DNA from: an uncultured Prevotellaceae bacterium
GTDB taxonomy: Bacteria; Bacteroidota; Bacteroidia; Bacteroidales; Bacteroidaceae
Direction: 5' to 3'
Length of the DNA: 64,000 nt
Assembly (NCBI GenBank): GCA_947305005.1
Contig: CAMZCM010000003.1
Location: 1 to 64,000 of the forward strand
In this document: positions 1 through 64,000 of the stretch, piece after piece
Numbering within the stretch: position 1 is the stretch's first letter
Layout of the letters: each line of letters begins with the position of its first letter
Translations under genes and position numbers: made by a program
The notes under the pieces: model-generated
Databases searched by the model: none
What the model saw: only the letters and a program-made list of their open reading frames with translations
Told to the model about the DNA's origin: nothing

Positions 1-658
1 TCAATGTTAGTGCCTCCTCGAAAAAATGAGCCCAGGCGTGCTCCATCAGAAACAGCGCATTAAAATCAGCACTGGGGTATTCTTGGCAACCTTCCAACAG
101 CTCCCGAAGCTTTCTCTCTAACCGCTTCATGGCTTTGTTACCCCTGACTGGTGTACAGAACTGGTGATTTTCCACATACAAGTCCTTCCAATGGAAAGAA
201 CTGTTCTTATAGAAATCTCTGTTCACTTCCACCCCACGGGACTCCACCACTCTGTTGCCTGCTTCATAATCCGAAAGCAAACAGTCAAAATCGCAGGAAT
301 ATCTTGTATCGGGCGCATAATACAAAGCCCCAATGCTATTTCCTTTTAATTCAACAACATCGATTCCGGCATCTTTCCAAACCCCACAAAGTTCATCCAC
401 CAATTTCCGTTGCAACGAATACATTTGTTTCTGTTGGAGAGAAACACCAATCCATTGCAGCAGTAGTTCCTGAGGTGGTCTCTGCCCTTGCGGCAATATC
501 TCCAAGCCCTCGCTTGCCACAGCTTCCACTCCTTGAAGCGATGCCATATCAAAGATCTCTTCCCACTCTTTTGCGGTAGGAACCTTTTCAAGTGTTACGG
601 GTATGCCATAAAGCCCAGCCCGCAGTAACGAGAACAAGACTTTTACCTTTTCTGTCAT
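1..658 (-). CDS. Nucleotidyltransferase-fold protein (NTP_transf_5-like), 3' part missing at window edge
   Basis: The ORF track shows only a shadow here. Reading the minus strand from the ATG at 656-658 gives an open frame beginning MTEKVKVLFSLLRAGL that runs off position 1, so the C-terminal part is missing. Mid-protein, 'DVVELKGNSIGALYY' followed by 'DTRYSCDFDCLLSD' resembles the active-site region of the uncharacterised nucleotidyltransferase family PF14907 (K-G, then D-x-D metal ligands). This family is common in bacterial capsule and peptide-modification loci, and its substrate is unknown. The start overlaps the stop of the upstream ATP-grasp gene by 4 bases (ATGA), so the two are translationally coupled. 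Confident as a gene, moderate for family. Confidence 0.75.
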   Translation of the reverse strand, partial: MTEKVKVLFSLLRAGLYGIPVTLEKVPTAKEWEEIFDMASLQGVEAVASEGLEILPQGQRPPQELLLQWIGVSLQQKQMYSLQRKLVDELCGVWKDAGIDVVELKGNSIGALYYAPDTRYSCDFDCLLSDYEAGNRVVESRGVEVNRDFYKNSSFHWKDLYVENHQFCTPVRGNKAMKRLERKLRELLEGCQEYPSADFNALFLMEHAWAHFFEEALTL

Positions 659-1842
659 ACTTTCACTCCGCTCTTCGCTTTTCTGAACTCAGGATCCATC
701 TGTTTCTTGAAATTACCCCAAGTACCCCAGAAAAAGGCACTAAAATCACCTTTCAACCAATCCTGATAATAAGTATCTTTTCCGAAGAAACGAAACCATG
801 ATGGTTTAGCCTTGAACCTATCGGGGGATTTTAGGAACCAAAGCACATCGAAGCCAAGATGTCTTAACCGTTTACCTGGCTTATATTCATAATATCTCAA
901 AGGCTGCCCCAAAGTTACATCTGCAATCATGGTTGCATAATCCATACCTGATTTGAAAGCAGAACGCACACATGCCGGAATTCGTGGATTGATTTCCATT
1001 ATCAGTAATTCATGCGTATCCGGATTCTCGATCAAATCAAAGTCTGCAAATCCTACCCAACCGATAGTCTTCAACACCTCACCACAGGTTTTCGCTATTG
1101 TAGGATTATCAATTGTCACATTACAACAACTACTTCCACCATTCACGGGATAATACCTCTGTTTCCATATAACAGAATTAAACGCAGGGTATCCATCTTT
1201 GTCGGTCATAATCTGCACCTTCACCTGTCTGCCACCAGCCTTGATAAACTGTTGAAGATGACAATCACCAAATTGCTCATGAATAGCAGGACAGACAGAT
1301 TTCAACTCCTCATAGCTGTGTACCAGCGTCATCCCTCTACCTCCACTGGTAAGGTTGGGCTTCAAGAGTCCAGGATAAGGGAAAGAAGCAAAAGTTTCTG
1401 CATCATCTACCGAAACCACGCTCAAATCAATTGTCAGAGGATGCGGGAATCCATGTTCCTTACATACCTTCATCAACTCATTTTTATCGTATCCCTTCTT
1501 AAACACCTCTTTACTTGGCATCAATACGCCCGTCAATGGTAAGAGCTCTTCCTTATGGAAACTCATAAATTCCGCTGCCGTGTCAGAGGTTGGAATCAGC
1601 ACATCATAGTGATGATTCTTCAAGAAGGCAATCATCTTCTCGGCATACCCTTCATGATGACTATCAAAGCCTAAGAATCGCTCGTCTGCATGGCGAGTAT
1701 GATAGCCATATTCGTTTTTATTGTCGCAAGCTACTGCAACGTCATAACCGCTCTTTTTCAAACATTCGGCTATAGCCATGGCATGAGCGGCACCGCCATC
1801 CAATATTAAGACTTTTTTCTTCACTGTTCTATCATCACGCAT
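655..1842 (-). CDS. ATP-grasp domain protein (CarB-like ligase)
   Basis: A 395-aa protein with an N-terminal pre-ATP-grasp Rossmann region ('KVLILDGGAAHAMAIAECL'), then an ATP-grasp fold: 'LLKPNLTSGGRGMTLV' as the glycine-rich ATP-binding loop around residue 160 and 'LLIMEINPRIPACV' carrying the metal-binding E and N near residue 290. Enzymes of this shape join a carboxylate to an amine or thiol via an acyl phosphate; the substrate cannot be read from the sequence. It sits between the beta-propeller gene (22-base overlap) and the nucleotidyltransferase-like gene (ATGA overlap). A GTG at 1824 would give a GTGA overlap with the upstream stop, the spacing used elsewhere here, and is an alternative start. 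One of four ATP-grasp proteins in this locus. Confidence 0.85.
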   Translation of the reverse strand: MRDDRTVKKKVLILDGGAAHAMAIAECLKKSGYDVAVACDNKNEYGYHTRHADERFLGFDSHHEGYAEKMIAFLKNHHYDVLIPTSDTAAEFMSFHKEELLPLTGVLMPSKEVFKKGYDKNELMKVCKEHGFPHPLTIDLSVVSVDDAETFASFPYPGLLKPNLTSGGRGMTLVHSYEELKSVCPAIHEQFGDCHLQQFIKAGGRQVKVQIMTDKDGYPAFNSVIWKQRYYPVNGGSSCCNVTIDNPTIAKTCGEVLKTIGWVGFADFDLIENPDTHELLIMEINPRIPACVRSAFKSGMDYATMIADVTLGQPLRYYEYKPGKRLRHLGFDVLWFLKSPDRFKAKPSWFRFFGKDTYYQDWLKGDFSAFFWGTWGNFKKQMDPEFRKAKSGVKV

Positions 1843-2849
1843 TCCCCGTGGTCCTTCAGACCCATGGTGGTAAAAACGACTCTATCACATGCATCTGTGC
1901 CCAACGGGAAGCGCATTACACCGTATTGCAGTATCAACGGCCAGATATCTTTCTTTAGTTTCCAATGGTCTATGATTTCACCATTCTTGAATTCTTTCAG
2001 TCTTGCATAGCGGTCTTTTTCATTCTCGCCACCTTCAACACCAGTAGAGAAGAAAGCTCTACCATCCTTGTAAGAAGCACATCCATGACAAGGTCCTTCA
2101 AAGTCCGCCAGTATCTCTAACTTTTGCGTCTTTCTATCCATTCTTACAAAATGAACGGTATCAGGACAACTACCAGCATCTGTACCCCATAGTAAAGCAT
2201 CCTTGGTGAAGCACACGCCAATGGCTCGCCAGTCCTGACTGTATTGACCTATCAGCTTCCAAGTATCGCCATTGTCTGAGCTCTTATATAGGCGGTTCTC
2301 ACTTCCATTTTCACCGTAGTCACCTGTTCCCAGCCAGAGGCATTGCTCATAGCTATCCCACTTCACGAAATGCAAGTGGCGAACCTCCCCAGCAGCCCAT
2401 GTATTGACTACTTGGAATGATATACCGTTATCCGTAGAACGGTATAAACGTATCTCATGGTCTCTGTTTGGATTCAGCAGATACTCTGCAAAGAAAACCG
2501 TTCCATCAGGAGTCACACATACTCCTTGATGACCAGGTTTGTTGCCTTGATAGCCAGTGAAGGTGTTTACCACATTGCCATCAGGAGAAACAATATATGC
2601 AATCCGCTTTGCGGTCACCAAAATGTTCCCATTTGCTAGAGGTAACAAGTGATGTAATCCAACCCGCAACAACTGGCGCGAAAGTCTGAAAGAACCTATC
2701 AACCGGTCTTTCAAACCGCCAACAGTGTACTTAAGAGTTATCCTCTTACCACTATAATCTATCGCATAGAAGGTCATGCCCTTCGCCACCCAAATCTTAT
2801 CAGGTGCTTGATACAAAGCACGACCGTTTATCAGTTTCCTTAATTTCAT
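1821..2849 (-). CDS. Beta-propeller protein with Asp-box (BNR) repeats
   Basis: A 342-aa protein without a visible signal peptide. Two clear Asp-box motifs (S-x-D-x-G-x-x-F/W) are present, 'YRSTDNGISF' and 'YKSSDNGDTW', about 60 residues apart, with further degenerate blades ('VSPDGNVVNTF', 'VTPDGTVFFAEY'). This predicts a six- or seven-bladed propeller related in fold to sialidases and sortilins. Sialidase catalytic residues (FRIP, Arg triad) are not evident, so I do not call it a glycosidase. Its start overlaps the WbuB-like glycosyltransferase stop by 4 bases, which places it in the polysaccharide operon. A cytoplasmic or secreted sugar-binding role is inference only. Confidence 0.75.
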   Translation of the reverse strand: MKLRKLINGRALYQAPDKIWVAKGMTFYAIDYSGKRITLKYTVGGLKDRLIGSFRLSRQLLRVGLHHLLPLANGNILVTAKRIAYIVSPDGNVVNTFTGYQGNKPGHQGVCVTPDGTVFFAEYLLNPNRDHEIRLYRSTDNGISFQVVNTWAAGEVRHLHFVKWDSYEQCLWLGTGDYGENGSENRLYKSSDNGDTWKLIGQYSQDWRAIGVCFTKDALLWGTDAGSCPDTVHFVRMDRKTQKLEILADFEGPCHGCASYKDGRAFFSTGVEGGENEKDRYARLKEFKNGEIIDHWKLKKDIWPLILQYGVMRFPLGTDACDRVVFTTMGLKDHGECVMIEQ

Positions 2850-4066
2850 TCGCTGACCAATTTTTGTAATTCTGTTTCAAGCCCATCCATATAATGCTCC
2901 AACGTGAAATGCTTCTTGAAGTAGTATCTGGCATTCTTTCCACACACATCATACTCCTTGGGATGCTTAATATAAAACTCCATCAATTTTGCCAATCCCT
3001 CATAATCACCAGCATTGACGCAACTGCCACATTGTGCTTCTTCAATCACTTGATGAGCAGCCCCATTAATTGCTCCCATAATAGGTTTCCCCGTGGTCAT
3101 ATAAGTTTGGAGTTTACCCGGCATGGTATCACCCACGGCATTGTTCCCTCTTAGGGTTATCAACAACACATCAGCCTTTCTATAGAAAGAAGGCATATCA
3201 GCACGTTTCTGATTACCGTGAAAAACAAAGTTATCTGTAAGTCCTTTTTCCCGCACCAAATCCTCCAGTTCTTTACGTTTTGAGCCATCCCCCACCATAT
3301 CTACAACGTAATCATTCCGCTTACCCAGGACAGCAGCCGCACGGACAATTACATCAAGAGTCTGCCCTGCACCAAAGTTCCCGGCATACATAAAATGTAT
3401 TTCCCTGTCATTCTCTGTCTTAGTCAGATCTTGGGAAAGCATACTCCCGTCAGCATGTTGAGGAAGATAACCAAATGTACAATAGGGAATCGCATGCTTT
3501 CTTGATAAATAAGAAATAAATGGCTTCGAGGTGACGAGAATCCTGTCGCAAGCCCTGTATAACTTACCTGAAAGATGTGTAATGTATCGATACAGTAATC
3601 CTTTCTTGAACTTCACATGAGCGAGAGCAGATTCTGGCCAAATATCCAAGCAATATAACAGCAACGGTTTCCCGGTCCTTTTCTTATATCGGATAGCTGG
3701 TAGAGCCATTGTGATGGGTGAAAGCTGATAACAGAACACTATGTCATATTCATCCGACAACGAATCCACCACCTTGTTTGCATTCCTGTAGAACGAAATA
3801 TAGTTACGAATAAGCGACAAAGGATTATGACCGCGAGGTACGTTCTGGCAGTGTATCACCTCCACTCCTGTTTCCTGTCGGTATTCCTCTTCCTTCTTCC
3901 TTCTGACAGCTTCCTTATCGAACCCCTCGAAGATTTCCCCTTTGGGGTAATTGGGCAAGCCGCAAACAACAGTCACTTCATGGCCACGCCGTACCAATTC
4001 CGGAGCAATCTCATTGATCTGAAATTGCTCGGGGTAATAGTATTGTGAAATGATGAGTATTTTCAC
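2846..4066 (-). CDS. Glycosyltransferase family 4 (WbuB-like)
   Basis: A 406-aa GT-B glycosyltransferase. The N-terminus 'MKILIISQYYYPEQFQINEI' followed by a 'GHEVTVVCGLPNYP' segment is typical of the WbuB/FnlX-type GT4 enzymes that add N-acetylated 6-deoxy sugars in O-antigen and capsule synthesis. The C-terminal donor-binding part carries 'YAGNFGAGQTLDVI' and 'PGKLQTYMTTGKPIMGAING'. Predicted cytoplasmic, peripheral to the membrane, adding one sugar to the lipid-linked repeat unit. It ends where the propeller gene starts and follows the acyltransferase gene by one base. Donor and linkage are not predictable. Confidence 0.9.
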   Translation of the reverse strand: MKILIISQYYYPEQFQINEIAPELVRRGHEVTVVCGLPNYPKGEIFEGFDKEAVRRKKEEEYRQETGVEVIHCQNVPRGHNPLSLIRNYISFYRNANKVVDSLSDEYDIVFCYQLSPITMALPAIRYKKRTGKPLLLYCLDIWPESALAHVKFKKGLLYRYITHLSGKLYRACDRILVTSKPFISYLSRKHAIPYCTFGYLPQHADGSMLSQDLTKTENDREIHFMYAGNFGAGQTLDVIVRAAAVLGKRNDYVVDMVGDGSKRKELEDLVREKGLTDNFVFHGNQKRADMPSFYRKADVLLITLRGNNAVGDTMPGKLQTYMTTGKPIMGAINGAAHQVIEEAQCGSCVNAGDYEGLAKLMEFYIKHPKEYDVCGKNARYYFKKHFTLEHYMDGLETELQKLVSE

Positions 4067-4067
4067 T

Positions 4068-5093
4068 TTAGTAACCTATAATAATACGTAGTCCTTTTTT
4101 ATTGAGCCAAGGCAACCTGTCAACTAACCAACAAACCGCCAAGGGGAACAGCAGCCCCCCTATGAACATACCTGCCACCACAACCGAATAATGCATCTGC
4201 AGAACGTTCACCAAGACCACTTTTGCGATATAGTGGCCAAACCAAGAAAGGAGATAGATGGTGTAAGTCTTGTTGGAGAACTTCATCATCCACTCTTCTA
4301 ACCGAGGCAGATGCTGTATGATAAGGTCGCATAAGCTCAAAGAAAATAGTATTCCGATAATTGCTCTAATAACATTCACGTACAAACCATGTAACGGAAG
4401 GAATATACATCCTATTGTAAGAGCAAGGTAAATTATACATTTCTGCCCCCCCCAGTTTGTGGCAGAATAAACTACCTTTAGCTTTTCTTCATTGCGCTGG
4501 AGCAATATACCCAATATGAAAAAAGGGACATAATATATTACTGCTGACAGGTTGAACACACGAGTAGCAGGCATGAAATAAGATACAACCCATATACTCA
4601 ACGCTAACAGGCACAACTTAACCTTATCCGCAGATAATAGTCGAATGCATATCAGACCTAACACCAATAAGAATATCATGTAGAGCGTGAACACATACCA
4701 GAGATGTCCAATGGTACTATAATCCGCACTCGGAATGATAAACATCTTGAAGAAATTCCCTACCGAAAACACCCTGTCCGCATGCGAGAGACCCGCAAAG
4801 GCGTACTTGATGGCGAAGATGACTGAACCTAACACCACGTATGGCACTATCAATCTCAGAGTTTTCTTCCAAATGAACTTGCCCGTACAGGCTTTCTTCA
4901 TTACAGGGTTTGTCAGAGAGAACAGGAAACCCGAGATCAAGAAAAACAGTGGCATGTGGAAAGAGTATATCCACGAATGCAGATACGACAGTTTCTGTTG
5001 GATTATAGGTTCCTCAAATCCGCTGTGGCCTAATACTACCAAGAGTATGCCCCAGACGGAAAGAAGTGCCATTACATGGTTAGACTTTGCCAT
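4068..5093 (-). CDS. Membrane acyltransferase, family 3 (O-acetyltransferase-like), contains a G8 tract
   Basis: Polytopic protein with about ten hydrophobic segments. The N-terminus 'LSVWGILLVVLGHSGFEE' carries the catalytic His of the acyltransferase-3 (OafA/fucose 4-O-acetylase) family, and 'FHMPLFFLISGFLFSL' is the matching second-helix motif. Such proteins O-acetylate lipid-linked glycans from the cytoplasm. I prefer the ATG at 5093 (MAKSNHVMALLSVW) over 5114, as it cuts the overlap with the upstream glycosyltransferase from 43 to 22 bases. A run of eight G on the coding strand encodes part of 'NWGGQK'; a change of one base would truncate the protein, so the gene may be phase variable. 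It is in frame as sequenced. Confidence 0.85.
   Translation of the reverse strand: MAKSNHVMALLSVWGILLVVLGHSGFEEPIIQQKLSYLHSWIYSFHMPLFFLISGFLFSLTNPVMKKACTGKFIWKKTLRLIVPYVVLGSVIFAIKYAFAGLSHADRVFSVGNFFKMFIIPSADYSTIGHLWYVFTLYMIFLLVLGLICIRLLSADKVKLCLLALSIWVVSYFMPATRVFNLSAVIYYVPFFILGILLQRNEEKLKVVYSATNWGGQKCIIYLALTIGCIFLPLHGLYVNVIRAIIGILFSLSLCDLIIQHLPRLEEWMMKFSNKTYTIYLLSWFGHYIAKVVLVNVLQMHYSVVVAGMFIGGLLFPLAVCWLVDRLPWLNKKGLRIIIGY
4446..4453 (-). repeat. Homopolymer G8 tract inside acyltransferase gene
   Basis: Coding-strand sequence reads ACTGGGGGGGGCAG, codons TGG GGG GGG CAG, in frame. The context is nearly the same as the G9 tract in the MBOAT gene at 39489. Tracts of eight or more G are prone to slipped-strand mispairing. 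Confidence 0.7.
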
Positions 5094-6166
5094 GTTTGAA
5101 TCAATTCTTTCCAAACAGCCTCCATGCTGTATCTTTCTTGTACACGGGTTTGGATTCGAGATCTCATAGACTCTTTCTCTTCTGGTGAATCTAACAAGCC
5201 CTTAATAGCATTTTTTAAGCCATGAACATCTTGAGGTTTGATGATGATACCATATTGCTTTCCATCCTCTTCTTCCAGAATTTGGGGAATTGCACCCACA
5301 TCTGTCGCCACAATGGCGCACCCTGCAGCCATTCCCTCCAAGATAACATTTGGGAAACCTTCCGTATAAGATGGTAATACCATAATATCGGAAGCCATCA
5401 TTTCTTTGACCACTTGCTCATAAGGGAGTTCGCCAATCAATTCAAGCCATGTGGCAGAATGAGAATATTCATTTATTTCAGCACGCATCTCATCAGTAAC
5501 GTGACCAACCATCTTTAAGTGAATGCCGGGAATGTCAGAACAGGCATCTATCAGCTCGAATACCCCCTTCGTTTTCACCACGTGACCACAATACAAGATA
5601 TATCCCGGAATGCGCTCTACATGGTTCTGCCCTACAATTGTCTGTACTTGTGGGGAAACCGGATTTGGCATACACTTTACATTCGTATAGCCTAAGTCTT
5701 TAAGGACATCTAACGATTTCTTGTCAAGAACTATTGCACAATCCACCAATTTCAAAACCTTGGTAATTAACTTCCATTCCCAGTTCTTGCTCTGGGCCAA
5801 ATCGGGAATTCTACCGAATCTGAAATGAATTACTGTCTTAACTCCTTTCCTCTTTGCAGCTTTTATCAAATAGATATCTTTCAGCAAACTCCACGATGCA
5901 CTTGATGTCAGATGCATCACATCATGCTTATCACTATGGAGTTTCTGCTTGAAATCTTTGATAATCTTGGAATAATCTTTTACTGCTTCTTTGAGGCGAT
6001 AAAGCTTTGGTGAATTAATGTTTATGAACGAAGACCGTCCCATGGGAACAAGCGTCAGCGTACAGTCATTCTTACCAACCGCTTCATAATACTTCATGAT
6101 ATGTCCAGCCCACCTGGAAATACCTCCAGGGACACCGCCATACGATGTAACGAGAAGTACCTTCAT
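5072..6166 (-). CDS. Glycosyltransferase family 4
   Basis: A 364-aa GT-B retaining glycosyltransferase. The N-terminal 'YGGVPGGISRWAGHI' is the acceptor-side glycine-rich loop. The C-terminal half has 'GYILYCGHVVKTKGVFELI' and the E-x7-E donor motif in 'SYTEGFPNVILEGMAAG'. It should transfer a nucleotide sugar to the growing repeat unit on the inner face of the membrane. It lies 9 bases after the acyl carrier protein gene and overlaps the acyltransferase-3 gene, so it is the first conventional sugar gene after the acyl-activation cassette. Substrate unknown. Confidence 0.92.
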   Translation of the reverse strand: MKVLLVTSYGGVPGGISRWAGHIMKYYEAVGKNDCTLTLVPMGRSSFININSPKLYRLKEAVKDYSKIIKDFKQKLHSDKHDVMHLTSSASWSLLKDIYLIKAAKRKGVKTVIHFRFGRIPDLAQSKNWEWKLITKVLKLVDCAIVLDKKSLDVLKDLGYTNVKCMPNPVSPQVQTIVGQNHVERIPGYILYCGHVVKTKGVFELIDACSDIPGIHLKMVGHVTDEMRAEINEYSHSATWLELIGELPYEQVVKEMMASDIMVLPSYTEGFPNVILEGMAAGCAIVATDVGAIPQILEEEDGKQYGIIIKPQDVHGLKNAIKGLLDSPEEKESMRSRIQTRVQERYSMEAVWKELIQTWQSLTM

Positions 6167-6175
6167 GCCAACTCT

Positions 6176-6418
6176 TTAACTCAATTTTTCCTCAAGAACA
6201 GCTATAATATCCCCCACTCTTTTCAGTTTGTTCAATTCCTTCAAACGGAATTTTACGCCAAATGCCTCTTCTACTTTCGCAATCATCATCATATGCGTAA
6301 GAGAATCCCAATTCTCGACATCATTAGCAGTCATATCCTCTTGGAGTACCAATGCACTGTCATTAAAAACTTCACGGAATATTTCCGTTAACTTGCTCTC
6401 AATAAGATTTCTTTCCAT
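6176..6418 (-). CDS. Acyl carrier protein
   Basis: An 80-aa acidic helical protein. The phosphopantetheine attachment site is 'NWDSLTH', with Ser39 as the expected modified residue, and length and helix pattern fit a stand-alone ACP/PCP. It is not in a fatty-acid synthesis context. It sits directly downstream of a GNAT acyltransferase and an AMP-forming adenylation enzyme, so it most likely carries an acyl or aminoacyl group loaded by the adenylation enzyme and passed to a sugar by an acyltransferase. That role is inferred from neighbours. A separate housekeeping ACP would be expected elsewhere in the genome. Confidence 0.92.
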   Translation of the reverse strand: MERNLIESKLTEIFREVFNDSALVLQEDMTANDVENWDSLTHMMMIAKVEEAFGVKFRLKELNKLKRVGDIIAVLEEKLS

Positions 6419-6429
6419 GTTTGTAAATA

Positions 6430-7101
6430 TTAAAGTGATTTTTCTAATAAAAATTCTTTGTTATGAGGATAGTATTTCAACACCTCTGGGTCTTTTGCCT
6501 CAAGCCTTTGGACCACTCTGAAGCCGCTCTTTTCATATGCTTTAATTGCCGGTGTGTTGATATCATACACCAATACTTGCATCTTACTTACATTGCATCC
6601 CGATTCTTTTGCTCTTTTCTCATGTAGTTTTATCAACTTACCTATTAAACCGTATCCTCTGTGTTCAGGCAACGTATAGCCATATTCCAGCTGGTATGCA
6701 CCAGGCTCTCGTGATACTTGCAAATCAGAAACAAGATGGGATTTCTCTTGAGCTTTCTTAACATGCTCTAAAGGAATAACATAGCCAATAAGATTTGATT
6801 TAAGCAAACTGGAAGGCATATCATCTTCGTTTACACCTTCTATCCACCCTCCAAAGGTGGCAACAGGATTACCCTTGCATTCCGCGATTATGAAACTGCT
6901 TATGGAAAAATCACAACCATCTATCTCTTCTTCTAACATTTGAACTATATAAGAACGTAACTCTTCTACAGACAGTTCAAATAAATTAGCCATTCCAACT
7001 TTATCAGAAGTGGCTATCTTCTTTGACTCAATAATGGCTGTGGCAAGAAACTCCACATCATCTATCGTAGCATTTCGAAAGATATACTCTGAGTTTTCCA
7101 T
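6430..7101 (-). CDS. GNAT family N-acyltransferase
   Basis: A 223-aa protein of GCN5-related N-acetyltransferase type. The acceptor strand/loop 'LEYGYTLPEHRGYGLIGKLI' contains the R/Q-x-x-G-x-G/A pyrophosphate-binding signature (HRGYGL), followed by 'INTPAIKAYEKSGFRVV', the usual C-terminal helix of the family. It may transfer an acyl group from CoA or from the neighbouring acyl carrier protein to an amino sugar; which one cannot be told. The start overlaps the last base of the adenylation gene and it precedes the ACP gene by 11 bases, so the four genes from 9007 to 6176 form one unit. Confidence 0.88.
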   Translation of the reverse strand: MENSEYIFRNATIDDVEFLATAIIESKKIATSDKVGMANLFELSVEELRSYIVQMLEEEIDGCDFSISSFIIAECKGNPVATFGGWIEGVNEDDMPSSLLKSNLIGYVIPLEHVKKAQEKSHLVSDLQVSREPGAYQLEYGYTLPEHRGYGLIGKLIKLHEKRAKESGCNVSKMQVLVYDINTPAIKAYEKSGFRVVQRLEAKDPEVLKYYPHNKEFLLEKSL

Positions 7102-8600
7102 TAGTGTATCATCTCTTTTAGTTTCACTTTGTCTGTCTTATCGTTTGAATTTAGAGGGAAAACTGGAACGAAGAACAAACGAGTTGGAATCATATAAGAA
7201 GGCATCTTAGTCCTCATATATGCGAGCAATTCTTCCGCATTAAACTCGTTTGATTCTATAAACATTGCAATCTCTGTAAGTGCTGACTCATTGTCAAATG
7301 CAATACATACTGCGTTCTTTTTCAGATATTCCCTAGCGTGATATTCAATCTCTCCCAACTCTACACGAAAGCCCTGGATTTTAGCTTGGTGATCCAAACG
7401 GCCGGAATACATGATATCACCATCTTCGTCCTTATAACAAAGGTCACCAGTATGATAAAACCGCACCTGTTCTCCATTGACCTCTTTGAAAAAGAAAGAA
7501 GATTTATTCTTTTCTGGATTCTTCCAGTAGCCACATGTAACCTGGTCTCCGGCTACACATAACTCACCTTTTTCTCCATTTGGGACTTCTTTTCCTTCTT
7601 CATCCAATATCAAACCTATTACATTAGCCATTGGTTTCCCAATGGAAATAATGCCGTTTAAACTTTTATTACTCCCGCCACGTGTGAGCTTATAATAAGT
7701 ACAATAAATGGTTGCTTCTGTTGGACCATAGAAGTCGTATATTTCTGTATTAGTTGCACAATTGTACCAATCCTCCATCAAGTTCAGCGGGCAAGCTTCT
7801 GCAGTAAGGATACAAGCCTTTAAACTGGTTGCATCCAACTCCGAGAAATATGGCTGCAAGTATCTTAACATAGACGGAGCCATTGCACCAAATGTTATTT
7901 GATGATCTTCTATCAAGCCGCTTGCATATACATATTTTACTTGCCCGTGTGGAATAGTATAAACACAGGCTCCTCTGGTTAATGCAACAAGATAACTCTG
8001 CACTGATACGTCAAAGCTCAGGTCAAATGCTTGCAAGCATCTGTCTTCTTCGTTGATAGCAATACCTGTCTGCCAGAATGAATCCATAAAGGCTGCCACG
8101 TTTTTGCGCATTAATTGAACGCCTTTTGGCTTTCCTGTACTGCCAGAAGTAAAAAGAATATAAGCTAATTCCTCCTCTTCTATGTCACCCCTAGCTATCA
8201 AAGGAACACCCACGACATCCAATGTACTAGTCATAACTACTGGCACTTTTTCATATCGTGTCTCCTTAGATGAATCAAGTATTAAATCCAATTCGACTTG
8301 ATCACATATATCAAGACACCTATCCAATGGCCAGTTCGGATGAAGTGGAACATAACACTTTCCTTGTAACCAAAGTGCGAATATCGAAGCGTAGGTCTCA
8401 ATGTCATCATTGATGACAAGACCCACTTTCTGGTTATGATACTCAATATGGGCAATTGCATCTAAAATACCAGAGATCTTTTCTCCGAAGGTATTATAAG
8501 AATACATTTGCTCGTCTATGCAAAACGCATTTCTCTCACCGTATCTCTCTATTGAGGAGAGTATAGGTGTTAGTACATCATTATAAAAATTATACTTCAT
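7101..8600 (-). CDS. AMP-binding adenylation enzyme (DltA/NRPS A-domain-like)
   Basis: A 499-aa stand-alone adenylation enzyme. Core motifs are in order: 'LFTSGSTGKPKGV' (A3, about 150), 'DFYGPTEATIY' (A5, about 290), 'YHTGDLCY' (A7), 'GRLDHQAKIQGFRVELGEIE' (A8), and 'NDKTDKVKL' with the A10 lysine near the C-terminus. Length and layout match D-alanine-carrier protein ligase DltA and free-standing NRPS A domains rather than acyl-CoA synthetases. The expected reaction is ATP-dependent activation of an amino or hydroxy acid and loading onto the nearby ACP. DltB and DltD are not neighbours, so teichoic acid alanylation is unlikely, as also expected for a Gram-negative cell. Confidence 0.9.
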   Translation of the reverse strand: MKYNFYNDVLTPILSSIERYGERNAFCIDEQMYSYNTFGEKISGILDAIAHIEYHNQKVGLVINDDIETYASIFALWLQGKCYVPLHPNWPLDRCLDICDQVELDLILDSSKETRYEKVPVVMTSTLDVVGVPLIARGDIEEEELAYILFTSGSTGKPKGVQLMRKNVAAFMDSFWQTGIAINEEDRCLQAFDLSFDVSVQSYLVALTRGACVYTIPHGQVKYVYASGLIEDHQITFGAMAPSMLRYLQPYFSELDATSLKACILTAEACPLNLMEDWYNCATNTEIYDFYGPTEATIYCTYYKLTRGGSNKSLNGIISIGKPMANVIGLILDEEGKEVPNGEKGELCVAGDQVTCGYWKNPEKNKSSFFFKEVNGEQVRFYHTGDLCYKDEDGDIMYSGRLDHQAKIQGFRVELGEIEYHAREYLKKNAVCIAFDNESALTEIAMFIESNEFNAEELLAYMRTKMPSYMIPTRLFFVPVFPLNSNDKTDKVKLKEMIH

Positions 8601-9007
8601 TTTGTGCTAACCAATTCTATTAATCCCACATCCACATGATAAAGATAACATATCTGATGACCGTCCATAGCTACTGATTCTACTGGCATAAACAACGGCT
8701 TGAAGCCTTCATCAAACAAATCCTCAACGGCCTGTTCTATGTCATCCACATCATAGCAGATATGATATGTTGTGTTGCCAATCTTCTGAAGGAAGTTATC
8801 TACTGGCGAAGATTCGCCCTCTTTCAAAGGTGAGACCAGCTCTATTGTCGGGAAACCTTTTTTATATAGGAAGGCTATCCTCGTACGTTGGATTTCTTCG
8901 TCATAAATCTTCGACAAAGTCCAGCCGGCATTCACATATAGCTGTGCCGTCTTGTTAATATCACGGACTGCATAGCCAATATGGTTTACTGATTTCAAAT
9001 GATGCAT
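8597..9007 (-). CDS. VOC family protein (methylmalonyl-CoA epimerase/glyoxalase-like)
   Basis: A 136-aa vicinal-oxygen-chelate protein with the paired beta-alpha-beta modules. 'SVNHIGYAVRDINKTAQLY' provides the first metal-binding His, 'TYHICYDVDDIEQAV' the second His, and 'GLIELVS' the terminal Glu. The pattern is close to methylmalonyl-CoA epimerase. In this position (ATGA overlap with the adenylation enzyme) it may epimerise or isomerise the acyl group that ends up on the ACP, for example at the alpha carbon. This is inference; housekeeping methylmalonyl-CoA epimerase is normally found with the mutase genes, which are absent here. Confidence 0.85.
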   Translation of the reverse strand: MHHLKSVNHIGYAVRDINKTAQLYVNAGWTLSKIYDEEIQRTRIAFLYKKGFPTIELVSPLKEGESSPVDNFLQKIGNTTYHICYDVDDIEQAVEDLFDEGFKPLFMPVESVAMDGHQICYLYHVDVGLIELVSTK

Positions 9008-9011
9008 GAGC

Positions 9012-9659
9012 CTATACGCTTAAAAATGATTGTATTTCCTTAATACGGGAAACAAAATACTTGTTAAAATTACTCTCAATCAATTCTTCAGGAAGTCGTT
9101 CTGCTTCCGGATACAATTCTTCTTCATGTTCCACGATGATGCCTGGGGTAAATTTAAAGCCTATCACCTTCGCAGGGTTACCGGTAACGATGGCATACGG
9201 TGGAATATTAGACCTGATTACCGAACCGGCACCAACGATACTTCCTCTTCCTACCGTCACGCCATGCAGTACGGTAACGTTGGCGCCTATCCAAACATCT
9301 TCTTCAATCACGATGTCCTTGTCCATCTCGTGGTCAACATCAATTTCGGCCTTCATTTCATTGGTAATGTCTTTGAGAAAGACACCAGGAATGGACAAAT
9401 GCCCGCCAGTAATGGCTGTAAAGCCAAATGCAATGCCAGACTTCTTTTTGATAATGACTCGTGCCTTGGTATTCATGATGCGGGCACCCTCATCAATGAA
9501 CACATCCTCACCGACAAAAAGGTTCTTTTTATTCCAGATGGTCATTTTGCCCCTCAAATATGCAGTTGGGGCGAGTGAGCCATATCTGAAACTCACCAGA
9601 TGGTTTTTACTTCGGACACAGAAGTGCTTTATACTTCTCAGGATAGCTATTAATCTCAT
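9012..9659 (-). CDS. Left-handed beta-helix acyltransferase (CatB/WbbJ-like)
   Basis: The C-terminal half shows hexapeptide repeats typical of trimeric acetyl-CoA-dependent sugar O- or N-acetyltransferases: 'IVIEEDVWIGANVTVLHGVT', 'IGRGSIVGAGSVI'-like turns and the closing 'AIVTGNPAKVIGFKF'. The ORF track starts at 9722, but an ATG at 9659 (MRLIAILRS) begins just after the stop of the upstream TupA-like gene and avoids a 59-base overlap, so I use it; length is then 215 aa. Probably acetylates a sugar of the repeat unit or a precursor in the cytoplasm. Confidence 0.85.
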   Translation of the reverse strand: MRLIAILRSIKHFCVRSKNHLVSFRYGSLAPTAYLRGKMTIWNKKNLFVGEDVFIDEGARIMNTKARVIIKKKSGIAFGFTAITGGHLSIPGVFLKDITNEMKAEIDVDHEMDKDIVIEEDVWIGANVTVLHGVTVGRGSIVGAGSVIRSNIPPYAIVTGNPAKVIGFKFTPGIIVEHEEELYPEAERLPEELIESNFNKYFVSRIKEIQSFLSV

Positions 9660-9663
9660 CTTC

Positions 9664-10542
9664 TTATGCTTGGGGTAATTGAATAAACTTGCCAAAAGAT
9701 TCGTCGTAGGACTCTGGAACAAAAGGCATCAGTCCTCCAAAATGGAAGATTGTGTACTCGCCTACATATATTTTCCCATCAATATTGTAAAGGTCTATTC
9801 TGATTTGAGGGAATCCTGCGCCCAACTTTTCTGCCATTGCAATCATCTCTTCAATATTATTGGGAATATCCGGCAGTTGAGGAGCATGAGGGTGGCCTTG
9901 AACCACAGGGATGGTCTTTAAATTTCTATCAAAGAAATCGAACATTACATTACCTGTAGAGCGGCCGGTTGCAATAAAGAAGAACTCGCATCTTCCATTA
10001 AAACAGAAGAATTTATAATCTCGTAGTTCTCCATAACGGTTATCCACCATAAATTTCTCCGCTATAATCTTCCTTGGGACATCTTTGTATGGATACTCCC
10101 TAGAAGCCCAATAATAGTTGCGTTTCAAACATTTGGTAAGCTTCTTTCTTGCCGATTCTTTATCAAATGTACTCTTATCCTTACATACTATAACACCTTG
10201 CGAATCGTGGTTTGTTTTCAGGACAAACTGCTGGGGTAGTTTATCAAAATCAATTTCAGCAAAATTATCCCATACGCCCAAAAGAGGAATCAGATGGTCC
10301 TGATTGCCAAGAAGTTTTTCAGTATAGAACCTTGACCTGTATTTATCCACCAATTCTGTGTAGATGGCTCTTTTATCATGAAGTTTGAGCCATTGCAACT
10401 TCTCACTATAAGTAGTGGGATTATCCAAATTGATTCTCTTGCCAAACACCAAATAATAAAACCATTTGATATACCTTTCGTCTGACACTAACGGGGATAT
10501 CAAGGATAAGGCTTTCGCCTTGTAAGTCAATAAACTTCTCAT
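9664..10542 (-). CDS. TupA-like ATP-grasp protein
   Basis: A 292-aa member of the TupA-like ATP-grasp family (PF14305), recognised by 'NPTTYSEKLQWLKLHDK' near residue 40, 'KTNHDSQGVIVCKDKS' near 110, and 'GAGFPQIRIDLYNIDGKIYVGE' with the metal-binding E close to the C-terminus. TupA makes part of teichuronopeptide; relatives are frequent in capsule loci and are thought to attach amino acids or similar groups to polysaccharides. It precedes the hexapeptide acetyltransferase by 4 bases. Which acid and amine it joins is not visible. Confidence 0.88.
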   Translation of the reverse strand: MRSLLTYKAKALSLISPLVSDERYIKWFYYLVFGKRINLDNPTTYSEKLQWLKLHDKRAIYTELVDKYRSRFYTEKLLGNQDHLIPLLGVWDNFAEIDFDKLPQQFVLKTNHDSQGVIVCKDKSTFDKESARKKLTKCLKRNYYWASREYPYKDVPRKIIAEKFMVDNRYGELRDYKFFCFNGRCEFFFIATGRSTGNVMFDFFDRNLKTIPVVQGHPHAPQLPDIPNNIEEMIAMAEKLGAGFPQIRIDLYNIDGKIYVGEYTIFHFGGLMPFVPESYDESFGKFIQLPQA

Positions 10543-10557
10543 CTTTTCAAAATTATA

Positions 10558-11637
10558 CTATAAAATTATTGTTTCCCAATTATTTGTTATTACTTCATCC
10601 GAGAATAGCCTATCTGCCTTTTCTTTTGATGCAACTCCCATACTTAAGAGTTGCTCCACAGTACATCCGGCCAAATCAACAATAGCCTCTTTGATGCTGG
10701 TGGAATCATGACTGTCGCATAGGAAACCATTTCTTTCATCAATAAGAACATTATGATCAGAAACGCGGGACATGATGACTGGTTTACCCAATTTCATCGC
10801 TTCGCATATTGCATTGGGCAGACCTTCTCTATGGCTGAGTAGCATTACAGCATCAGCCTGGTTCATCTTTTCATGAATATCTTCAACAGGTTCATGCAGT
10901 CTGAACACGTCACAATATCCTTTATCGGAAATGGCATTGGCTGTTTGCTGAAACACGGGTCCCACGTTTGCACCATACCAGTCAATCACGACACTCTTTC
11001 GCTCTATCTCGCTCATCAAGTCTAATGAAGCCAAAAGTCCTTGCGGGTTTTTCAGTTCTTGAAAGGATGCAGCAACTACGATGTGCAATTTACCATCTCT
11101 TTTCGGGACATACTTTGTATGAACATCTCCTATCTGAGTATTGTTGTATATAACATGAAACTTCTCCCTGTGCGAAGGGTAGAATCCGCACCATGTCTCC
11201 ATTGCCAGATGTGAATTGCTAACTATCGCATCAGAATATCTCAACATCCATACATAAAAAAGTTCTTTTGATGAGACAGGTGCTGCCGTGGGACAGAATC
11301 TCAGACCAGTTATTACCTTCCAATTGTGTCCACCTATAGCTGACATATCGTTCAGGAAATTCTCTGCTGGCAGAAATGAGATTACGGCATCAAATCCTCC
11401 GCTCCTTATATATCTCCTTACCTTCCACATCCTTTTTAGTGGATTATTGAAGGAGTATTCCCATTTTACGGGGATATTATCTTCTTGTAACAAATGTCCA
11501 TAAAAGTCACCTTCCCCATAACAATAGAAAGACACATTATGTCCTCGTCTTTTTAGAAGCCTGGCGACAGTAACGATCTGCCGTTCTGCACCACCGGAGA
11601 GTAGATTCGCTGCAAGAAACAAGATTTTTTTTCCCAT
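10558..11637 (-). CDS. Glycosyltransferase family 4
   Basis: GT-B glycosyltransferase of about 359 aa. Start taken at the ATG giving 'MGKKILFLAANLLSGGAERQ', because the S-G-G-A-E-R loop is the typical N-terminus of GT4 enzymes; the ORF track start at 11673 adds twelve unlikely residues. The donor site reads 'SHREGLPNAICEAMKLGKP' (E-x7-E). Predicted to add one sugar to the lipid-linked oligosaccharide on the cytoplasmic side. It follows a GT2 gene by 56 bases. Confidence 0.9.
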   Translation of the reverse strand: MGKKILFLAANLLSGGAERQIVTVARLLKRRGHNVSFYCYGEGDFYGHLLQEDNIPVKWEYSFNNPLKRMWKVRRYIRSGGFDAVISFLPAENFLNDMSAIGGHNWKVITGLRFCPTAAPVSSKELFYVWMLRYSDAIVSNSHLAMETWCGFYPSHREKFHVIYNNTQIGDVHTKYVPKRDGKLHIVVAASFQELKNPQGLLASLDLMSEIERKSVVIDWYGANVGPVFQQTANAISDKGYCDVFRLHEPVEDIHEKMNQADAVMLLSHREGLPNAICEAMKLGKPVIMSRVSDHNVLIDERNGFLCDSHDSTSIKEAIVDLAGCTVEQLLSMGVASKEKADRLFSDEVITNNWETIIL

Positions 11638-11693
11638 AAAAATTCCACACAAATATGAATTGGTATTGTCCAACTATAGTTTTGCTATACAAA

Positions 11694-12590
11694 TCAGCAG
11701 CTATTCCGTTTTTCGTAAATCAGTGATACTATAATGCCTGGAACTTTCAATAAATGTAAAAGCCAATCTCTTATTATTGCCCATTGGTATAATGGATATT
11801 CTCCCCTCTTACGCAATAAGGCCGCATAAGTTTGACAGCGAACTCCTTTTTGAATTTTCTCCACTATGCCTATACCCAACTCCTTACTGTGTTCAAAACA
11901 ATACTTCTCATTGAACAGTCTATTGATAAGTTCCTGTTTCTGTAAACGCTTGTTATGATGAGTATTGGTAAAACTATCATTCTGCTCAAGATGATACATA
12001 TATAAGGCATCATCAATACGGTAGTGACAATATCCTGCATTAGTTAAGCGTCTCCATGCTATACCTTCAACAACAAACTTAACTCCTTCAGGCTCTGGCC
12101 ACAACGTTTCTCTCATCAAATCACCTCTGAGCATCCCTTCTGTTATATTTGTTTTATGCCCTGTGTGATCCATACAATATGCAATTACATCCATATAATG
12201 AGACCGCTCGTTGTGTGGAATAGAATCCCAAGCCTTTAGCCAAGTCTCAACAGATGTCTTGATATATTCATCATCACTATCTAAGAAAAGTATATAATCA
12301 CCTCTTGAGATTCTTATTGCCGCATTACGGGCGGTATGAACACCACCATTGGGCTTCTTAATATATGCCATGGGGAAATCGACCTTCTCCATGAATTCTT
12401 GAACAATATCATCCAATGGTTCCTCAGACCCATCATTGACAATGATATACTCAATATCATGGCAGGTTTGATTAGCAACAGAATTCATAGCCCTAGGTAA
12501 CACATCCCTCCGGTTATATACCGGAGTAAGGATTGTTACACGTGGTTTGTCATTATCTAGCCAATGCTTATTATATAATGTTTCCATCAA
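11694..12590 (-). CDS. Glycosyltransferase family 2
   Basis: A 298-aa GT-A inverting glycosyltransferase. The N-terminus has 'RVTILTPVYNRRDVLPRAMN' and 'EYIIVNDGSEEPLDD', and the metal/nucleotide-binding DxD is in 'YILFLDSDDEYIK' near residue 100. No transmembrane segment is seen. It probably extends the repeat unit with a sugar from a nucleotide donor. The start overlaps the preceding GT4 stop by 4 bases, so the two are coupled. Confidence 0.92.
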   Translation of the reverse strand: MMETLYNKHWLDNDKPRVTILTPVYNRRDVLPRAMNSVANQTCHDIEYIIVNDGSEEPLDDIVQEFMEKVDFPMAYIKKPNGGVHTARNAAIRISRGDYILFLDSDDEYIKTSVETWLKAWDSIPHNERSHYMDVIAYCMDHTGHKTNITEGMLRGDLMRETLWPEPEGVKFVVEGIAWRRLTNAGYCHYRIDDALYMYHLEQNDSFTNTHHNKRLQKQELINRLFNEKYCFEHSKELGIGIVEKIQKGVRCQTYAALLRKRGEYPLYQWAIIRDWLLHLLKVPGIIVSLIYEKRNSC

Positions 12591-13774
12591 TTATTATTCG
12601 TAATGTCTTGAAGCTGTTTAAACATAACTGCGCCATAATTCCCATAATGAAATGCGGTTTGGCATAGTTTTCTGGCATTTTCTCCAATTCTCTGTGCCTG
12701 CTTTTTATCTGAAAAAGCCTCTACGATGGCGTTACTTAATTCATTTACATCATTTGGCTCAACAATGTAAGCAGTTTCTCTATCTTTTATCCAATTTACC
12801 ACTTCTCCAAAATTTGTCGTAATTAAAGGTGTTCCAGAGGCAAGGTACTCCCCAATTTTAGTTGAGAACCCATAATAGTTTTGTTGAGAGGGCGGACGAT
12901 TACTAATAACTAGAGATGCTTTGCTAAGATATTGCCTCACTTGCGCACGATTAAGATACCCTACAAATTCCACGCAATTTTCAATCTTATATTTAGTTAG
13001 AATACGTTTTACCTCACCCGGATTTGAGGATTCCTTTATCTGACCGGAAACTACATATTTAATATTTTCTGGTAGTTTTTCTTTTGCCTTACCAAAAGCT
13101 TCTAACATTCCAAGGAAACCATCTTTTTGCTGAGATAATGTTCCTGCATGAAATACATAGGGATATTCGGATTCTGATGATTTATCAGGGATATTGTATT
13201 GTGGAAAATCAACAAGAATGGGGATTTTAATTACAACTCCTTCGGGGCGACAGTGCTTCTTTGCAAGATTGAAAAGATTATCGGATATTGCCAAGACTCC
13301 GTCATATTTCGGGAAAATATGGCTTAATGCCATTCTTCTTTGCTTGTTCTTTATATTTGTCTCAACACCGGTACCAAAAGGTAGTTCGCACAATTCACTT
13401 ATGTAATATGCTTTGAGCCTATGAACCCAGTTAACGACGAGTGATGCAAATAAATTGCTTTCATGGTAATAACCATATACAAAGTCGCCGGGGGATAGTT
13501 CCTTCTTTAAACGTCGAAAGAGTATTATCCTTGCCCAAAGAGACGATAATCTCCGAAGGTAAGAACTGGATGCTTTTGTCTCATTCAAATAATAGTAATT
13601 CACACCGTTTACCTCTCCCTTTCTAATAGACGGCTTTTGGGCCACGCAACTACTGAATATCAACACATGGCAATCAACCCCCACAGATTGATAAGCTTTG
13701 GCGAGGCATATAATTCGGTTGGTTGCTGCCATCCCGTTAGGAAACGGCTCTCTTGTAACAAATATGACTTTCAT
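12587..13774 (-). CDS. Glycosyltransferase family 4
   Basis: A 395-aa GT-B protein. 'MKVIFVTREPFPNGMAATNR' is the acceptor-domain loop, 'YVFHAGTLSQQKDGFLGML' opens the donor domain, and 'YYGFSTKIGEYLASGTPLIT' holds the acidic donor-binding motif, here with K-x-x-E in place of the common E-x7-E. It lies between another GT4 (8 bases upstream) and a GT2 (ATGA overlap). Donor sugar unknown. Confidence 0.9.
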   Translation of the reverse strand: MKVIFVTREPFPNGMAATNRIICLAKAYQSVGVDCHVLIFSSCVAQKPSIRKGEVNGVNYYYLNETKASSSYLRRLSSLWARIILFRRLKKELSPGDFVYGYYHESNLFASLVVNWVHRLKAYYISELCELPFGTGVETNIKNKQRRMALSHIFPKYDGVLAISDNLFNLAKKHCRPEGVVIKIPILVDFPQYNIPDKSSESEYPYVFHAGTLSQQKDGFLGMLEAFGKAKEKLPENIKYVVSGQIKESSNPGEVKRILTKYKIENCVEFVGYLNRAQVRQYLSKASLVISNRPPSQQNYYGFSTKIGEYLASGTPLITTNFGEVVNWIKDRETAYIVEPNDVNELSNAIVEAFSDKKQAQRIGENARKLCQTAFHYGNYGAVMFKQLQDITNNN

Positions 13775-13782
13775 CCTATTGA

Positions 13783-15015
13783 TTAAAATCTATGTTCTGA
13801 CAATAAGAAAAGCTCACGACTCCTAGTATAGCCATCTATTAAACAACGCTGCAATTTTTCATCTGATGGTGCAAACAATTCTTTGGCTCGCTTATATGCT
13901 TTCTCAACCATATCCTCACAGAGTTGCTCATCCGTCAATAGTTTTTCTATCGACAAAACCAATTGTTGGATATTCCCACACTCGTTCATAATGATATACT
14001 CATTCCCATCTTCGTTAATAATAGGAATACTCCCCACATTATTGGTTATAACAGGCAATTTCAAGAACATACTCTCCATAACCGTACCTGGTATAACGTC
14101 GTTATGAGTCGGTAATATGGAGATACGCGCCTCAGATGCCAACTTAAAAACATCTTCTCTTGTCCTCTGGAATCCTGCCCATGTGATATTATTCTCTAAT
14201 CCGTGTTCTCTTGCATATTCTTTGAAACCATCCAAATTACCGCCACCTATAACGAGAAGACTCGTCTTTGGATATTTGTTTTTGAACAACGCTAACGCAT
14301 CCATCAAATCAACAATACCTTTGTCTTTACATACACGAGCGAAAAACACCAAGTCGTATTTCTTTTCGGGCCTTGGCTCTATTAGAGGGATCTCATACGA
14401 ACCGTATGTATGATAGAACAATTCTATATTTGGGTTAATGTTCTGTATATCCTTGGCCTGTATTGAAGTTTCATAGAATGACACTTTTGATTGCTCAATA
14501 ATGCTCCTTTCTATTTTTATTCGTTTAGGAGAAAACTTATTATTAGGGTTCAATTTCTCCTTATAAATGAAGCCTTGGACAGAAAGAATGAATGGATATT
14601 TATCTTTTAAGTCAAAGAACGAAGCAGAATAATATGGATTCTCCACCCCATACAGGTGAATTACATCAGGTTTTATCTGATTGACAAATTTGCACACCTT
14701 CTTTCGCGCTCTTTTGAAATTGGTGAAGAGATCCAATGAAAAATGTTTATTATATAATAAACGTGGACGGTTAAATATATAAGGATTATAGAAATAATAA
14801 TGAATTCCCCTAAGTTCTATTTGTTTATCGGATGGAATGTTTGGCCAAGGAGCAATAACATGCACATCCAAACTCTCACATCCCTCAACTGTCCTGATAG
14901 CCATTGGAATCCAAGGAGCCATCTCGGACACTACTTTATTGGGATTTACCAAGGTGTTAATCTCTTCATTTGTGAAATGGCAAATCCAAACCACTTTCAT
15001 TTTGCTTTTAATCAT
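13783..15015 (-). CDS. Glycosyltransferase family 4
   Basis: A 410-aa GT-B protein. 'YDLVFFARVCKDKGIVDLMD' marks the donor-domain start, and 'DVIPGTVMESMFLKLPVITN' is the E-x7-E-like donor motif (P-G-T-V-M-E-S-M). An internal ATG at 15000 ('MKVVWICHF') is an equally good start; 15015 is only 3 bases after the polymerase gene. Likely transfers a sugar to the repeat unit. Confidence 0.9.
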   Translation of the reverse strand: MIKSKMKVVWICHFTNEEINTLVNPNKVVSEMAPWIPMAIRTVEGCESLDVHVIAPWPNIPSDKQIELRGIHYYFYNPYIFNRPRLLYNKHFSLDLFTNFKRARKKVCKFVNQIKPDVIHLYGVENPYYSASFFDLKDKYPFILSVQGFIYKEKLNPNNKFSPKRIKIERSIIEQSKVSFYETSIQAKDIQNINPNIELFYHTYGSYEIPLIEPRPEKKYDLVFFARVCKDKGIVDLMDALALFKNKYPKTSLLVIGGGNLDGFKEYAREHGLENNITWAGFQRTREDVFKLASEARISILPTHNDVIPGTVMESMFLKLPVITNNVGSIPIINEDGNEYIIMNECGNIQQLVLSIEKLLTDEQLCEDMVEKAYKRAKELFAPSDEKLQRCLIDGYTRSRELFLLSEHRF

Positions 15016-15018
15016 AGT

Positions 15019-16152
15019 CTATTTCCAAGGTACTGAAAAAATGGTTTGGTAAGTCCTAAAATACTCGCCCATTCTAGAATCGAAGAAAGAATAGAATTCT
15101 TTCATTGCAAACAGCACAAAAATCAAAAGTAATATACTTGCCATACCACTATATTGCTTGTCCTTAAGCATCCTTGAAATAGCCATAGGACAAACTGCAA
15201 GATTAAAAATATAAAAATACATTGCGAATCTATTGGCCATAGGTATCACGGATGCGAATGGAAGTACAAATAACGAAAGAAGAGCCAACATGGTAATAAC
15301 TTTCAGATATACATTATCATCCTTCCTTAAATAATAAAAGCCCATCAGAGGAAACACATAATCTTTGACATACAATGATATCATACCAAGTATATTAGAA
15401 TTTGAGCTCTTAATATTTCCACTTCCAACATACAAAGCATATTCTTCTAATGCATCCCCTGCAAATAAAGCGTTCAGATTGCTACTGAGAATTCTCGGAA
15501 AAACAATGTTGGCGACAATCAATCCGACTAAAACTACAGCCATATTTCTCAGACTTACTTGTCTGACTCTAATATATGAAACAAAATAAACAGGGAATAA
15601 TATCAAGGCACTTCTGTGAATGAAAGACGCAGCAAGAATTAACACAAAATAGGGTATTGGTTTCTTATTGGCAATAAACTGAGAAGCAATGACAAAAATG
15701 CATACTGCCGTCCATTGCCTATATGTTGAACAGCTACCAGTGAAAAAGTATCGCGAACAGAAGAAATAGATAAAGACAGAAAACCACCACCATTGAGGAG
15801 ACACATGCTTTTTCACTAATAAATAGATGACTGCATTGTGAAATATAGCCATTATTATTATTAAACCAAAATATCCTATTGACCGACATAGCACGTTGAT
15901 ATAAGTCCATCCGAATTCTCCTTTATTAGTTACACTTTCAATATAATTAAAGTCAAATAATGAACCTCCATAGCTATTTATTATTTCATATGACTCCAGA
16001 TAAGGTAAATAATCTGGCCCATAATCATAGCGAATTGCAGCAAAGGAAGTGATTATGAGAAAGGATAATAAAAGATATCTCTCCGACCGCTTGTCCTGTG
16101 CTTGGTATGCAAAAAAAACTGCAAGAAAACCGACAAAAAAAGGAATAAGCAT
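15019..16152 (-). CDS. EpsG/Wzy-like polysaccharide polymerase
   Basis: A 377-aa integral membrane protein with about ten hydrophobic helices. The N-terminal stretch 'FAAIRYDYGPDYLPYLESYE' is the hallmark of the EpsG family (R-x-D-x-G-x-D-Y), and the 'FIHRSALILFPVYFVSYI' segment is also typical. These proteins are the likely Wzy-type polymerases that join repeat units on the outer face of the inner membrane. It lies among the glycosyltransferases and pairs with the Wzx flippase at 21689. It is the only polymerase candidate in the window. Confidence 0.85.
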   Translation of the reverse strand: MLIPFFVGFLAVFFAYQAQDKRSERYLLLSFLIITSFAAIRYDYGPDYLPYLESYEIINSYGGSLFDFNYIESVTNKGEFGWTYINVLCRSIGYFGLIIIMAIFHNAVIYLLVKKHVSPQWWWFSVFIYFFCSRYFFTGSCSTYRQWTAVCIFVIASQFIANKKPIPYFVLILAASFIHRSALILFPVYFVSYIRVRQVSLRNMAVVLVGLIVANIVFPRILSSNLNALFAGDALEEYALYVGSGNIKSSNSNILGMISLYVKDYVFPLMGFYYLRKDDNVYLKVITMLALLSLFVLPFASVIPMANRFAMYFYIFNLAVCPMAISRMLKDKQYSGMASILLLIFVLFAMKEFYSFFDSRMGEYFRTYQTIFSVPWK

Positions 16153-16155
16153 ATC

Positions 16156-17223
16156 TTACAACACGTTAATCATTTTCAGATACTCTGGCCATTCACCCAT
16201 ATCTTTCCAAGAGTGCTCACTCACAGGAAAGCAACCTACACGGCCACCACGTGCCTGCACCTTTTCCATCAGATGGGTTATGTGAAAAAATACACCTTTT
16301 GGTATATCATCTATCAAATCAGGGTTCAGGATATAAACACCCGTGTTCACCTGATAGGTCTGTTCAGGCTTTTCTTTTAAAGCTGTCATTAAGCCATCCT
16401 CGCCTGTTTCAATCACGCCGTAAGGTATTTTGAAACTCTTCACCATGGTTACAATGGTCATATCATTATGATTGTTTACATGATAATCCCATACATCGCG
16501 ATAATCTTGTTCGTTGATACTATCGCAGTTCGAGACGAAGAAAGGAGTAGTAATCTTTCCTTTTAACAACGAAACACTACCAATAGTTCCAAGGGGTTTA
16601 TCCTCCATGAAGAACTCAATGTCGTACTTGTGGTCTAGCTGGCGGAGATAGTATTTCATCATGTCTGCCTTATAATTGACAGACATATAGAATTTGTGGC
16701 AGCCAATCCCTTCGAACTGATCCATGATGACTTCAAGGATAGTTTTATCGCCTACTGGCACTAAAGGTTTGGGAATCACATTTGTGATGGGCTTCAGGCG
16801 AGTCCCTTTACCACCCGCCATAATTATTACTGGAAGGTCAATTTTCTCACGTATATCCACTACAGTTTGAACAAAAGACTCCTCCCATAAGGCTACATCA
16901 ATAAGATTCCCTGTACTATCCAATATTGGCATATACGGAGAACGCTCTTGGAGCATCAAGTGCTTTATCTCCTCTTCTGTTTGGGTATCGTGTGCATACA
17001 CCTTGTTTCTGTCTATAATACCAGTGATGGGATCTTGTAAACTGACTCCGTTAATGATTGCCCTCTGGATATCTCCAATTGTGATAATACTAATAAAAAA
17101 ATCACTCTCAAAGACAAAAAGCATCTTCGTGTGCTTCTCATCCATCAATCTGAGCACATCCATCAATGAAACAGATGTGCCGACTATTATATGTCCGATT
17201 TTATTTTTTACAACTTCTCTCAT
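16156..17223 (-). CDS. CBS-pair sugar nucleotidyltransferase (PtmE-like)
   Basis: A 355-aa protein with two CBS motifs in the first 115 residues ('FVFESDFFISIITIGDIQRA', 'YMPILDSTGNLIDVALWEE'), followed by a nucleotidyltransferase domain with the signature 'MAGGKGTRLKPITNVIPKPL'. The CBS plus NTP-transferase arrangement matches Campylobacter PtmE, which makes GDP-glucosamine for the GDP route to legionaminic acid. With LegC (18436) and a LegB-like dehydratase (41856) in the same locus, it may supply a GDP- or UDP-activated amino sugar. The nucleotide used cannot be read here. CBS domains suggest control by adenosine nucleotides. Confidence 0.85.
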   Translation of the reverse strand: MREVVKNKIGHIIVGTSVSLMDVLRLMDEKHTKMLFVFESDFFISIITIGDIQRAIINGVSLQDPITGIIDRNKVYAHDTQTEEEIKHLMLQERSPYMPILDSTGNLIDVALWEESFVQTVVDIREKIDLPVIIMAGGKGTRLKPITNVIPKPLVPVGDKTILEVIMDQFEGIGCHKFYMSVNYKADMMKYYLRQLDHKYDIEFFMEDKPLGTIGSVSLLKGKITTPFFVSNCDSINEQDYRDVWDYHVNNHNDMTIVTMVKSFKIPYGVIETGEDGLMTALKEKPEQTYQVNTGVYILNPDLIDDIPKGVFFHITHLMEKVQARGGRVGCFPVSEHSWKDMGEWPEYLKMINVL

Positions 17224-17233
17224 AATTAAGCGG

Positions 17234-18394
17234 TTATATATGCTGATACCAATTATAATTTACAATTGGCGCATTACTACATGGTCCTATTTTCACTTTG
17301 TTTTTCCTATTTCCATTCAACAGACGAGTAGATAATTGCATCAAGTTCGCGGATGCCATTTTTGCATTCCATTGTTGTACGATTGTATTGTAAGCAGATT
17401 TTGAAATGGAAATCCGTTTATTTGGTTTCAACAGAAGCATCTTGGTTTTTTCATAGAAATCATCAAATTGTGCATCCTTATAAACCTGACCATTACCACC
17501 TTGTATTAAATATGGGGCTGCCCCCACTTTATTATTAACAACAACAGCACATGCGCTATTCATTGCCTCATTAATAACAGCACCCCAACCTTCGTTCCTG
17601 TCCGATGTATTAATAAACACTTCTGACTTTTCCATATACTCACGAACCTTTTCCGGATGCATCGCTCCTAATATACTTACTTCTTTCTCAAGTGAGTTCT
17701 TTGTCACATACTCCTTTACCATATCAGACAGTGGTCCTATTCCAATAATGTTTAAATGGAAGTCTATGCCTTCCTCTTTCAGCCTCTGCGCAAGCCAAAC
17801 GGCATACTCTGGATGTTTCCAATCAATATGGCGTCCTACCCATAGGATTGAATGTGCCTCTTTCTTACGAAGCAGTTCATCTAATGATTCGTATCTAACC
17901 GTTGGAGGAAAGTACCCCCATTTATATGCCTTCTTGAAAAAGCACCCTGTAGATAAGAAATCACGATAAGTATATGCACTTGCACATAAAAGATAATAGT
18001 TCTTCTTAAACCAGAAACTTATGGCGTTTGAGATGGCAATTTTTAAGAACTGAGATAAAGGAATAGTTTTTTTGAATAGACGTTCCGTATATTTAAAAGT
18101 CACTTTACCTGCCTTAATTCTACGTTTTACTAAGATCTCTGGTGAAGCGCCTATTATGACCACATCAGCTTCAAATGCAAGGTTTTCACAATCTTTAATT
18201 TGAGACGGGTCTGTCAAATCATATTCTTTGACATATTCAGGCCTGTCATTGGGGTTATACCCCAACGCGATTCTTTCCTGTTCCATTTTTTTTGTAGCCA
18301 CAAAAATATAAGAGCCAGAAGTCGCCTTATACATCTCATCAGAAAACTCCTTCTGATGATGATCAAAGAAATTTGACAAAAATACAACTCGCAT
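17234..18394 (-). CDS. Glycosyltransferase family 4
   Basis: A 386-aa GT-B enzyme. 'HSILWVGRHIDWKHPEYAV' starts the donor domain, and 'SDRNEGWGAVINEAMNSACA' is the E-x7-E donor motif (E-G-W-G-A-V-I-N-E). N-terminal 'MRVVFLSNFFDHHQKEFSDE' is the acceptor-side start. It stands 10 bases before the PtmE-like gene and about 40 after LegC, so it may use the amino sugar those enzymes help make (inference). Confidence 0.9.
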   Translation of the reverse strand: MRVVFLSNFFDHHQKEFSDEMYKATSGSYIFVATKKMEQERIALGYNPNDRPEYVKEYDLTDPSQIKDCENLAFEADVVIIGASPEILVKRRIKAGKVTFKYTERLFKKTIPLSQFLKIAISNAISFWFKKNYYLLCASAYTYRDFLSTGCFFKKAYKWGYFPPTVRYESLDELLRKKEAHSILWVGRHIDWKHPEYAVWLAQRLKEEGIDFHLNIIGIGPLSDMVKEYVTKNSLEKEVSILGAMHPEKVREYMEKSEVFINTSDRNEGWGAVINEAMNSACAVVVNNKVGAAPYLIQGGNGQVYKDAQFDDFYEKTKMLLLKPNKRISISKSAYNTIVQQWNAKMASANLMQLSTRLLNGNRKNKVKIGPCSNAPIVNYNWYQHI

Positions 18395-18435
18395 CTGGAA
18401 TGAGTATTATTAGAGAATTATCAACTCTCTTACTA

Positions 18436-19638
18436 TTAGGCCAGTAGCCTTACACTACTTGGAATATTCACTACTCTATCTGCAAAGAAGATGGTATTCT
18501 CCAAACCATCATTCTCGCAGTTCTCGAACATGGGCAGGCGATTCATCAACTCCCAGATGGGACGGGTCATCACACCATTATCATTGGTTTCCTGTAAGAA
18601 CTCCAACTGCTTATCATGGTCGGGCAGAATCACCACATTCAGCCAATAGTTTGAGAAGCTATTCTCTGGCTCTGTAAAGAACTCTATGCCTTCTACATTC
18701 TTGAAGTACTCTGCATAAGCTGCAGCAGTTGCTCGCTTATCAGCAACGTATGCATCAAGGTTTTCCAACTGAGCACATCCAAGAGCAGCATTGATGTTTG
18801 GCATACGATAGTTGTAACCAATATGGTCGTGACGGAACTCCCAGCGATGAGGAATTTTTGCCTGAGTAGTGATATGCTTGGCGTAAGCGCCCATCTCCTC
18901 GTCATTGAAGAGCATCATGCCGCCACCACCAGTCGTGATGGTCTTATTGCCATTAAAGCTGATAGCACCTACCTTACCAAATGTACCTGTGTGCTGGCCT
19001 TTGTACTTTGAGCCGATACTCTCTGCGGCATCCTCTACCATCTCAATATGCCACTCTTTGCAGAGTGCTGCAATCTCCTCGATGCGAACAGGATGACCAA
19101 AGGTGTGCATAGGCACACAAGCTTTGATTCTACGGCCTGTGTTCTTGTTGTAGCAAGCATACTCATCCTCTTGGAAAGCAAAATCATGGCTCTTTTCCAA
19201 TTCGTTGATGCGGGTATTCTTTCGAACCTCAGCATTCTTCTGGAGCCATTCCTTCATAGCATCAGGTGACAAGCCCATTGTACTCTTATCCACATCAATG
19301 AAAACAGGATGCGCACCAATATAACTCAATGCATTACAAGTGGCAATGAAAGTAAGTGCCTGAGTAAGCACTTCGTCATCACGTTTCACGCCCACAAGCA
19401 TCAAGCTCATGTGAAGGGCATTAGTACCACTAACACATACCACAGCACGCTTTGCGCCAGTATAGGCAGCCATATCCTTCTCAAAGCGATCAACGAACTT
19501 ACCTACAGAACTAACGAATGTAGTGTCAATACACTCGTTGAGGTATTTCTTCTCGTTGCCAATAAACTTGGGTACAGCCAACGGTACATTTTGTGAACCG
19601 TAAAGATCTTTTATAAAATCAATTGTCTTTTCGTACAT
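18436..19638 (-). CDS. legC: LegC-family PLP aminotransferase (DegT/DnrJ/EryC1)
   Basis: A 400-aa PLP-dependent sugar aminotransferase. The opening 'MYEKTIDFIKDLYGSQNVPL' and 'FIGNEKKYLNECIDTTFVSS' are characteristic of the LegC subfamily rather than of general DegT enzymes. The PLP lysine is in 'GAISFNGNKTITTGGGGMML' near residue 230, and 'VEDAAESIGSKY' carries the cofactor-binding Asp. LegC converts an NDP-4-keto-6-deoxy-HexNAc into the 4-amino sugar. The expected upstream enzyme (LegB-like) is 22 kb away in the same locus. The downstream legionaminic acid enzymes (LegG, LegI, LegF) are not in the window, so the product may stop at a 2,4-diamino-trideoxyhexose. Confidence 0.88.
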   Translation of the reverse strand: MYEKTIDFIKDLYGSQNVPLAVPKFIGNEKKYLNECIDTTFVSSVGKFVDRFEKDMAAYTGAKRAVVCVSGTNALHMSLMLVGVKRDDEVLTQALTFIATCNALSYIGAHPVFIDVDKSTMGLSPDAMKEWLQKNAEVRKNTRINELEKSHDFAFQEDEYACYNKNTGRRIKACVPMHTFGHPVRIEEIAALCKEWHIEMVEDAAESIGSKYKGQHTGTFGKVGAISFNGNKTITTGGGGMMLFNDEEMGAYAKHITTQAKIPHRWEFRHDHIGYNYRMPNINAALGCAQLENLDAYVADKRATAAAYAEYFKNVEGIEFFTEPENSFSNYWLNVVILPDHDKQLEFLQETNDNGVMTRPIWELMNRLPMFENCENDGLENTIFFADRVVNIPSSVRLLA

Positions 19639-19660
19639 AACTATATTTGCTCAACTATTA

Positions 19661-20704
19661 CTAATTATCTAGGCAATGATCAATAAAACTCATTGATCTG
19701 TCACGTAAAATGTTTATCTTATTTTGTATTTCACTAAAACCCTGATCTGACAAAGTCAGACTATCATTGCAATCTGCGCCCAACTGCCTTAAAAGCGATT
19801 GTGTACGCCCATTCCCACCCATGTTATTCTCAAAAACCTTAAATGGTCGATGATAGATTAATGAAAAAACACACCCATGAAAAGAGTCCGTTAATACACA
19901 ATTCGCATACTTTATGTATGATAGCCAGTCTTCTATCGACACCTGCTCTACATCATCACGAAGATTAATAATCACAACCTTCATCTGAACCTGTATATAG
20001 GGGAAGATTAACTTATTCATTTCATTCTTGTCGCCCAACCAATAAACAAAAACATAGGGATCGTCTATCAAACGATTTGAACAGACAGTATCATAGTCCT
20101 CTGCGCTCAACAAAAGCGTAGGATCCAGAACTTGGCATACCTCAATATTAAGGTTGGCCCTACAGAGTCCAACTGCATCTTCTTCCCTAACGGAAACAGC
20201 TCGAAAGTCTTTCAAAAGATTCTTTATTCGCTCTGTTTGTTCATCAGTATATTGCCATTCAGACAAGCCAAAAGATGCTGCATAAGCAATCTTTTTTATA
20301 CCGTTGGGAACAAAATCCAAGAAATAATTGTATCCATAGCTCAAAGCAAAATCCGCTCTCCATACTTGATCACTCCCCACAATTACCACATTCATTCCAT
20401 ATTTACGGCATACCTTTTTCATCGCACGTTGAGAGCAAATTGTATCTGTTCGTTTCAGATATTTCTCTGCAAAAGGTCGCATCCTGACTGTTCTATCTAT
20501 AGTTTCTGGATGGTAGTATCGGGGAATATGCAAAGCGCTCAATACATTCAAAATCCATCTTTTTAGAAAAAAGGGCTTATCAATTGTACGGGAAAAAACA
20601 ATAGGGTTATATCCCTTTTTAATAAGGAAAATGGATAAAGCATAGCATTGCAAAATCCCACCATAATTTCTATGCTGTGGATGAGTCAAAATACCGACTG
20701 TCAT
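19661..20704 (-). CDS. Polysaccharide pyruvyl transferase family protein
   Basis: A 347-aa protein beginning 'MTVGILTHPQHRNYGGILQC', with 'GSDQVWRADFALSYGYNYFL' near residue 115 and 'TDSFHGCVFSLIYHRPF' near residue 290. These are the three hallmark segments of the PF04230 family, which includes CsaB and capsule pyruvyltransferases using phosphoenolpyruvate to make ketal pyruvate. Some members instead act as glycosyltransferase-like or sulfur-transfer enzymes, so the exact reaction is open. Located between LegC and a GT2 gene. Confidence 0.88.
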   Translation of the reverse strand: MTVGILTHPQHRNYGGILQCYALSIFLIKKGYNPIVFSRTIDKPFFLKRWILNVLSALHIPRYYHPETIDRTVRMRPFAEKYLKRTDTICSQRAMKKVCRKYGMNVVIVGSDQVWRADFALSYGYNYFLDFVPNGIKKIAYAASFGLSEWQYTDEQTERIKNLLKDFRAVSVREEDAVGLCRANLNIEVCQVLDPTLLLSAEDYDTVCSNRLIDDPYVFVYWLGDKNEMNKLIFPYIQVQMKVVIINLRDDVEQVSIEDWLSYIKYANCVLTDSFHGCVFSLIYHRPFKVFENNMGGNGRTQSLLRQLGADCNDSLTLSDQGFSEIQNKINILRDRSMSFIDHCLDN

Positions 20705-20726
20705 TCTTGTCGAGGTTTATTTTTTC

Positions 20727-21689
20727 TTAATGATAATTCTTGTTGATTTTATATTTTGTCCATTTAAAAAGCAATACTGGACTATTGAATATAAATCTTA
20801 TTAGCGCATTGAGAAAAGGCGAACAGCTATAATGAAGGACAACCTTTGCAACATCCAAAGCTTCCTTGTCACGTTTTAGGATATAGGGCATTTTAGCATA
20901 TAGAATTTTTTCGGCCCTATTGTTCATTATTTTTATTGAGGCAGACTCACCAGAAACTTTTGCAAACTCATACTCGGCTTTCAAGAAAGTCGAAGATGAG
21001 ACTCGGCGTGAAATCCCCCCCTCGTTTTTTCGATATACAGACAAACATTCAGACAACCCATAAACCTTTCCTAAACATGTAGCAGCAATGAAAAGACAAA
21101 CTCCGAAGCTCTTAATTTTAATTAAATCCTTATATATTGGTGAATCATATATTTCTTTTCTAAACAAAACAGATGCATAAGGCAATTGCCATTTTTCAAA
21201 AATAAGCTTAGTGTCAAAATCTCCTGACGAAAAATTACTCATGATAAAATCGGGCTGTTTATGATTATCAAAACGTACAATAGCATTATGAAAATGCATC
21301 ATATAATCTGGATGAGAATCAAGGAAATCCACCTGCCGTTGTAACTTGTAATCATCAATCCAATAATCATCACCTTCGCATATTGCAATGTATTGAGCAC
21401 GATCTTGCCATGGTTTAATATACTTAATTTTCTCAGGGTTTCTATACATATTCACAGGAAGATAAATACCTTTAATAATATCAGGATATTCCTTCTCATA
21501 TCTTTTGATGATTTCCGTTGTCCCATCCGTAGAACAATCATCAACAACAAGTGCACAAAAAGGGAAATTGGTTTTTTGACGAACAAACCCCTTTAACGCA
21601 TCTTCTATATACTTTTCTTGATTATATGTCAAGCATTTTACAAGAACCTTATAATCCCGATTAGGAATCGGAAAAAAATCACTATTCAT
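20727..21689 (-). CDS. Glycosyltransferase family 2
   Basis: A 320-aa GT-A enzyme with 'DYKVLVKCLTYNQEKYIEDA', 'ALVVDDCSTDGTTEIIKRYE' and the DxD-type motif 'YIAICEGDDYWIDDY'. The C-terminal part has a hydrophobic stretch ('FIFNSPVLLFKWT') that may associate with the membrane. It overlaps the flippase stop by one base. A G7 run encodes 'NEGGIS' in frame. Confidence 0.92.
   Translation of the reverse strand: MNSDFFPIPNRDYKVLVKCLTYNQEKYIEDALKGFVRQKTNFPFCALVVDDCSTDGTTEIIKRYEKEYPDIIKGIYLPVNMYRNPEKIKYIKPWQDRAQYIAICEGDDYWIDDYKLQRQVDFLDSHPDYMMHFHNAIVRFDNHKQPDFIMSNFSSGDFDTKLIFEKWQLPYASVLFRKEIYDSPIYKDLIKIKSFGVCLFIAATCLGKVYGLSECLSVYRKNEGGISRRVSSSTFLKAEYEFAKVSGESASIKIMNNRAEKILYAKMPYILKRDKEALDVAKVVLHYSCSPFLNALIRFIFNSPVLLFKWTKYKINKNYH
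21015..21021 (-). repeat. Homopolymer G7 tract inside GT2 gene
   Basis: Coding strand reads GAG GGG GGG ATT (Glu-Gly-Gly-Ile), in frame. It is shorter than the G8 and G9 tracts, so less likely to slip often; listed because it belongs to a series in this locus. Confidence 0.6.
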
Positions 21690-23125
21690 TATTTCCTATT
21701 TAATAAAAACAATACTTCTTCTATTTCCTGGAACTTAAACAAATAGGCTCCACCGATATATATAATTGCTCCGACTGCTGTGCCTACTACTATTTGAAGG
21801 AACAAGCTCGGAATCAAATAAGATATACCCAGAACAGACACAAACATCATCAATCCTAAACAAATGATTGGCAAGAGGTCTTTCATTTGTTCTTTGAATC
21901 CAAAACCATAGAATTTCCCAGTGTACCACGTATTTATATATACACTAACGATAGAAGAGACTATACCAGCTGCACAAAAAACAACTAATCCAAATGGTAA
22001 TGAACAGCATAAAACTAGCAGTCCCCATCCTTTTTTTATAAATTCAAGTTTAAGAAACAAATCCGTTCGCCCACATACTGTCAAAATATTTAAGTTAAGC
22101 GCATGTACAGGATACCACATCATTGAAAAACAGATGAGTTGTAGCAAAATTACGCAATCTATCCACTTTTCAGTAATCATAGTAATTATTAAAGGTCTTG
22201 CAAGGGCAGACATAAGCATCATAATCGGAAAAACGACAAATGCCGATACTTTTATCATTGTCCGATAATGAATAATAAGTCTCTCTGTATCATTTTGGAG
22301 TTTGCTAAGTACAGGAAAGGATACTTCTCTAACCACGCTATGAATCTGTTGAGAAGGCATGGCTGCATATTGTCTTGCTCGATTATATACACCAAGGTCA
22401 GCAGTGCTAAAAAATTTCCCTACAATTATCGGAGTAATATTACGATAGATTGTATCCAACAACGCAGAGGCCATCATTTTATTTCCGAAACCCCATAAAT
22501 ATGAAAATGATTCTTTCGCCCATCCGGTTTTAGGGAGCCATCTAACGATGCTCATCGTAATAACCAATCCAACAACTGTTGCAAACAATCCAGAAAGGAC
22601 TAAAGCCCATACGCCATAGCCATAATAAGCTAATGATATACCGACAACCCCTGATAGAATTTTTACAACGACAGAGATTTTGGCAGGCGTTTTAAAATCC
22701 AATTTTCTTTTTAATAGAACGTTTTGCGGCGTTCCGATTGGTGTAATCAGAAAAGTAAGTGCTGTCACACGCATCAATGGTCTTAAGACTGGTGTGTTAT
22801 AGAAATCGGCTATCCATGGTGAGGCAAAGAACAATATAACATAACACAATGTCCCTACGCCCAAGCTATACAAGAACGTCGTAGATAAGTCCTCTTCTTT
22901 CAATTCAGGTTTTCTCACCAAGGCATCTGAAAAACCCGCACTTGTAAAAACAGCGGCAATAGCGATGAAAACGGAGGGAAGTGCTGTTATTCCATAATCA
23001 GAAGGAGACAACAATCGAGCCAAAATGATACCTATGACGAATTGAACGCCATAATTGGAAAACTGCTCTGCAAACTTCCAATATAGTCCTCGTTTTGTTT
23101 TCTGTTTTAAAGAGTTTTCTGCCAT
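21689..23125 (-). CDS. wzx: Oligosaccharide flippase (Wzx, MOP superfamily)
   Basis: A 478-aa protein with about fourteen hydrophobic helices, starting 'MAENSLKQKTKRGLYWKFAE' and continuing 'LLSPSDYGITALPSVFIAIA', the standard N-terminal pattern of Wzx/RfbX flippases of the WzxC type. It should move the undecaprenyl-linked repeat unit to the outer face of the inner membrane, where the EpsG-like protein at 15019 would polymerise it. The gene starts 13 bases after the GH88/105-like gene and overlaps the next GT2 start by one base. Confidence 0.92.
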   Translation of the reverse strand: MAENSLKQKTKRGLYWKFAEQFSNYGVQFVIGIILARLLSPSDYGITALPSVFIAIAAVFTSAGFSDALVRKPELKEEDLSTTFLYSLGVGTLCYVILFFASPWIADFYNTPVLRPLMRVTALTFLITPIGTPQNVLLKRKLDFKTPAKISVVVKILSGVVGISLAYYGYGVWALVLSGLFATVVGLVITMSIVRWLPKTGWAKESFSYLWGFGNKMMASALLDTIYRNITPIIVGKFFSTADLGVYNRARQYAAMPSQQIHSVVREVSFPVLSKLQNDTERLIIHYRTMIKVSAFVVFPIMMLMSALARPLIITMITEKWIDCVILLQLICFSMMWYPVHALNLNILTVCGRTDLFLKLEFIKKGWGLLVLCCSLPFGLVVFCAAGIVSSIVSVYINTWYTGKFYGFGFKEQMKDLLPIICLGLMMFVSVLGISYLIPSLFLQIVVGTAVGAIIYIGGAYLFKFQEIEEVLFLLNRK

Positions 23126-23138
23126 TTATGATAGTTGA

Positions 23139-24266
23139 TTAAAGTTCAGAAATAAAATTAAGCAGTAATCCTTGACAAAATAAATTCGTATTCGTCATTT
23201 TCACGCCCTCATGAGGCCTGCTTATAGATGGTGATCCATAACGAATAATCCCCCCCTCGTCAATATAGGGAATCAATATATTTGCTAATTGATCTTTTGA
23301 TAAATGAATGTATCCATTTGAATACAAATAATACAAAATTGGTATTGTAGCTGATATGTCTGGCAAGCCTATCTCTCCTAAATACTGAGGATATAAATAT
23401 GTATCCATTTTAACCAATGTAGAATCTAATAGTTCTATCCTTTCATTAATGATAGTATCTACCGATTCCAGTTTCTGAACGCCAAGAAGGTACCAAGAAG
23501 TACCTCTTCCCCAGTTAACATGTCCCTTTTTTATATGGCTTTTCGTGTCATACGTCTGGCAGGGTATTCCCGTAACAGGATCTGTTCCCCACTTTACATA
23601 ATCTTCAACCATTCGTAATGCCATCGATTTGACATTTGAATTTTTGAAAACATCGGAATAATAAAACAGGAAAGGTGGTACAAGCCCAATTGCATCTACA
23701 TCCTGGTCTATCTTTCCAACGGTATAAATTATCATACCATCTGCCCTGTCAAGCGAATCAAAATGAGCAATAAACTTGTCGGCCACTGACTTATAACCTT
23801 GTTGATGAGTCCACAAATACAAATCTATGGCTACATTTCCGTATGATGCCTGATCAACTCGCGAAATAGAGAAATCTTTTAACCAATACTTATCGTATTT
23901 TTCCTTAATGAGAGACATCATTGCCTTATCATTTCGTTTTTCAGCGTATAAAAAGGCATAATGAAGTAGATATCCGTATTCACCATATCCCATTATATTA
24001 TTACTACCAAATAATCTTTTAGATAAATATTGGAAAAACGAATCAGCACCTGCCATGGGTTTACTACCCCAGGATTCTGATTCTATTAGATTAAATGTAG
24101 CATTTCGTATTTCATTTTCGAATTCAGCCCCATCTTTAACATTTAGACATTTATATGTATGACGATAATAATACCTTGCTAAAGGAGGGATTGATCTATC
24201 AATGATTATAATCAATATAACAATGACAATAATTCTTAATATAACAATATTCCACTTTAATTTCAT
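23139..24266 (-). CDS. Membrane-anchored GH88/GH105-like glycan-processing protein
   Basis: About 375 aa from the preferred ATG at 24266 (MKLKWNIVILRII), which puts an uncleaved signal-anchor helix at the very N-terminus; the ORF track start adds 19 polar residues. The rest resembles an (alpha/alpha)6-barrel: 'DVDAIGLVPPFLFYYSDV', then 'TGIPCQTYD' and 'NWGRGTSWYLLGVQ', which match in order the conserved segments of unsaturated uronyl hydrolases (M-D-x-x-x-x-x-P-F-L, T-G-L-x-x-H-x-W, W-G-R-G-N-G-W). Predicted to face the periplasm. A hydrolase beside a flippase may trim or quality-control the polymer; no function is proven. The catalytic Asp assignment is tentative. Confidence 0.65.
   Translation of the reverse strand: MKLKWNIVILRIIVIVILIIIIDRSIPPLARYYYRHTYKCLNVKDGAEFENEIRNATFNLIESESWGSKPMAGADSFFQYLSKRLFGSNNIMGYGEYGYLLHYAFLYAEKRNDKAMMSLIKEKYDKYWLKDFSISRVDQASYGNVAIDLYLWTHQQGYKSVADKFIAHFDSLDRADGMIIYTVGKIDQDVDAIGLVPPFLFYYSDVFKNSNVKSMALRMVEDYVKWGTDPVTGIPCQTYDTKSHIKKGHVNWGRGTSWYLLGVQKLESVDTIINERIELLDSTLVKMDTYLYPQYLGEIGLPDISATIPILYYLYSNGYIHLSKDQLANILIPYIDEGGIIRYGSPSISRPHEGVKMTNTNLFCQGLLLNFISEL
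23250..23256 (-). repeat. Homopolymer G7 tract inside GH88/105-like gene
   Basis: Coding strand GAG GGG GGG ATT, encoding 'EGGI' in frame, the same codon context as the G7 tract in the GT2 gene at 21015. Confidence 0.6.
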
Positions 24267-24322
24267 CTCGGAAGTGACTATTATTGAAGAATGATGATCT
24301 AACAAAAATTTATTATAGCGCA

Positions 24323-24392
24323 ACGTCTGTATTATTCCATACGACGTCTTTTACTGTTTTTTTCTTTTAAACTTTGTTCTATCAAAGTTTAA
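24323..24392 (-). promoter_or_regulatory. Two hairpins between Fe-S hydro-lyase gene and GH88/105-like gene
   Basis: The intergenic stretch holds two inverted repeats. The first after the hydro-lyase stop is a 10-bp perfect stem TTAAACTTTG / CAAAGTTTAA with a 6-base loop (24367-24392). The second (24323-24347) pairs ACGTC and GTAT with ATAC and GACGT around a short loop. There is no T-run after the first stem on the minus strand, so it is not a standard terminator; an attenuator or mRNA-stability element separating two parts of the operon is possible. Confidence 0.5.
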
Positions 24393-24399
24393 CAACAAT

Positions 24400-25245
24400 T
24401 TATAATTCAACGCATGCTCTTCTAGGTTCAAAGCAGCAGCATGGTCTTAATGCCACAATTCTTACACCACTGGCTCGCTGCGGGCCAATCTTTGCGAAAG
24501 TAGCTAATACGCTATGTTTGCCGCCAAGTCCAAGAGGTCCAACATTTGCATCATTCACCTTTATAGTAATATGTTTCTCAAAATCGCTCTGTACACCAAA
24601 ATTGCCTTTAGCCATCGCCTCCATCATCAGGCTGGTGGCCTCAAACTGGCTGCGACCAATACCAATAGCCAACGTACAAGGTGAGCAGCCTAACTGACTG
24701 ACAGCTGGCTTTGCACGGTTCACAATCTCCTCAATCACCACATCAACGCTATGCTTATGGAATACACGTTGGGTGATACCACGTATAGCAGGGCCACCAC
24801 CAAGCATCAGCACAGTGAGTCGAATTACATCTTCTTCAACTGGTTTAATCAAAATAGGTGAAGCATCCAATGCGCCACTATCTTCGTTCAGTCCACCACT
24901 TTGGTCAATACGGGCATAGTCATCACCTTTAATGGCCATAGGTCGACCAGGCAATTGCCTTAATCCTTGACGCACGCCTTCCTTTATCTCTTCCAATAGT
25001 TCACCTGTCACTGATTGGTGTTTCCCCACTTCCAAGAACAAGTGGGGAATGCCAGTGTCATCACACAGTGGGCTACGATTCTTCTCAGCCACAAGTGCAT
25101 TATCCAGCACCTGCTTCATCACCCAGCAAGAACTCTCAATCTTCTCGTCAGCAATGGCCTTACGATAAGCCTCTTTCTGGTCTTCACGGAATGTCGAACC
25201 AGCTCGTACAAGGCAATCAGCTACTTTTTCAATAATATTACTCAT
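24400..25245 (-). CDS. Fe-S hydro-lyase alpha subunit (fumarate/tartrate dehydratase family)
   Basis: About 281 aa from the ATG at 25245, which overlaps the beta-subunit stop by 8 bases; the track start at 25272 is less likely. Family hallmarks are 'SPLCDDTGIPHLF' (first cluster Cys), 'GCSPCTLAIGIGRSQFE' (second) and 'GPLGLGGKHSVLATF' near residue 240, as in the alpha half of class I fumarase and L-tartrate dehydratase. Together with the beta subunit it would add or remove water on a C4-type hydroxy acid using a 4Fe-4S cluster. A C-terminal 'RPCCCFEPRRA' cysteine cluster is notable. The context (polysaccharide locus) suggests a dedicated rather than TCA-cycle role. Confidence 0.88.
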   Translation of the reverse strand: MSNIIEKVADCLVRAGSTFREDQKEAYRKAIADEKIESSCWVMKQVLDNALVAEKNRSPLCDDTGIPHLFLEVGKHQSVTGELLEEIKEGVRQGLRQLPGRPMAIKGDDYARIDQSGGLNEDSGALDASPILIKPVEEDVIRLTVLMLGGGPAIRGITQRVFHKHSVDVVIEEIVNRAKPAVSQLGCSPCTLAIGIGRSQFEATSLMMEAMAKGNFGVQSDFEKHITIKVNDANVGPLGLGGKHSVLATFAKIGPQRASGVRIVALRPCCCFEPRRACVEL

Positions 25246-25756
25246 ATATACTCTCTCCTTTCGCAGCGGCAATGATAGCCTGATAGTTCTTAACTTTAAT
25301 TCTGTACAAAGCCTCCATGCCTAACTCCGGCCATGCTACACATTCCCGTTCCAAGGTCTGGCTTTCAAGAAGTGCAGTAACTGGTGGAATGATAGCGAAC
25401 ACAGCATTATTCCCTGCAAGCATCTTAACCGTCTCAGGTTTGATGGCACCCTTGCCCAGATGCATCTTAATAGCGCCTTTTGAAGAAAGCACCTCAAAAC
25501 TACCTTCAATCTCCAATTTATTACTTGACGTTGGCCCAACTCCAGCAGGACTAACTGCAGTATGAAATATTACACCACCTTGCAAATCAATACCACGCTG
25601 CGTCCATGTTCCTGCCTCCAATTCCTTACATATTCGTGGCAACACCGCATCACGACCACAATAAATATCTCCTGTAATTGAAACCACATTACCCACTTTT
25701 AGTTGGCTAATAACTTCCTCACTAAAGGGTGTCGTCAATTCTATTATCTTATTCAT
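25238..25756 (-). CDS. Fe-S hydro-lyase beta subunit (fumarate/tartrate dehydratase family)
   Basis: About 172 aa from the ATG at 25756 (MNKIIELTTPFSEE). 'LKVGNVVSITGDIYCGRDAV' and 'DLQGGVIFHTAVSPAGVGPT' are the swivelling-domain signatures of the C-terminal half of class I fumarase and tartrate dehydratase beta subunits (PF05683). In this split form it pairs with the alpha subunit encoded next. The gene follows MmgE/PrpD after a repeat-filled spacer. Confidence 0.88.
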   Translation of the reverse strand: MNKIIELTTPFSEEVISQLKVGNVVSITGDIYCGRDAVLPRICKELEAGTWTQRGIDLQGGVIFHTAVSPAGVGPTSSNKLEIEGSFEVLSSKGAIKMHLGKGAIKPETVKMLAGNNAVFAIIPPVTALLESQTLERECVAWPELGMEALYRIKVKNYQAIIAAAKGESIYE

Positions 25757-25769
25757 TTTATAAAGATGT

Positions 25770-25834
25770 CTACAAGTCAACAAGACTACAAGACTACAAG
25801 CCTGCTAACCAATAGCTAATGGCCAACAGCCAAC
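25770..25834. repeat. Degenerate short repeat array between MmgE/PrpD and hydro-lyase beta genes
   Basis: Plus strand shows three CTACAAG words 'ctacaagtcaacaag', 'actacaag', 'actacaag', then 'ggccaacagccaacag'. The second part reaches into the last codons of MmgE/PrpD, encoding its 'LLAVGH' end. The ACAAG/TCAAC words recur at 28109-28170. Confidence 0.6.
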
Positions 25835-27120
25835 AGTTTCAAGACCTTGTTCAAATCAAAATTCTCTTTCTTCATCGCACTATTCACCTCATCGCACTCA
25901 GCAAATGATAATCCAGCATACATCGCAAGACCTCGAAATTTGCCTTCCAGTTCTTCTTGCGTCAATGGATTCTCAGGTTCTCCTTTGGGATAAAGGCAAG
26001 GTGCTTCATATTCTTCACCGTTCTTCAAATAGATTATAACCCTTGCACCTCTTACAGCTGGTGAGTGAGCTGTAAGGTTCTCGTCCTCAATAACACAAAC
26101 CTTACGAGTCAGGATCTTTATCCAGTAATCATTCAGATTATCCTCATTATAATCTGTAAATCCACAACTTCCTTTTACAATAGCCAATGCAACAGAATAT
26201 GGAGTGCTGAGTTTTGCAGAACTGACACCTTTTATCTCTGTGTGGTCATGACTGCCTACTGCCAATTTGTAGGTATGAACCTCGATCTTTTTTATCTGTT
26301 CAGGTTTCAGATTAAGATCATTCCTCATATCAAGCGTAGCATCAATGGCCGGATGGCAATGACGACAGGCAGCATGAACTTTCAGGTAGATGCCCTCTAT
26401 GCAATAACCATCTTCACTGAAATCAGTCAGGTACTCAGGCTTAGGAGTATCTGTTAATGCTGCCAAGAAGCCTCGTTTTCCACCAAGTATATCATCAGGA
26501 CCAGGCAAAACAAGTTTTCCTATCTGTGCTGCCAACACTCCATCATATGCAGCTCTTGCGGTATTATAAGGTTTCAACTCTGATGCTTGCTCCTGTATCT
26601 CCAAAACACCAGCAGCACTGCTAACAGCACAGGCAAGTGTAGATTTCAATTGTTCTTCATTATAATTGCAGGCTAAAGCAATACCCATTGCAGAACCTAT
26701 CGTTCCACATGTTCCTGAAACATGATATCCCCGAACTTTATGTCCTGGCTGAATGGCACGTGCACAACGAACGGCCACCTCATAACCCATCACGATACCA
26801 CGTAGCACATCATCCGCTTTCAGATTCTCTTTCTCCGCTACATCAAGTACAGCAGAAACAATTGATGCACCGAGGTGAATCATGCCATGGCGATGTCCAT
26901 CATCTAATTCAAGCACATGGGCTGCAAACCCATTTAAAAAAGCCTCACTTGGCGTATTGGCAACCAGTTCTGGATGCGTTCCTTTTAGGTATTCTCTACC
27001 ACCAATCAACACTCCAAGATAATCCAGTAACACCTTACGAGCTTTTTCGTTTGTCTCGTTAGGTATAACTTGTGACTTTATAATGAGTCCAGTTATGAAT
27101 GCTTCTGAAATATTTCCCAT
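25816..27120 (-). CDS. MmgE/PrpD family protein
   Basis: A 434-aa protein of the 2-methylcitrate dehydratase / cis-aconitate decarboxylase / iminodisuccinate epimerase superfamily. 'VLELDDGHRHGMIHLGASIV' near residue 75 carries the conserved D-D-x-H, 'YHVSGTCGTIGSAMG' is the helical-core signature, and 'HAACRHCHPAIDATLDM' near residue 260 is the second domain motif. Members dehydrate, isomerise or epimerise tricarboxylic or amino-dicarboxylic acids. Next to Fe-S hydro-lyase and aldolase genes it should act on the same small acid. Its start lies directly after the dehydrogenase gene, so they are cotranscribed. Confidence 0.9.
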   Translation of the reverse strand: MGNISEAFITGLIIKSQVIPNETNEKARKVLLDYLGVLIGGREYLKGTHPELVANTPSEAFLNGFAAHVLELDDGHRHGMIHLGASIVSAVLDVAEKENLKADDVLRGIVMGYEVAVRCARAIQPGHKVRGYHVSGTCGTIGSAMGIALACNYNEEQLKSTLACAVSSAAGVLEIQEQASELKPYNTARAAYDGVLAAQIGKLVLPGPDDILGGKRGFLAALTDTPKPEYLTDFSEDGYCIEGIYLKVHAACRHCHPAIDATLDMRNDLNLKPEQIKKIEVHTYKLAVGSHDHTEIKGVSSAKLSTPYSVALAIVKGSCGFTDYNEDNLNDYWIKILTRKVCVIEDENLTAHSPAVRGARVIIYLKNGEEYEAPCLYPKGEPENPLTQEELEGKFRGLAMYAGLSFAECDEVNSAMKKENFDLNKVLKLLAVGH

Positions 27121-28092
27121 TTAAACAATTCTTTTCGATTCAATCTCTTCCAATCTTCCTTCTTCAAAAGCGACTATATTCTCTACCGCTCCCTTCATCA
27201 TTGAATGAAAAGCCTCGTATGATAGCCCACCAATATGAGGTGTCAGTATCACATTATCCATCTTTGCTAACTTATAACCTTCTTTTATAGGTTCCTCATA
27301 ATGAGTATCCAGTGCAGCCGATGACAAATGACCATTTTTCAAAGCTTCATAAAAATCATTAGGGTTGATGAGTTTGCCACGAGCAGTGTTTACTACAATA
27401 GCACCTTGTTTCAGCATAGCTAATGTACGATTATTCAGTATCTCTATGTTCTCGAGTGTCAAGGGGCAATGAAAACTCAGGATGTCTGCATCGGGTAACA
27501 AGGCTTCAAGTCTATCATAATACCTTAATCCAAGACGTTGTTCTGTCTCTTCATTTTGGCGTACAACATCTGTATAGATTACCTTAGCACCAAATGGTTG
27601 CAACATTCCGGCCACCAAACGACCAATATTACCCATACCAACCAATGCCACTGTCTTACCTTTCAACTCACGGGTTGTTGCTCCAACCTGCTGTTTTTTC
27701 CAAACGCCTTCATGGGTTTGCTTATTAATTTGCGGTAAACGTTTCAGACAAGCAAGAATCAACGTTAGTGTATGTTCTGCCACACTCTGTGCATTTACAC
27801 CTGCATTCACATATACTGGTATACCATGTTTCTTTATGGATTCTACATCCAGCATCTCCGTTCCAACGCCAGTACGCTGGATCATCTTCAAATTCTTTGT
27901 GGCAGAAAGCACGCCTTCATCGATTGATAAGCGTCCGCTTACCAACAGATAGTCAGCATCGACGGCTTGGCGAATCAAGCAATCATAGCTTAATTCGTCA
28001 AGAGTCTCTACTGTAAGATCTGCTGGTACAACACTCTTCAGTATTTCCCAAGGAATACCTGTATATCTTGCTGTATGTAATATTTTTGGCAT
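27121..28092 (-). CDS. D-2-hydroxyacid dehydrogenase (NAD-dependent)
   Basis: A 323-aa enzyme of the D-isomer-specific 2-hydroxyacid dehydrogenase family. The cofactor loop is 'VALVGMGNIGRLVAGML', the substrate Arg lies in 'VVNTARGKLIN', and the catalytic His is in 'LTPHIGGLSYEAF'. It interconverts a 2-keto acid and a D-2-hydroxy acid. In this cassette it may set a D-hydroxy centre on the acid substituent. The stop abuts the MmgE/PrpD start. Confidence 0.92.
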   Translation of the reverse strand: MPKILHTARYTGIPWEILKSVVPADLTVETLDELSYDCLIRQAVDADYLLVSGRLSIDEGVLSATKNLKMIQRTGVGTEMLDVESIKKHGIPVYVNAGVNAQSVAEHTLTLILACLKRLPQINKQTHEGVWKKQQVGATTRELKGKTVALVGMGNIGRLVAGMLQPFGAKVIYTDVVRQNEETEQRLGLRYYDRLEALLPDADILSFHCPLTLENIEILNNRTLAMLKQGAIVVNTARGKLINPNDFYEALKNGHLSSAALDTHYEEPIKEGYKLAKMDNVILTPHIGGLSYEAFHSMMKGAVENIVAFEEGRLEEIESKRIV

Positions 28093-28108
28093 AATTATAT
28101 CTTAATAG

Positions 28109-28170
28109 TCAACAAGTCAACGTGTCCACAAGTTTAAAAGTTTGTAATCTACGTCTCTCGTTGACTTGTT
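28109..28170. repeat. 13-bp perfect inverted repeat in intergenic gap
   Basis: CAACAAGTCAACG (28109-28121) and CGTTGACTTGTTG (28158-28170) are perfect complements separated by 36 bases. The whole 100-base gap between the aldolase and dehydrogenase genes is built from words such as ACAAGTC, also seen at 25770-25800. It could fold in the transcript; no T-run follows, so it is not an ordinary terminator. Confidence 0.7.
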
Positions 28171-28192
28171 GGCTTCCTGTCTTGTAGACTTA

Positions 28193-29326
28193 TTAAACTC
28201 CAAACAACTTTATATACTCTTTTTCGTTTTCAATGACTCCGTATGCCTCGGCTCGCATAAGCACCTTCGTTGCCCAATTGGTATGAGGCTTTATCTCATT
28301 CATTCCTTTACTGCCCTTAATAACGCCACCTGAAGTGTGAAGGATTTGGTAGGCATCATTATATTCATCCTTGGTCACCGTCAGCATACCATTGATGTAG
28401 TTCAAGTGAGTAGGATGAATACAGGTCTTACCCATAAATCCATTTGCCTGATCAAGAATCAACTCACGCATCAAACCGTCAACAGCATCATTCACTACAG
28501 GGGTACGTTTCAACAAAGTATCCTGTATATCTATCTTAGGCAAGTCTTCAAACTTCATTCGTTTATTTACACGGAAGTATTCCCATACCGGACCACTTAC
28601 AGTATAATCATTGTTACGGGTGAAGACATTCAGAATATCCATCAGACAGTTGGCAACTGTCATGATATCATAGATGGTTGAATTAATGCCACGGCGCACA
28701 CCAAAGCAACTGGAGAAGTCTGTACCTCCCACACGGATATTCAAAATAAGATTCTTATGGCAATCACAGATATTCTTGATAGCCATCAGTTCCAGCAAGC
28801 GAGTCTCTTTATAAGCTACACGCGCATCCTCAATGATAGGCATTCCATAAATAACTTCACCGAACTTATTGTTCAGTTCCACAAGGTGGTTCATATAAGC
28901 ACCACCATTCACGCCATTGAACTTGGGGAAGTTGAAACCCGTGATATAGCGGATATTCTCTTTTTTCAGCATAGCGCTGAAATGCATAAATTGCTCCGGG
29001 CTGCGAACTCGGAAGAACAAAAGAGGAATATCCTCATATTTCAGTTTGCCGCTATCTTCTGCTTCTTTGAGCGTTTCCAACACGTGGATACTATTCAGTT
29101 CGGCAGCAGGAACATCCTCCTCCGGACATGCATCCTCAAAGCACATTACCATTGAGGTGAGACCTGGATATTTCTTGTCAATAACAGCCTGAGCGAAATC
29201 CTTCGTTCCAGGCATATACATAGTCGCTCCAAGACAATACTGAAGCAAACTACGGTCTGTGTACTTGTTAAAGTCAACGGGTGCTTTAACGAAATTATAG
29301 TTTGGATTATATTGATGATGCCTCAT
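28193..29326 (-). CDS. HpcH/HpaI aldolase / citrate lyase-like protein
   Basis: A 377-aa TIM-barrel protein. 'GLTSMVMCFEDACPEEDVPA' is the CitE-like metal-binding region, 'GEVIYGMPIIEDARVAYKET' the central acidic motif and 'LNIRVGGTDFSSCFGVRRG' the distal strand. The layout resembles the larger C-C bond lyase branch (PF15617), which also occurs beside ATP-grasp genes in Ter-type clusters. It would join or split a keto acid and an aldehyde or thioester. The stop of the ATP-grasp gene overlaps its start by 4 bases. Confidence 0.85.
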   Translation of the reverse strand: MRHHQYNPNYNFVKAPVDFNKYTDRSLLQYCLGATMYMPGTKDFAQAVIDKKYPGLTSMVMCFEDACPEEDVPAAELNSIHVLETLKEAEDSGKLKYEDIPLLFFRVRSPEQFMHFSAMLKKENIRYITGFNFPKFNGVNGGAYMNHLVELNNKFGEVIYGMPIIEDARVAYKETRLLELMAIKNICDCHKNLILNIRVGGTDFSSCFGVRRGINSTIYDIMTVANCLMDILNVFTRNNDYTVSGPVWEYFRVNKRMKFEDLPKIDIQDTLLKRTPVVNDAVDGLMRELILDQANGFMGKTCIHPTHLNYINGMLTVTKDEYNDAYQILHTSGGVIKGSKGMNEIKPHTNWATKVLMRAEAYGVIENEKEYIKLFGV

Positions 29327-30561
29327 TGTTTTATATAAAGATCCTTACGAAGGATTTGATTTCCCTTCTCGTCGTATGCATTAATGCTCTCAAAAATAAA
29401 CTTCACTTTTTCTAATATCTCTTGACGGGAATCGCCCGAAACCAATATGGCTGCAATTCTACCACCACTGGCTCTGTCTGCAGTGATTGTTCCACCTTTT
29501 GTTCTATGATAGTGAATACTGTCTATATATCCTTTCTCAATCAACTGATCCACGCCATCAAGATGGTCAAAAACAGAAGGGATGCCATATGCCAAATTTA
29601 CAGAAAAAAACCGTTTACTACGCGAATACTTCACTACTACTGGTTTCTGTAGATATGAGTCTATAGTAGCACTGATAATATCAAACCCTGTATTGTTCTT
29701 GATATTCTCATAACTGATACCACCTCCAACACGGGGAGCAAACTCAATAACACTCACTGCGTCACCATCACAAATGAATTGAACGTGGAGCGGTGTGTTG
29801 TCTAAGCCAAAAACATGAGCTATTTTTGTGGTATAAGTCTCAATCTTTTGTAGAGCACCTGCAGTTATATTTGGAGGTGTGATAGTAGCATAGCACTTTA
29901 AAACCTGATTCTCGCCCTCAATCACCGAAAGTCTCTCAGAAATCATTAGGATATTTGATTGATGCTCCTTGGCAAAAGCATATACACTCACCTCTACTCC
30001 TGAAAAGAATTCCTCTACAACAGTGCGCCCTGTACGGCTCACCTTTTTTGCCTCTGCAAGAAACAGTACCAAATCTTCTTTATTGTTGGCTTTCTTCACA
30101 CCAGATGCAGCGCAACTGTCTGCCGGCTTTACCATTACAGGAAAACGTAAAGTGTTCTCACCTAACTCTTCACCATTGTTTAGGAAAACGTACTTGGTAG
30201 TAGGAATTTCGTTCTCCCACATCATACGCTTCATAAAGCCCTTATTGGTAATGTCAGAGGCTAACTGATAAGAGTAAGGATGAGGTAACCCAAGTTGTTC
30301 TGCCACATAACAAGCTGTAATGTTAGCCTGATCAACACAAGCACTGATTACCAACTTGGCATCATACTGCTTTGCAATATTCAAAACAGCATCATTATCC
30401 AATGTGCTTACCTGCTCATGGACATCTGCATGTTTCTTGGCTGGAGGGTTGGGCAAATAGTCAGCCAAAACCACCTTATAGCCTCTTTCTTTAAGCTGAC
30501 GTATAAGTTCAATGTGCGGTGCCGTTCCTCCTAATACAATTGCAATAGGTTTCTCCATCAT
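29323..30561 (-). CDS. ATP-grasp carboxylate-amine ligase
   Basis: A 412-aa CarB-type ATP-grasp protein. It has an N-terminal Rossmann part ('IAIVLGGTAPHIELIRQLKE'), 'FPVMVKPADSCAASGVKK' as the ATP lid, 'EEFFSGVEVSVYAF', and 'VSVIEFAPRVGGGISYE' with the metal-binding residues near 270. It is expected to couple an acid to an amine with ATP. Coupled by 4-base overlaps to both neighbours, so it belongs to the organic-acid cassette and is the best candidate for the step that attaches the product to an amino group. Confidence 0.88.
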   Translation of the reverse strand: MMEKPIAIVLGGTAPHIELIRQLKERGYKVVLADYLPNPPAKKHADVHEQVSTLDNDAVLNIAKQYDAKLVISACVDQANITACYVAEQLGLPHPYSYQLASDITNKGFMKRMMWENEIPTTKYVFLNNGEELGENTLRFPVMVKPADSCAASGVKKANNKEDLVLFLAEAKKVSRTGRTVVEEFFSGVEVSVYAFAKEHQSNILMISERLSVIEGENQVLKCYATITPPNITAGALQKIETYTTKIAHVFGLDNTPLHVQFICDGDAVSVIEFAPRVGGGISYENIKNNTGFDIISATIDSYLQKPVVVKYSRSKRFFSVNLAYGIPSVFDHLDGVDQLIEKGYIDSIHYHRTKGGTITADRASGGRIAAILVSGDSRQEILEKVKFIFESINAYDEKGNQILRKDLYIKQ

Positions 30562-31454
30562 TTTGGTGACACTATGGCTTCAGGATAATATTCGTCAATC
30601 ACTCTCTTCACCAGCAACACCTGCTTAGCACGCTGTCTTGCCTCTTTCTCTGTGGTATCATAGCTATGGTTTGCTGCTACACTTCCACCTGTCTTGAGAT
30701 ATACAGGTGCTGCCACACGGATAAAGTCAGGCACTTCATAATGGCGAATAAAGCCGCCCGAAGACTTTGGATTCTCGGTGTGAAGGTCAATAGGCACATC
30801 AATGGCGGCACGTATTCCAGCCAGCATCTGAACCTGAATATCACGAACAGGATTAATGCTGTCAGCACCTAACGACTCCAACACATGGGCAGAACAAGGA
30901 TTGCCGTGACCACTGTGAGCACTCACCTTAAAGTGGCAGTCAGCAGGGATGACTCCTTTTTTGCGTGCCTCGTTCAAAGCCCAAAGCAGGCCCTCATCAT
31001 AGACCATAAATCCACGTACCCCGAGTCTTACACCGCGTTTAATCTCTTCAATACCGCGGGCAATCTGCTCTTCGCCGCGAAGACGGTAGCCCATACGCTG
31101 ACCTTCCTCAGTCTTTACAGAAGCAGATGTATCAGTTGTTGCTCTTGGGCCGCAGGCCAGAATCAGCTGCACATCCCATTTCTTAGCGTATTCCACCATC
31201 TGACGGATTTCATCATCAGTCAGGAACATGATACCCTTGGTCTGGGTTACGCGGTGAATCTTCACTCCAAATTCATCCAATGCCTCTAACAAGGCTTTCA
31301 TAGGGCCTGGTCCTTGGATTCCAGGCACCTCAAAGCGGTACTGACCGCCATCAAGGAAACGTTTTTCTGATGTGGGCAAGTCATAGAGGTCACCACCCGG
31401 CATACCGATACTTTCTAGAAACTCACGGGTTTCTTTCATTGTGTAGAACTTCAT
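30558..31454 (-). CDS. TIM-barrel protein, peptidase U32-like
   Basis: A 298-aa soluble protein predicted as an alpha/beta barrel. 'VQLILACGPRATTDTSA', 'GVRGFMVYDEGLLWALNEAR', 'CHFKVSAHSGHGNPCSAHVL' and 'DVPIDLHTENPKSSGG' look like successive beta-strand ends carrying Arg, Asp/Glu, His and Glu. I associate it with short U32-like TIM-barrel proteins; the match is from memory and weak. It is the first gene of the seven-gene acid cassette, 6 bases after the sugar-transfer ATP-grasp gene, and overlaps the next gene by ATGA. Confidence 0.6.
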   Translation of the reverse strand: MKFYTMKETREFLESIGMPGGDLYDLPTSEKRFLDGGQYRFEVPGIQGPGPMKALLEALDEFGVKIHRVTQTKGIMFLTDDEIRQMVEYAKKWDVQLILACGPRATTDTSASVKTEEGQRMGYRLRGEEQIARGIEEIKRGVRLGVRGFMVYDEGLLWALNEARKKGVIPADCHFKVSAHSGHGNPCSAHVLESLGADSINPVRDIQVQMLAGIRAAIDVPIDLHTENPKSSGGFIRHYEVPDFIRVAAPVYLKTGGSVAANHSYDTTEKEARQRAKQVLLVKRVIDEYYPEAIVSPK

Positions 31455-31460
31455 ATCTAA

Positions 31461-32633
31461 CTATTTTTGACTTTCATTATAGATTTTGTATAACTCAGAG
31501 CAATCAATATTACTATATCCTTTACTCATAAAATAACTTCTACTATCTTCTGCCATGAGAAGAGGCTCGCACATAACTTGACCAACATTTAATGCTGGCT
31601 TTGAATTTATTTCACATAATACAAAGCCTTTTTCTGTTATAATAACATCAAATCCCAAATGACTTAAGCTTCCATAATGCTTACAAACCTTATAAAGAGT
31701 ATCCTTAACATAATTCCAATTAGGTAGTACAACTCCTTCCCATACAACATGTGTGTCTGGGTGCTCTTTACATCCACTCTGATTATTATTACTGAACTCA
31801 ACTTGACGCAACCCTATAGAATTAAATCTACCAGTTTGAAAATCAAATCCTACACCTATTCCACCAGATGAAAGATTACTAGTACCTCCTGATACAGAAG
31901 TGCCAAAACGAGCAAAAGAAACCACACATTTCCATTGAGATTCTGTATATTTATCTTCATGAGGCAATTTAATCATAATAATTCTCAATGTACATTCTGA
32001 TTTGGGCCAGATTTGTTTTAATTCAGAGTGCTGGTATGCATACTCCGTCACTATATTATTACCAAGATTCTGGATTCTATCTTGAAACTCTTGAATACTT
32101 ATTTCCTCCTTATTGTTGATACGTATATTTTCTAAATCCCATTCAACTTTCATTACTCCCTCACCACCAGACTTACTCGAATTAGGCTTGATAATCAAAA
32201 CCTTTTTTTCTTTAAGTAGGTTCAATATAAAGTTCTCATCCTTTTTTATCGAAACAGGTACATCTTGTAAGTATGTGTATTCTCCATTATTCTCGATATA
32301 AAGATAGTACTCAGGCATTATTTCTGCAAAATCTCGCCCCAATGTATATTTCAAGGAAAGTTTATCATTAATCCAAATAGCGAAGTGATTATTATATGGA
32401 TGCATCATAAAATCCGCATAATCAGGCAAATAATACTTATAATTAGAATCATTCAATCCATATAGGTCTACCCTACTTGGGAAAAAGCCTCTTGACATTG
32501 CCCATTTTTTTTCAACTTCACTGCATATATAGGCTTCTTCTTCAATTTTAAATTTCTTAATGAATAGTTTCGCAATTTTATTTTGCATTCCATGCTGAAC
32601 AAGGAGTTCATACATTTTATCATAGTTAACCAT
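31461..32633 (-). CDS. Sugar-transfer-associated ATP-grasp protein
   Basis: A 390-aa protein with an ATP-grasp fold of the sugar-transfer-associated type (PF14397). 'LIIKPNSSKSGGEGVMKVE' is the ATP-binding loop, 'CTLRIIMIKL' the central strand, and 'LSHLGFDVIITEKGFVLCEI' followed by 'NSKPALNVGQ' holds the metal ligands near the C-terminus. Such proteins occur in exopolysaccharide loci, possibly attaching amino acids or alpha-linked acids. Twelve bases downstream of the DegT aminotransferase, suggesting action on the 4-amino sugar it makes. Confidence 0.82.
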   Translation of the reverse strand: MVNYDKMYELLVQHGMQNKIAKLFIKKFKIEEEAYICSEVEKKWAMSRGFFPSRVDLYGLNDSNYKYYLPDYADFMMHPYNNHFAIWINDKLSLKYTLGRDFAEIMPEYYLYIENNGEYTYLQDVPVSIKKDENFILNLLKEKKVLIIKPNSSKSGGEGVMKVEWDLENIRINNKEEISIQEFQDRIQNLGNNIVTEYAYQHSELKQIWPKSECTLRIIMIKLPHEDKYTESQWKCVVSFARFGTSVSGGTSNLSSGGIGVGFDFQTGRFNSIGLRQVEFSNNNQSGCKEHPDTHVVWEGVVLPNWNYVKDTLYKVCKHYGSLSHLGFDVIITEKGFVLCEINSKPALNVGQVMCEPLLMAEDSRSYFMSKGYSNIDCSELYKIYNESQK

Positions 32634-32644
32634 GCTCTTCCTTT

Positions 32645-33757
32645 CTATTTAGTCACTACTTCATTGATTATTCTCTCCATATCGGCTTCACTAAGTTCAT
32701 GGTGCATTGGCAAACAAATCACTTCATTTGCCATCTTAGTTGCTACAGGTAAATTTCTTGGTGAAGCACTGGATAGGCCTCTATATGTACTGAACGTGCT
32801 AATGAGCGGGTAGAAATAACGGCGTCCAAGCACATTATCTTCTTTCATCTTAAAATAGAGCTCATCACGGGTCATACCATATTCTGCTGCATTGATAAAG
32901 ATTGGGAAATAGCTGTAGTTATGGCGAACACCTGGCATATCTTCGAAGAAGCGAATACCCGATACATCTTTAAGTGCCTCACGATACTTCTGTGCTACTT
33001 TCTGGCGATTGGCGATGGCCTGATCTACCTGCTTCAAGTTCAGCCATCCGTATGCACAGCGAACCTCATCAACTTTGCTATTGATACCTGGGGCTACGAC
33101 CTCTGTCTCTCCAGCAAAACCGAAGTTCTTCAGGTAGTCTATGCGTTGCTTGGTTTTCTCATCATGACAAACCAATGCCCCACCCTCTAAGGTGTTGTAA
33201 ACCTTGGTGGCGTGGAAACTCAATGTTGACATATCGCCAGCTTTCAGTACGCTCTCGCCATCTACCTCTACACCAAAGGCATGGGCCGCATCATAGATAA
33301 CCTTTAGGCCATATTTATCTGCTATTTCCTGGATGCGCTTCATCTTAACAGGCTTACCATAGCAATGTACAGGCATGATGGCTGTGGTCTTAGGTGTGAT
33401 GGCGGCCTCTATCTTATCGGGGTCTATACCGCATGTTTCCTCCTCAATATCGACAAATACTGGCTTGCAGCCATTCCACCAGATACTATGCGTAGTAGCC
33501 ACAAAGCTATATGGTGTAGTAATTACCTCTCCGGTAATGCGCAATGCCTGCAAAGCTGTAAGCAACGGCAACGTGCCATTTGTAAACAGGCTGATATATG
33601 GAACTTTCAAATACTCACAAAGGGCCTTCTCCAATTGCCTATGGAATTGACCATTATTGGTAATCCACTTACTTGCCCAGATTTCCTTTAACAGCTCATT
33701 AAACTCGTCGAGATTGGGCAGCAACGGCGAGGTGACTGTTATTTGCTTATTAACCAT
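32645..33757 (-). CDS. DegT/DnrJ/EryC1 aminotransferase (VioA/QdtB-like)
   Basis: A 370-aa PLP sugar aminotransferase: 'GEVITTPYSFVATTHSIWWN', 'DAAHAFGVEVDGES' with the cofactor Asp near residue 155, and 'LSFHATKVYNTLEGGALV' with the PLP lysine near 180. The S-F-H-A-T-K-V-x-N-T-x-E-G-G form is typical of VioA/DesI/QdtB enzymes that aminate dTDP-4-keto- or 3-keto-6-deoxyglucose. With RfbA two genes upstream it probably makes a dTDP-amino-dideoxyhexose. The intermediate RfbB dehydratase is not in the window. Confidence 0.9.
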   Translation of the reverse strand: MVNKQITVTSPLLPNLDEFNELLKEIWASKWITNNGQFHRQLEKALCEYLKVPYISLFTNGTLPLLTALQALRITGEVITTPYSFVATTHSIWWNGCKPVFVDIEEETCGIDPDKIEAAITPKTTAIMPVHCYGKPVKMKRIQEIADKYGLKVIYDAAHAFGVEVDGESVLKAGDMSTLSFHATKVYNTLEGGALVCHDEKTKQRIDYLKNFGFAGETEVVAPGINSKVDEVRCAYGWLNLKQVDQAIANRQKVAQKYREALKDVSGIRFFEDMPGVRHNYSYFPIFINAAEYGMTRDELYFKMKEDNVLGRRYFYPLISTFSTYRGLSSASPRNLPVATKMANEVICLPMHHELSEADMERIINEVVTK

Positions 33758-33761
33758 AAGG

Positions 33762-34913
33762 TCACTGTTTTTTTCTTATTAATTTATTAATCCAACTATC
33801 AGCCTTTTCAGCCATTTTTCTATCAAACCAACTAAGGAAGTATTTTTCAATTGAGGCAATGCGAAGCTGATCTATCAGATTACATATAACAAAAATCAAT
33901 GCAACGATGCCAATACAATATAAAACCAATTCTCCAAAAGGCAACGAATAATGTCCAACTGCATCAACCGTATCTTTCCATAACCACGTCCTCATGGCAG
34001 AAGAATTGGCATGTATCAGCAATACGCCAAAAGTACCTGCACCAAAAGCATTAATGATTTGGCTGTATTTTATATTCATATTTTTGAACCATAGGAAAGA
34101 ACAAACTGCTACTGCTACAGCAAAGAGTTTATTGCAATCAGACACAAAATGATAACGGAATCTGAATATGCTCAGCAATACCAATAACACACTTAACAAA
34201 GTCATATATCCCCATAGTTTCTTTCTATCAAATATAGGATTAGGATACATACGGATATAAGAAGCGATAAAATAGATAATACCAAACCATACGACGTAAT
34301 TGAAAGTAACATTAAATGATGGTATACTACCAAGTATTGTATACAACGTTAACATCAATATCAACAACAATTCATGCTGTCGCTTATTCATATTATGTAC
34401 CAAAATATTCAAGAAAGGAATAGTCAGCCAAAAAACAACAAAGCAACCTATAAAATTTTCACGTAAACCCCATACTGGCATAATAATTCTAACAAGGCGT
34501 TCGGCAGAAAATGTTTCATAACCTGCTATTAGTAAAATTGGATAGAGAAGTAATCTATATAGATAAATCTGCCCCATCAACTTTATAAATTTCCTTAGGG
34601 TAATTTTGCTAGTACACATAAAGTACCCTGTTATCATCAGAAAACAATTGATGCCTGTTTTACCCCATGCACCAAAAAATAAAAGAAATATACTATTTAA
34701 TGTTGTTGGATTTGTCCATAATGGACTATCGACTGCCCATAATCCGCTATTGACAACATAATGATGCGCAACAATCATTATCATACAGATAATACGATAC
34801 AACTCAAGATTGCTAGTTCGGGGTTGCTTGACAGCAACAGACGCCCCTTGGCGCTTAGCCAATAAGGGAGAGGTTTTATTTTCAAATAACTGGAATTTTT
34901 GTTCTTTCATCAT
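33762..34913 (-). CDS. Membrane acyltransferase, family 3
   Basis: A 383-aa protein with about ten transmembrane helices after a polar N-terminus of about 35 residues. '[20 protein letters not shown]' carries the R-x10-H motif of the family and '[17 protein letters not shown]' the second conserved motif. It probably O-acetylates a polysaccharide unit. Its start overlaps the RfbA stop by 4 bases. Confidence 0.88.
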
Positions 34914-35854
34914 TTATTTAATGCCTTATCACGGAAAAAGTTTGAATTAGTCTCTTCTTTCATCTCATCAATAACCTTCAGAAGGTACTGACCATACTGG
35001 TTTTTAAGCATAGGCTTTGCAATCTCACGCATACGTTCCTCAGAAATCCAACCGTTGCGATAAGCAATGCCCTCCAAACAAGCGACCTTCAGTCCCTGGC
35101 GTTTCTCTATCACTTCAACAAAGGTTGATGCCTCTGCTAATGAATCATGGGTTCCGGTATCCAACCAAGCGAAGCCACGACCAAAAACCTGCACCTTCAG
35201 TTCTCCATCGTTCAAGAACTCTTGGTTGACAGTAGTAATTTCCAACTCTCCACGAGCAGATGGCTTAATATGCTTGACTACATCTACAACTTTGTTTGGG
35301 TAGAAATAGAGACCCACCACCGCATAATTGCTCTTCGGATTTGCAGGTTTTTCTTCAATGCTTAAGCAATTACCCTTTCGGTCAAATTCTGCAACTCCGT
35401 AACGTTCGGGATCACTGACCCAATAGCCAAATACAGTAGCCTTTGGCGTGGTTCCTGAGCATGTCGAAGAATCTGCTTCCATTACAGCTTTACGTAACAA
35501 GCCTGTGAAACCACTTCCATAGAAGATATTATCACCCAACACAAGGCATGCACTATCATTACCAATGAACTTTTCTCCGATAATGAATGCCTGAGCCAAA
35601 CCATCAGGAGAAGGCTGCTCAGCATACTCAAAATGAACACCATAGTCAGAGCCATCTCCAAGCAGACGCTTGAAGCCAGGGAGGTCGTATGGTGTACTGA
35701 TAATAAGTATATCTCTGATGCCTGCAAGCATCAGCGCACTGATAGGATAATAAACCATTGGTTTATCATAAATAGGAAGCAACTGTTTGCTAACCCCTTT
35801 AGTTATGGGGTATAGGCGAGTTCCTGAACCGCCTGCTAAAACAATACCTTTCAT
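34910..35854 (-). CDS. rfbA: Glucose-1-phosphate thymidylyltransferase
   Basis: About 314 aa from the ATG at 35854; the track start adds seven residues before the canonical '[20 protein letters not shown]'. Other RfbA marks are '[20 protein letters not shown]' and '[19 protein letters not shown]'. It makes dTDP-glucose from dTTP and glucose-1-phosphate, the entry to rhamnose and dTDP-amino sugars. Full length. Its usual partners RfbB, RfbC and RfbD are missing here, so the product is probably fed to the aminotransferase at 32645 with RfbB supplied elsewhere. Preceded by a structured 160-base gap. Confidence 0.97.
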
Positions 35855-35877
35855 GTTCAATCTTTGTTTTAACATGC

Positions 35878-35939
35878 ACTATCGTCTGCACTCGGCATAG
35901 TTAAAATAGACTTTGCTCTGCACTCGTTTGCGCGATAGT
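35878..35939. repeat. Intergenic repeat element with inverted ends and internal direct repeats
   Basis: ACTATCG (35878-35884) and CGATAGT (35933-35939) bracket two direct copies of TCTGCACTCG (35885-35894 and 35917-35926). The composition looks like a small dispersed Bacteroidales intergenic element; dispersal is inference since only one copy lies in the window. Confidence 0.5.
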
Positions 35940-35954
35940 TCATATTATTATTTG

Positions 35955-36007
35955 TTCTGGCAGGCAGTATCGAACTGCAAACTTTCGTTTCACCTGTGCT
36001 GCCAGAA
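35955..36007. other. Possible three-way-junction RNA structure upstream of rfbA
   Basis: A 9-bp outer stem TTCTGGCAG / CTGCCAGAA (35955-35963 with 35999-36007) encloses a 5-bp hairpin GCAGT-atcga-ACTGC and a 4-bp hairpin AAAC-tttc-GTTT. It lies between the TviB-like stop and rfbA. Either transcript strand can fold. It could be a processing or attenuation signal; function unknown. Confidence 0.45.
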
Positions 36008-36015
36008 ATCCATAT

Positions 36016-37284
36016 TTATAGTCTGCCGTCCACTATGCTGCGGTCAAGGGTACACTTCACATCGAAAATGACATGCTTGTCTTTGAGAAGGCCTTCTACA
36101 TTGAGAGCGTCAAACTTCTTGTGTGCCACGGCAGCAATGGCTGCATCAAACTTCTGTGCAGGTAGTTCATTCACTACCTTGATACCATATTCATGTTCCA
36201 CAATAGCTGGATTTGCCCAAGGATCAAACACGGTAATATTGAGGTTGTACTCCTTCAATGCCTTATAGATGTCAATGACTTTCGTATTACGCACATCGGG
36301 GCAATTTTCCTTAAAGGTAAAACCAAGTATGATGATATTGGAATTCAATACCTGAATGCCCTTCTTCAGCATCAGCTTGATAGTCTCAGTTGCTACATAC
36401 TCACCCATACCGTCGTTCATACGACGACCAGCAAGGATAATTTCAGGATTGTAACCATGACGCTGAGCGCACTGAGCGAGATAATAAGGGTCTACACCAA
36501 TGCAGTGACCACCAACAAGTCCTGGACGGAAAGGAAGGAAATTCCACTTCGTACCAGCAGCCTCCAACACATCGAGGGTGTCAATACCCATCTTATTGAA
36601 GATCTTAGATAGCTCGTTCACAAATGCGATGTTAATATCACGCTGGCTGTTCTCAATCACCTTAGCGGCTTCTGCTACTTTGATAGTAGGTGCAAGGTGG
36701 GTACCAGCAGTAATCACACTGGAGTAAACCTCGTTGATGTACTTACCAATCTCAGGAGTTGAACCAGAAGTTACTTTCTTAATGTGCTCTACAGTGTGCT
36801 GCTTGTCCCCCGGGTTGATACGCTCAGGAGAGTAACCACCGTAGAAATCAACATTCATCTTCAGACCAGAAACCTTCTCCACGACTGGGATACACTCATC
36901 CTCTGTTACGCCAGGATAAACGGTAGATTCATAAACTACCACATCACCCTTGCTGATAACCTTACCAACAGTGGTAGATGCGCCTACCAGAGGAGTAAGG
37001 TCTGGATTGTTGTCATCATCAACAGGCGTAGGTACAGCCACGACGTAGAAGTTACAATCCTTAATCTTCTCAATGTCGCTTGTACATATGAAACCGTGGT
37101 TGTTAATAGCATCCTGCAGGATGTCATCTGCAACCTCTAAAGTTGCATCATGTCCAGCCATCAGCGCATCGCAACGCTTCTGGTTCATGTCAAATCCCAC
37201 TGTGGGGTATTTTGTTGAAAACAAACGGGCAAGAGGAAGACCTACATAGCCCAAACCAATAACACAAATTTTAGTCTCTTTCAT
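36016..37284 (-). CDS. UDP-HexNAc 6-dehydrogenase (TviB/WbpA-like)
   Basis: A 422-aa nucleotide-sugar dehydrogenase. 'ICVIGLGYVGLPLARLFSTK' is the NAD loop, 'VVYESTVYPGVTEDECIPVV' and 'VAEAAKVIENSQRDINIAFV' are central motifs, and 'FRPGLVGGHCIGVDPYYLA' carries the catalytic Cys. The form matches TviB/WbpA enzymes that oxidise UDP-GlcNAc or UDP-GalNAc at C6 rather than UDP-glucose. With the WbpP/TviC-like epimerase at 39690 it predicts UDP-GalNAcA or UDP-GlcNAcA as a building block. Confidence 0.93.
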   Translation of the reverse strand: MKETKICVIGLGYVGLPLARLFSTKYPTVGFDMNQKRCDALMAGHDATLEVADDILQDAINNHGFICTSDIEKIKDCNFYVVAVPTPVDDDNNPDLTPLVGASTTVGKVISKGDVVVYESTVYPGVTEDECIPVVEKVSGLKMNVDFYGGYSPERINPGDKQHTVEHIKKVTSGSTPEIGKYINEVYSSVITAGTHLAPTIKVAEAAKVIENSQRDINIAFVNELSKIFNKMGIDTLDVLEAAGTKWNFLPFRPGLVGGHCIGVDPYYLAQCAQRHGYNPEIILAGRRMNDGMGEYVATETIKLMLKKGIQVLNSNIIILGFTFKENCPDVRNTKVIDIYKALKEYNLNITVFDPWANPAIVEHEYGIKVVNELPAQKFDAAIAAVAHKKFDALNVEGLLKDKHVIFDVKCTLDRSIVDGRL

Positions 37285-37328
37285 ATTGTTATAAAAATAA
37301 ATATTTATGTTTCGAAAAAATATAAATA

Positions 37329-38249
37329 CTACAACTCAGGTTGAAGTTTGATAATATCTCGCAGCATTAATGAAGTATACTGGCGAGCTCCTTCATCATT
37401 TAAATGCGTTGGATCTTGGAAATAATCCCTATTATTAGATATCTCTTTTGCATTGCAATAATATAAAAACGGTACTTTGTATTGTTCACATAAGTTCATT
37501 ATCGAAGAGTAATATGACGGGATAGAACTTCCTTTGTATTTGGGTGAAACGCAACAAAAAACCGCGATTCCCTTCTGTTTCGCCAACATAATGAATTGCT
37601 CAAAATAATGCATTTTGATACTATCAATATGCTTTTCAGTGCCAATGTCAGATTTTTCAATCTTGGGTTCCCAATTCATTGTGTTGTATAGTGGCATATA
37701 TCCTTTGGGATAAGTCGTAATCGGGTGAAAATAATTACCTAAGACTCTCAAGCAAGTAGTATTAAAGCGATACAGGTTTGAACACATCATCAATCTCGTC
37801 TTTGGCTCAATTGACCAAAACAATGAATCTATACCGGTTTCGTGATAGTATGGCTTTAAATAATTTAAATACTTAACATTATCATCTTCATAAATATCAT
37901 AATCTGAGATATCATATATTATAACTTTCGGCTCGTAACGAGATGTTATCATTCTTAGGAAACCATAACTCAAGATTATTCCATTACCATCCTCACCTGT
38001 GTTATAACATGAAAGGCCTAACGAATCTTCAATTATTTCTGGGACATAATGGTGTTTCGCTCTTGATGACCCAAATATCAGGACATCTTCGTTGGATTGT
38101 TTGCATACATAATAGCGACTCCTGATTCCTCCACCTTTGGAGTGGTCATTAAGATACTGACAAACGATACCCCACGTAATATCAATCGCAATAATGGCCA
38201 AGAAGAATAATAGCAAATTCCTAATGAATATCTTCATATCATGCCCCAT
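37329..38249 (-). CDS. SGNH-like accessory protein of the MBOAT acyltransferase
   Basis: A 306-aa protein with an N-terminal hydrophobic anchor ('NLLLFFLAIIAIDITWGIV') and a periplasmic SGNH-hydrolase-like domain: 'DVLIFGSSRAKHHYVPEII' is block I with the Ser, and 'YFQDPTHLNDEGARQYTSLM' is block V with the Asp and His. Proteins of this kind (AlgX/AlgJ, DltD, PatB types) follow MBOAT genes and complete acyl transfer to the extracellular polymer. Its ATG comes directly after the MBOAT stop. If the MBOAT gene is off through its frameshift, this protein would lack its partner. Confidence 0.78.
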   Translation of the reverse strand: MGHDMKIFIRNLLLFFLAIIAIDITWGIVCQYLNDHSKGGGIRSRYYVCKQSNEDVLIFGSSRAKHHYVPEIIEDSLGLSCYNTGEDGNGIILSYGFLRMITSRYEPKVIIYDISDYDIYEDDNVKYLNYLKPYYHETGIDSLFWSIEPKTRLMMCSNLYRFNTTCLRVLGNYFHPITTYPKGYMPLYNTMNWEPKIEKSDIGTEKHIDSIKMHYFEQFIMLAKQKGIAVFCCVSPKYKGSSIPSYYSSIMNLCEQYKVPFLYYCNAKEISNNRDYFQDPTHLNDEGARQYTSLMLRDIIKLQPEL

Positions 38250-39447
38250 TTAAAAACTAACATATATAAACTGACCACTATCCAAGACTCCTAATGTCAA
38301 TACCATACTAAACAATAAAACATAAATACACCATCGAGTAACTTTGTTACTCAAGAATCTGAGCCTGGCACTGAGATATTCGTCTTTTATATCTTTGAAT
38401 AATAGCATCAGAAGTCCTGTAACTATGATAATAAGTTTATCAAATTCTAAAGCGGCCAATCCTGCGGTTCCTTCTGAAGAAAACATCTGTCCTATAAGAC
38501 CAATGGACTCACTAATGTTTGGCATTCTAAAAAACACCCAAGCAACGTTAACAAGCAAGAACGTAATACCTATCCTTATGACTTTAACTGTCCAGTTATG
38601 CCCTTCATACTTTTGCCATCCCAATGCCTTTTCAACAATCTGGAATACGCCATGCATACAACCCCAAACAATAAACGTCCAGTTGGCACCGTGCCAGATG
38701 CCGCTCACAAGGAAGGTGATAAATATGTTCCAATAGGTTCTGGCCTTACTGCAACGGCTACCGCCAAGAGGTATATAGACCTGCTGTGTGAGCCATCGTG
38801 TCAAAGATATATGCCATCTACGCCAAAAGTCCGTGATACTGACTGCAAGGTATGGCCTGCGGAAGTTATTTATCAAGTTAAAGCCCAATGTAGCTGCAAT
38901 GCCTATTGCCATAAGCGAGTAGCCAGCAAAGTCACAGTAAATCTGCAAAGTGTAGAAAATGCTAGCCACAAAACAGGTTAAGCCATTGTAATGAATATAG
39001 TTGGCATATACGGTATCCACGAACAGCCCCAAACGGTCTGCTATGACCAGTTTGATAAACATACCCCAAAGGAGCCATTTCAAGCCCTGCCTGGCCTGAT
39101 CGTAATCAAATTTGTGTGGGTTCTTAATCTGAGGTAGCAATTCATCTGCCTTGCTAATAGGACCGGACATCACCTGTGGGAAAAATGACACAAATAAGAG
39201 GTAATCCAACAGATTCTTCTCAGCCTTTACCCGTCCATGATACACATCTAGCATATAACCTACGGCCTGAAATGTGAAGAATGAGATTCCAACTGGTATA
39301 GCCCAATTCAAACCAGGTAAAGCAAACTGCAATCCTACAGAAGCAAGACCATCACTAATGCAGTCATTAAGGAAGTTGTAATACTTGAAAACCAGCAATG
39401 GCAGTAACCCAAGCAGTGCAAAAAGCCAAACTAAATGCTTCCTTTTA

Positions 39448-39468
39448 GAACCTTGAACCTTGGAACCT
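39448..39468. repeat. GAACCTT heptamer repeat inside the MBOAT gene
   Basis: Plus strand reads gaacctt gaacctt ggaacct in tandem, encoding part of 'GSKVQGSK' in a predicted cytoplasmic loop, 20 bases from the G9 tract. It resembles degenerate short repeats otherwise found between genes in this window. Confidence 0.55.
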
Positions 39469-39488
39469 ACATCCTTTTCCAAAATTTG

Positions 39489-39497
39489 CCCCCCCCC
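39489..39497 (-). repeat. Homopolymer G9 tract at the MBOAT frameshift
   Basis: Coding strand TACTGGGGGGGGGCAAATT. Nine G leave the frame broken; eight restore it. The same ACTGGGGGGGG-CA context is in frame in the acyltransferase gene at 4446-4453. Confidence 0.85.
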
Positions 39498-39689
39498 AGT
39501 ACGTCACTAACGTGACTCCTAAAAGCACCAAGGCATAGCTCGGTTTCCAATTCATATAAAGCAAGTAGCTCACTACAAGAAGCAATGCCTTGCGCCATGT
39601 ATTCCACTTGACCGGAATTAGCCAATAGAACACAAAAATAAGCGGAAATATGAGCCAGAAATTAAAGGAGGTAAAGGACATGATTACAA

Positions 39690-40664
39690 TTAGAGATTAG
39701 CTTTATACCATTCGATTGCCTCGTTAAGTCCCCGAGCAAAATCATATTGCGGGTCGTAGCCTAACAGACGTTTAGCCTTGCTGATGTCTGCATTCGAGTG
39801 CTTGATGTCACCCTTACGGTCAGGACCATAGATTGGTTCAATGTCCTTTCCCAATGCTTTTACAAGGGTCTTATAGATATCATTCAGATATTCACGACCA
39901 CCGTAAGCTACATTGAAAGCTTCGCCACTTGCCTCATCTGGGGCAAGACATGCCTTTAAGTTAGCTTCGATGACATTCTCAATATAGGTAAAGTCACGAC
40001 TCTGCTGACCGTCACCGTTGATAGTGGGGCGCTCATCATTCAGAAGCTGTTTGATGAACTTTGGTAATACAGCTGCATAAGCACCATTGGGATCTTGGCG
40101 ACGACCGAAGACGTTGAAATAGCGCAGGCCAATGGTCTTTAAGCCATAATGTTTGGTGTACTGCTTTGCCCATTCTTCGTCGCAACGCTTGGTAAGTGCG
40201 TAAGGGCTCAGAAGATTTCCTTCTATACCTTCCTGCTTGGGCAGGTGAGCTTCATCACCATAAACGCTACTTGAAGAAGCATAGACGAAAGTCTTCACCC
40301 CGTTTTGACGTGCAGCCTCCATCATGTTCAGTGTTCCCTGAATATTGTTAGCACAATAGAACAAAGGCATTTCAATGCTACGGGGGACACTTCCCCATGC
40401 AGCCTCATTCAGAACATAGTCAACATCCTTACAGGCGGCCATACAAGTATATAAATCCTTGATATCACCTTTCAGGAAGGTATAATTAGGATTATCCTTG
40501 AATAAATCCACATTGGCCTGTTTTCCTGTACTCAGGTCATCCAAGCAACGCACACGATAGCCCATCTTCAAGATGGCCTCACAAAGATTGGAGCCAATGA
40601 AACCTGCTCCACCGGTAACAAGGAACAAACTGTCCTTCGGAAATTGTAATTCTGTGTATAACAT
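39690..40664 (-). CDS. UDP-HexNAc 4-epimerase (WbpP/TviC-like)
   Basis: A 324-aa extended short-chain dehydrogenase. 'LFLVTGGAGFIGSNLCEAIL' is the NAD loop, 'YASSSSVYGDEAHLPKQEG' contributes the catalytic Ser/Thr, 'SPYALTKRCDEEW' is the Y-x3-K motif, and 'GLRYFNVFGRRQDPNGAYAA' is typical of the WbpP/TviC group that epimerises UDP-GlcNAc or UDP-GlcNAcA. Together with the TviB-like dehydrogenase it should supply a galacto-configured amino uronic acid or UDP-GalNAc. Confidence 0.92.
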   Translation of the reverse strand: MLYTELQFPKDSLFLVTGGAGFIGSNLCEAILKMGYRVRCLDDLSTGKQANVDLFKDNPNYTFLKGDIKDLYTCMAACKDVDYVLNEAAWGSVPRSIEMPLFYCANNIQGTLNMMEAARQNGVKTFVYASSSSVYGDEAHLPKQEGIEGNLLSPYALTKRCDEEWAKQYTKHYGLKTIGLRYFNVFGRRQDPNGAYAAVLPKFIKQLLNDERPTINGDGQQSRDFTYIENVIEANLKACLAPDEASGEAFNVAYGGREYLNDIYKTLVKALGKDIEPIYGPDRKGDIKHSNADISKAKRLLGYDPQYDFARGLNEAIEWYKANL

Positions 40665-40690
40665 AATATATGCTTTATGTCTAAACTGTT

Positions 40691-40942
40691 TTATTTTAAT
40701 ATTTCTTTTGCCCTATCCAATGCTTTGCGTAACGCATCTTCACATTCTGGGCGAAACCAAACCTTGGTTTTCATCTTCTCCATCCAATCTGCATCCTTGA
40801 AATGTATTGAAAGGATTGCATAAGGATAAAGGCAATTTACTACGTCACCACCCGTTGACACCGCCCAGTTTCCATAAACAGAATCTATATCAGCTTGAAT
40901 GTTGAAGTAGTGGAACTGTTCTAATACTTTCTTCGTTTCCAT
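40691..40942 (-). CDS. Small uncharacterised protein
   Basis: An 83-aa acidic/aromatic protein with no motif I recognise. It has regular codon use, is 26 bases upstream of the epimerase gene in the same orientation, and shows an N-terminal beta-rich part ('FNIQADIDSVYGNWAVS') and a C-terminal charged helix ('ECEDALRKALDRAKEIL'). No signal peptide. Probably real, function unknown. Confidence 0.55.
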   Translation of the reverse strand: METKKVLEQFHYFNIQADIDSVYGNWAVSTGGDVVNCLYPYAILSIHFKDADWMEKMKTKVWFRPECEDALRKALDRAKEILK

Positions 40943-41012
40943 GTTATATTTACTTTTGCTGCCAACCAGGCTGGCGGTACGGCCATGTTGAGGACTATAA
41001 AAATGTCTGATG

Positions 41013-41738
41013 TCACTTCTTCTTTATCTTCTTTGTTATAAAAATCAAGAAAAGGATATTCACACTTATATATATGAGATTATTGACACGAGGACGCCCC
41101 GCTATATCTGGGATATAAGAAAGAATCCATTGTATGAAGAATATTAATCCTATTAGAAACGGCAACACTACGCACATTCCTAAAAGTGCTCTTTTCTTAT
41201 TTTTATGATGTATAAATGGCGACAATAATATGTATAATATACATATTAACACCATTAGTATCAAATCAAAACTAGAACATAGTGTATGCCAAAAAGGACT
41301 ACGTTCTGCAACGGGGAAGACTATAGACAAGGCATCATGAGATTCTTCCGTCTTTGCTATTTCTGTCTTTTTTATATCCTTCTTATTATTAGCAATTTCT
41401 TCCACCAACTTCTGTTCTCTTGCCTCTGATGTTGTCGAAAATGTATTCTGAAATATATCTGACACTGCATTGAATACTGTCCAACGGTTTAGCGCATTAA
41501 CCATCATCCTATCTAGTTCCTGAGAAACAACTCTATCCTTGGCATATTTGAATCTGGCATCCTCTAAACTAGTTATATAATCCAATTTGTAAGACTGAAC
41601 GAAATAGTAAGAGAAACCACAATAATTATCTACAAGCAGAAAAAACAAAAATACCAATATAGAGATCGTCATCTTTTTGGGCATAGACACGGCCTTGCTC
41701 TCAAAGAATTCAAGAATCTTTTTGATTAATTCACCCAT
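41013..41738 (-). CDS. Uncharacterised membrane protein
   Basis: A 241-aa protein with four predicted transmembrane segments: 'ISILVFLFFLLV' near residue 30, 'LILMVLICILYILLSPF' near 165, 'MCVVLPFLIGLIFFIQWIL' near 195, and 'NNLIYISVNILFLIFI' at the C-terminus, ending in a lysine-rich tail. A polar helical region of about 100 residues lies between the first and second segments, probably cytoplasmic or periplasmic. No family recognised. It lies between the LegB-like gene and the small ORF, in the same direction. Confidence 0.65.
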   Translation of the reverse strand: MGELIKKILEFFESKAVSMPKKMTISILVFLFFLLVDNYCGFSYYFVQSYKLDYITSLEDARFKYAKDRVVSQELDRMMVNALNRWTVFNAVSDIFQNTFSTTSEAREQKLVEEIANNKKDIKKTEIAKTEESHDALSIVFPVAERSPFWHTLCSSFDLILMVLICILYILLSPFIHHKNKKRALLGMCVVLPFLIGLIFFIQWILSYIPDIAGRPRVNNLIYISVNILFLIFITKKIKKK

Positions 41739-41785
41739 AAAAGTAAAAAATCAGCGATAGTATGAAAATGGGACAGTTACTGAAA

Positions 41786-41804
41786 TGACCCCCAAAGTTT
41801 GGAC
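41786..41804. mobile_element. Possible isolated insertion-sequence end
   Basis: TGACCCCCAAAGTTTGGAC in a 117-base gap resembles terminal inverted repeats of IS3-type elements as I remember them. No transposase or second end is seen, so at most this is a remnant. Confidence 0.25.
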
Positions 41805-41855
41805 GATTAAACAATAGAAGCTGTAAGCATATTCAGCAAAAACACCAGGTTGGAA

Positions 41856-43085
41856 TTACATTTTTTGGTCGAGGTTTCGACCTTTCTCTTCATGCTCGAA
41901 GTTCGGGATGAACTCCTTGATAGCCTCAACCACCTGTGCCTTGGTGAAGTCCTCCTTCTGGAAGATGCCTTCCAACTTCTCGAAGAACCCGTTCACCTCA
42001 GCCATTTCATGGCGAGTGGTCTGGCAGACCACACCCAGGGCAGCGAAGCGCTGCATGTCGATTTTCTCTCCAGGAACGAAAAACTCTTCAAAAGACTTCT
42101 CCCCCGTCGTATCGCTTGTGAAATACCTTACTGGATATTTCACGGTTTCAGGTTTCAGAGTTTCAAGTTTCAGGTTGGAGGCCTTAACCTTAGCCTCATC
42201 ATCGCTAGAGCACGGATCTTTCTCCAGTCCATTGGCCGTCACGAACTTGTCGCAGATCGAAGAGAACGTCAGCATCTGGTCTTCGCCCAACTTCGGGAAG
42301 AACACTTCGCCCCCATTGCCCAGAATACAAGCCAGCATACATATCTGACCGCTCTCCTCGGGCGAAACAAAGTAACGCTTCACATCGCTTGGTGCAGCCA
42401 GCGGCTGCTTCTTCTGCAAGCGATGAATCCATCCGTCAGGCAGCGAACCGTTGCTGAAGGCCACGTTCGCAAAGCGAGCAGTTGTCACCTTAAAGTACTT
42501 GTTGTAAGCCATCACCAAGTCCTCCATGATGCGCTTGGATGCTCCCATAATATTCACAGGATTTGCAGCCTTATCCGTACTTACGCAGAAGAAATGCTTG
42601 GGAGGATAGACTGTCAGCAAGTCCATCAACCTCTTGGCCTTGATGTCGTTATTCTCGATCAGTGCCTGCACACTATACCTATCCTTCTCCGAGCGCACAT
42701 GCTTATGAGCAGAGAAATTTGCCACAATATCAAATCCCTCTTCCTCGCGGAAGATGCGCTCAAAGATAGGATCTGCAAAGTTCAACGTGTAGCAACGGAA
42801 CTCATCCGGAACGAACAAGCCCTGAGTAGAGCGCACATCACGCACCAGTTCTGCCAGTCCGTTCTCGTTGAGGTCAACGACCACTACGCTTTGGGGTTTG
42901 AACCGCAAGATGGCCTTGATGAAGCTGGAGCCAATGGAACCTGCCCCACCAATCACGCATACCTTCTTACCCTTGATTTCCTTGGAAAGCGTCTCTTTGT
43001 TCGCCTGGATGTCCGGCTCAAACATACTGACAGGGCGGAAAGTTACACTGTCAGCAATAAATTTATCTAAATTAAACATACTCAA
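41856..43085 (-). CDS. NDP-HexNAc 4,6-dehydratase, LegB/CapD-like
   Basis: A 409-aa protein of the polysaccharide synthesis dehydratase family (PF02719). It has 'VCVIGGAGSIGSSFIKAIL' as cofactor loop, 'ANFSAHKHVRSEKDR', 'VSTDKAANPVNIMGASKRIM' where Met replaces the usual Tyr of the Y-x3-K motif as in CapD/PglF/LegB, and 'RFANVAFSNGSLPDGWI'. It should make an NDP-4-keto-6-deoxy-HexNAc, the LegC substrate. An insert 'SNLKLETLKPETVKYP' near residue 310 is coded by a GTTTCA-type repeat. ATG at 43079 is an alternative start. Confidence 0.88.
   Translation of the reverse strand: MSMFNLDKFIADSVTFRPVSMFEPDIQANKETLSKEIKGKKVCVIGGAGSIGSSFIKAILRFKPQSVVVVDLNENGLAELVRDVRSTQGLFVPDEFRCYTLNFADPIFERIFREEEGFDIVANFSAHKHVRSEKDRYSVQALIENNDIKAKRLMDLLTVYPPKHFFCVSTDKAANPVNIMGASKRIMEDLVMAYNKYFKVTTARFANVAFSNGSLPDGWIHRLQKKQPLAAPSDVKRYFVSPEESGQICMLACILGNGGEVFFPKLGEDQMLTFSSICDKFVTANGLEKDPCSSDDEAKVKASNLKLETLKPETVKYPVRYFTSDTTGEKSFEEFFVPGEKIDMQRFAALGVVCQTTRHEMAEVNGFFEKLEGIFQKEDFTKAQVVEAIKEFIPNFEHEEKGRNLDQKM
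42144..42174. repeat. GTTTCA repeat inside the LegB-like gene
   Basis: Plus strand has four GTTTCA words at 7-8 base spacing. They are read in frame as 'LKLETLKPETV'. Similar 'gaaacctgaaac' strings are usually intergenic, so this looks like a repeat captured into a coding sequence. Confidence 0.6.
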
Positions 43086-43088
43086 TCT

Positions 43089-43352
43089 TTACAAATTGGT
43101 AAATATAAACTGCATCAATCGTAAGTCTGCATATGCTATCTCATAAACAGATGATGCATCGGCATCAGTAGGATTTTGGTTATGAATACCCTCAATGATT
43201 GGAAATGCAATTTTTTCCAATTGGTTAAAGGTAGAGTTAACTTCCTGCCTCAAATTTAGATCCGCTTTGTTTGCCAAATAACGTTTGACTGCAAATTCAA
43301 AGGCTCCTGAGGCCTTAGCATACTCTATCAACTCATTGTCAAATTTTCCCAT
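43089..43352 (-). CDS. Small uncharacterised helical protein
   Basis: An 87-aa protein, mostly helical by composition ('ELIEYAKASGAFEFAVKRYL', 'VNSTFNQLEKIAFPIIEGIH'), ending 3 bases before the LegB-like gene and 15 bases after the preceding gene's stop. No signal peptide, no recognised family. As one of three unknown small genes between the Detocs module and the sugar genes, it may be part of the defense island or a transition gene. Confidence 0.6.
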   Translation of the reverse strand: MGKFDNELIEYAKASGAFEFAVKRYLANKADLNLRQEVNSTFNQLEKIAFPIIEGIHNQNPTDADASSVYEIAYADLRLMQFIFTNL

Positions 43353-43367
43353 AATTACTTATCTATG

Positions 43368-43865
43368 TTAATGATTCTGCTCTTCTTCAATTCTCGGATC
43401 AACTTCTTCGACTAAAATTGTTCCCTTTTTTAGTTTTATCTTTAGCCCTTTGTCGTTCGTATTATGCTCAGGACATAAGGGCGTAATATACGTTACTCCA
43501 TCTAACAGGACATGGCTGCCGTGAGAACGATAATCGTCAAGCGACTCATCAAGCTCTTTTCCTTCCACACGACAGTTTATCTGGTGTTGTTTTAGTATGT
43601 CTCTGCATATTGCTACTGATTTTTCATTCTCATCATTCCATATAGCCTGCCCACATTCAGCACAATAAATACCTCCCGTCTCATGAGTAAATGCAATCCA
43701 GTACTTCGTCCAAGAATTACTAAAATTTCCGTTAGGATGGTGGTTTGATGTTCCTTCCATATTAACCACGTCAGTGTCCTTATCCAACACAAGGATCTTC
43801 GGCTCTCTATGTTCCTTCAGGAATTCCTCCCTTGCTGCTATAAGCTTTATTGACATCATATTCAA
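43368..43865 (-). CDS. Uncharacterised protein with possible zinc site
   Basis: A 165-aa protein. 'GIYCAECGQAIWND' and 'YITPLCPEHNTND' give Cys-x2-Cys and Cys-x2-His pairs about 60 residues apart, which could bind one zinc. Also 'SNHHPNGNFSNSWTKYWIAF'. It resembles neither a complete HNH nuclease nor another domain I can name. It lies 87 bases downstream of the 126-aa gene, in the same direction. Confidence 0.6.
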   Translation of the reverse strand: MNMMSIKLIAAREEFLKEHREPKILVLDKDTDVVNMEGTSNHHPNGNFSNSWTKYWIAFTHETGGIYCAECGQAIWNDENEKSVAICRDILKQHQINCRVEGKELDESLDDYRSHGSHVLLDGVTYITPLCPEHNTNDKGLKIKLKKGTILVEEVDPRIEEEQNH

Positions 43866-43952
43866 GATAATTTGAAAAGTAATGCTATTCCTATATTACC
43901 CTAAAGGGCAGATGTGCCAAGTTCTATCGTTTATCCTCCGATTATGCTCAGA

Positions 43953-44333
43953 TTATACTCTGATATATGAAGGATAGCCATATTCCTGATAGCATTCGCT
44001 CTGCAGAATTTCCTTATGCCCTTCTTCAAGAAGTTTTCTCGATTCCTCGTCAATATCGTATTTCATGATGTCCTCATATATCCATTGCAAGGAATACTCA
44101 GGACTATACATATCATCGAAATAACAGAAGTGCTCATCATCCACAAAGTGATTTACCATGGACTGCAACAGTTGGAGATACAGCATAACGGCTTGCTTAT
44201 ACATGCCTACCGCCAGAATCTCCTTTATCTGCATCCTCGCAACATCATTGATCTCGTCAGCAATCTTGTTGCAATCCTCATCAATGTTCCGAGGATTAAA
44301 TATCGCTTCGTATTGTGGATTAAGTTGGATCAT
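43953..44333 (-). CDS. Uncharacterised protein directly downstream of the nucleoside phosphorylase effector
   Basis: A 126-aa acidic, helix-rich protein ('DEINDVARMQIKEILAVGMY', 'EYSLQWIYEDIMKYDIDEES') starting 8 bases after the dtcC-like stop, so surely cotranscribed with it. No motif recognised. It may be an accessory or regulator of the Detocs module, or an unrelated cargo gene. Confidence 0.65.
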   Translation of the reverse strand: MIQLNPQYEAIFNPRNIDEDCNKIADEINDVARMQIKEILAVGMYKQAVMLYLQLLQSMVNHFVDDEHFCYFDDMYSPEYSLQWIYEDIMKYDIDEESRKLLEEGHKEILQSECYQEYGYPSYIRV

Positions 44334-44341
44334 TGTATTCT

Positions 44342-45586
44342 CTAATCAAATTTCAAGTAAGACTTGATAATATGTTTCAAGACCGCAGCAGACGTGTATG
44401 CAGCATACTCTTGATACTTGTCACATTTCTCTTTTGTTCCAAAATCTGAAACAGATTTCAGTGATGCTGTATATATTGGGCGCGGCTTAAAACCTTTTGC
44501 AGAGGCATAGAATAACCCATAAGACTCCATTTCTATTCCCAACAAATTACGATCATGAGCCTTTAGGTCATCAACAACCTTCTTACAGGCAATGACTGCT
44601 GGAACTGAGGCCATGGGACCTTTGTGTATTTGCAACTTAGTATTTGGCTTTCCTGCATCTGAAGGGAATGCCTCACTAATTTCATACAACAGTTGCTTTT
44701 CGTCCATTAACTTGGTAATAATGTTCTCAAAACCAGCATCGAGAACTTCATGACGGTAGTCTGGCATAAAAAGGTGATTTTCCTCATCCTTTTCCTTTAT
44801 TTTTCCATTAGCAGCATTCCATACCTCTGTAGCAACAAGCACATCTCCATATCCAACACCATCTTCTTTAACCGCAGCAGCAATTCCCGTCATAAAGAGA
44901 TACCGAGGATGGAAATTGGCAATAACTTTTGTAGTAAGCATGGCAGCGGCTGTTGATGCCATTAGTTGTTGATAGCAGGTTACCACCCGGATTGATTCTC
45001 CAGAATTGACTTTTATCTCCGTAGTATAGTAGGTGGTGGTGTCATCACCTTCCAACTCAATAGCATCCCAGTTATCGCTAAGGATCCTTTTTAACTGTTC
45101 GTTTTCAGGTTTCTTTAACGCAGTAATAATAGCAACATCAAAGTCATATGGATTCTTTAGTGGTCTCATGCGACTTAACAGTTTTAGATATTCAATTTTT
45201 CCACGAACCTGTGCCTTCCAAGTTTCGCTATTGTCCTCATATTTAATAAGGCCCTCACCTAAATATTCCTTGAATTTCGCATCATCATCTTCTACGTCGG
45301 AATACTGTGTAATTCCGAATATAGACAGCGGTTTGTTTATTCTTCTATTCTTAGATAAGCGTTTCAAAAGATTATACGCATTTTCTGGAGAAGCATCGTC
45401 ACCAAACTCCTCCGGTATGTATAAATCAAGCAGAACCATTTCATATTGGTCAGCGATCATTGAAGCCTCTGCCTCTCTGGTTCCTGATACGACCTTAACT
45501 TCACACCCGCAAGCTCTTACGTGCTCTTTCAACGAATGTGCCTTTTTGTCCGTATCCTCAATTATCAGTACTTTTAGCATTTTCAA
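44342..45586 (-). CDS. dtcC: Receiver domain fused to nucleoside phosphorylase (Detocs effector DtcC-like)
   Basis: A 414-aa fusion. Residues 1-140 are a response-regulator receiver: acidic pair E10-D11, phospho-acceptor D54 in 'MVLLDLYIPEE', and Thr in 'IFGITQYSD'. From about 150 a purine nucleoside phosphorylase/nucleosidase fold follows: 'YDFDVAIITALKKPENEQLK', 'MTGIAAAVKEDGVGYGDVLV' and 'LGIEMESYGLFYASA' with the nucleoside-binding M-E. In Detocs the phosphorylated effector cleaves ATP to adenine and ribose-5'-triphosphate, stopping phage growth. The start overlaps the dtcB stop by 29 bases; ATG at 45580 is an alternative. Confidence 0.88.
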   Translation of the reverse strand: MKMLKVLIIEDTDKKAHSLKEHVRACGCEVKVVSGTREAEASMIADQYEMVLLDLYIPEEFGDDASPENAYNLLKRLSKNRRINKPLSIFGITQYSDVEDDDAKFKEYLGEGLIKYEDNSETWKAQVRGKIEYLKLLSRMRPLKNPYDFDVAIITALKKPENEQLKRILSDNWDAIELEGDDTTTYYTTEIKVNSGESIRVVTCYQQLMASTAAAMLTTKVIANFHPRYLFMTGIAAAVKEDGVGYGDVLVATEVWNAANGKIKEKDEENHLFMPDYRHEVLDAGFENIITKLMDEKQLLYEISEAFPSDAGKPNTKLQIHKGPMASVPAVIACKKVVDDLKAHDRNLLGIEMESYGLFYASAKGFKPRPIYTASLKSVSDFGTKEKCDKYQEYAAYTSAAVLKHIIKSYLKFD

Positions 45587-46004
45587 TTACTTCTGACAAC
45601 TTTGTTTTCCAAACATTACTATTGGACTGGTAAAAAATGTAGCCCTTATATATATTGGAGAACATATTCTTGAGTTCTATATCCATAGTTTCAATTGTTA
45701 CATCCTGTATTTTATCATATTGGGTAATGACATAACAGGGAGTTACAATTTTTTTGCTCTTCATCCGCCGCATAATTCTTCGTCCTCCATCTTCAAACAT
45801 CTGCTCTCCATCCTCGCCCTCACTTTTTTCGAAGATTGGAAGTGTCATATCAAGCAATATCAAATCATAGGCATTACCTAACACCTCTGTTACGCCTTCA
45901 GAATATGAACGTGCTAATTTCACATCAACACCTACAGTCGTTGATAAATAATAGATAATGTCATCAGACTTGTACTTCTGATCTTCAACAAGCAAAATCC
46001 TCAT
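45558..46004 (-). CDS. dtcB: Stand-alone receiver domain protein (DtcB-like)
   Basis: A 148-aa single-domain response regulator: E7-D8 acidic pair, phospho-acceptor D52 in 'LILLDMTLPIF', T94 in 'YVITQYD', and a lysine-bearing C-terminus ('NSNVWKTKLSEVIEN'). No output domain. In Detocs DtcB is thought to absorb stray phosphate from the sensor and prevent toxic activation of the effector. It lies between the sensor (5-base gap) and the effector (29-base overlap), the order described for Detocs. Confidence 0.88.
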   Translation of the reverse strand: MRILLVEDQKYKSDDIIYYLSTTVGVDVKLARSYSEGVTEVLGNAYDLILLDMTLPIFEKSEGEDGEQMFEDGGRRIMRRMKSKKIVTPCYVITQYDKIQDVTIETMDIELKNMFSNIYKGYIFYQSNSNVWKTKLSEVIENAKSTDN

Positions 46005-46009
46005 AAGGT

Positions 46010-49000
46010 TTATACTATTAATGGTTGTTTGTTTATACGAATAGAAACTACAAAACGATGGTTTTCAAGCTTAACATCAAACTCATTATCAGGATTTCCG
46101 AAAGAGTTTTTTGTAATAATCATCATTCTAACAATACCCGTTTTCCTGTCTGAATGGGAAACACCTTGCTCTAAATGCTTTGAGGCATTGGCCTTCCTCT
46201 CTTCAATAACTTCTAAGATTTTTGCCTCGTCTTCCCTGTCTACCAGATTGGAAAAAATGATATGTAGATAGGTGTTATCTTCTAATATATCCATTCTTGC
46301 ATCCAAACTTTTTTGGTTATGTTTACGCTCCAAAGCATAGTTGCAAGCATTATTAAACATATCAGAAAACATATCATACAATGCTATGAAATGAGACCTA
46401 TGATAGAAAATAGTATCAGCTTTGATGCTTTCATTCACATGAAGTTGTCTCTGATGAACACTATTGACGTAATTTAGACTAGTAACATATGCATCCTTAA
46501 TCTGAAAATCAAAGTCGGCAGTATTCTTTAGTTGGAACCAATCCTTTACAATATCAACATCTCTGTTAAACATTGTTTTGCAGTCAACTATGACGTTGTG
46601 GAACTCAGAATTATAGTGTTCTGAAAACAAGCCACAAACATCTTGGTCGAGTTGGTCGAGCGCATGCGTGCATTTATCAGAGAATTCATCAAGTCGTCGT
46701 TTAGCTTCCATGAGACAAATAGAAGTATGCTTCCATAGTTTGTCGAATATCAATGAAATCATCTCAGAAAAGCTAGTCTTAGCAGGTAATTCTGAGTAGG
46801 CCTCCAATATAACATCATTGATTATATCTTCATTGAAATTAAAGACTCCATGCTGTTTCTCAGCTTTCTGTTCCGTCTGAATCTGAATAAACTCATCCTT
46901 AACAGAAAGAATATTCTTGTCTATGACCCTTGTAAACGTATCAATGAATGACTTAATTTTATTACGTCCACTATAATTGAGATCAAATTTCACTTCTGAC
47001 CAATAGTGATCAGGTGAATATGATTCAGCAGTATCCTTGCGCGTTACTAAATCATATGCCTCAAAACTATGACGAAGTTGATTCATCAACGTGCCATGAC
47101 GGATACGTGTGCTTAAGAAAAATTCCAAGCCGAACTTTGGATCGTACAAGAACTTGTCACGAACAGCATAAAAAATACGGAAGAACAAAGTCCTACGCAT
47201 TTTTTCAACATCTGCCGAAGTAATAAAGTATTTTGATTCGTCATCGGCATCATCCGAAACAAACTCATGAGAATCATCACACAACGCATCAACATTCAAG
47301 AAGAGATCATAATAGGTATGAACATCTTCTAGCTCCTTTTTTCGTATGGCATTGACATCTGCATAAATTTTGCTCTCATCCACTTTTCTAGTAAGAGCTT
47401 TTATCTGTTGTTGCTGAATAATTTCTGATATCTCCCGAGAAATACGCTTGCTTTGATTTACCTCTAATAGTTTTTTGCATATTTTCAAGCGCTCTTCATA
47501 AACCAACTGAGAAGACTTTAAAACATCAACATGTTGCCACAGAACTTGAAGGTCGCAGACGTCAGACAAGAAATAAAGCATCTTTTTATTGTTCTTATCT
47601 ATATTCAACTCAGAGGCTTTTTTGACACCCATATTTTCCAAGAAAGTCAGATAAGCATCAAACCGTTCATAGTCGGGCATATCTGTCATCGTCCTGAAAA
47701 TAGACATATCCAATGGATATTGCTCCATCAAGTCGAAACTGTCTGATATTGTATCTTCTATTTCTGGTCTGCGTCTTACATCAATCGCTCTATCACTGAT
47801 TGTTTTATCCACATAGAAGGTTAATGCCTTATCATATTGTTTACTGGTAAGCAAAGTATTATAAATATATGAAGCTATACCATTCTGTAAATATGCTGGC
47901 AGCTGTTTTTGTTCAAGCACAAGAAGCAGTTTGTCCACTGATATATTATGATTTTCAAATGTCTGAAGTGGACACATCTCAGGAGTATATAGGCTCTCTA
48001 TCAAGTGATGGAACTTTTCGTCAGTTAACTTGCAATAATTCTTCCATTGTGAAATATAATCTTCTTTAGTATTTCCAATGTATTTTGAGGAATCATAAAA
48101 CGACATCGTAGGAGAATATCGCCAGCAATTGTCATGTAACTGATCTAGAAACACATTCTGATAATTCTGTGCAAAGAAATATAGTGTCCTAAGTTCCAAA
48201 ATGAAATTCAACGAATAACTAACTCCAAGTACAGCATTTGTACCGCCCATTTTTTCTTTATTATAACAGAGCATGGCAATCATACTTAGCAGAATCTGGC
48301 CTGCTAACGTCTTGTTATCCAATCCATAATCGACATCGTCTGCGGACTGAGAATAAGATACCGACTTTGCTAAGAGAATACTGGTATTGACATCTCTAGG
48401 GTGACTCTGGATGTATTTGAATCCTTTTTTCCAAAGATTAGCAAAATCGCCTGAATAATAATACTGCTGTAATTCAATATTTTCATCATCCAATGTAGAA
48501 GATGCGCATGGAAAATATTCCAAAGCACACCACCTCTGCAACATGTTGTCAGTAATCAGTTGGTTAATCTCAATTATATAGCTCTTGAATCTTTCACTTG
48601 AGATTGTTTCTTTAGATAAGTGGCGCAAACTCACCAACATACACTCATACATGTCGATAATAGATGAGTTCATGGAAAGTGATAACCAATTTTCGGTTTC
48701 CAATTCATCAAAAGGGCAACAATATGACTTGTAAAACTGCTGTAAATTCTTACTCTTGATACCTGTTTCTATAACACTTCGAACATTCTTCTCACTGCGG
48801 CTATTGTCATCAGGATTGAAATTTAATGTATTGTGAGTATGCCTTAAAATGAAGCGCAATTTGTTTGATATTTGTTTTGTGTCTAGCTTTTCAAAATAAT
48901 TTGAATATGCATCATCGTCATTCTTTAATTTCAAAATTGCCAATTTCATTCGTTCAGCCCACAAAGAGCGACTCATCTTGTCGATATTACCAATAAGTTC

Positions 49001-49354
49001 TTCTGCATTTTTATATTCTCCGCGCAGTAAGCTATCGTAAGTTTGGTTCCTGAAATCAACGTATTTTTGAATAAACGTAGCGTGATATCTGAAAAGATAG
49101 AGGAGAATCCCGTAGATATCAACTGCATCTTTTTCTACATTGTAGCCACTTCCGAAAACACTCTCCAAATTATTTCGTTTCAGGTAAGACAAAGACAACA
49201 ACCCCCTAAAGGTAGGCGAAACCACCTGCCTTATACGCTCCAACTCTTCTGGAGTCTTATTAAGAATCAAAAGAGCGATAACCTTATAATTATCGTACCT
49301 TGAACTTCGAATTTTTGCTTCTAATTCTAATACCTCCTGGGGTTTGTTACTCAT
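46010..49354 (-). CDS. dtcA: Large sensor with degenerate histidine-kinase ATPase domain (DtcA-like)
   Basis: A 1114-aa cytoplasmic protein without transmembrane helices or signal peptide. The first about 700 residues are helical and repeat-like ('LESVFGSGYNVEKDAVDIYG', 'YNTLLTSKQYDKALTFYVDK'), consistent with TPR-like repeats. Near residue 760 'RIRHGTLMNQLRHSF' is a possible phospho-His site. The last 130 residues look like a divergent HATPase domain with an N-box-like 'FSDMFNNACNYALE' and a late 'SDRKTGIVRMMIITKN' segment. With receiver and receiver-phosphorylase genes directly downstream this matches the Detocs sensor kinase. Trigger unknown. Confidence 0.8.
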   Translation of the reverse strand: MSNKPQEVLELEAKIRSSRYDNYKVIALLILNKTPEELERIRQVVSPTFRGLLSLSYLKRNNLESVFGSGYNVEKDAVDIYGILLYLFRYHATFIQKYVDFRNQTYDSLLRGEYKNAEELIGNIDKMSRSLWAERMKLAILKLKNDDDAYSNYFEKLDTKQISNKLRFILRHTHNTLNFNPDDNSRSEKNVRSVIETGIKSKNLQQFYKSYCCPFDELETENWLSLSMNSSIIDMYECMLVSLRHLSKETISSERFKSYIIEINQLITDNMLQRWCALEYFPCASSTLDDENIELQQYYYSGDFANLWKKGFKYIQSHPRDVNTSILLAKSVSYSQSADDVDYGLDNKTLAGQILLSMIAMLCYNKEKMGGTNAVLGVSYSLNFILELRTLYFFAQNYQNVFLDQLHDNCWRYSPTMSFYDSSKYIGNTKEDYISQWKNYCKLTDEKFHHLIESLYTPEMCPLQTFENHNISVDKLLLVLEQKQLPAYLQNGIASYIYNTLLTSKQYDKALTFYVDKTISDRAIDVRRRPEIEDTISDSFDLMEQYPLDMSIFRTMTDMPDYERFDAYLTFLENMGVKKASELNIDKNNKKMLYFLSDVCDLQVLWQHVDVLKSSQLVYEERLKICKKLLEVNQSKRISREISEIIQQQQIKALTRKVDESKIYADVNAIRKKELEDVHTYYDLFLNVDALCDDSHEFVSDDADDESKYFITSADVEKMRRTLFFRIFYAVRDKFLYDPKFGLEFFLSTRIRHGTLMNQLRHSFEAYDLVTRKDTAESYSPDHYWSEVKFDLNYSGRNKIKSFIDTFTRVIDKNILSVKDEFIQIQTEQKAEKQHGVFNFNEDIINDVILEAYSELPAKTSFSEMISLIFDKLWKHTSICLMEAKRRLDEFSDKCTHALDQLDQDVCGLFSEHYNSEFHNVIVDCKTMFNRDVDIVKDWFQLKNTADFDFQIKDAYVTSLNYVNSVHQRQLHVNESIKADTIFYHRSHFIALYDMFSDMFNNACNYALERKHNQKSLDARMDILEDNTYLHIIFSNLVDREDEAKILEVIEERKANASKHLEQGVSHSDRKTGIVRMMIITKNSFGNPDNEFDVKLENHRFVVSIRINKQPLIV

Positions 49355-49375
49355 GCGTGATAAAAAAATGAAATT

Positions 49376-49531
49376 CTATAAATGCTTTATTAAGAACTCT
49401 AAAAATGACTTTGGGATATCTGACAGTTCAAAGTTCACATCCAACTGTGTCACCTTACGGATTGCAGTCACCCTTTTATCCTCAACTGATACGTTTTCGG
49501 TCTTCTTTGTACGAGTGATATTCTGCTTCAT
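49376..49531 (-). CDS. 51-aa small ORF upstream of dtcA, not in the ORF track
   Basis: Minus strand from the ATG at 49529-49531 reads MKQNITRTKKTENVSVEDKR and continues 'VTAIRKVTQLDVNFELSD' to 'FLEFLIKHL' before TAG at 49376-49378. It is basic at the N-terminus and amphipathic at the C-terminus. It ends 21 bases before the dtcA start, in the same direction. It could be a regulator or an infection-sensing small partner. Coding status rests on position and sensible composition only. Confidence 0.5.
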   Translation of the reverse strand: MKQNITRTKKTENVSVEDKRVTAIRKVTQLDVNFELSDIPKSFLEFLIKHL

Positions 49532-49590
49532 GATGAATTGAACTAAGAAATAAGAGCTAAGAAGTAAGAGATATTTAAACCTCTATTTCC
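49532..49590. repeat. Degenerate TAAGA-type repeat stretch
   Basis: Plus strand 'aactaagaaataagagctaagaagtaagagat' is made of near-copies of TAAGA/TAAGAG. It lies upstream of the 51-aa ORF on the minus strand. No clear minus-strand promoter was found here. Confidence 0.4.
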
Positions 49591-49621
49591 TTGCATTTTT
49601 CAAAATTTCTTTGTAAATTTG
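49591..49621 (+). promoter_or_regulatory. Bacteroidetes-type promoter, plus strand
   Basis: TTG (49591-49593), 20 bases, then TAAATTTG (49614-49621) fits the -33/-7 consensus TTTG-N20-TAnnTTTG. It points away from dtcA toward the 95-aa ORF at 49673. Confidence 0.5.
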
Positions 49622-49672
49622 CCGTGACTAAGTGAGTCGCGCTGTCCTGACGAACGAAAATATTTTGACATC

Positions 49673-49960
49673 TTGCATAACGTCTCTAAAGACCTGATTT
49701 CCATATATTTCCCTACAGATTTCAGTTGTTTGGGATATGTTTGGGGAAAATCGATTTTCGAAATCGCCTTTCAACTGATATTCAGAGAGTTAAGCCCTGC
49801 GAGTAGTACTGATGATGAACCTATTAACCTACTAACCTATCTCCGTAAGATGGAAGAAGGGCCAGGGACTATCCAGGATGTGATGAGGGTAATGATGTTA
49901 TCGTTCAAACACATTCTGGATAGTCAGAGGCAAAAGTCAATAACAGGAGATGAATCCTAA
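49673..49960 (+). CDS. 95-aa ORF of doubtful coding status
   Basis: The only plus-strand candidate in a 612-base stretch that holds just the 51-aa minus-strand ORF otherwise. It follows a good -33/-7 match by about 50 bases, and ends 6 bases before the convergent lipoprotein stop. The C-terminal half ('NLLTYLRKMEEGPGTIQDVM') looks protein-like; the N-terminal part is less so. It could be a decayed gene fragment. Confidence 0.3.
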   Translation: MHNVSKDLISIYFPTDFSCLGYVWGKSIFEIAFQLIFRELSPASSTDDEPINLLTYLRKMEEGPGTIQDVMRVMMLSFKHILDSQRQKSITGDES

Positions 49961-49966
49961 GATCGA

Positions 49967-50860
49967 TTAGAAGTCGAGGGTGGATTCGGGGAGCCAATCG
50001 GTATTGAATGAGATGGCAGTAATGGCATCGCCAGAATACATCTTACCTGTGAGCCTGGTGATGCGGTTACGCTTGAACTGCACATCTTTGACCATTTTGC
50101 TGAATAGCACCTGGTTATTGGCATCCAACGTCTCGATGGTGACATCCATCGTCTCCTCATCGGTGGCGAGGAAGAAGTTAACGGTCATATTGGTGGTCTC
50201 TCCTACCCCTTTCGTCGTTTGGGTATTGACACTAAAACCTGTATCTGTTGTCGCAAGACCTGTCATCGGGTTGAAACTCATACCACCCTTTGAGAACGTG
50301 AAGCGGATGGTGCTCAGGTTCGCCGGGCGTCCATCGGTCGAGAGGACGATGAGGCGAGAGACGATACGGCTAAGGGTGGCGCTGAGATCCAAAGGAGTGG
50401 AGTCTTCCACCGTAACACTTTGTGTATAGACAAAGGTCTCACGCGAACGACCTTCCTCGAAGACAGCTTCAGTCAGGCTGTTGAGGAGCACCGGGCTGTC
50501 ACTGCCGTAGCCCATTACCACCATGGTATAAGTGCCATAAGGGAGTGAGAGGCTAAACTCACCAAAGGTGGTATAGGTTGTATTGTTAGAGCGGCTCTGT
50601 GTAACGCTGTATCGCGGCGTTCCATCTGTCTCGTAGAATGCCAGTGTGATACTTTTCACGCCTGTGTAATCAGCAGCTGCTGTGGCAGCTCTTGTTACGG
50701 CAAAATCCTCCTGGCTGATGGAGAAGTCGTTGACATGCACAGAGACTTGCGCTGTTTTTTCACTTACGGCAACATCGTTACCTGTTTCTAACTCTTGACC
50801 GCAGCTTGCGGTGAGCAGCACAAGGGCTGCCATGAGAAGGTGATTTTTCATTTTAATCAC
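49967..50860 (-). CDS. Fimbrillin-accessory-like lipoprotein (Mfa2/FimB-like), second copy
   Basis: A 297-aa lipoprotein with signal 'HLLMAALVLLTASCGQELE' and lipobox Cys about 20. The body is beta-rich with two repeated modules ('VKSITLAFYETDGTPRYSVT', 'LPYGTYTMVVMGYGS', 'LSRIVSRLIVLSTDGRPANL'), the pattern of FimB/Mfa2-type proteins that anchor or cap Bacteroidales fimbriae. It should be exported to the outer membrane. Paralogous in layout to the next gene upstream. A fimbrial stalk gene is not present, so a capsule-linked surface role is also possible. Confidence 0.75.
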   Translation of the reverse strand: MIKMKNHLLMAALVLLTASCGQELETGNDVAVSEKTAQVSVHVNDFSISQEDFAVTRAATAAADYTGVKSITLAFYETDGTPRYSVTQSRSNNTTYTTFGEFSLSLPYGTYTMVVMGYGSDSPVLLNSLTEAVFEEGRSRETFVYTQSVTVEDSTPLDLSATLSRIVSRLIVLSTDGRPANLSTIRFTFSKGGMSFNPMTGLATTDTGFSVNTQTTKGVGETTNMTVNFFLATDEETMDVTIETLDANNQVLFSKMVKDVQFKRNRITRLTGKMYSGDAITAISFNTDWLPESTLDF

Positions 50861-50950
50861 TGATTTAAAAAATAATTAATTAATAATAAATAAAATAGGG
50901 TTAAGAGTCGCCACATACGGCAACATTCAGAACCATAAGGGAGTTTGTGT

Positions 50951-51865
50951 TTAGAATGTGTAATAATAGGTATCGTCCCAGGTGGTGTCAATCAAAATAG
51001 TGCTTGTGATTGAGTGGGTAGTGGTATTTGTGCCTGAGAACAAGGGACCGGAGACACATGATATGCAGTTTTGTTTCATCGCAACATCGAATTCTTTTTC
51101 GAGAAGGACTGTGTTATCTGTACTGTATGCGGTAACCACCAGATGAATGGTACCTTCCGCGTCGTGCAGGAAGGTATAGAGGTCGAATTGCTTCAGGCCT
51201 TGAGACACATCAAAGGAAACGGTCTGGATGCTGTTGACACTGCCAAAACCCGTCTTGGCATTGAATGCGCCAGAGCCCCCTTTGTATTGGAACTGTAGGC
51301 GTGTGACATTCTCCGGGTAATCGTCTGTCACGATGAAACGACAGAGAGAAACGATGCGCCGCAGGGATAGTGAGAGTGTCCGAGGTTGGTCTGTGACGGT
51401 TACTGTCTGATAAGCCAGAAACGTGTCTGAGAACCCTTGTGCGTTGGTCCACTTGACCTTGGTAAGATCCGTCATCGTGGGGTTCCCTTTGCTGCTATGC
51501 GCCACCGCCACTAGTTGATAGTCACCGACCGGCAGTTGGAAATAAGCGGTTCCGTATTCAGCATCACCCGACACCTGATTGACTTGCTTAATACGCGTGC
51601 CGCCCATGTCATAGACAGCATAGTTGAGACGTGTGCTTGCCTCGGAAGGTGCAGCGCGATTGGCTGCGACAAATGGGATCTGCTCTAACTGGAAGATACT
51701 GACAATCAGGTTCGCATTCGCATGATTGGAAGTAGCTTTTTCCTGCGTTGCCTCTTCTTCCACCATGGGCGCCTCACAAGAGAGGCAGAACAGCGAAATG
51801 AAGAGGAGAAGCCATGTGTTTGTCCAGTTGTTGATGTGTTGATCTCTGATTGTGGAAGGATTCAT
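50951..51865 (-). CDS. Fimbrillin-accessory-like lipoprotein (Mfa2/FimB-like), first copy
   Basis: A 304-aa lipoprotein; 'LLLFISLFCLSCEAPMVEEE' gives a signal peptide with lipobox Cys near residue 29. The body shows 'RLNYAVYDMGGTRIKQVNQV', 'LPVGDYQLVAVAHSSKGNP' and 'LSLRRIVSLCRFIVTDDYPE', aligning in order with the downstream lipoprotein, so the two are probably ancient duplicates. It lies 23 bases after UDP-glucose dehydrogenase, inside the head of the polysaccharide operon. Confidence 0.75.
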   Translation of the reverse strand: MNPSTIRDQHINNWTNTWLLLFISLFCLSCEAPMVEEEATQEKATSNHANANLIVSIFQLEQIPFVAANRAAPSEASTRLNYAVYDMGGTRIKQVNQVSGDAEYGTAYFQLPVGDYQLVAVAHSSKGNPTMTDLTKVKWTNAQGFSDTFLAYQTVTVTDQPRTLSLSLRRIVSLCRFIVTDDYPENVTRLQFQYKGGSGAFNAKTGFGSVNSIQTVSFDVSQGLKQFDLYTFLHDAEGTIHLVVTAYSTDNTVLLEKEFDVAMKQNCISCVSGPLFSGTNTTTHSITSTILIDTTWDDTYYYTF

Positions 51866-51888
51866 TGTATTGTGTGTGTTCTTTCATA

Positions 51889-53232
51889 CTAATCTCTCTT
51901 AAAAATATCCCGTGTATAAACCTTATCAGAAACATCATCCAGTACCGGATCATATCGGTTGGCGATGATGGCGTGTGAGAGTGCTTTGAATTTTCCCAGG
52001 TCATTCACCACCAAACTACCGAAGAAGGTGGTGCCATCTTCGAGGGTCGGCTCATAAATAATGACCTTAGCGCCCTTGGCTTTCACACGTTTCATCACGC
52101 CTTGGATGGAGGACTGACGGAAGTTATCGCTATTGGACTTCATGGTCAAACGATAAACACCAATGACGCACTCCTTCTCGGCAGAGGCATCGAAGTCACC
52201 ACGGTTGTAGTAGTCGTAATAGCCAGCCTTCTTGAGCACCTGATCCGCGATGAAGTCCTTGCGGGTGCGGTTGCTCTCGACAATAGCGGACATCATGTTC
52301 TGCGGCACCTGAGCGTAATTGGCCAGCAACTGCTTGGTATCCTTAGGCAGACAATAGCCACCGTAACCAAAGCTGGGGTTGTTATAATGTGTACCAATGC
52401 GAGGGTCCAAGCAAACGCCTTGGATGATGGCCTGGGTATCGAGACCCTTCATCTCAGCATAGGTATCGAGTTCATTAAAGTATGACACACGGAGTGCCAA
52501 GTATGTGTTAGCGAAGAGCTTGACAGCCTCTGCCTCTGTACTGCCCATGAAGAGCACGGGGATACCCTTATCAAATTCACCATTCACAATTGACAATGAA
52601 CAATGATGATCATCCTTGGAGTGGGCTATAGCACCTTCAACGAGAAGAGAGGCGAAGGTGTGTGCGGCCTCTTCGAGTGCGGGCTCATCATAGCCCACGA
52701 TGATACGAGAGGGGTAAAGATTATCATAAAGAGCCTTGGATTCGCGAAGGAATTCGGGGGCGAAGATAATCTTAGGGGTGACCACCTTGAACGAGCCATC
52801 TGCCTGACGCTCACGATAGCTGTACTTCTCACGTACGCTGGCTGTATAGCCCACGGGGATGGTACTCTTAATCACCATCACCGCATTGGGATTCACGCTC
52901 AATACGAGGTCAATGACATCCTCGATGTGGTGTGTGTCGAAGAAGTTCTTGACAGGGTCATAGTTAGTGGGCGCAGCGATAACTACGAAATCGGCATCCT
53001 TATAGGCTGCTTTACCATCCAACGTAGCCGTCAGTTGCAGCGGTTTCTCTTTCAGATAGTTCTCGATGTATTCGTCCTGAATAGGGGAAATCTTGTTGTT
53101 GATCTTTTCCACCTTCTCAGGAATCACATCCACCGCCGTCACCTGATGGTGCTGGGCTAAGAGCGTTGCTATGCTCAAACCTACGTAGCCAGTGCCGGCT
53201 ACTGCAATTCGGATATTTTGATAATCATTCAT
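51889..53232 (-). CDS. UDP-glucose 6-dehydrogenase family
   Basis: A 447-aa nucleotide-sugar dehydrogenase: '[20 protein letters not shown]' NAD loop, '[20 protein letters not shown]', '[20 protein letters not shown]' substrate helix, and '[20 protein letters not shown]' with the catalytic Cys near residue 260. It should make UDP-glucuronic acid. About 20 residues longer than close homologues as I know them: an insert around '[17 protein letters not shown]', coded by a repeat normally found between genes, interrupts the usual junction before '[12 protein letters not shown]'. First enzyme gene after the antiterminator. Confidence 0.93.
52576..52613. repeat. Intergenic-type repeat in frame inside UDP-glucose dehydrogenase
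   Basis: Plus strand 'ttcaccattcacaattgaca' followed by 'atgaacaatgatgatcatc' consists of near-copies of TTCACAATT/TGACAATGAA. It encodes '[13 protein letters not shown]' in a loop between conserved motifs. Confidence 0.6.
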
Positions 53233-53270
53233 AGTTCAAATGATTATTGAATTCGTTAAACGTTGAAAAA

Positions 53271-54335
53271 TCAGATCTTACGAATCAGGGAGACGAAACG
53301 AAGGAGATGGGGGTTGGAAAAGTTTTCTTGTCTCGCCAGTTCCTTGGCCTCTTTACGGTACTCACTGTCCTTCGTGCTCACGAAGAGGGCACCATACAGA
53401 AGCGTCAAAGTTTCATCATCGACAGGTGCGGCAGCGTCTTGCTGGATACTCTTGATATGTCTTTTCACGATGGCATTGTATTGTGTCTTCCCTTCACGGT
53501 CATAGCGGAGGGCGGCACAGAGAAGCATCAGGGCATCATACTGAGTGCGCCATTTCTCGTTCGCTATCTGCATGTGACGATAGAGATAGAGCAAGTTCAG
53601 TTTGCGCATATCCTCCTGACGAGCCTCCTCGTCACCATGATAGCCATTCACTTTATGTTCAAGGACCGTGAAGAGCGTTTCCTGCACATGACTGATAAAG
53701 TCTCTGCTTATCAAAAACGTATCGTCTGAGGCGAGCTTGATATCCTCAAGAGTCTTGTCATACAGATGGATATCCTGGGTGTGGGCGAAGAGTTCTACGG
53801 AAAGTGTCAGGCGAACTCCCTTGGAAGTGTGGTTCACAGCAAAGACCTCTGCTTTCAGGTCTTTGAAAGCCCCACTGCGGATGATCACCTCCATGCCCTT
53901 GGTCAGTTCCGGAACATGGTTGTGAATGCCAAAACGCTCGCGGCGATCCAGACAGATATTGATGAAACGCTGCATCATCGAATCAGAAATCACCGCACTG
54001 CGTCCATCTTGTTCCCGATAGCGGAACAGTCGCATGCGTCCTTGATTCCATGGTTCCTGTAAGAGATCCTGAAGCTGTTTTTCCGATGTCCGAAGAAACA
54101 CATAGCGCCGCAATGCACGACGTATCTCATTGTTCTCCTGAGAGCCTGTGCCCTCGGTCATCCGTTCCAACACAAGATATGGAATGAAATAATTCACAGG
54201 GTCCTCATTTCTGCGGACACGCTCTGCATTGACATCAATCAGTCGCGACTCTATTCTCTGAGGTTCGAGATGTGTCATCACAAACCATTGACACAAATCC
54301 TCGAGCGCCGCCCCTTTTTGTTTAGCTATTTCCAT
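53271..54335 (-). CDS. UpxY-like NusG-family transcription antiterminator
   Basis: About 354 aa from the ATG at 54335; the track start at 54357-54359 is a TTG. The first 100 residues fit a NusG N-terminal domain ('LCQWFVMTHLEPQRIES', 'NYFIPYLVLERM', 'RRALRRYVFLRTSEKQL'). A KOW-like segment follows ('LTKGMEVIIRSGAFKDLKAE'), and then about 170 extra helical residues not present in NusG. In Bacteroides, UpxY proteins at the head of capsule operons let RNA polymerase read through the long locus. Position (first gene, 38 bases before UDP-glucose dehydrogenase) supports this. Confidence 0.8.
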   Translation of the reverse strand: MEIAKQKGAALEDLCQWFVMTHLEPQRIESRLIDVNAERVRRNEDPVNYFIPYLVLERMTEGTGSQENNEIRRALRRYVFLRTSEKQLQDLLQEPWNQGRMRLFRYREQDGRSAVISDSMMQRFINICLDRRERFGIHNHVPELTKGMEVIIRSGAFKDLKAEVFAVNHTSKGVRLTLSVELFAHTQDIHLYDKTLEDIKLASDDTFLISRDFISHVQETLFTVLEHKVNGYHGDEEARQEDMRKLNLLYLYRHMQIANEKWRTQYDALMLLCAALRYDREGKTQYNAIVKRHIKSIQQDAAAPVDDETLTLLYGALFVSTKDSEYRKEAKELARQENFSNPHLLRFVSLIRKI

Positions 54336-54490
54336 ATCTTTCCCTTGCCTACAACTCAATATTCAAGTCAGGCAAAACGTTGTTATTCAAATGGTTGAGG
54401 CGTATCAACAAGAAATCTTGCTTTCGAAACCTGAAGGAGTTGAGTACCCTTCTTTCCGACCGATAGCCGTACCTGTCTATATTCGCAGTG

Positions 54491-54498
54491 CAAAGATA
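54491..54498 (-). promoter_or_regulatory. Candidate -7 element for the polysaccharide operon
   Basis: Minus strand TATCTTTG fits the Bacteroidetes -7 consensus TAnnTTTG, about 155 bases before the antiterminator ATG. No good -33 element at normal spacing is seen, so this is only a candidate. The resulting leader would be long enough to carry antitermination signals. Confidence 0.45.
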
Positions 54499-54572
54499 CG
54501 ACAATAAAAGAATGTTAACAGCGCAACTGTTGTTAAAGAATCTTAAGACAGCTGTTTTCGTCCATTTAGAAC

Positions 54573-54610
54573 AAAAAAAGTCCCCGATGCCCAAACGGCA
54601 TCAGGGGACT
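54573..54610 (-). terminator. Rho-independent terminator of xylA
   Basis: Minus strand AGTCCCC-t-GATGCC, a short loop, GGCATCGGGGACT, then seven T. The 13-bp GC-rich stem with one bulge and the T-run are textbook. It lies 27 bases after the xylA stop and separates it from the polysaccharide operon. Confidence 0.92.
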
Positions 54611-54636
54611 ACATTTTATCCTCAATCAGAGGTGAA

Positions 54637-55944
54637 TCAATACATGTTCACGATTGCTTCGTAAAGCTCCTGCTTGCCGGAAGTCTGCTTGGGTTCACCC
54701 ACCTTCTTACCGTAAGCGTAAGCCTCTTCGAGGGTCATCTTGCCTTCTTCGAACTTCTTGCCTTCGCCGGCATCGAAGCTGGAGTAACGTTCCTTGACCA
54801 TTGCGCAGATGGGAGAGTTCTCAATGATGTCAGCTGCGCTGAGGAGAGCGTGAGCCATAGCATCCATAGCAGCGATGTGAGCGATGAAGATATCCTCGGG
54901 GTCGGTGCTGTTGCGGCGTGTCTTGGCATCGAAGTTGGTACCACCATCCTTGAAGCCACCACCACGGATGATCTGCATCATAGCCTGTGTCAGCTCATAG
55001 TGGTCGATGGGGAACTGGTCGGTATCCCAACCGTTCTGGTAGTCACCGCGGTTAGCGTCGATACTACCGAGCATACCAGCGTCAACAGCGCAAGCGAGCT
55101 CGTGCTCGAAGGTGTGACCTGCGAGGGTAGCATGGTTCACCTCAATGTTCACCTTGAAGTCCTTATCGAGGTTGTGAGCCTTCAAGAAACCGATAACAGT
55201 TTCTGTATCTACGTCATACTGGTGCTTGCTGGGCTCCATGGGCTTAGGCTCGATGAGGAAAGTACCCTTGAATCCCTTAGCGCGAGCGTAGTCACGAGCC
55301 ATCGTCAGCATGGTAGCCATGTGCTCCTTTTCGCGCTTCATGTCGGTGTTCAGCAGGCTCATGTAACCTTCGCGACCGCCCCAGAAGACGTAGTTAGTAC
55401 CACCCAGCTCGATGGTAGCATCGATGGCATTCTTGATTTGCACGATAGCACGAGCTACTACGTCGAAGTCAGGATTGGTGCTGGCACCATTCATATAACG
55501 TTTGTTACCGAAGACATTAGCGGTACCCCAGAGCAGCTTGATGCCAGTCTCAGCCTGCTTCTGTTTCAGGTAAGCAACGACTTCCTTCAGGTTCTTCTCA
55601 TACTCCTCAACGGTAGCAGCCTCAGCAACGAGGTCCACATCGTGGAAGCAATAGTAGTCAATACCTAATTTCTGCATAATCTCAAAGCCAGCGTCAGCCT
55701 TGTCCTTTGCAGCCTGAACGGGATCAGCAGCTGTGTTCCAAGGGAAGGACTTAGTGCCACCACCGAACTGGTCAGCGCCCTCAGCACAGAGGGTATGCCA
55801 CCAAGCCATAGCGAATTTGAACCAATCGCTCATCTTTTTGCCCATGACAACGCGGTCACGGTCATAGTAGCGATAAGCTAAAGGATTTTTGCTCTCCACG
55901 CCTTCGAACTTGATGGCGGGAATCTCAGGAAAGTACTGTTTCAT
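54637..55944 (-). CDS. xylA: Xylose isomerase
   Basis: A 435-aa class II xylose isomerase. '[15 protein letters not shown]' is the usual Bacteroidetes N-terminus. '[20 protein letters not shown]' carries the catalytic His and Asp, '[20 protein letters not shown]' the W-G-G-R-E-G-Y metal-site motif, and '[20 protein letters not shown]' further metal ligands. It interconverts D-xylose and D-xylulose in the cytoplasm. It follows xylB in one unit. No transporter or regulator gene is adjacent. Confidence 0.98.
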
Positions 55945-55980
55945 TGTTTGTTTATTGAGTTAAAGGGTTTAAATGATGTT

Positions 55981-56096
55981 TGATGGATGAGGGTCCATAA
56001 GAGCCGCCGTAAAACGGCGACCTACATGAAAAGGGCTGATGGATGAGGGTTGAGGGCCAAGAGCCGAGAACCGAGGGTCAAGAGCCGAGGCCGGGG
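55981..56096. repeat. Repeat-rich xylB-xylA spacer
   Basis: Contains two direct copies of TGATGGATGAGGGT (55981-55994 and 56037-56050), a CGCCGT/ACGGCG hairpin between them, and degenerate 'agagccgag' words. It lies in the untranslated part of the xylA message. No reading frame. Confidence 0.6.
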
Positions 56097-57584
56097 TCAA
56101 GGATTCAGATGGGAGAGCCAGCGCTCATAAGCTTCGCGATAAGCGGGCTGGTCCTTAGCCACCGGCTCAATGACCTGCAGTTTCTTAAGGGATGCGAAGG
56201 CTTCGCGATGATCAGCATAGATGCCTGCCCCCATGCCTGCACCACGAGCTGCGCCCACACTGCCATCCGTGTCACATAACTCGATGGTTGCTCCCGTTAC
56301 ACCCGCAAGGGTATCACGGAAGATAGGACTCAGGAACATATTGGCCTTACCGGCACGGATTGTCTTTAGTTCCATACCCATCTGCTTCATCACCTCCATG
56401 CCATAGGCGAAGGAGAAGACAATACCTTCCTGCGCTGCGCGTAGGAGGTGTGCCTGTGTGTGGGTATTAAAGTTAATGCCATGGATGCTCGCCCCCACTT
56501 CCTTGTCACAGAGCACACGCTCTGCTCCATTGCCAAAGGGCAAGATGGAAAGACCGGCGGCACCGATAGGAGCCTGAGCAGCCAAATCATTCATCTCAGC
56601 ATAGCCAATACCCGTAGGAGCCACATTGCGGCGAGCCCAAGAGTTCAGGATACCCGTGCCGTTGATGCAAAGAAGAACGCCTAGGCGAGGATCCTTTGTA
56701 GTATGGTTGACATGAGCAAAGGTATTCACACGACTCTGGGGGTCGTAGCCCACACGTCCGAGAACGCCATAGACCACACCGGAAGTACCAGCAGTAGTAG
56801 CAGCCTCGCCCGGCTCAAAGACACCCAAGGAGAGTGCATTATTGGGCTGGTCACCGGCACGATAGGTAATCGGAGTGCCAGCCTTCAGACCCAATTCCGC
56901 AGCAGCCTCAGCTGTCAGTTGTCCCTGCACGCCAAAGGTGGGAACAATATCCGCCAGCATAGAAGCGGGAATGCCATAATAATCCAGCAAGAACTGCGCC
57001 GGTTTGTTTTCAGCAAAGTCCCACATCATACCTTCTGAGAGACCACTCACCGTGGTGGCAGCGGTTCCTGAGAGGCGCAACGCCAGGTAGTCACCCGGGA
57101 GCATCACCTTGTCAATCTTTGCAAAGAGTTCCAGCTCATTCTCCCGCACCCACGCCAGTTTAGAGGCTGTGAAGTTACCCGGAGAGTTGAGCAGATGGCT
57201 CAAGCACTTCTCAGAACCCAGGTCAGCAAAAGCACGTTGGCCATAGGGAACGGCGCGCGAGTCACACCAGATGATAGCCTCACGCAGTGGCTTACCATTC
57301 TTATCTACACACACGAGCCCGTGCATCTGATAACTGATACCGACGGCCTTGATGTCCTCACCACGAGCGCCAGACTCCTGCATTACCTTGGCTAAAGCCA
57401 ACTTGGCATAGCCCCACCATGAATCGGGGTCCTGTTCAGCCCAACCTTGGCGAGCTGCATGGATGGGCGCCTCACTATCCGGAGCAAAAGCTGAAGCAGC
57501 ACAAGCACCACTTTCTACATCTACGAGCGAAGCCTTTACGCTGGATGAACCTACGTCAAATCCCAAAAGATATTGATGATTCAT
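56097..57584 (-). CDS. xylB: Xylulokinase
   Basis: About 495 aa from the ATG at 57584 (MNHQYLLGFDVGSSSVKASL); the track start is an upstream TTG. FGGY-kinase motifs: 'LLGFDVGSSSVKASLVD' (phosphate 1), 'MHGLVCVDKNGKPLREAIIW' with the substrate region, 'YRAGDQPNNALSLGVFEPGE' and 'AATTAGTSGVVYGVLG' (phosphate 2/adenosine). It phosphorylates D-xylulose to xylulose 5-phosphate for the pentose phosphate pathway. Cotranscribed with xylA. Confidence 0.97.
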   Translation of the reverse strand: MNHQYLLGFDVGSSSVKASLVDVESGACAASAFAPDSEAPIHAARQGWAEQDPDSWWGYAKLALAKVMQESGARGEDIKAVGISYQMHGLVCVDKNGKPLREAIIWCDSRAVPYGQRAFADLGSEKCLSHLLNSPGNFTASKLAWVRENELELFAKIDKVMLPGDYLALRLSGTAATTVSGLSEGMMWDFAENKPAQFLLDYYGIPASMLADIVPTFGVQGQLTAEAAAELGLKAGTPITYRAGDQPNNALSLGVFEPGEAATTAGTSGVVYGVLGRVGYDPQSRVNTFAHVNHTTKDPRLGVLLCINGTGILNSWARRNVAPTGIGYAEMNDLAAQAPIGAAGLSILPFGNGAERVLCDKEVGASIHGINFNTHTQAHLLRAAQEGIVFSFAYGMEVMKQMGMELKTIRAGKANMFLSPIFRDTLAGVTGATIELCDTDGSVGAARGAGMGAGIYADHREAFASLKKLQVIEPVAKDQPAYREAYERWLSHLNP

Positions 57585-57631
57585 ATCACATCGTTTGTTA
57601 GTTTGTTTTTTCAATATGCTGAAAAGCGGGG

Positions 57632-57639
57632 CAAATGTA
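57632..57639 (-). promoter_or_regulatory. Candidate -7 element for xylB-xylA
   Basis: Minus strand TACATTTG matches TAnnTTTG, about 50 bases before the xylB ATG. A matching -33 element is not evident; this may reflect control by an activator. Confidence 0.5.
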
Positions 57640-57760
57640 CTAACTTTTTCTGTTCTATCATCATCTTTTGCTTACTTTTTATCACTTCATCGCATGATTT
57701 TACAAAGGACGTTTTAAAATGTTAAATCGCAAGGCGCGCAAGCAAAAAGTAAGCGGAAAG

Positions 57761-57792
57761 TTTGTAGGAACGCAAAAATAATTCTACTTTTG
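57761..57792 (+). promoter_or_regulatory. Promoter of tRNA-Asp
   Basis: TTTG (57761-57764), 20 bases, TACTTTTG (57785-57792): an exact fit to the Bacteroidetes sigma-factor consensus. The tRNA starts 18 bases after the -7 box. Confidence 0.85.
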
Positions 57793-57809
57793 CCGACGAT
57801 TTCAAGATT

Positions 57810-57884
57810 GGTGCGTTAGTTCAGTCTGGTTAGAATACATGCCTGTCACGCATGGGGTCACGGGTTCGAGCCCCGTACGCACCG
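57810..57884 (+). tRNA. tRNA-Asp (anticodon GTC)
   Basis: A 75-nt cloverleaf: acceptor GGTGCGT/ACGCACC with G discriminator, D-stem GTTC/GAAT, anticodon stem CATGC/GCATG with loop CTGTCAC, T-arm ACGGG-TTCGAGC-CCCGT. CCA is not encoded. The 3' end of the gene is repeated downstream in a 115-bp tandem unit. Confidence 0.97.
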
Positions 57885-58110
57885 CAAGAGCCTAGGGCTC
57901 TTTTTTGTTTATATAGGCTTTCACCCGTGACCCCATGGGTCAGAGTTCTTTCAACAAGTGAAAGCGACCGAAGGTCGAGCGCGAGCCCCGTACGCACCGC
58001 AAGAGCCTAGGGCTCTTTTTTGTTTATATAGGCTTTCACCCGTGACCCCATGGGTCAGAGTTCTTTCGACAAGCGAAAGCGACCAAAGGTCGAGCGCGAG
58101 CCCCGTACGC
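57868..58110 (+). repeat. Tandem 115-bp repeat built from the tRNA-Asp 3' end
   Basis: Units 57868-57982 and 57983-58097 differ at 3 of 115 positions; a third partial unit GAGCCCCGTACGC (58098-58110) ends at the uvrB stop codon. Each unit holds the last 17 bases of the tRNA, the terminator hairpin, TGACCC-cat-GGGTCA, CTTTCR-N5-YGAAAG and CGACC-RAA-GGTCG. Two of the three differences are the compensating pair A-T to G-C in one stem; the third is in a loop. A 15-base piece (57923-57937) is the reverse complement of tRNA positions 57851-57865. Coding is not supported. Confidence 0.9.
57886..57906 (+). terminator. Terminator after tRNA-Asp
   Basis: AAGAGCC-tag-GGCTCTT followed by a T-run, directly after the tRNA. 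An identical copy is at 58001-58021 in the second repeat unit. Confidence 0.85.
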
Positions 58111-60147
58111 TCAATCATCTTCATCACCCAATTGGGCCATGAGGGAGAGCATTTGGTCACGAAGTTGAGCGGCAGTGATGAAGTCGAGGTCTTTGGCAGC
58201 TTTTTGCATCTGTCGGCGCAACAGATCAATGCGTTTACGTAGCTCATCGCGTGTCAGGTATTCCGCCTCCACCTCTGCCGCCATCGGCAACGAAGGTTCC
58301 GGCTCGATATATGCCCGTTTGTCACGTTCAGACATGTTCTCATGATTGGCAGCGATGAGGTCCGTCATGGTGCGATCCTTCATAATCTGTGTCGGCGTAA
58401 TCCCATGCTCCTCGTTGTAATGCAATTGTTTCTCCCGTCTGCGATTCGTTTCATCAATGGTCAGTTGCATGGACTCCGTGATTGTATCGCCATACATGAT
58501 GGCCTTGCCATGAATGTTACGGGCTGCACGGCCCACCGTCTGCGTCAAAGAACGATGGCTGCGCAGGAACCCCTCTTTATCCGCATCGAGGATGGCCACC
58601 AGCGAGACTTCTGGAAGATCCAAGCCCTCACGTAACAAGTTGACACCCACAAGCACATCAAACTTACCCGAGCGCAGGTCATCCATGATCTGCACCCGCT
58701 CCAAAGTATCCACATCACTATGGATGTAACGCGTCTGCACACCATGATTCACCAGGTATTCCGTCAGTTCCTCCGCCATACGCTTAGTGAGCGTCGTCAC
58801 CAGCACCCGTTCCTGCACCTCCACTCGCTGCTGAATCTCCTCCATGAGGTCATCCACCTGATTGGCTGTGGGGCGCACCTCGATGACTGGGTCCAACAAA
58901 CCGGTGGGTCGGATCACCTGCTCCACGATGATACCTTCACTCTGTGCCAGCTCATAATCCGCGGGGGTAGCGCTGACATAGATGACCTGATGCGTCAGGG
59001 CCTCAAACTCCTCGAATTTCAAAGGACGATTATCCATCGCTGCCGGTAAGCGGAAGCCATATTCAACGAGGTTCGTCTTGCGAGCCCGGTCACCGCCATA
59101 CATCGCTGATATCTGCGGCACGCTCACATGACTCTCATCGATAACCAACAGAAAATCCTCCGGGAAGAAATCCAAGAGGCAATAAGGGCGCGTACCTGCA
59201 GCACGTCCATCAAAATAGCGGCTATAATTCTCGATACCCGAGCAATGCCCCAACTCACGAATCATCTCCATATCATAGGTCACACGTTCGTAGAGTCGTT
59301 TGGCCTCCAACGGTTTACCTATCTCTTCGAAATACTTCACCCGGGCAGTGAGGTCATCCTCAATCTGATGAATGGCAATCTGTGTCTGTTCCTTCGTTGT
59401 CATGAACAGATTCGCCGGATAGATCATATAATCCTGAAACTCCCCGATACGAGCACCCGTCACTGTGTCCACCTCCTCAATGGCATCAATCTCATCATCC
59501 CAAAAGGTGACCCGTAGGAGGAAGTCAGAATAAGCCAAAAAGATATCCACGGTATCCCCTTTGACACGATACTCCCCTCGTCCGAGGCTGATATCATTGC
59601 GGGTATAGAGCGAATCGTTCAGGCGGCGCAGGAACACATTGCGATCCAGGATCTTACTGCGATGCAGTTCTATCACATTCTCATAGAAAGCTGCAGGATT
59701 ACCCATGCCATAGATACACGAGACAGAACTTACCACGATGACATCCTTTCGTCCTGACAACAACGCCGAAGTGGCTGCTAAACGCATCCTGTCGATCTCA
59801 TCGTTGATAGCCAAGTCCTTTTCGATGTAAGTATCGGTGGAAGGGATGTAAGCCTCAGGCTGGTAATAGTCATAATAACTGACATAATACTCCACCGCAT
59901 TCTGGGGAAAGAAAGCCTTCATCTCACCATACAGCTGAGCTGCTAATGTCTTGTTATGTGAGAGAATCAACGTAGGTTTTCCTACATTAGCAATCACATT
60001 GGCAACAGTAAATGTTTTTCCCGAACCTGTCACACCCAATAGCGTCTGTGCAGGCACCCCGCTAAGGATGCCTTGAGTGAGCTGATCAATCGCCTCTGGC
60101 TGATCGCCTGTCGGCTGATATTTGGAAGTGAGAATGAAGTCTGGCAC
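58111..60147 (-). CDS. uvrB: Excinuclease ABC subunit B
   Basis: A full-length UvrB of about 678 aa. 'TLLGVTGSGKTFTVANVIAN' is the Walker A, 'YYVSYYDYYQPEAYIPSTDT' the beta-hairpin region, 'LLVIDESHVSVPQ' the DEAD-like box, 'VDTLERVQIMDDLRSG' and 'QTVGRAARNIHGKAIMYGD' the later helicase motifs, and the C-terminal UVR domain starts at 'LRKRIDLLRRQMQKAAKDLD'. It verifies DNA damage with UvrA and recruits UvrC. The track start at 60183 lies in the promoter (-7 box 60173-60180), so I choose the GTG at 60147 before 'PDFILTSKYQPTGDQPEA'. Confidence 0.96.
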   Translation of the reverse strand: MPDFILTSKYQPTGDQPEAIDQLTQGILSGVPAQTLLGVTGSGKTFTVANVIANVGKPTLILSHNKTLAAQLYGEMKAFFPQNAVEYYVSYYDYYQPEAYIPSTDTYIEKDLAINDEIDRMRLAATSALLSGRKDVIVVSSVSCIYGMGNPAAFYENVIELHRSKILDRNVFLRRLNDSLYTRNDISLGRGEYRVKGDTVDIFLAYSDFLLRVTFWDDEIDAIEEVDTVTGARIGEFQDYMIYPANLFMTTKEQTQIAIHQIEDDLTARVKYFEEIGKPLEAKRLYERVTYDMEMIRELGHCSGIENYSRYFDGRAAGTRPYCLLDFFPEDFLLVIDESHVSVPQISAMYGGDRARKTNLVEYGFRLPAAMDNRPLKFEEFEALTHQVIYVSATPADYELAQSEGIIVEQVIRPTGLLDPVIEVRPTANQVDDLMEEIQQRVEVQERVLVTTLTKRMAEELTEYLVNHGVQTRYIHSDVDTLERVQIMDDLRSGKFDVLVGVNLLREGLDLPEVSLVAILDADKEGFLRSHRSLTQTVGRAARNIHGKAIMYGDTITESMQLTIDETNRRREKQLHYNEEHGITPTQIMKDRTMTDLIAANHENMSERDKRAYIEPEPSLPMAAEVEAEYLTRDELRKRIDLLRRQMQKAAKDLDFITAAQLRDQMLSLMAQLGDEDD

Positions 60148-60172
60148 GACAATAAAATACTTGGTTGGGGCA

Positions 60173-60180
60173 CAAAGGTA
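60173..60180 (-). promoter_or_regulatory. -7 element of uvrB
   Basis: Minus strand TACCTTTG matches TAnnTTTG about 25 bases before the chosen GTG start. A TTG lies 23 bases upstream, slightly wider than the usual spacing. No LexA-type operator was recognised. Confidence 0.6.
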
Positions 60181-60242
60181 CACAAATAGTCTGAATAAAA
60201 TGGCAATTGTGACACCTTTTTATATTAAAAAGTCTTTTCTCT

Positions 60243-60274
60243 TTTGGCTGAATCAACAGAAAGCCTTACCTTTG
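60243..60274 (+). promoter_or_regulatory. Promoter of bamD
   Basis: TTTG (60243-60246), 20 bases, TACCTTTG (60267-60274), then the bamD ATG at 60295. An exact Bacteroidetes consensus, divergent from uvrB. Confidence 0.85.
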
Positions 60275-60294
60275 CAGCCGTTTAAGCATTTTCT

Positions 60295-61140
60295 ATGAAA
60301 AAATATAGTCTGCTTCTTATCTGCGTCCTCATCAGCTTCGTCAGTTGCGGTGAGTATAACGCTGTGATGAAACAGGGAGATCCCGAATATAAGTACGAGA
60401 CAGCCAAGGCCTGTTTCGCACGAGGGAAATACACGCAGGCAAGTGAGTTGCTGAACGGTGTAGTGCTGGCATATAAAGGAACCTCCTTCGGAGAGGAGAG
60501 CCTATACCTGATGGCGATGAGTCATTTCCTGCACAAAGATTACGACATCGCCGCCACCGCTTTCAAGAAATATTACCAGAGCTATCCCCGTGGTATCTAT
60601 GTAGAAGAAGCCCGTTATTACAGTGCCTTGTCGCTCTATAACGAGGTGCCCGATCCCCGTTTGGACCAGACCGCCACCAAACAAGCCATCACGGAGATGC
60701 AGACTTTTCTGGATTACTATCCCTACACCCGTCTGAAAGATCAGGCACAAGAGATGCTTCAACGTCTGCAGGACCATTTGGTGGAAAAAGAATACCGCTC
60801 CGCACAACTGTATTATGACTTAGGTACTTATATTGGCAACTCCACCAGCGGTGGTTCCAATTATGAAGCCTGCATCGTAACCTCTGAGAATGCGCTACGC
60901 GATTATCCCTATGCATTGCCGGAGCGTCGCGAACAGTTCCAGATGCTTATCCTACGTTCCCGTTATCACCTCGCCAAACAAAGCGTGGAGGAAAAACGAT
61001 TGGAACGTTTCCGTCAGACCATTGATGAATACTATGGCTTCGCTAATGACTTCCCCGAATCCAAATATCTGAAAGAAGCCCAAGGCTACTTCACGAAAAG
61101 CCAGAAAGCCCTGAAAGGACAACCGATGGAGGAGGATTAG
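60295..61140 (+). CDS. bamD: Outer membrane protein assembly factor BamD
   Basis: A 281-aa lipoprotein: signal 'MKKYSLLLICVLISFVSCGE' with lipobox Cys18, then TPR repeats typical of BamD ('LNGVVLAYKGTSFGEESLYL', 'AFKKYYQSYPRGIYVEEARY', 'FANDFPESKYLKEAQGYFTK'). It is part of the BAM complex at the inner leaflet of the outer membrane, folding beta-barrel proteins. First gene of a plus-strand run; the next gene is RNA polymerase omega, as is common in Bacteroidales. Confidence 0.93.
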   Translation: MKKYSLLLICVLISFVSCGEYNAVMKQGDPEYKYETAKACFARGKYTQASELLNGVVLAYKGTSFGEESLYLMAMSHFLHKDYDIAATAFKKYYQSYPRGIYVEEARYYSALSLYNEVPDPRLDQTATKQAITEMQTFLDYYPYTRLKDQAQEMLQRLQDHLVEKEYRSAQLYYDLGTYIGNSTSGGSNYEACIVTSENALRDYPYALPERREQFQMLILRSRYHLAKQSVEEKRLERFRQTIDEYYGFANDFPESKYLKEAQGYFTKSQKALKGQPMEED

Positions 61141-61148
61141 GGTTGAGA

Positions 61149-61180
61149 GATTAAGGATTAAGGATTAAGGATTAAAGATT
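61149..61180. repeat. GATTAAG tandem heptamer
   Basis: About four and a half copies of GATTAAG in the 47-base spacer between bamD and the omega gene. Tract length could vary between strains. Confidence 0.7.
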
Positions 61181-61187
61181 ATTATAT

Positions 61188-61526
61188 ATGGATTACAAGA
61201 AAACAAATGCACCGATTAACACGGTGACCCAAAACATCCTCGACCTTTGCGAGGAAACAGGTAATATCTACGAAAGCGTAGCTATTATTGCCAAACGCGC
61301 TAACCAGATTAGCGTTGATTTAAAGAACGAGCTCTCCAAGAAGCTGCAGGAGTTTGCCTCCACCAGCGACAACTTGGATGAAGTCTTCGAGAACCGCGAG
61401 CAGATTGAGATCAGCCGCTATTACGAGAAGCTCCCGAAGCCCAGCCTCATCGCTACTCAGGAGTTCCGCGATGGTAAGATCTATTACCGCAATCCCTCCA
61501 AGGACACTGAGGAGAACGACCTATGA
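61188..61526 (+). CDS. rpoZ: DNA-directed RNA polymerase omega-like subunit (RpoZ/Rpb6)
   Basis: A 112-aa protein, 'YESVAIIAKRANQISVDLKN' being the conserved helix of the omega/Rpb6 family (A-x-x-x-A-x-x-I/R-A-x-x-I) in its Bacteroidetes form, and 'YEKLPKPSLIATQEFRDGKI' the lineage-specific tail. It helps assemble RNA polymerase. The position between bamD and DUF4293 is conserved in the order as I know it. Its stop overlaps the next start by 4 bases (ATGA). Confidence 0.85.
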   Translation: MDYKKTNAPINTVTQNILDLCEETGNIYESVAIIAKRANQISVDLKNELSKKLQEFASTSDNLDEVFENREQIEISRYYEKLPKPSLIATQEFRDGKIYYRNPSKDTEENDL

Positions 61527-62041
61527 TCCAGCGAATCCAGACGGTTTATCTGGCGTTGGCCGCCATCCTCTGTATCGTGTGCCTATGCCTGCCCGTCGGG
61601 CAGTTCGTGAGAGCTTCCGGAGAAACTGTGGGAACTCTCTACAACTTATGGGTTTACATCCCTAGCCCATTGGAAGCAAGTGCCACGACAGACGGCAGTG
61701 AACTGGTATTGGCCCAAGAGGCAGCTGGAACACACTCCTTTGCGCCATGGGCTCTATTTGCCTTATTGGTGCTCGTTGCTGGCGCCCTGATCTTGGATAT
61801 CTTTTTGTATCGTCAGCGTCTGGTACAATCCCGCCTCGCATTGCTTTGCTTTATCTTGCTTTTTGGCTGGTATGGGATTCATGCCATTTTCGCGCTACTT
61901 CTCCCCGCCCGCTACGATGCTGTCTTTCAGCTCACGCCGTGGGCTGCGCTTCCGGCTATCGCAGCCATCTTATCTTATATGGCCTTCCGTGCTATCCTCA
62001 AAGATGAGATGCTGGTGCGGTCTTTGGACCGACTCCGTTAA
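61523..62041 (+). CDS. DUF4293 family membrane protein
   Basis: A 172-aa protein with four hydrophobic segments: 'VYLALAAILCIVCLCLPVG' at the N-terminus, 'ALFALLVLVAGALILDIFL', 'LALLCFILLFGWYGIHAIFA' and 'LPAIAAILSYMAFRAIL'. The start MIQRIQTVYL and the C-terminal 'DEMLVRSLDRLR' are typical of DUF4293 proteins next to the omega gene in Bacteroidales. Function unknown. Confidence 0.88.
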   Translation: MIQRIQTVYLALAAILCIVCLCLPVGQFVRASGETVGTLYNLWVYIPSPLEASATTDGSELVLAQEAAGTHSFAPWALFALLVLVAGALILDIFLYRQRLVQSRLALLCFILLFGWYGIHAIFALLLPARYDAVFQLTPWAALPAIAAILSYMAFRAILKDEMLVRSLDRLR

Positions 62042-62074
62042 TTATCAGTACTCATGTCGTTATTCCCTCTGCAC

Positions 62075-63220
62075 ATGAAGCGTTTTTCTATCCTCCTTCT
62101 CAGCCTGCTTATCATTGGCACCAGTCTCTCAGCACAAGGTGTTCAGGACACCCGTCATGTGCGCATGGGTGTGGTGCTGCCCTTCAAGGAAAAGAACGCA
62201 CGAGGTGCCAAGATGGTAGAGTTCTATCGAGGTCTGCTCATGGCCGTTGACAGCATGAAGCATGAGGGTCTTTCCATCGATGTCCATGCCATGCATTCCG
62301 GGGCCTCTGCGGCTGACATGGATGCTCTGATTGTATCTCGTCAGATGAAAGACTGCGACATCATCTTCGGTCCGCTCGATGCCGCCCAGCTGACTGGTCT
62401 CGCAGACTATTGTGACCTGAACGATAAGATTCTGGTGGTACCGTTCTCCAGCTCTACGTTCCAGGCTACCGGTCATGAACGTTTCTTCACCATTACAGCT
62501 CCCCGTGAGAACATTCAACAGGAAGCTCTGTGGTATATCCAAGACCAATTTGCCAACTACAATGTCATCATCGTTGACTGTAACGAGAAGAATGAAGAAG
62601 GCAAAGCGTTTACGGATCAGCTGAAACAGACCATGAGTGAGCGAGGCTTACATATACGCCCCCTCAGCTTAGACAGCGATGATGATGCTTTCCTTCAAGC
62701 TTTTCTTCCGGAACGCAAGAACCTGATTGTACTGAACAGTACCAGTGTCAAAGCCCTGAACCAGCTCATTCCCAAGCTCAACGATTTCAGGCGTGAACAT
62801 CCAGATTACCATTTCTCGTTGTTCGGCTACCCCGCTTGGCAGACCTACACCTCGCAGCTGTTATCAGAGTTTTACGCTTTTGACACCTACATCTACACTA
62901 CCTTCTACCGGAATCCGTTGTCCGAGCGTTGCGAAGCCATTGACCGTCAGTTCCTGAACTGGTTCCACACCCCGATGGCTAACACCTTCCCACGTTATGC
63001 CCTCATGGGTTTTGATATCGGTTATTTCTTCCTTCGTGGGCTGTCCATCTACGGTAAAGAGCGCCTGCTCTACAACATTACCCAAGTGCCAGCACGTCCC
63101 TATCAACACCCTTTGCATTTTGAGCAGATGGGTGATGGCAACGGGTATCTCAACACCTTTGTGCAGTTGGTTCACTACACCCCTTATCAATCCATTGAAC
63201 TAATCACCCGTAACCACTGA
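62075..63220 (+). CDS. Periplasmic-binding-protein-like (type 1 fold) secreted protein
   Basis: About 381 aa from the ATG at 62075, which gives a clean signal peptide 'MKRFSILLLSLLIIGTSLSA' with cleavage near AQG; the track start adds seven residues. The rest looks like a Leu/Ile/Val-binding-type fold: 'HVRMGVVLPFKEKNARGAKM', 'DCDIIFGPLDAAQLTGLADY', 'DKILVVPFSSSTFQATG' and 'NYNVIIVDCNEKNEEGKAF'. Bacteroidales homologues often carry an N-terminal LysM, which is absent here. Possibly a peptidoglycan- or envelope-sensing protein. Overlaps porT-like start by one base. Confidence 0.75.
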   Translation: MKRFSILLLSLLIIGTSLSAQGVQDTRHVRMGVVLPFKEKNARGAKMVEFYRGLLMAVDSMKHEGLSIDVHAMHSGASAADMDALIVSRQMKDCDIIFGPLDAAQLTGLADYCDLNDKILVVPFSSSTFQATGHERFFTITAPRENIQQEALWYIQDQFANYNVIIVDCNEKNEEGKAFTDQLKQTMSERGLHIRPLSLDSDDDAFLQAFLPERKNLIVLNSTSVKALNQLIPKLNDFRREHPDYHFSLFGYPAWQTYTSQLLSEFYAFDTYIYTTFYRNPLSERCEAIDRQFLNWFHTPMANTFPRYALMGFDIGYFFLRGLSIYGKERLLYNITQVPARPYQHPLHFEQMGDGNGYLNTFVQLVHYTPYQSIELITRNH

Positions 63221-63930
63221 TGAAGTCCGTCCGCATCCTTTCCCTGCTCCTGCTCCTCTTGCCCTTGGCAAGCGCTCATGCGCAGGTAGGCGAGTACAGG
63301 AACGACATCACCTTTGGTGTGACAGGCGGTTATGTCATGAACCGTGTCTCCTTCAACCCCACCGTTAAGAAGACTTGGAAAGAAGGCGAGAGTGTGGGCC
63401 TCACCTTTCGTTACACCTGCGAGAAATATTTCTCAGCCATTTGTGCCATTCAGGCGGAACTGAACTATGCCAATATGGGATGGAAGGAAGACATTGAGCC
63501 TGAATATAGCACCGACACCTACTATCGCGATATGCGCTATATCCAACTCCCTATCTTTGCCCGTCTCAGCTGGGGACGCGAGTACAATGGATTGCTCTTC
63601 GGTTTCATGATTGGTCCTCAGATCAGCTATTGTTTTGATGAGACAGAACACTACAGCGATCCATGGGAAGGACAGAAGCGTCCGAACAATGTCACAGCCC
63701 AGTATGGAAAAGCTGTTGAGAACCGTTTTGAATACGGCTTAGCTGGTGGCCTTTCCTTGGAGCTCAGCACCAAGCGAGCCGGTCGCTTTATTCTGGAAGG
63801 CAAGTATTATTATGGTTTGAGCGATATCTTCGGTAATTCCAAGCGCGATCCCTTTGGCCGTTCTGCCAACGGTGCCATCCTCATTTCGGCCGGTTATCTC
63901 TTTGATATCGTCCGTACCAAAGGATTATAA
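63220..63930 (+). CDS. PorT-family outer membrane beta-barrel protein
   Basis: A 236-aa protein with signal peptide 'LSLLLLLLPLASAHAQ'. Alternating strands end in aromatic residues ('DITFGVTGGYVMNRVSF', 'FSAICAIQAELNYANMGW', 'MRYIQLPIFARLSWG', 'ISAGYLFDIV') as in PF13568 eight-stranded barrels. PorT itself helps the type IX secretion system, but the family is broad, so that role is not claimed. Convergent with uvrA, one base apart. Confidence 0.85.
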   Translation: MKSVRILSLLLLLLPLASAHAQVGEYRNDITFGVTGGYVMNRVSFNPTVKKTWKEGESVGLTFRYTCEKYFSAICAIQAELNYANMGWKEDIEPEYSTDTYYRDMRYIQLPIFARLSWGREYNGLLFGFMIGPQISYCFDETEHYSDPWEGQKRPNNVTAQYGKAVENRFEYGLAGGLSLELSTKRAGRFILEGKYYYGLSDIFGNSKRDPFGRSANGAILISAGYLFDIVRTKGL

Positions 63931-63931
63931 T

Positions 63932-64000
63932 TTATTCCCCTTTTCCCTTGAGTACTTCCTGTAAGAACGGCGCCGTATAACCCTTCTTACATTTCGCCAC
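63932..64000 (-). CDS. uvrA: Excinuclease ABC subunit A, C-terminal end only
   Basis: Minus strand from the window edge reads VAKCKKGYTAPFLQEVLKGK then GE and TAA at 63932-63934. This matches the conserved UvrA C-terminus (V-A-x-x-x-x-S/G-Y-T-x-x-F-L). The remaining about 920 residues lie outside the window. With uvrB 4 kb away, both damage-recognition subunits are neighbours. Confidence 0.85.
   Translation of the reverse strand: MAKCKKGYTAPFLQEVLKGKGE

Follow-up and report, generated by a model that had tools for sequence, protein, structure and literature searches.

What kind of element begins inside a tRNA gene, repeats in tandem and stops at the stop codon of the convergent gene? The interval between tRNA-Asp and uvrB in the window (the whole stretch of 64,000 nucleotides analysed here, from an uncultured Prevotellaceae bacterium) raises this question. 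A sequence-only reading had described a tandem 115-bp repeat at this site, had suggested a selected RNA structure, and had pointed out that duplicated tRNA 3' ends also mark integration sites. Its interpretation as a whole is supported in part; it had missed the kinship with the tRNA-linked repeats (TLRs) of E. coli and the dispersed nature of the palindromic core. The element is real, structured and recurring; its kind was known already, but the phylum is new and the anatomy is clearer.

Anatomy of the array behind tRNA-Asp

The array at 57867-58110 was identified by TRF with a period of 115, 2.1 copies, 97% matches and a score of 467. The repeat begins within tRNA-Asp, its copies occupy 57867-57981 and 57982-58096, and a remainder at 58097-58110 adjoins the stop codon of the convergent uvrB at the far end. 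The two full units described earlier are borne out, and the remainder, then given as 13 bases, is 14. Each unit reads, in order, tRNA 3' end, intrinsic terminator, inverted tRNA stretch, hairpin A and a two-hairpin core (Table 1). The earlier assignment to each unit of a tRNA 3' end, a terminator and further hairpins agrees with the terminator-like hairpins that begin at 57886 and 58001 and with hairpins A, B and C. Besides the two terminators of the + strand, weaker terminator-like hairpins are found on the - strand of the array. The product of the ORF at 58111-60183 is presumably UvrB, named from its translated sequence.

Table 1. Features of the array and its flanking genes in the window
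Feature	Position	Strand	Basis or remark
tRNA-Asp (GTC), host gene of the array	57810..57885	+	ARAGORN; Rfam RF00005, 64.9 bits
Terminator T1 (AAGAGCC-TA-GGGCTCTT TTTT), between tRNA and unit 1	57886..57906	+	Hairpin/sequence reading
Inverted tRNA copy, T-arm to anticodon arm, 30 nt, 80% complementary	57916..57945	+	15-nt exact core at 57923-57937
Hairpin A (TGACCC-CAT-GGGTCA)	57928..57942	+	3' strand resembles tRNA GGGTCA(C)GGGTT
Core 1, type I palindromic repeat GTTCTTTC..GAAAGCGACC..GGTCGAGCG	57945..57981	+	Hairpin B 57948-57964, hairpin C 57965-57977; dispersed relatives
Direct repeat of the final 18 nt of tRNA-Asp (CGAGCCCCGTACGCACCG)	57982..57999	+	Repeat analysis and relatives
Terminator T2, between unit 1 and unit 2	58001..58021	+	Terminator-like hairpin
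Inverted tRNA copy of unit 2	58031..58060	+	
Hairpin A of unit 2	58043..58057	+	
Core 2; hairpin B (58063-58079) with the compensatory A-T to G-C replacement, hairpin C (58080-58092) with the loop difference	58060..58096	+	
Second tRNA 3'-end copy, truncated, 14 nt (CGAGCCCCGTACGC), with no terminator after it	58097..58110	+	
uvrB, convergent, stop codon abuts the array	58111..60183	-	ORF translation

Exactly three positions distinguish the two copies, namely 57953 A/58068 G, 57959 T/58074 C and 57970 G/58085 A. The first two changes jointly convert one A-T pair of hairpin B to G-C, and the third lies in the loop of hairpin C, precisely as the sequence-only reading had it. The 15-mer ACCCGTGACCCCATG (57923-57937 and 58038-58052) is the exact reverse complement of tRNA bases 57851-57865, which upholds a further claim of that reading; the inverted match in the window scores 18, a value equalled by none of 200 shuffled units. 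The nearest pairing partner of this inverted segment is the unit's own hairpin A. Because the other strand of hairpin A is a near copy of the tRNA segment, covariation does not separate pairing with the tRNA from pairing within hairpin A.

Little of the outer closing stem survives in the window (TATATA versus TACGCA, with a duplex of -8.8 kcal/mol versus an average of about -14), and the folding of the window units is only moderately better than that of shuffled sequences (z -1.96). Among the 28 complete tRNA genes found in the genome, tRNA-Asp is the only one whose 3' end is duplicated downstream. The whole unit was also considered as a direct, degenerate copy of the tRNA, and this was rejected; one unit in a relative (G007b) exceeded the shuffles and the window units did not. 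Elsewhere in the window, the heptamer AGGATTA is repeated seven times at 61133-61181, between a BamD-like ORF and the next ORF, and a short TTTCAGG heptamer array of 5.3 copies occupies 42138-42176.

Related units, dispersed cores and the host tRNA

The search pattern for relatives, two tRNA-Asp ends about 100 nt apart, matched 23 of 139 genomes of the genus, and true tandem tRNA-Asp genes were told apart from window-type units by reading the sequences. Units like those of the window occur behind tRNA-Asp in about 15 species (G000, which is the window's own genome, G006, G007, G014, G022, G028, G062, G065, G071, G083, G111, G131, G139, G142 and G157), with a partial unit in G149. The copy number varies between species, from 1 to 4, and these numbers are lower bounds, because many of the carriers' contigs end inside the array. 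The comparison of relatives proposed by the sequence-only reading has in this way been carried out, and their stems covary as described below. A covariance model built from five other species, with no window sequence included, recovered both window units (45.1 and 35.8 bits). In a scan of the genomes of 84,980 species, 17 stretches were found, all in uncultured Bacteroidales MAGs (Prevotellaceae, Bacteroidaceae, 'Candidatus Physcousia' and 'Candidatus Equimonas'), the named sources being mostly gut, rumen or faeces. In a further 392 genomes from the order, a thin sample, a stricter form of the layout matched nothing but two real tandem tRNA genes.

Three loci in other Bacteroidales MAGs (L235, L237 and L246, the last with two identical units) have the same tRNA-Asp-linked layout with unrelated cores. 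The shared layout consists of the tRNA, a terminator, an inverted copy of the variable region and T-arm, a palindromic core, a direct repeat of the final ~18 nt of the tRNA, and a terminator. The array directly follows tRNA-Asp in the window and in those relatives whose contig includes the tRNA. The neighbours differ: in relatives the array stands behind tRNA-Asp beside other genes, and also at the ends of tRNA clusters. Within arrays, the divergence amounts to 2.7% for the core, 2.4% for the 3'-end copy, 7.4% for the terminator and 7.1% for the arm, a large share of the counts coming from G142 and G139. The low divergence of the core and the tRNA-end copy is compatible with selection or homogenisation in these parts.

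Two mutually unrelated cores occupy the same slot of the unit, type I as in the window (GTTCTT-stem-loop-stem-AAGCG-hairpin-CGAGCG) and type II (GTTATTC-hairpin-TCATCAAGCTnCGCAAGTC). Both types are also dispersed in the intergenic DNA of the genus, away from tRNAs and in either orientation; the 20-mer AAGCGNCCAAAGGNCGAGCG is present in 35 of the 139 genomes and absent throughout the reversed control. In related tRNA-linked units, hairpin B takes the form CTTTC/GAAAG, CTTGC/GCAAG or CTTGG/CCAAG, and hairpin C that of CGACC/GGTCG or CGGC/GCCG. A stem test on 37 distinct dispersed elements, using anchors that do not presuppose pairing, found that 70 of 74 stem positions of the first hairpin pair; over 2000 shuffles the count averaged 36 and never exceeded 50. 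The hairpins change in step in both dispersed and tRNA-linked units, and the compensatory change in the window therefore belongs to a general pattern; the earlier proposal that the stems are retained through compensatory changes holds for both kinds of unit.

The window's own genome carries the type I core away from tRNAs at G000:C1:241864-241884 and G000:C3:184328-184346, and many more such copies, some of them in adjacent inverted or tandem pairs, are seen in the congeners G002, G128, G135 and G142. The dispersed type II cores (L181, L182 and L185-L193, in G111, G007, G095, G087 and G089) often lie amid short repeats such as AACGTTAAACGTT. Derivation of the type II core from a degenerate inverted tRNA D-arm was rejected, since 164 of 500 shuffles were equally good.

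The cores resemble REP/BIME elements in being short palindromes of two hairpins, dispersed between genes, with stems that covary and sometimes in tandem or inverted pairs; unlike them, they are fixed in one slot behind tRNA-Asp, and they are not the palindromes that flank the RAYTs of the genus. RAYT-type Y1 transposases (L120, L121 and L123, in G093, G128 and G162) are flanked by palindromes of their own, TAGCCAGCC..GGCTGGT and ATGCGTGCCTTTAGGTACGCGAC, which form a REP system apart from the tRNA-linked cores. In G093 and G162 the flanking palindromes are other than the core, and in G128 one core lies ~300 bp off, beside the RAYT's own palindromes. A PF01797 match is absent from the window's genome, though the core repeat is present there. 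Mobilisation of the core by RAYTs was rejected as unsupported, the readable RAYT genes of the genus being flanked by different palindromes.

The inverted arm is a general feature of the family and follows the host's own tRNA. Summed over 21 units, with 8 variants of the tRNA, the score for complementarity between each unit body and its own tRNA is 300; when the tRNAs were swapped among the units, the mean fell to 262 and the highest value was 291, and none of 5000 swaps did as well. Because shared descent inflates this statistic, it indicates tracking and does not by itself indicate an ongoing selective force. Tracking is clearest in L235 and L246, where units with unrelated cores each contain a 19-nt exact reverse complement of their own, differing tRNA; segments like GTGACCTC follow the tRNA change GAGGTCAC in L236 and L242. 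For most species of the genus, exact complementarity to the own tRNA extends over just 4-11 nt, and one unit (L237) is without such a complement. The closing stem was rejected as the main constraint, own-species duplexes (-14.3 kcal/mol) gaining slightly over swapped ones (-12.2 kcal/mol).

Comparison with the tRNA-linked repeats of E. coli

The TLRs of E. coli comprise 22 units at ten loci, one to five per locus, the final 18-19 bp of every unit being the same as in the tRNA or rRNA upstream (PMC8144298). They include RttR at tyrT-tyrV, and lysV (Egan and Landy 1978; Rudd 1999, as described in PMC8144298), and since 1978 no function has been known for them save a proposed CsrA-related role of the rrn copies (PMC8144298). 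At rrnB, the TLR (rrB) is flanked by the terminators T1 and T2 and transcribed when polymerase reads through; the 3' end of its RNA was mapped 3 nt past the copy of the 5S end, for which the authors suggested an RNase E cut, and transcription and processing have been demonstrated for both RttR and RrB (PMC8144298).

We re-read tyrV and lysV in the present analysis and took rrnB from PMC8144298; detecting rrnB required a shorter end than the 18-nt probe that we used for E. coli. At tyrV there are 3.1 units of 178 bp, each finishing with the tRNA 3' end, and in the predicted fold of the RNA a 10-bp closing stem pairs the inverted copy with the tRNA end. At lysV the order is terminator, exact 13-nt inverted T-arm, palindromes and exact 18-nt tRNA end; the 13-nt inverted match by itself is reached in 4 of 200 shuffles. 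The trailers of proM, leuV and glnX were checked as further candidates and are not TLRs, and a match at glnV is a neighbouring tRNA.

The array in the window shares with these TLRs, its nearest known counterparts, units that directly follow a tRNA, in tandem or singly, a 3' end of 18-19 nt identical to that of the host tRNA (CGAGCCCCGTACGCACCG at 57982-57999, with 14 nt in the second copy), an inverted copy of the T-arm or 3' end, and GC-rich palindromic hairpins; at lysV the terminator is likewise placed. The copy numbers (2.1 in the window, 1-4 in the relatives) fall within the range of one to five per locus, and the position directly after tRNA-Asp corresponds to the location of TLRs in tRNA or rRNA operons. 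The inverted host T-arm, seen in the window as well as in tyrV and lysV, lies outside the published TLR definition. The window differs in phylum, tRNA and core sequences, in unit length (115 versus 156-178 nt) and in that the terminator recurs inside every tandem unit. The resemblance of CGACC-AAA-GGTCG-AGCGC in the window to CGACCC-GAA-GGGCG-AAGCGC in E. coli is not conclusive, 8 of 400 shuffles being as good.

The window was not matched by the Rfam model of RtT RNA (RF00391) at the gathering score or at E<=10, and the Rfam scan at these two settings returned the tRNA plus meaningless matches only. Since the array has every TLR feature that can be tested in sequence and is unmatched by the RtT model, it is a member of the kind and not of the RtT family. 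Judged from its sequence, the array is a TLR of a new lineage, and this type of repeat, known from E. coli since 1978, exists in a second bacterial phylum. A literature search for tRNA-linked repeats outside enterics returned very little, and one for Prevotella tRNA-Asp repeats returned nothing relevant. The sRNA sponge 3'ETS-leuZ is not known to have a tRNA-end copy or tandem units; it resembles the RNA proposed below in coming from the 3' trailer of a tRNA transcript (PMC8144298 for the sponge). The rrA/rrB/rrF sRNAs of E. coli, of the TLR family, likewise lie between T1 and T2 and end in a copy of the 3' end of the upstream RNA (PMC8144298), whereas they are linked to 5S rRNA, are present in single copy and bind Hfq and CsrA. 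Bacteroides has no obvious Hfq or ProQ (PMC7366714), so these E. coli partner proteins cannot be assumed here.

Trailer RNA, DNA repeat and other possible explanations

We give about even chances to the explanation that the TLR array lies in the 3' trailer of tRNA-Asp and that its read-through product is processed at the tRNA-like 3' end. Each unit would be a piece of the 3' half of the tRNA, once inverted and once direct, enclosing a palindromic (REP-like) core, with a terminator on either side where the array is complete. RNA polymerase would occasionally pass T1, and such read-through may be rare because T1 looks like a good terminator. The read-through unit would fold into hairpins A, B and C, and in most relatives the tRNA-end copy would also take part in a closing stem. 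That copy would then be cut and trimmed by the machinery of tRNA 3'-end maturation, releasing as a by-product a folded RNA of roughly 95 nt, which might or might not be put to use and whose amount would track tRNA-Asp transcription. The 18-nt ends, being identical, could recombine or allow slippage, and arrays would thereby gain and lose copies. In favour of this explanation are the homologous units of many congeners, the recovery of both window units by a model built from other species, the compensatory changes in the stems, the arm that follows the own tRNA, the low divergence of core and 3'-end copy, and the E. coli parallels; against it count the loss of most of the closing stem in the window, the modest folding advantage of the window units over shuffles, and the want of an obvious Hfq or ProQ in Bacteroides.

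The main competing account places the element at the DNA level. A REP-like palindrome would have been captured at the T-loop region of a duplicated tRNA end and would spread or amplify as DNA, its hairpins mattering as DNA or not at all and any RNA being incidental; we regard this account as possible but less likely than the trailer RNA. The sharing of one slot by two unrelated cores, each dispersed in both orientations, the different cores within the same frame in other Bacteroidales and in E. coli, and the variable copy number all point to it, and the exchange of cores between species and their occurrence away from tRNAs are as compatible with a DNA repeat as with an RNA gene. It is weakened by the failure to find a mobilising enzyme in the genus, whose readable Y1 transposases keep to different palindromes, by the window's genome having the repeat with no PF01797 match, and by the core and 3' end being the least variable parts inside arrays. 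We consider it unlikely that the unit is an antisense regulator of its own tRNA, in which the inverted segment would pair with the variable region and T-arm of tRNA-Asp or its precursor and block folding or maturation when transcription outruns processing. The exact complements to the own tRNA (window, 15 nt; two other Bacteroidales, 19 nt; lysV, 13 nt) and the matched tRNA change in L236 and L242 are what such a regulator would predict; the short complements in most species of the genus and the exception in L237, the nearer partner in hairpin A and the burial of T-arms in mature tRNA argue against it.

That the stacked hairpins serve merely as a bidirectional insulator, ending transcription of tRNA-Asp and of the convergent uvrB, would agree with the terminator-like hairpins on both strands and with the uvrB stop codon abutting the array. 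Relatives, however, retain the array behind tRNA-Asp where the neighbouring genes differ and where a tRNA cluster ends, and the tRNA-end copy and inverted T-arm would be superfluous for a simple terminator, so we think this quite improbable. A tRNA 3' end in direct repeat usually marks the site of an integrative element, and crossover commonly takes place in the T-loop, where the arms meet here; the array could on these grounds be read as an integration scar, that is, tandem att sites left by a tRNA-targeting element. The units, however, are conserved across many species as structured elements, and the repeat itself includes terminators. Four PF00589 integrase genes are present in the assembly and none is on the 199-kb contig of the window (C3); no match to the array was found in the phage records searched, nor any viral contig with the unit in IMG/VR. 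With no integrase on the contig, a scar is very unlikely, and the integration site raised by the sequence-only reading finds no support here.

More broadly, a single general process might lie behind the TLRs of both E. coli and Bacteroidales: an element or mutation mechanism, directed by the T-arm, that repeatedly encloses a palindromic core between inverted and direct copies of the tRNA 3' half; we offer this as a doubtful conjecture. If true, the process would define a class of mobile or self-generating elements that spans phyla and has so far gone unnamed. The long-standing question of what TLRs do can now be tested by comparing loci and by deleting an array from a carrier that can be cultured. 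Independent TLRs of another phylum, alike in layout and differing in tRNA sequences and cores, make visible which parts are essential and which exchangeable, and by this comparison the essential parts are the tRNA-end copy, the inverted T-arm, the hairpins and the flanking terminators.
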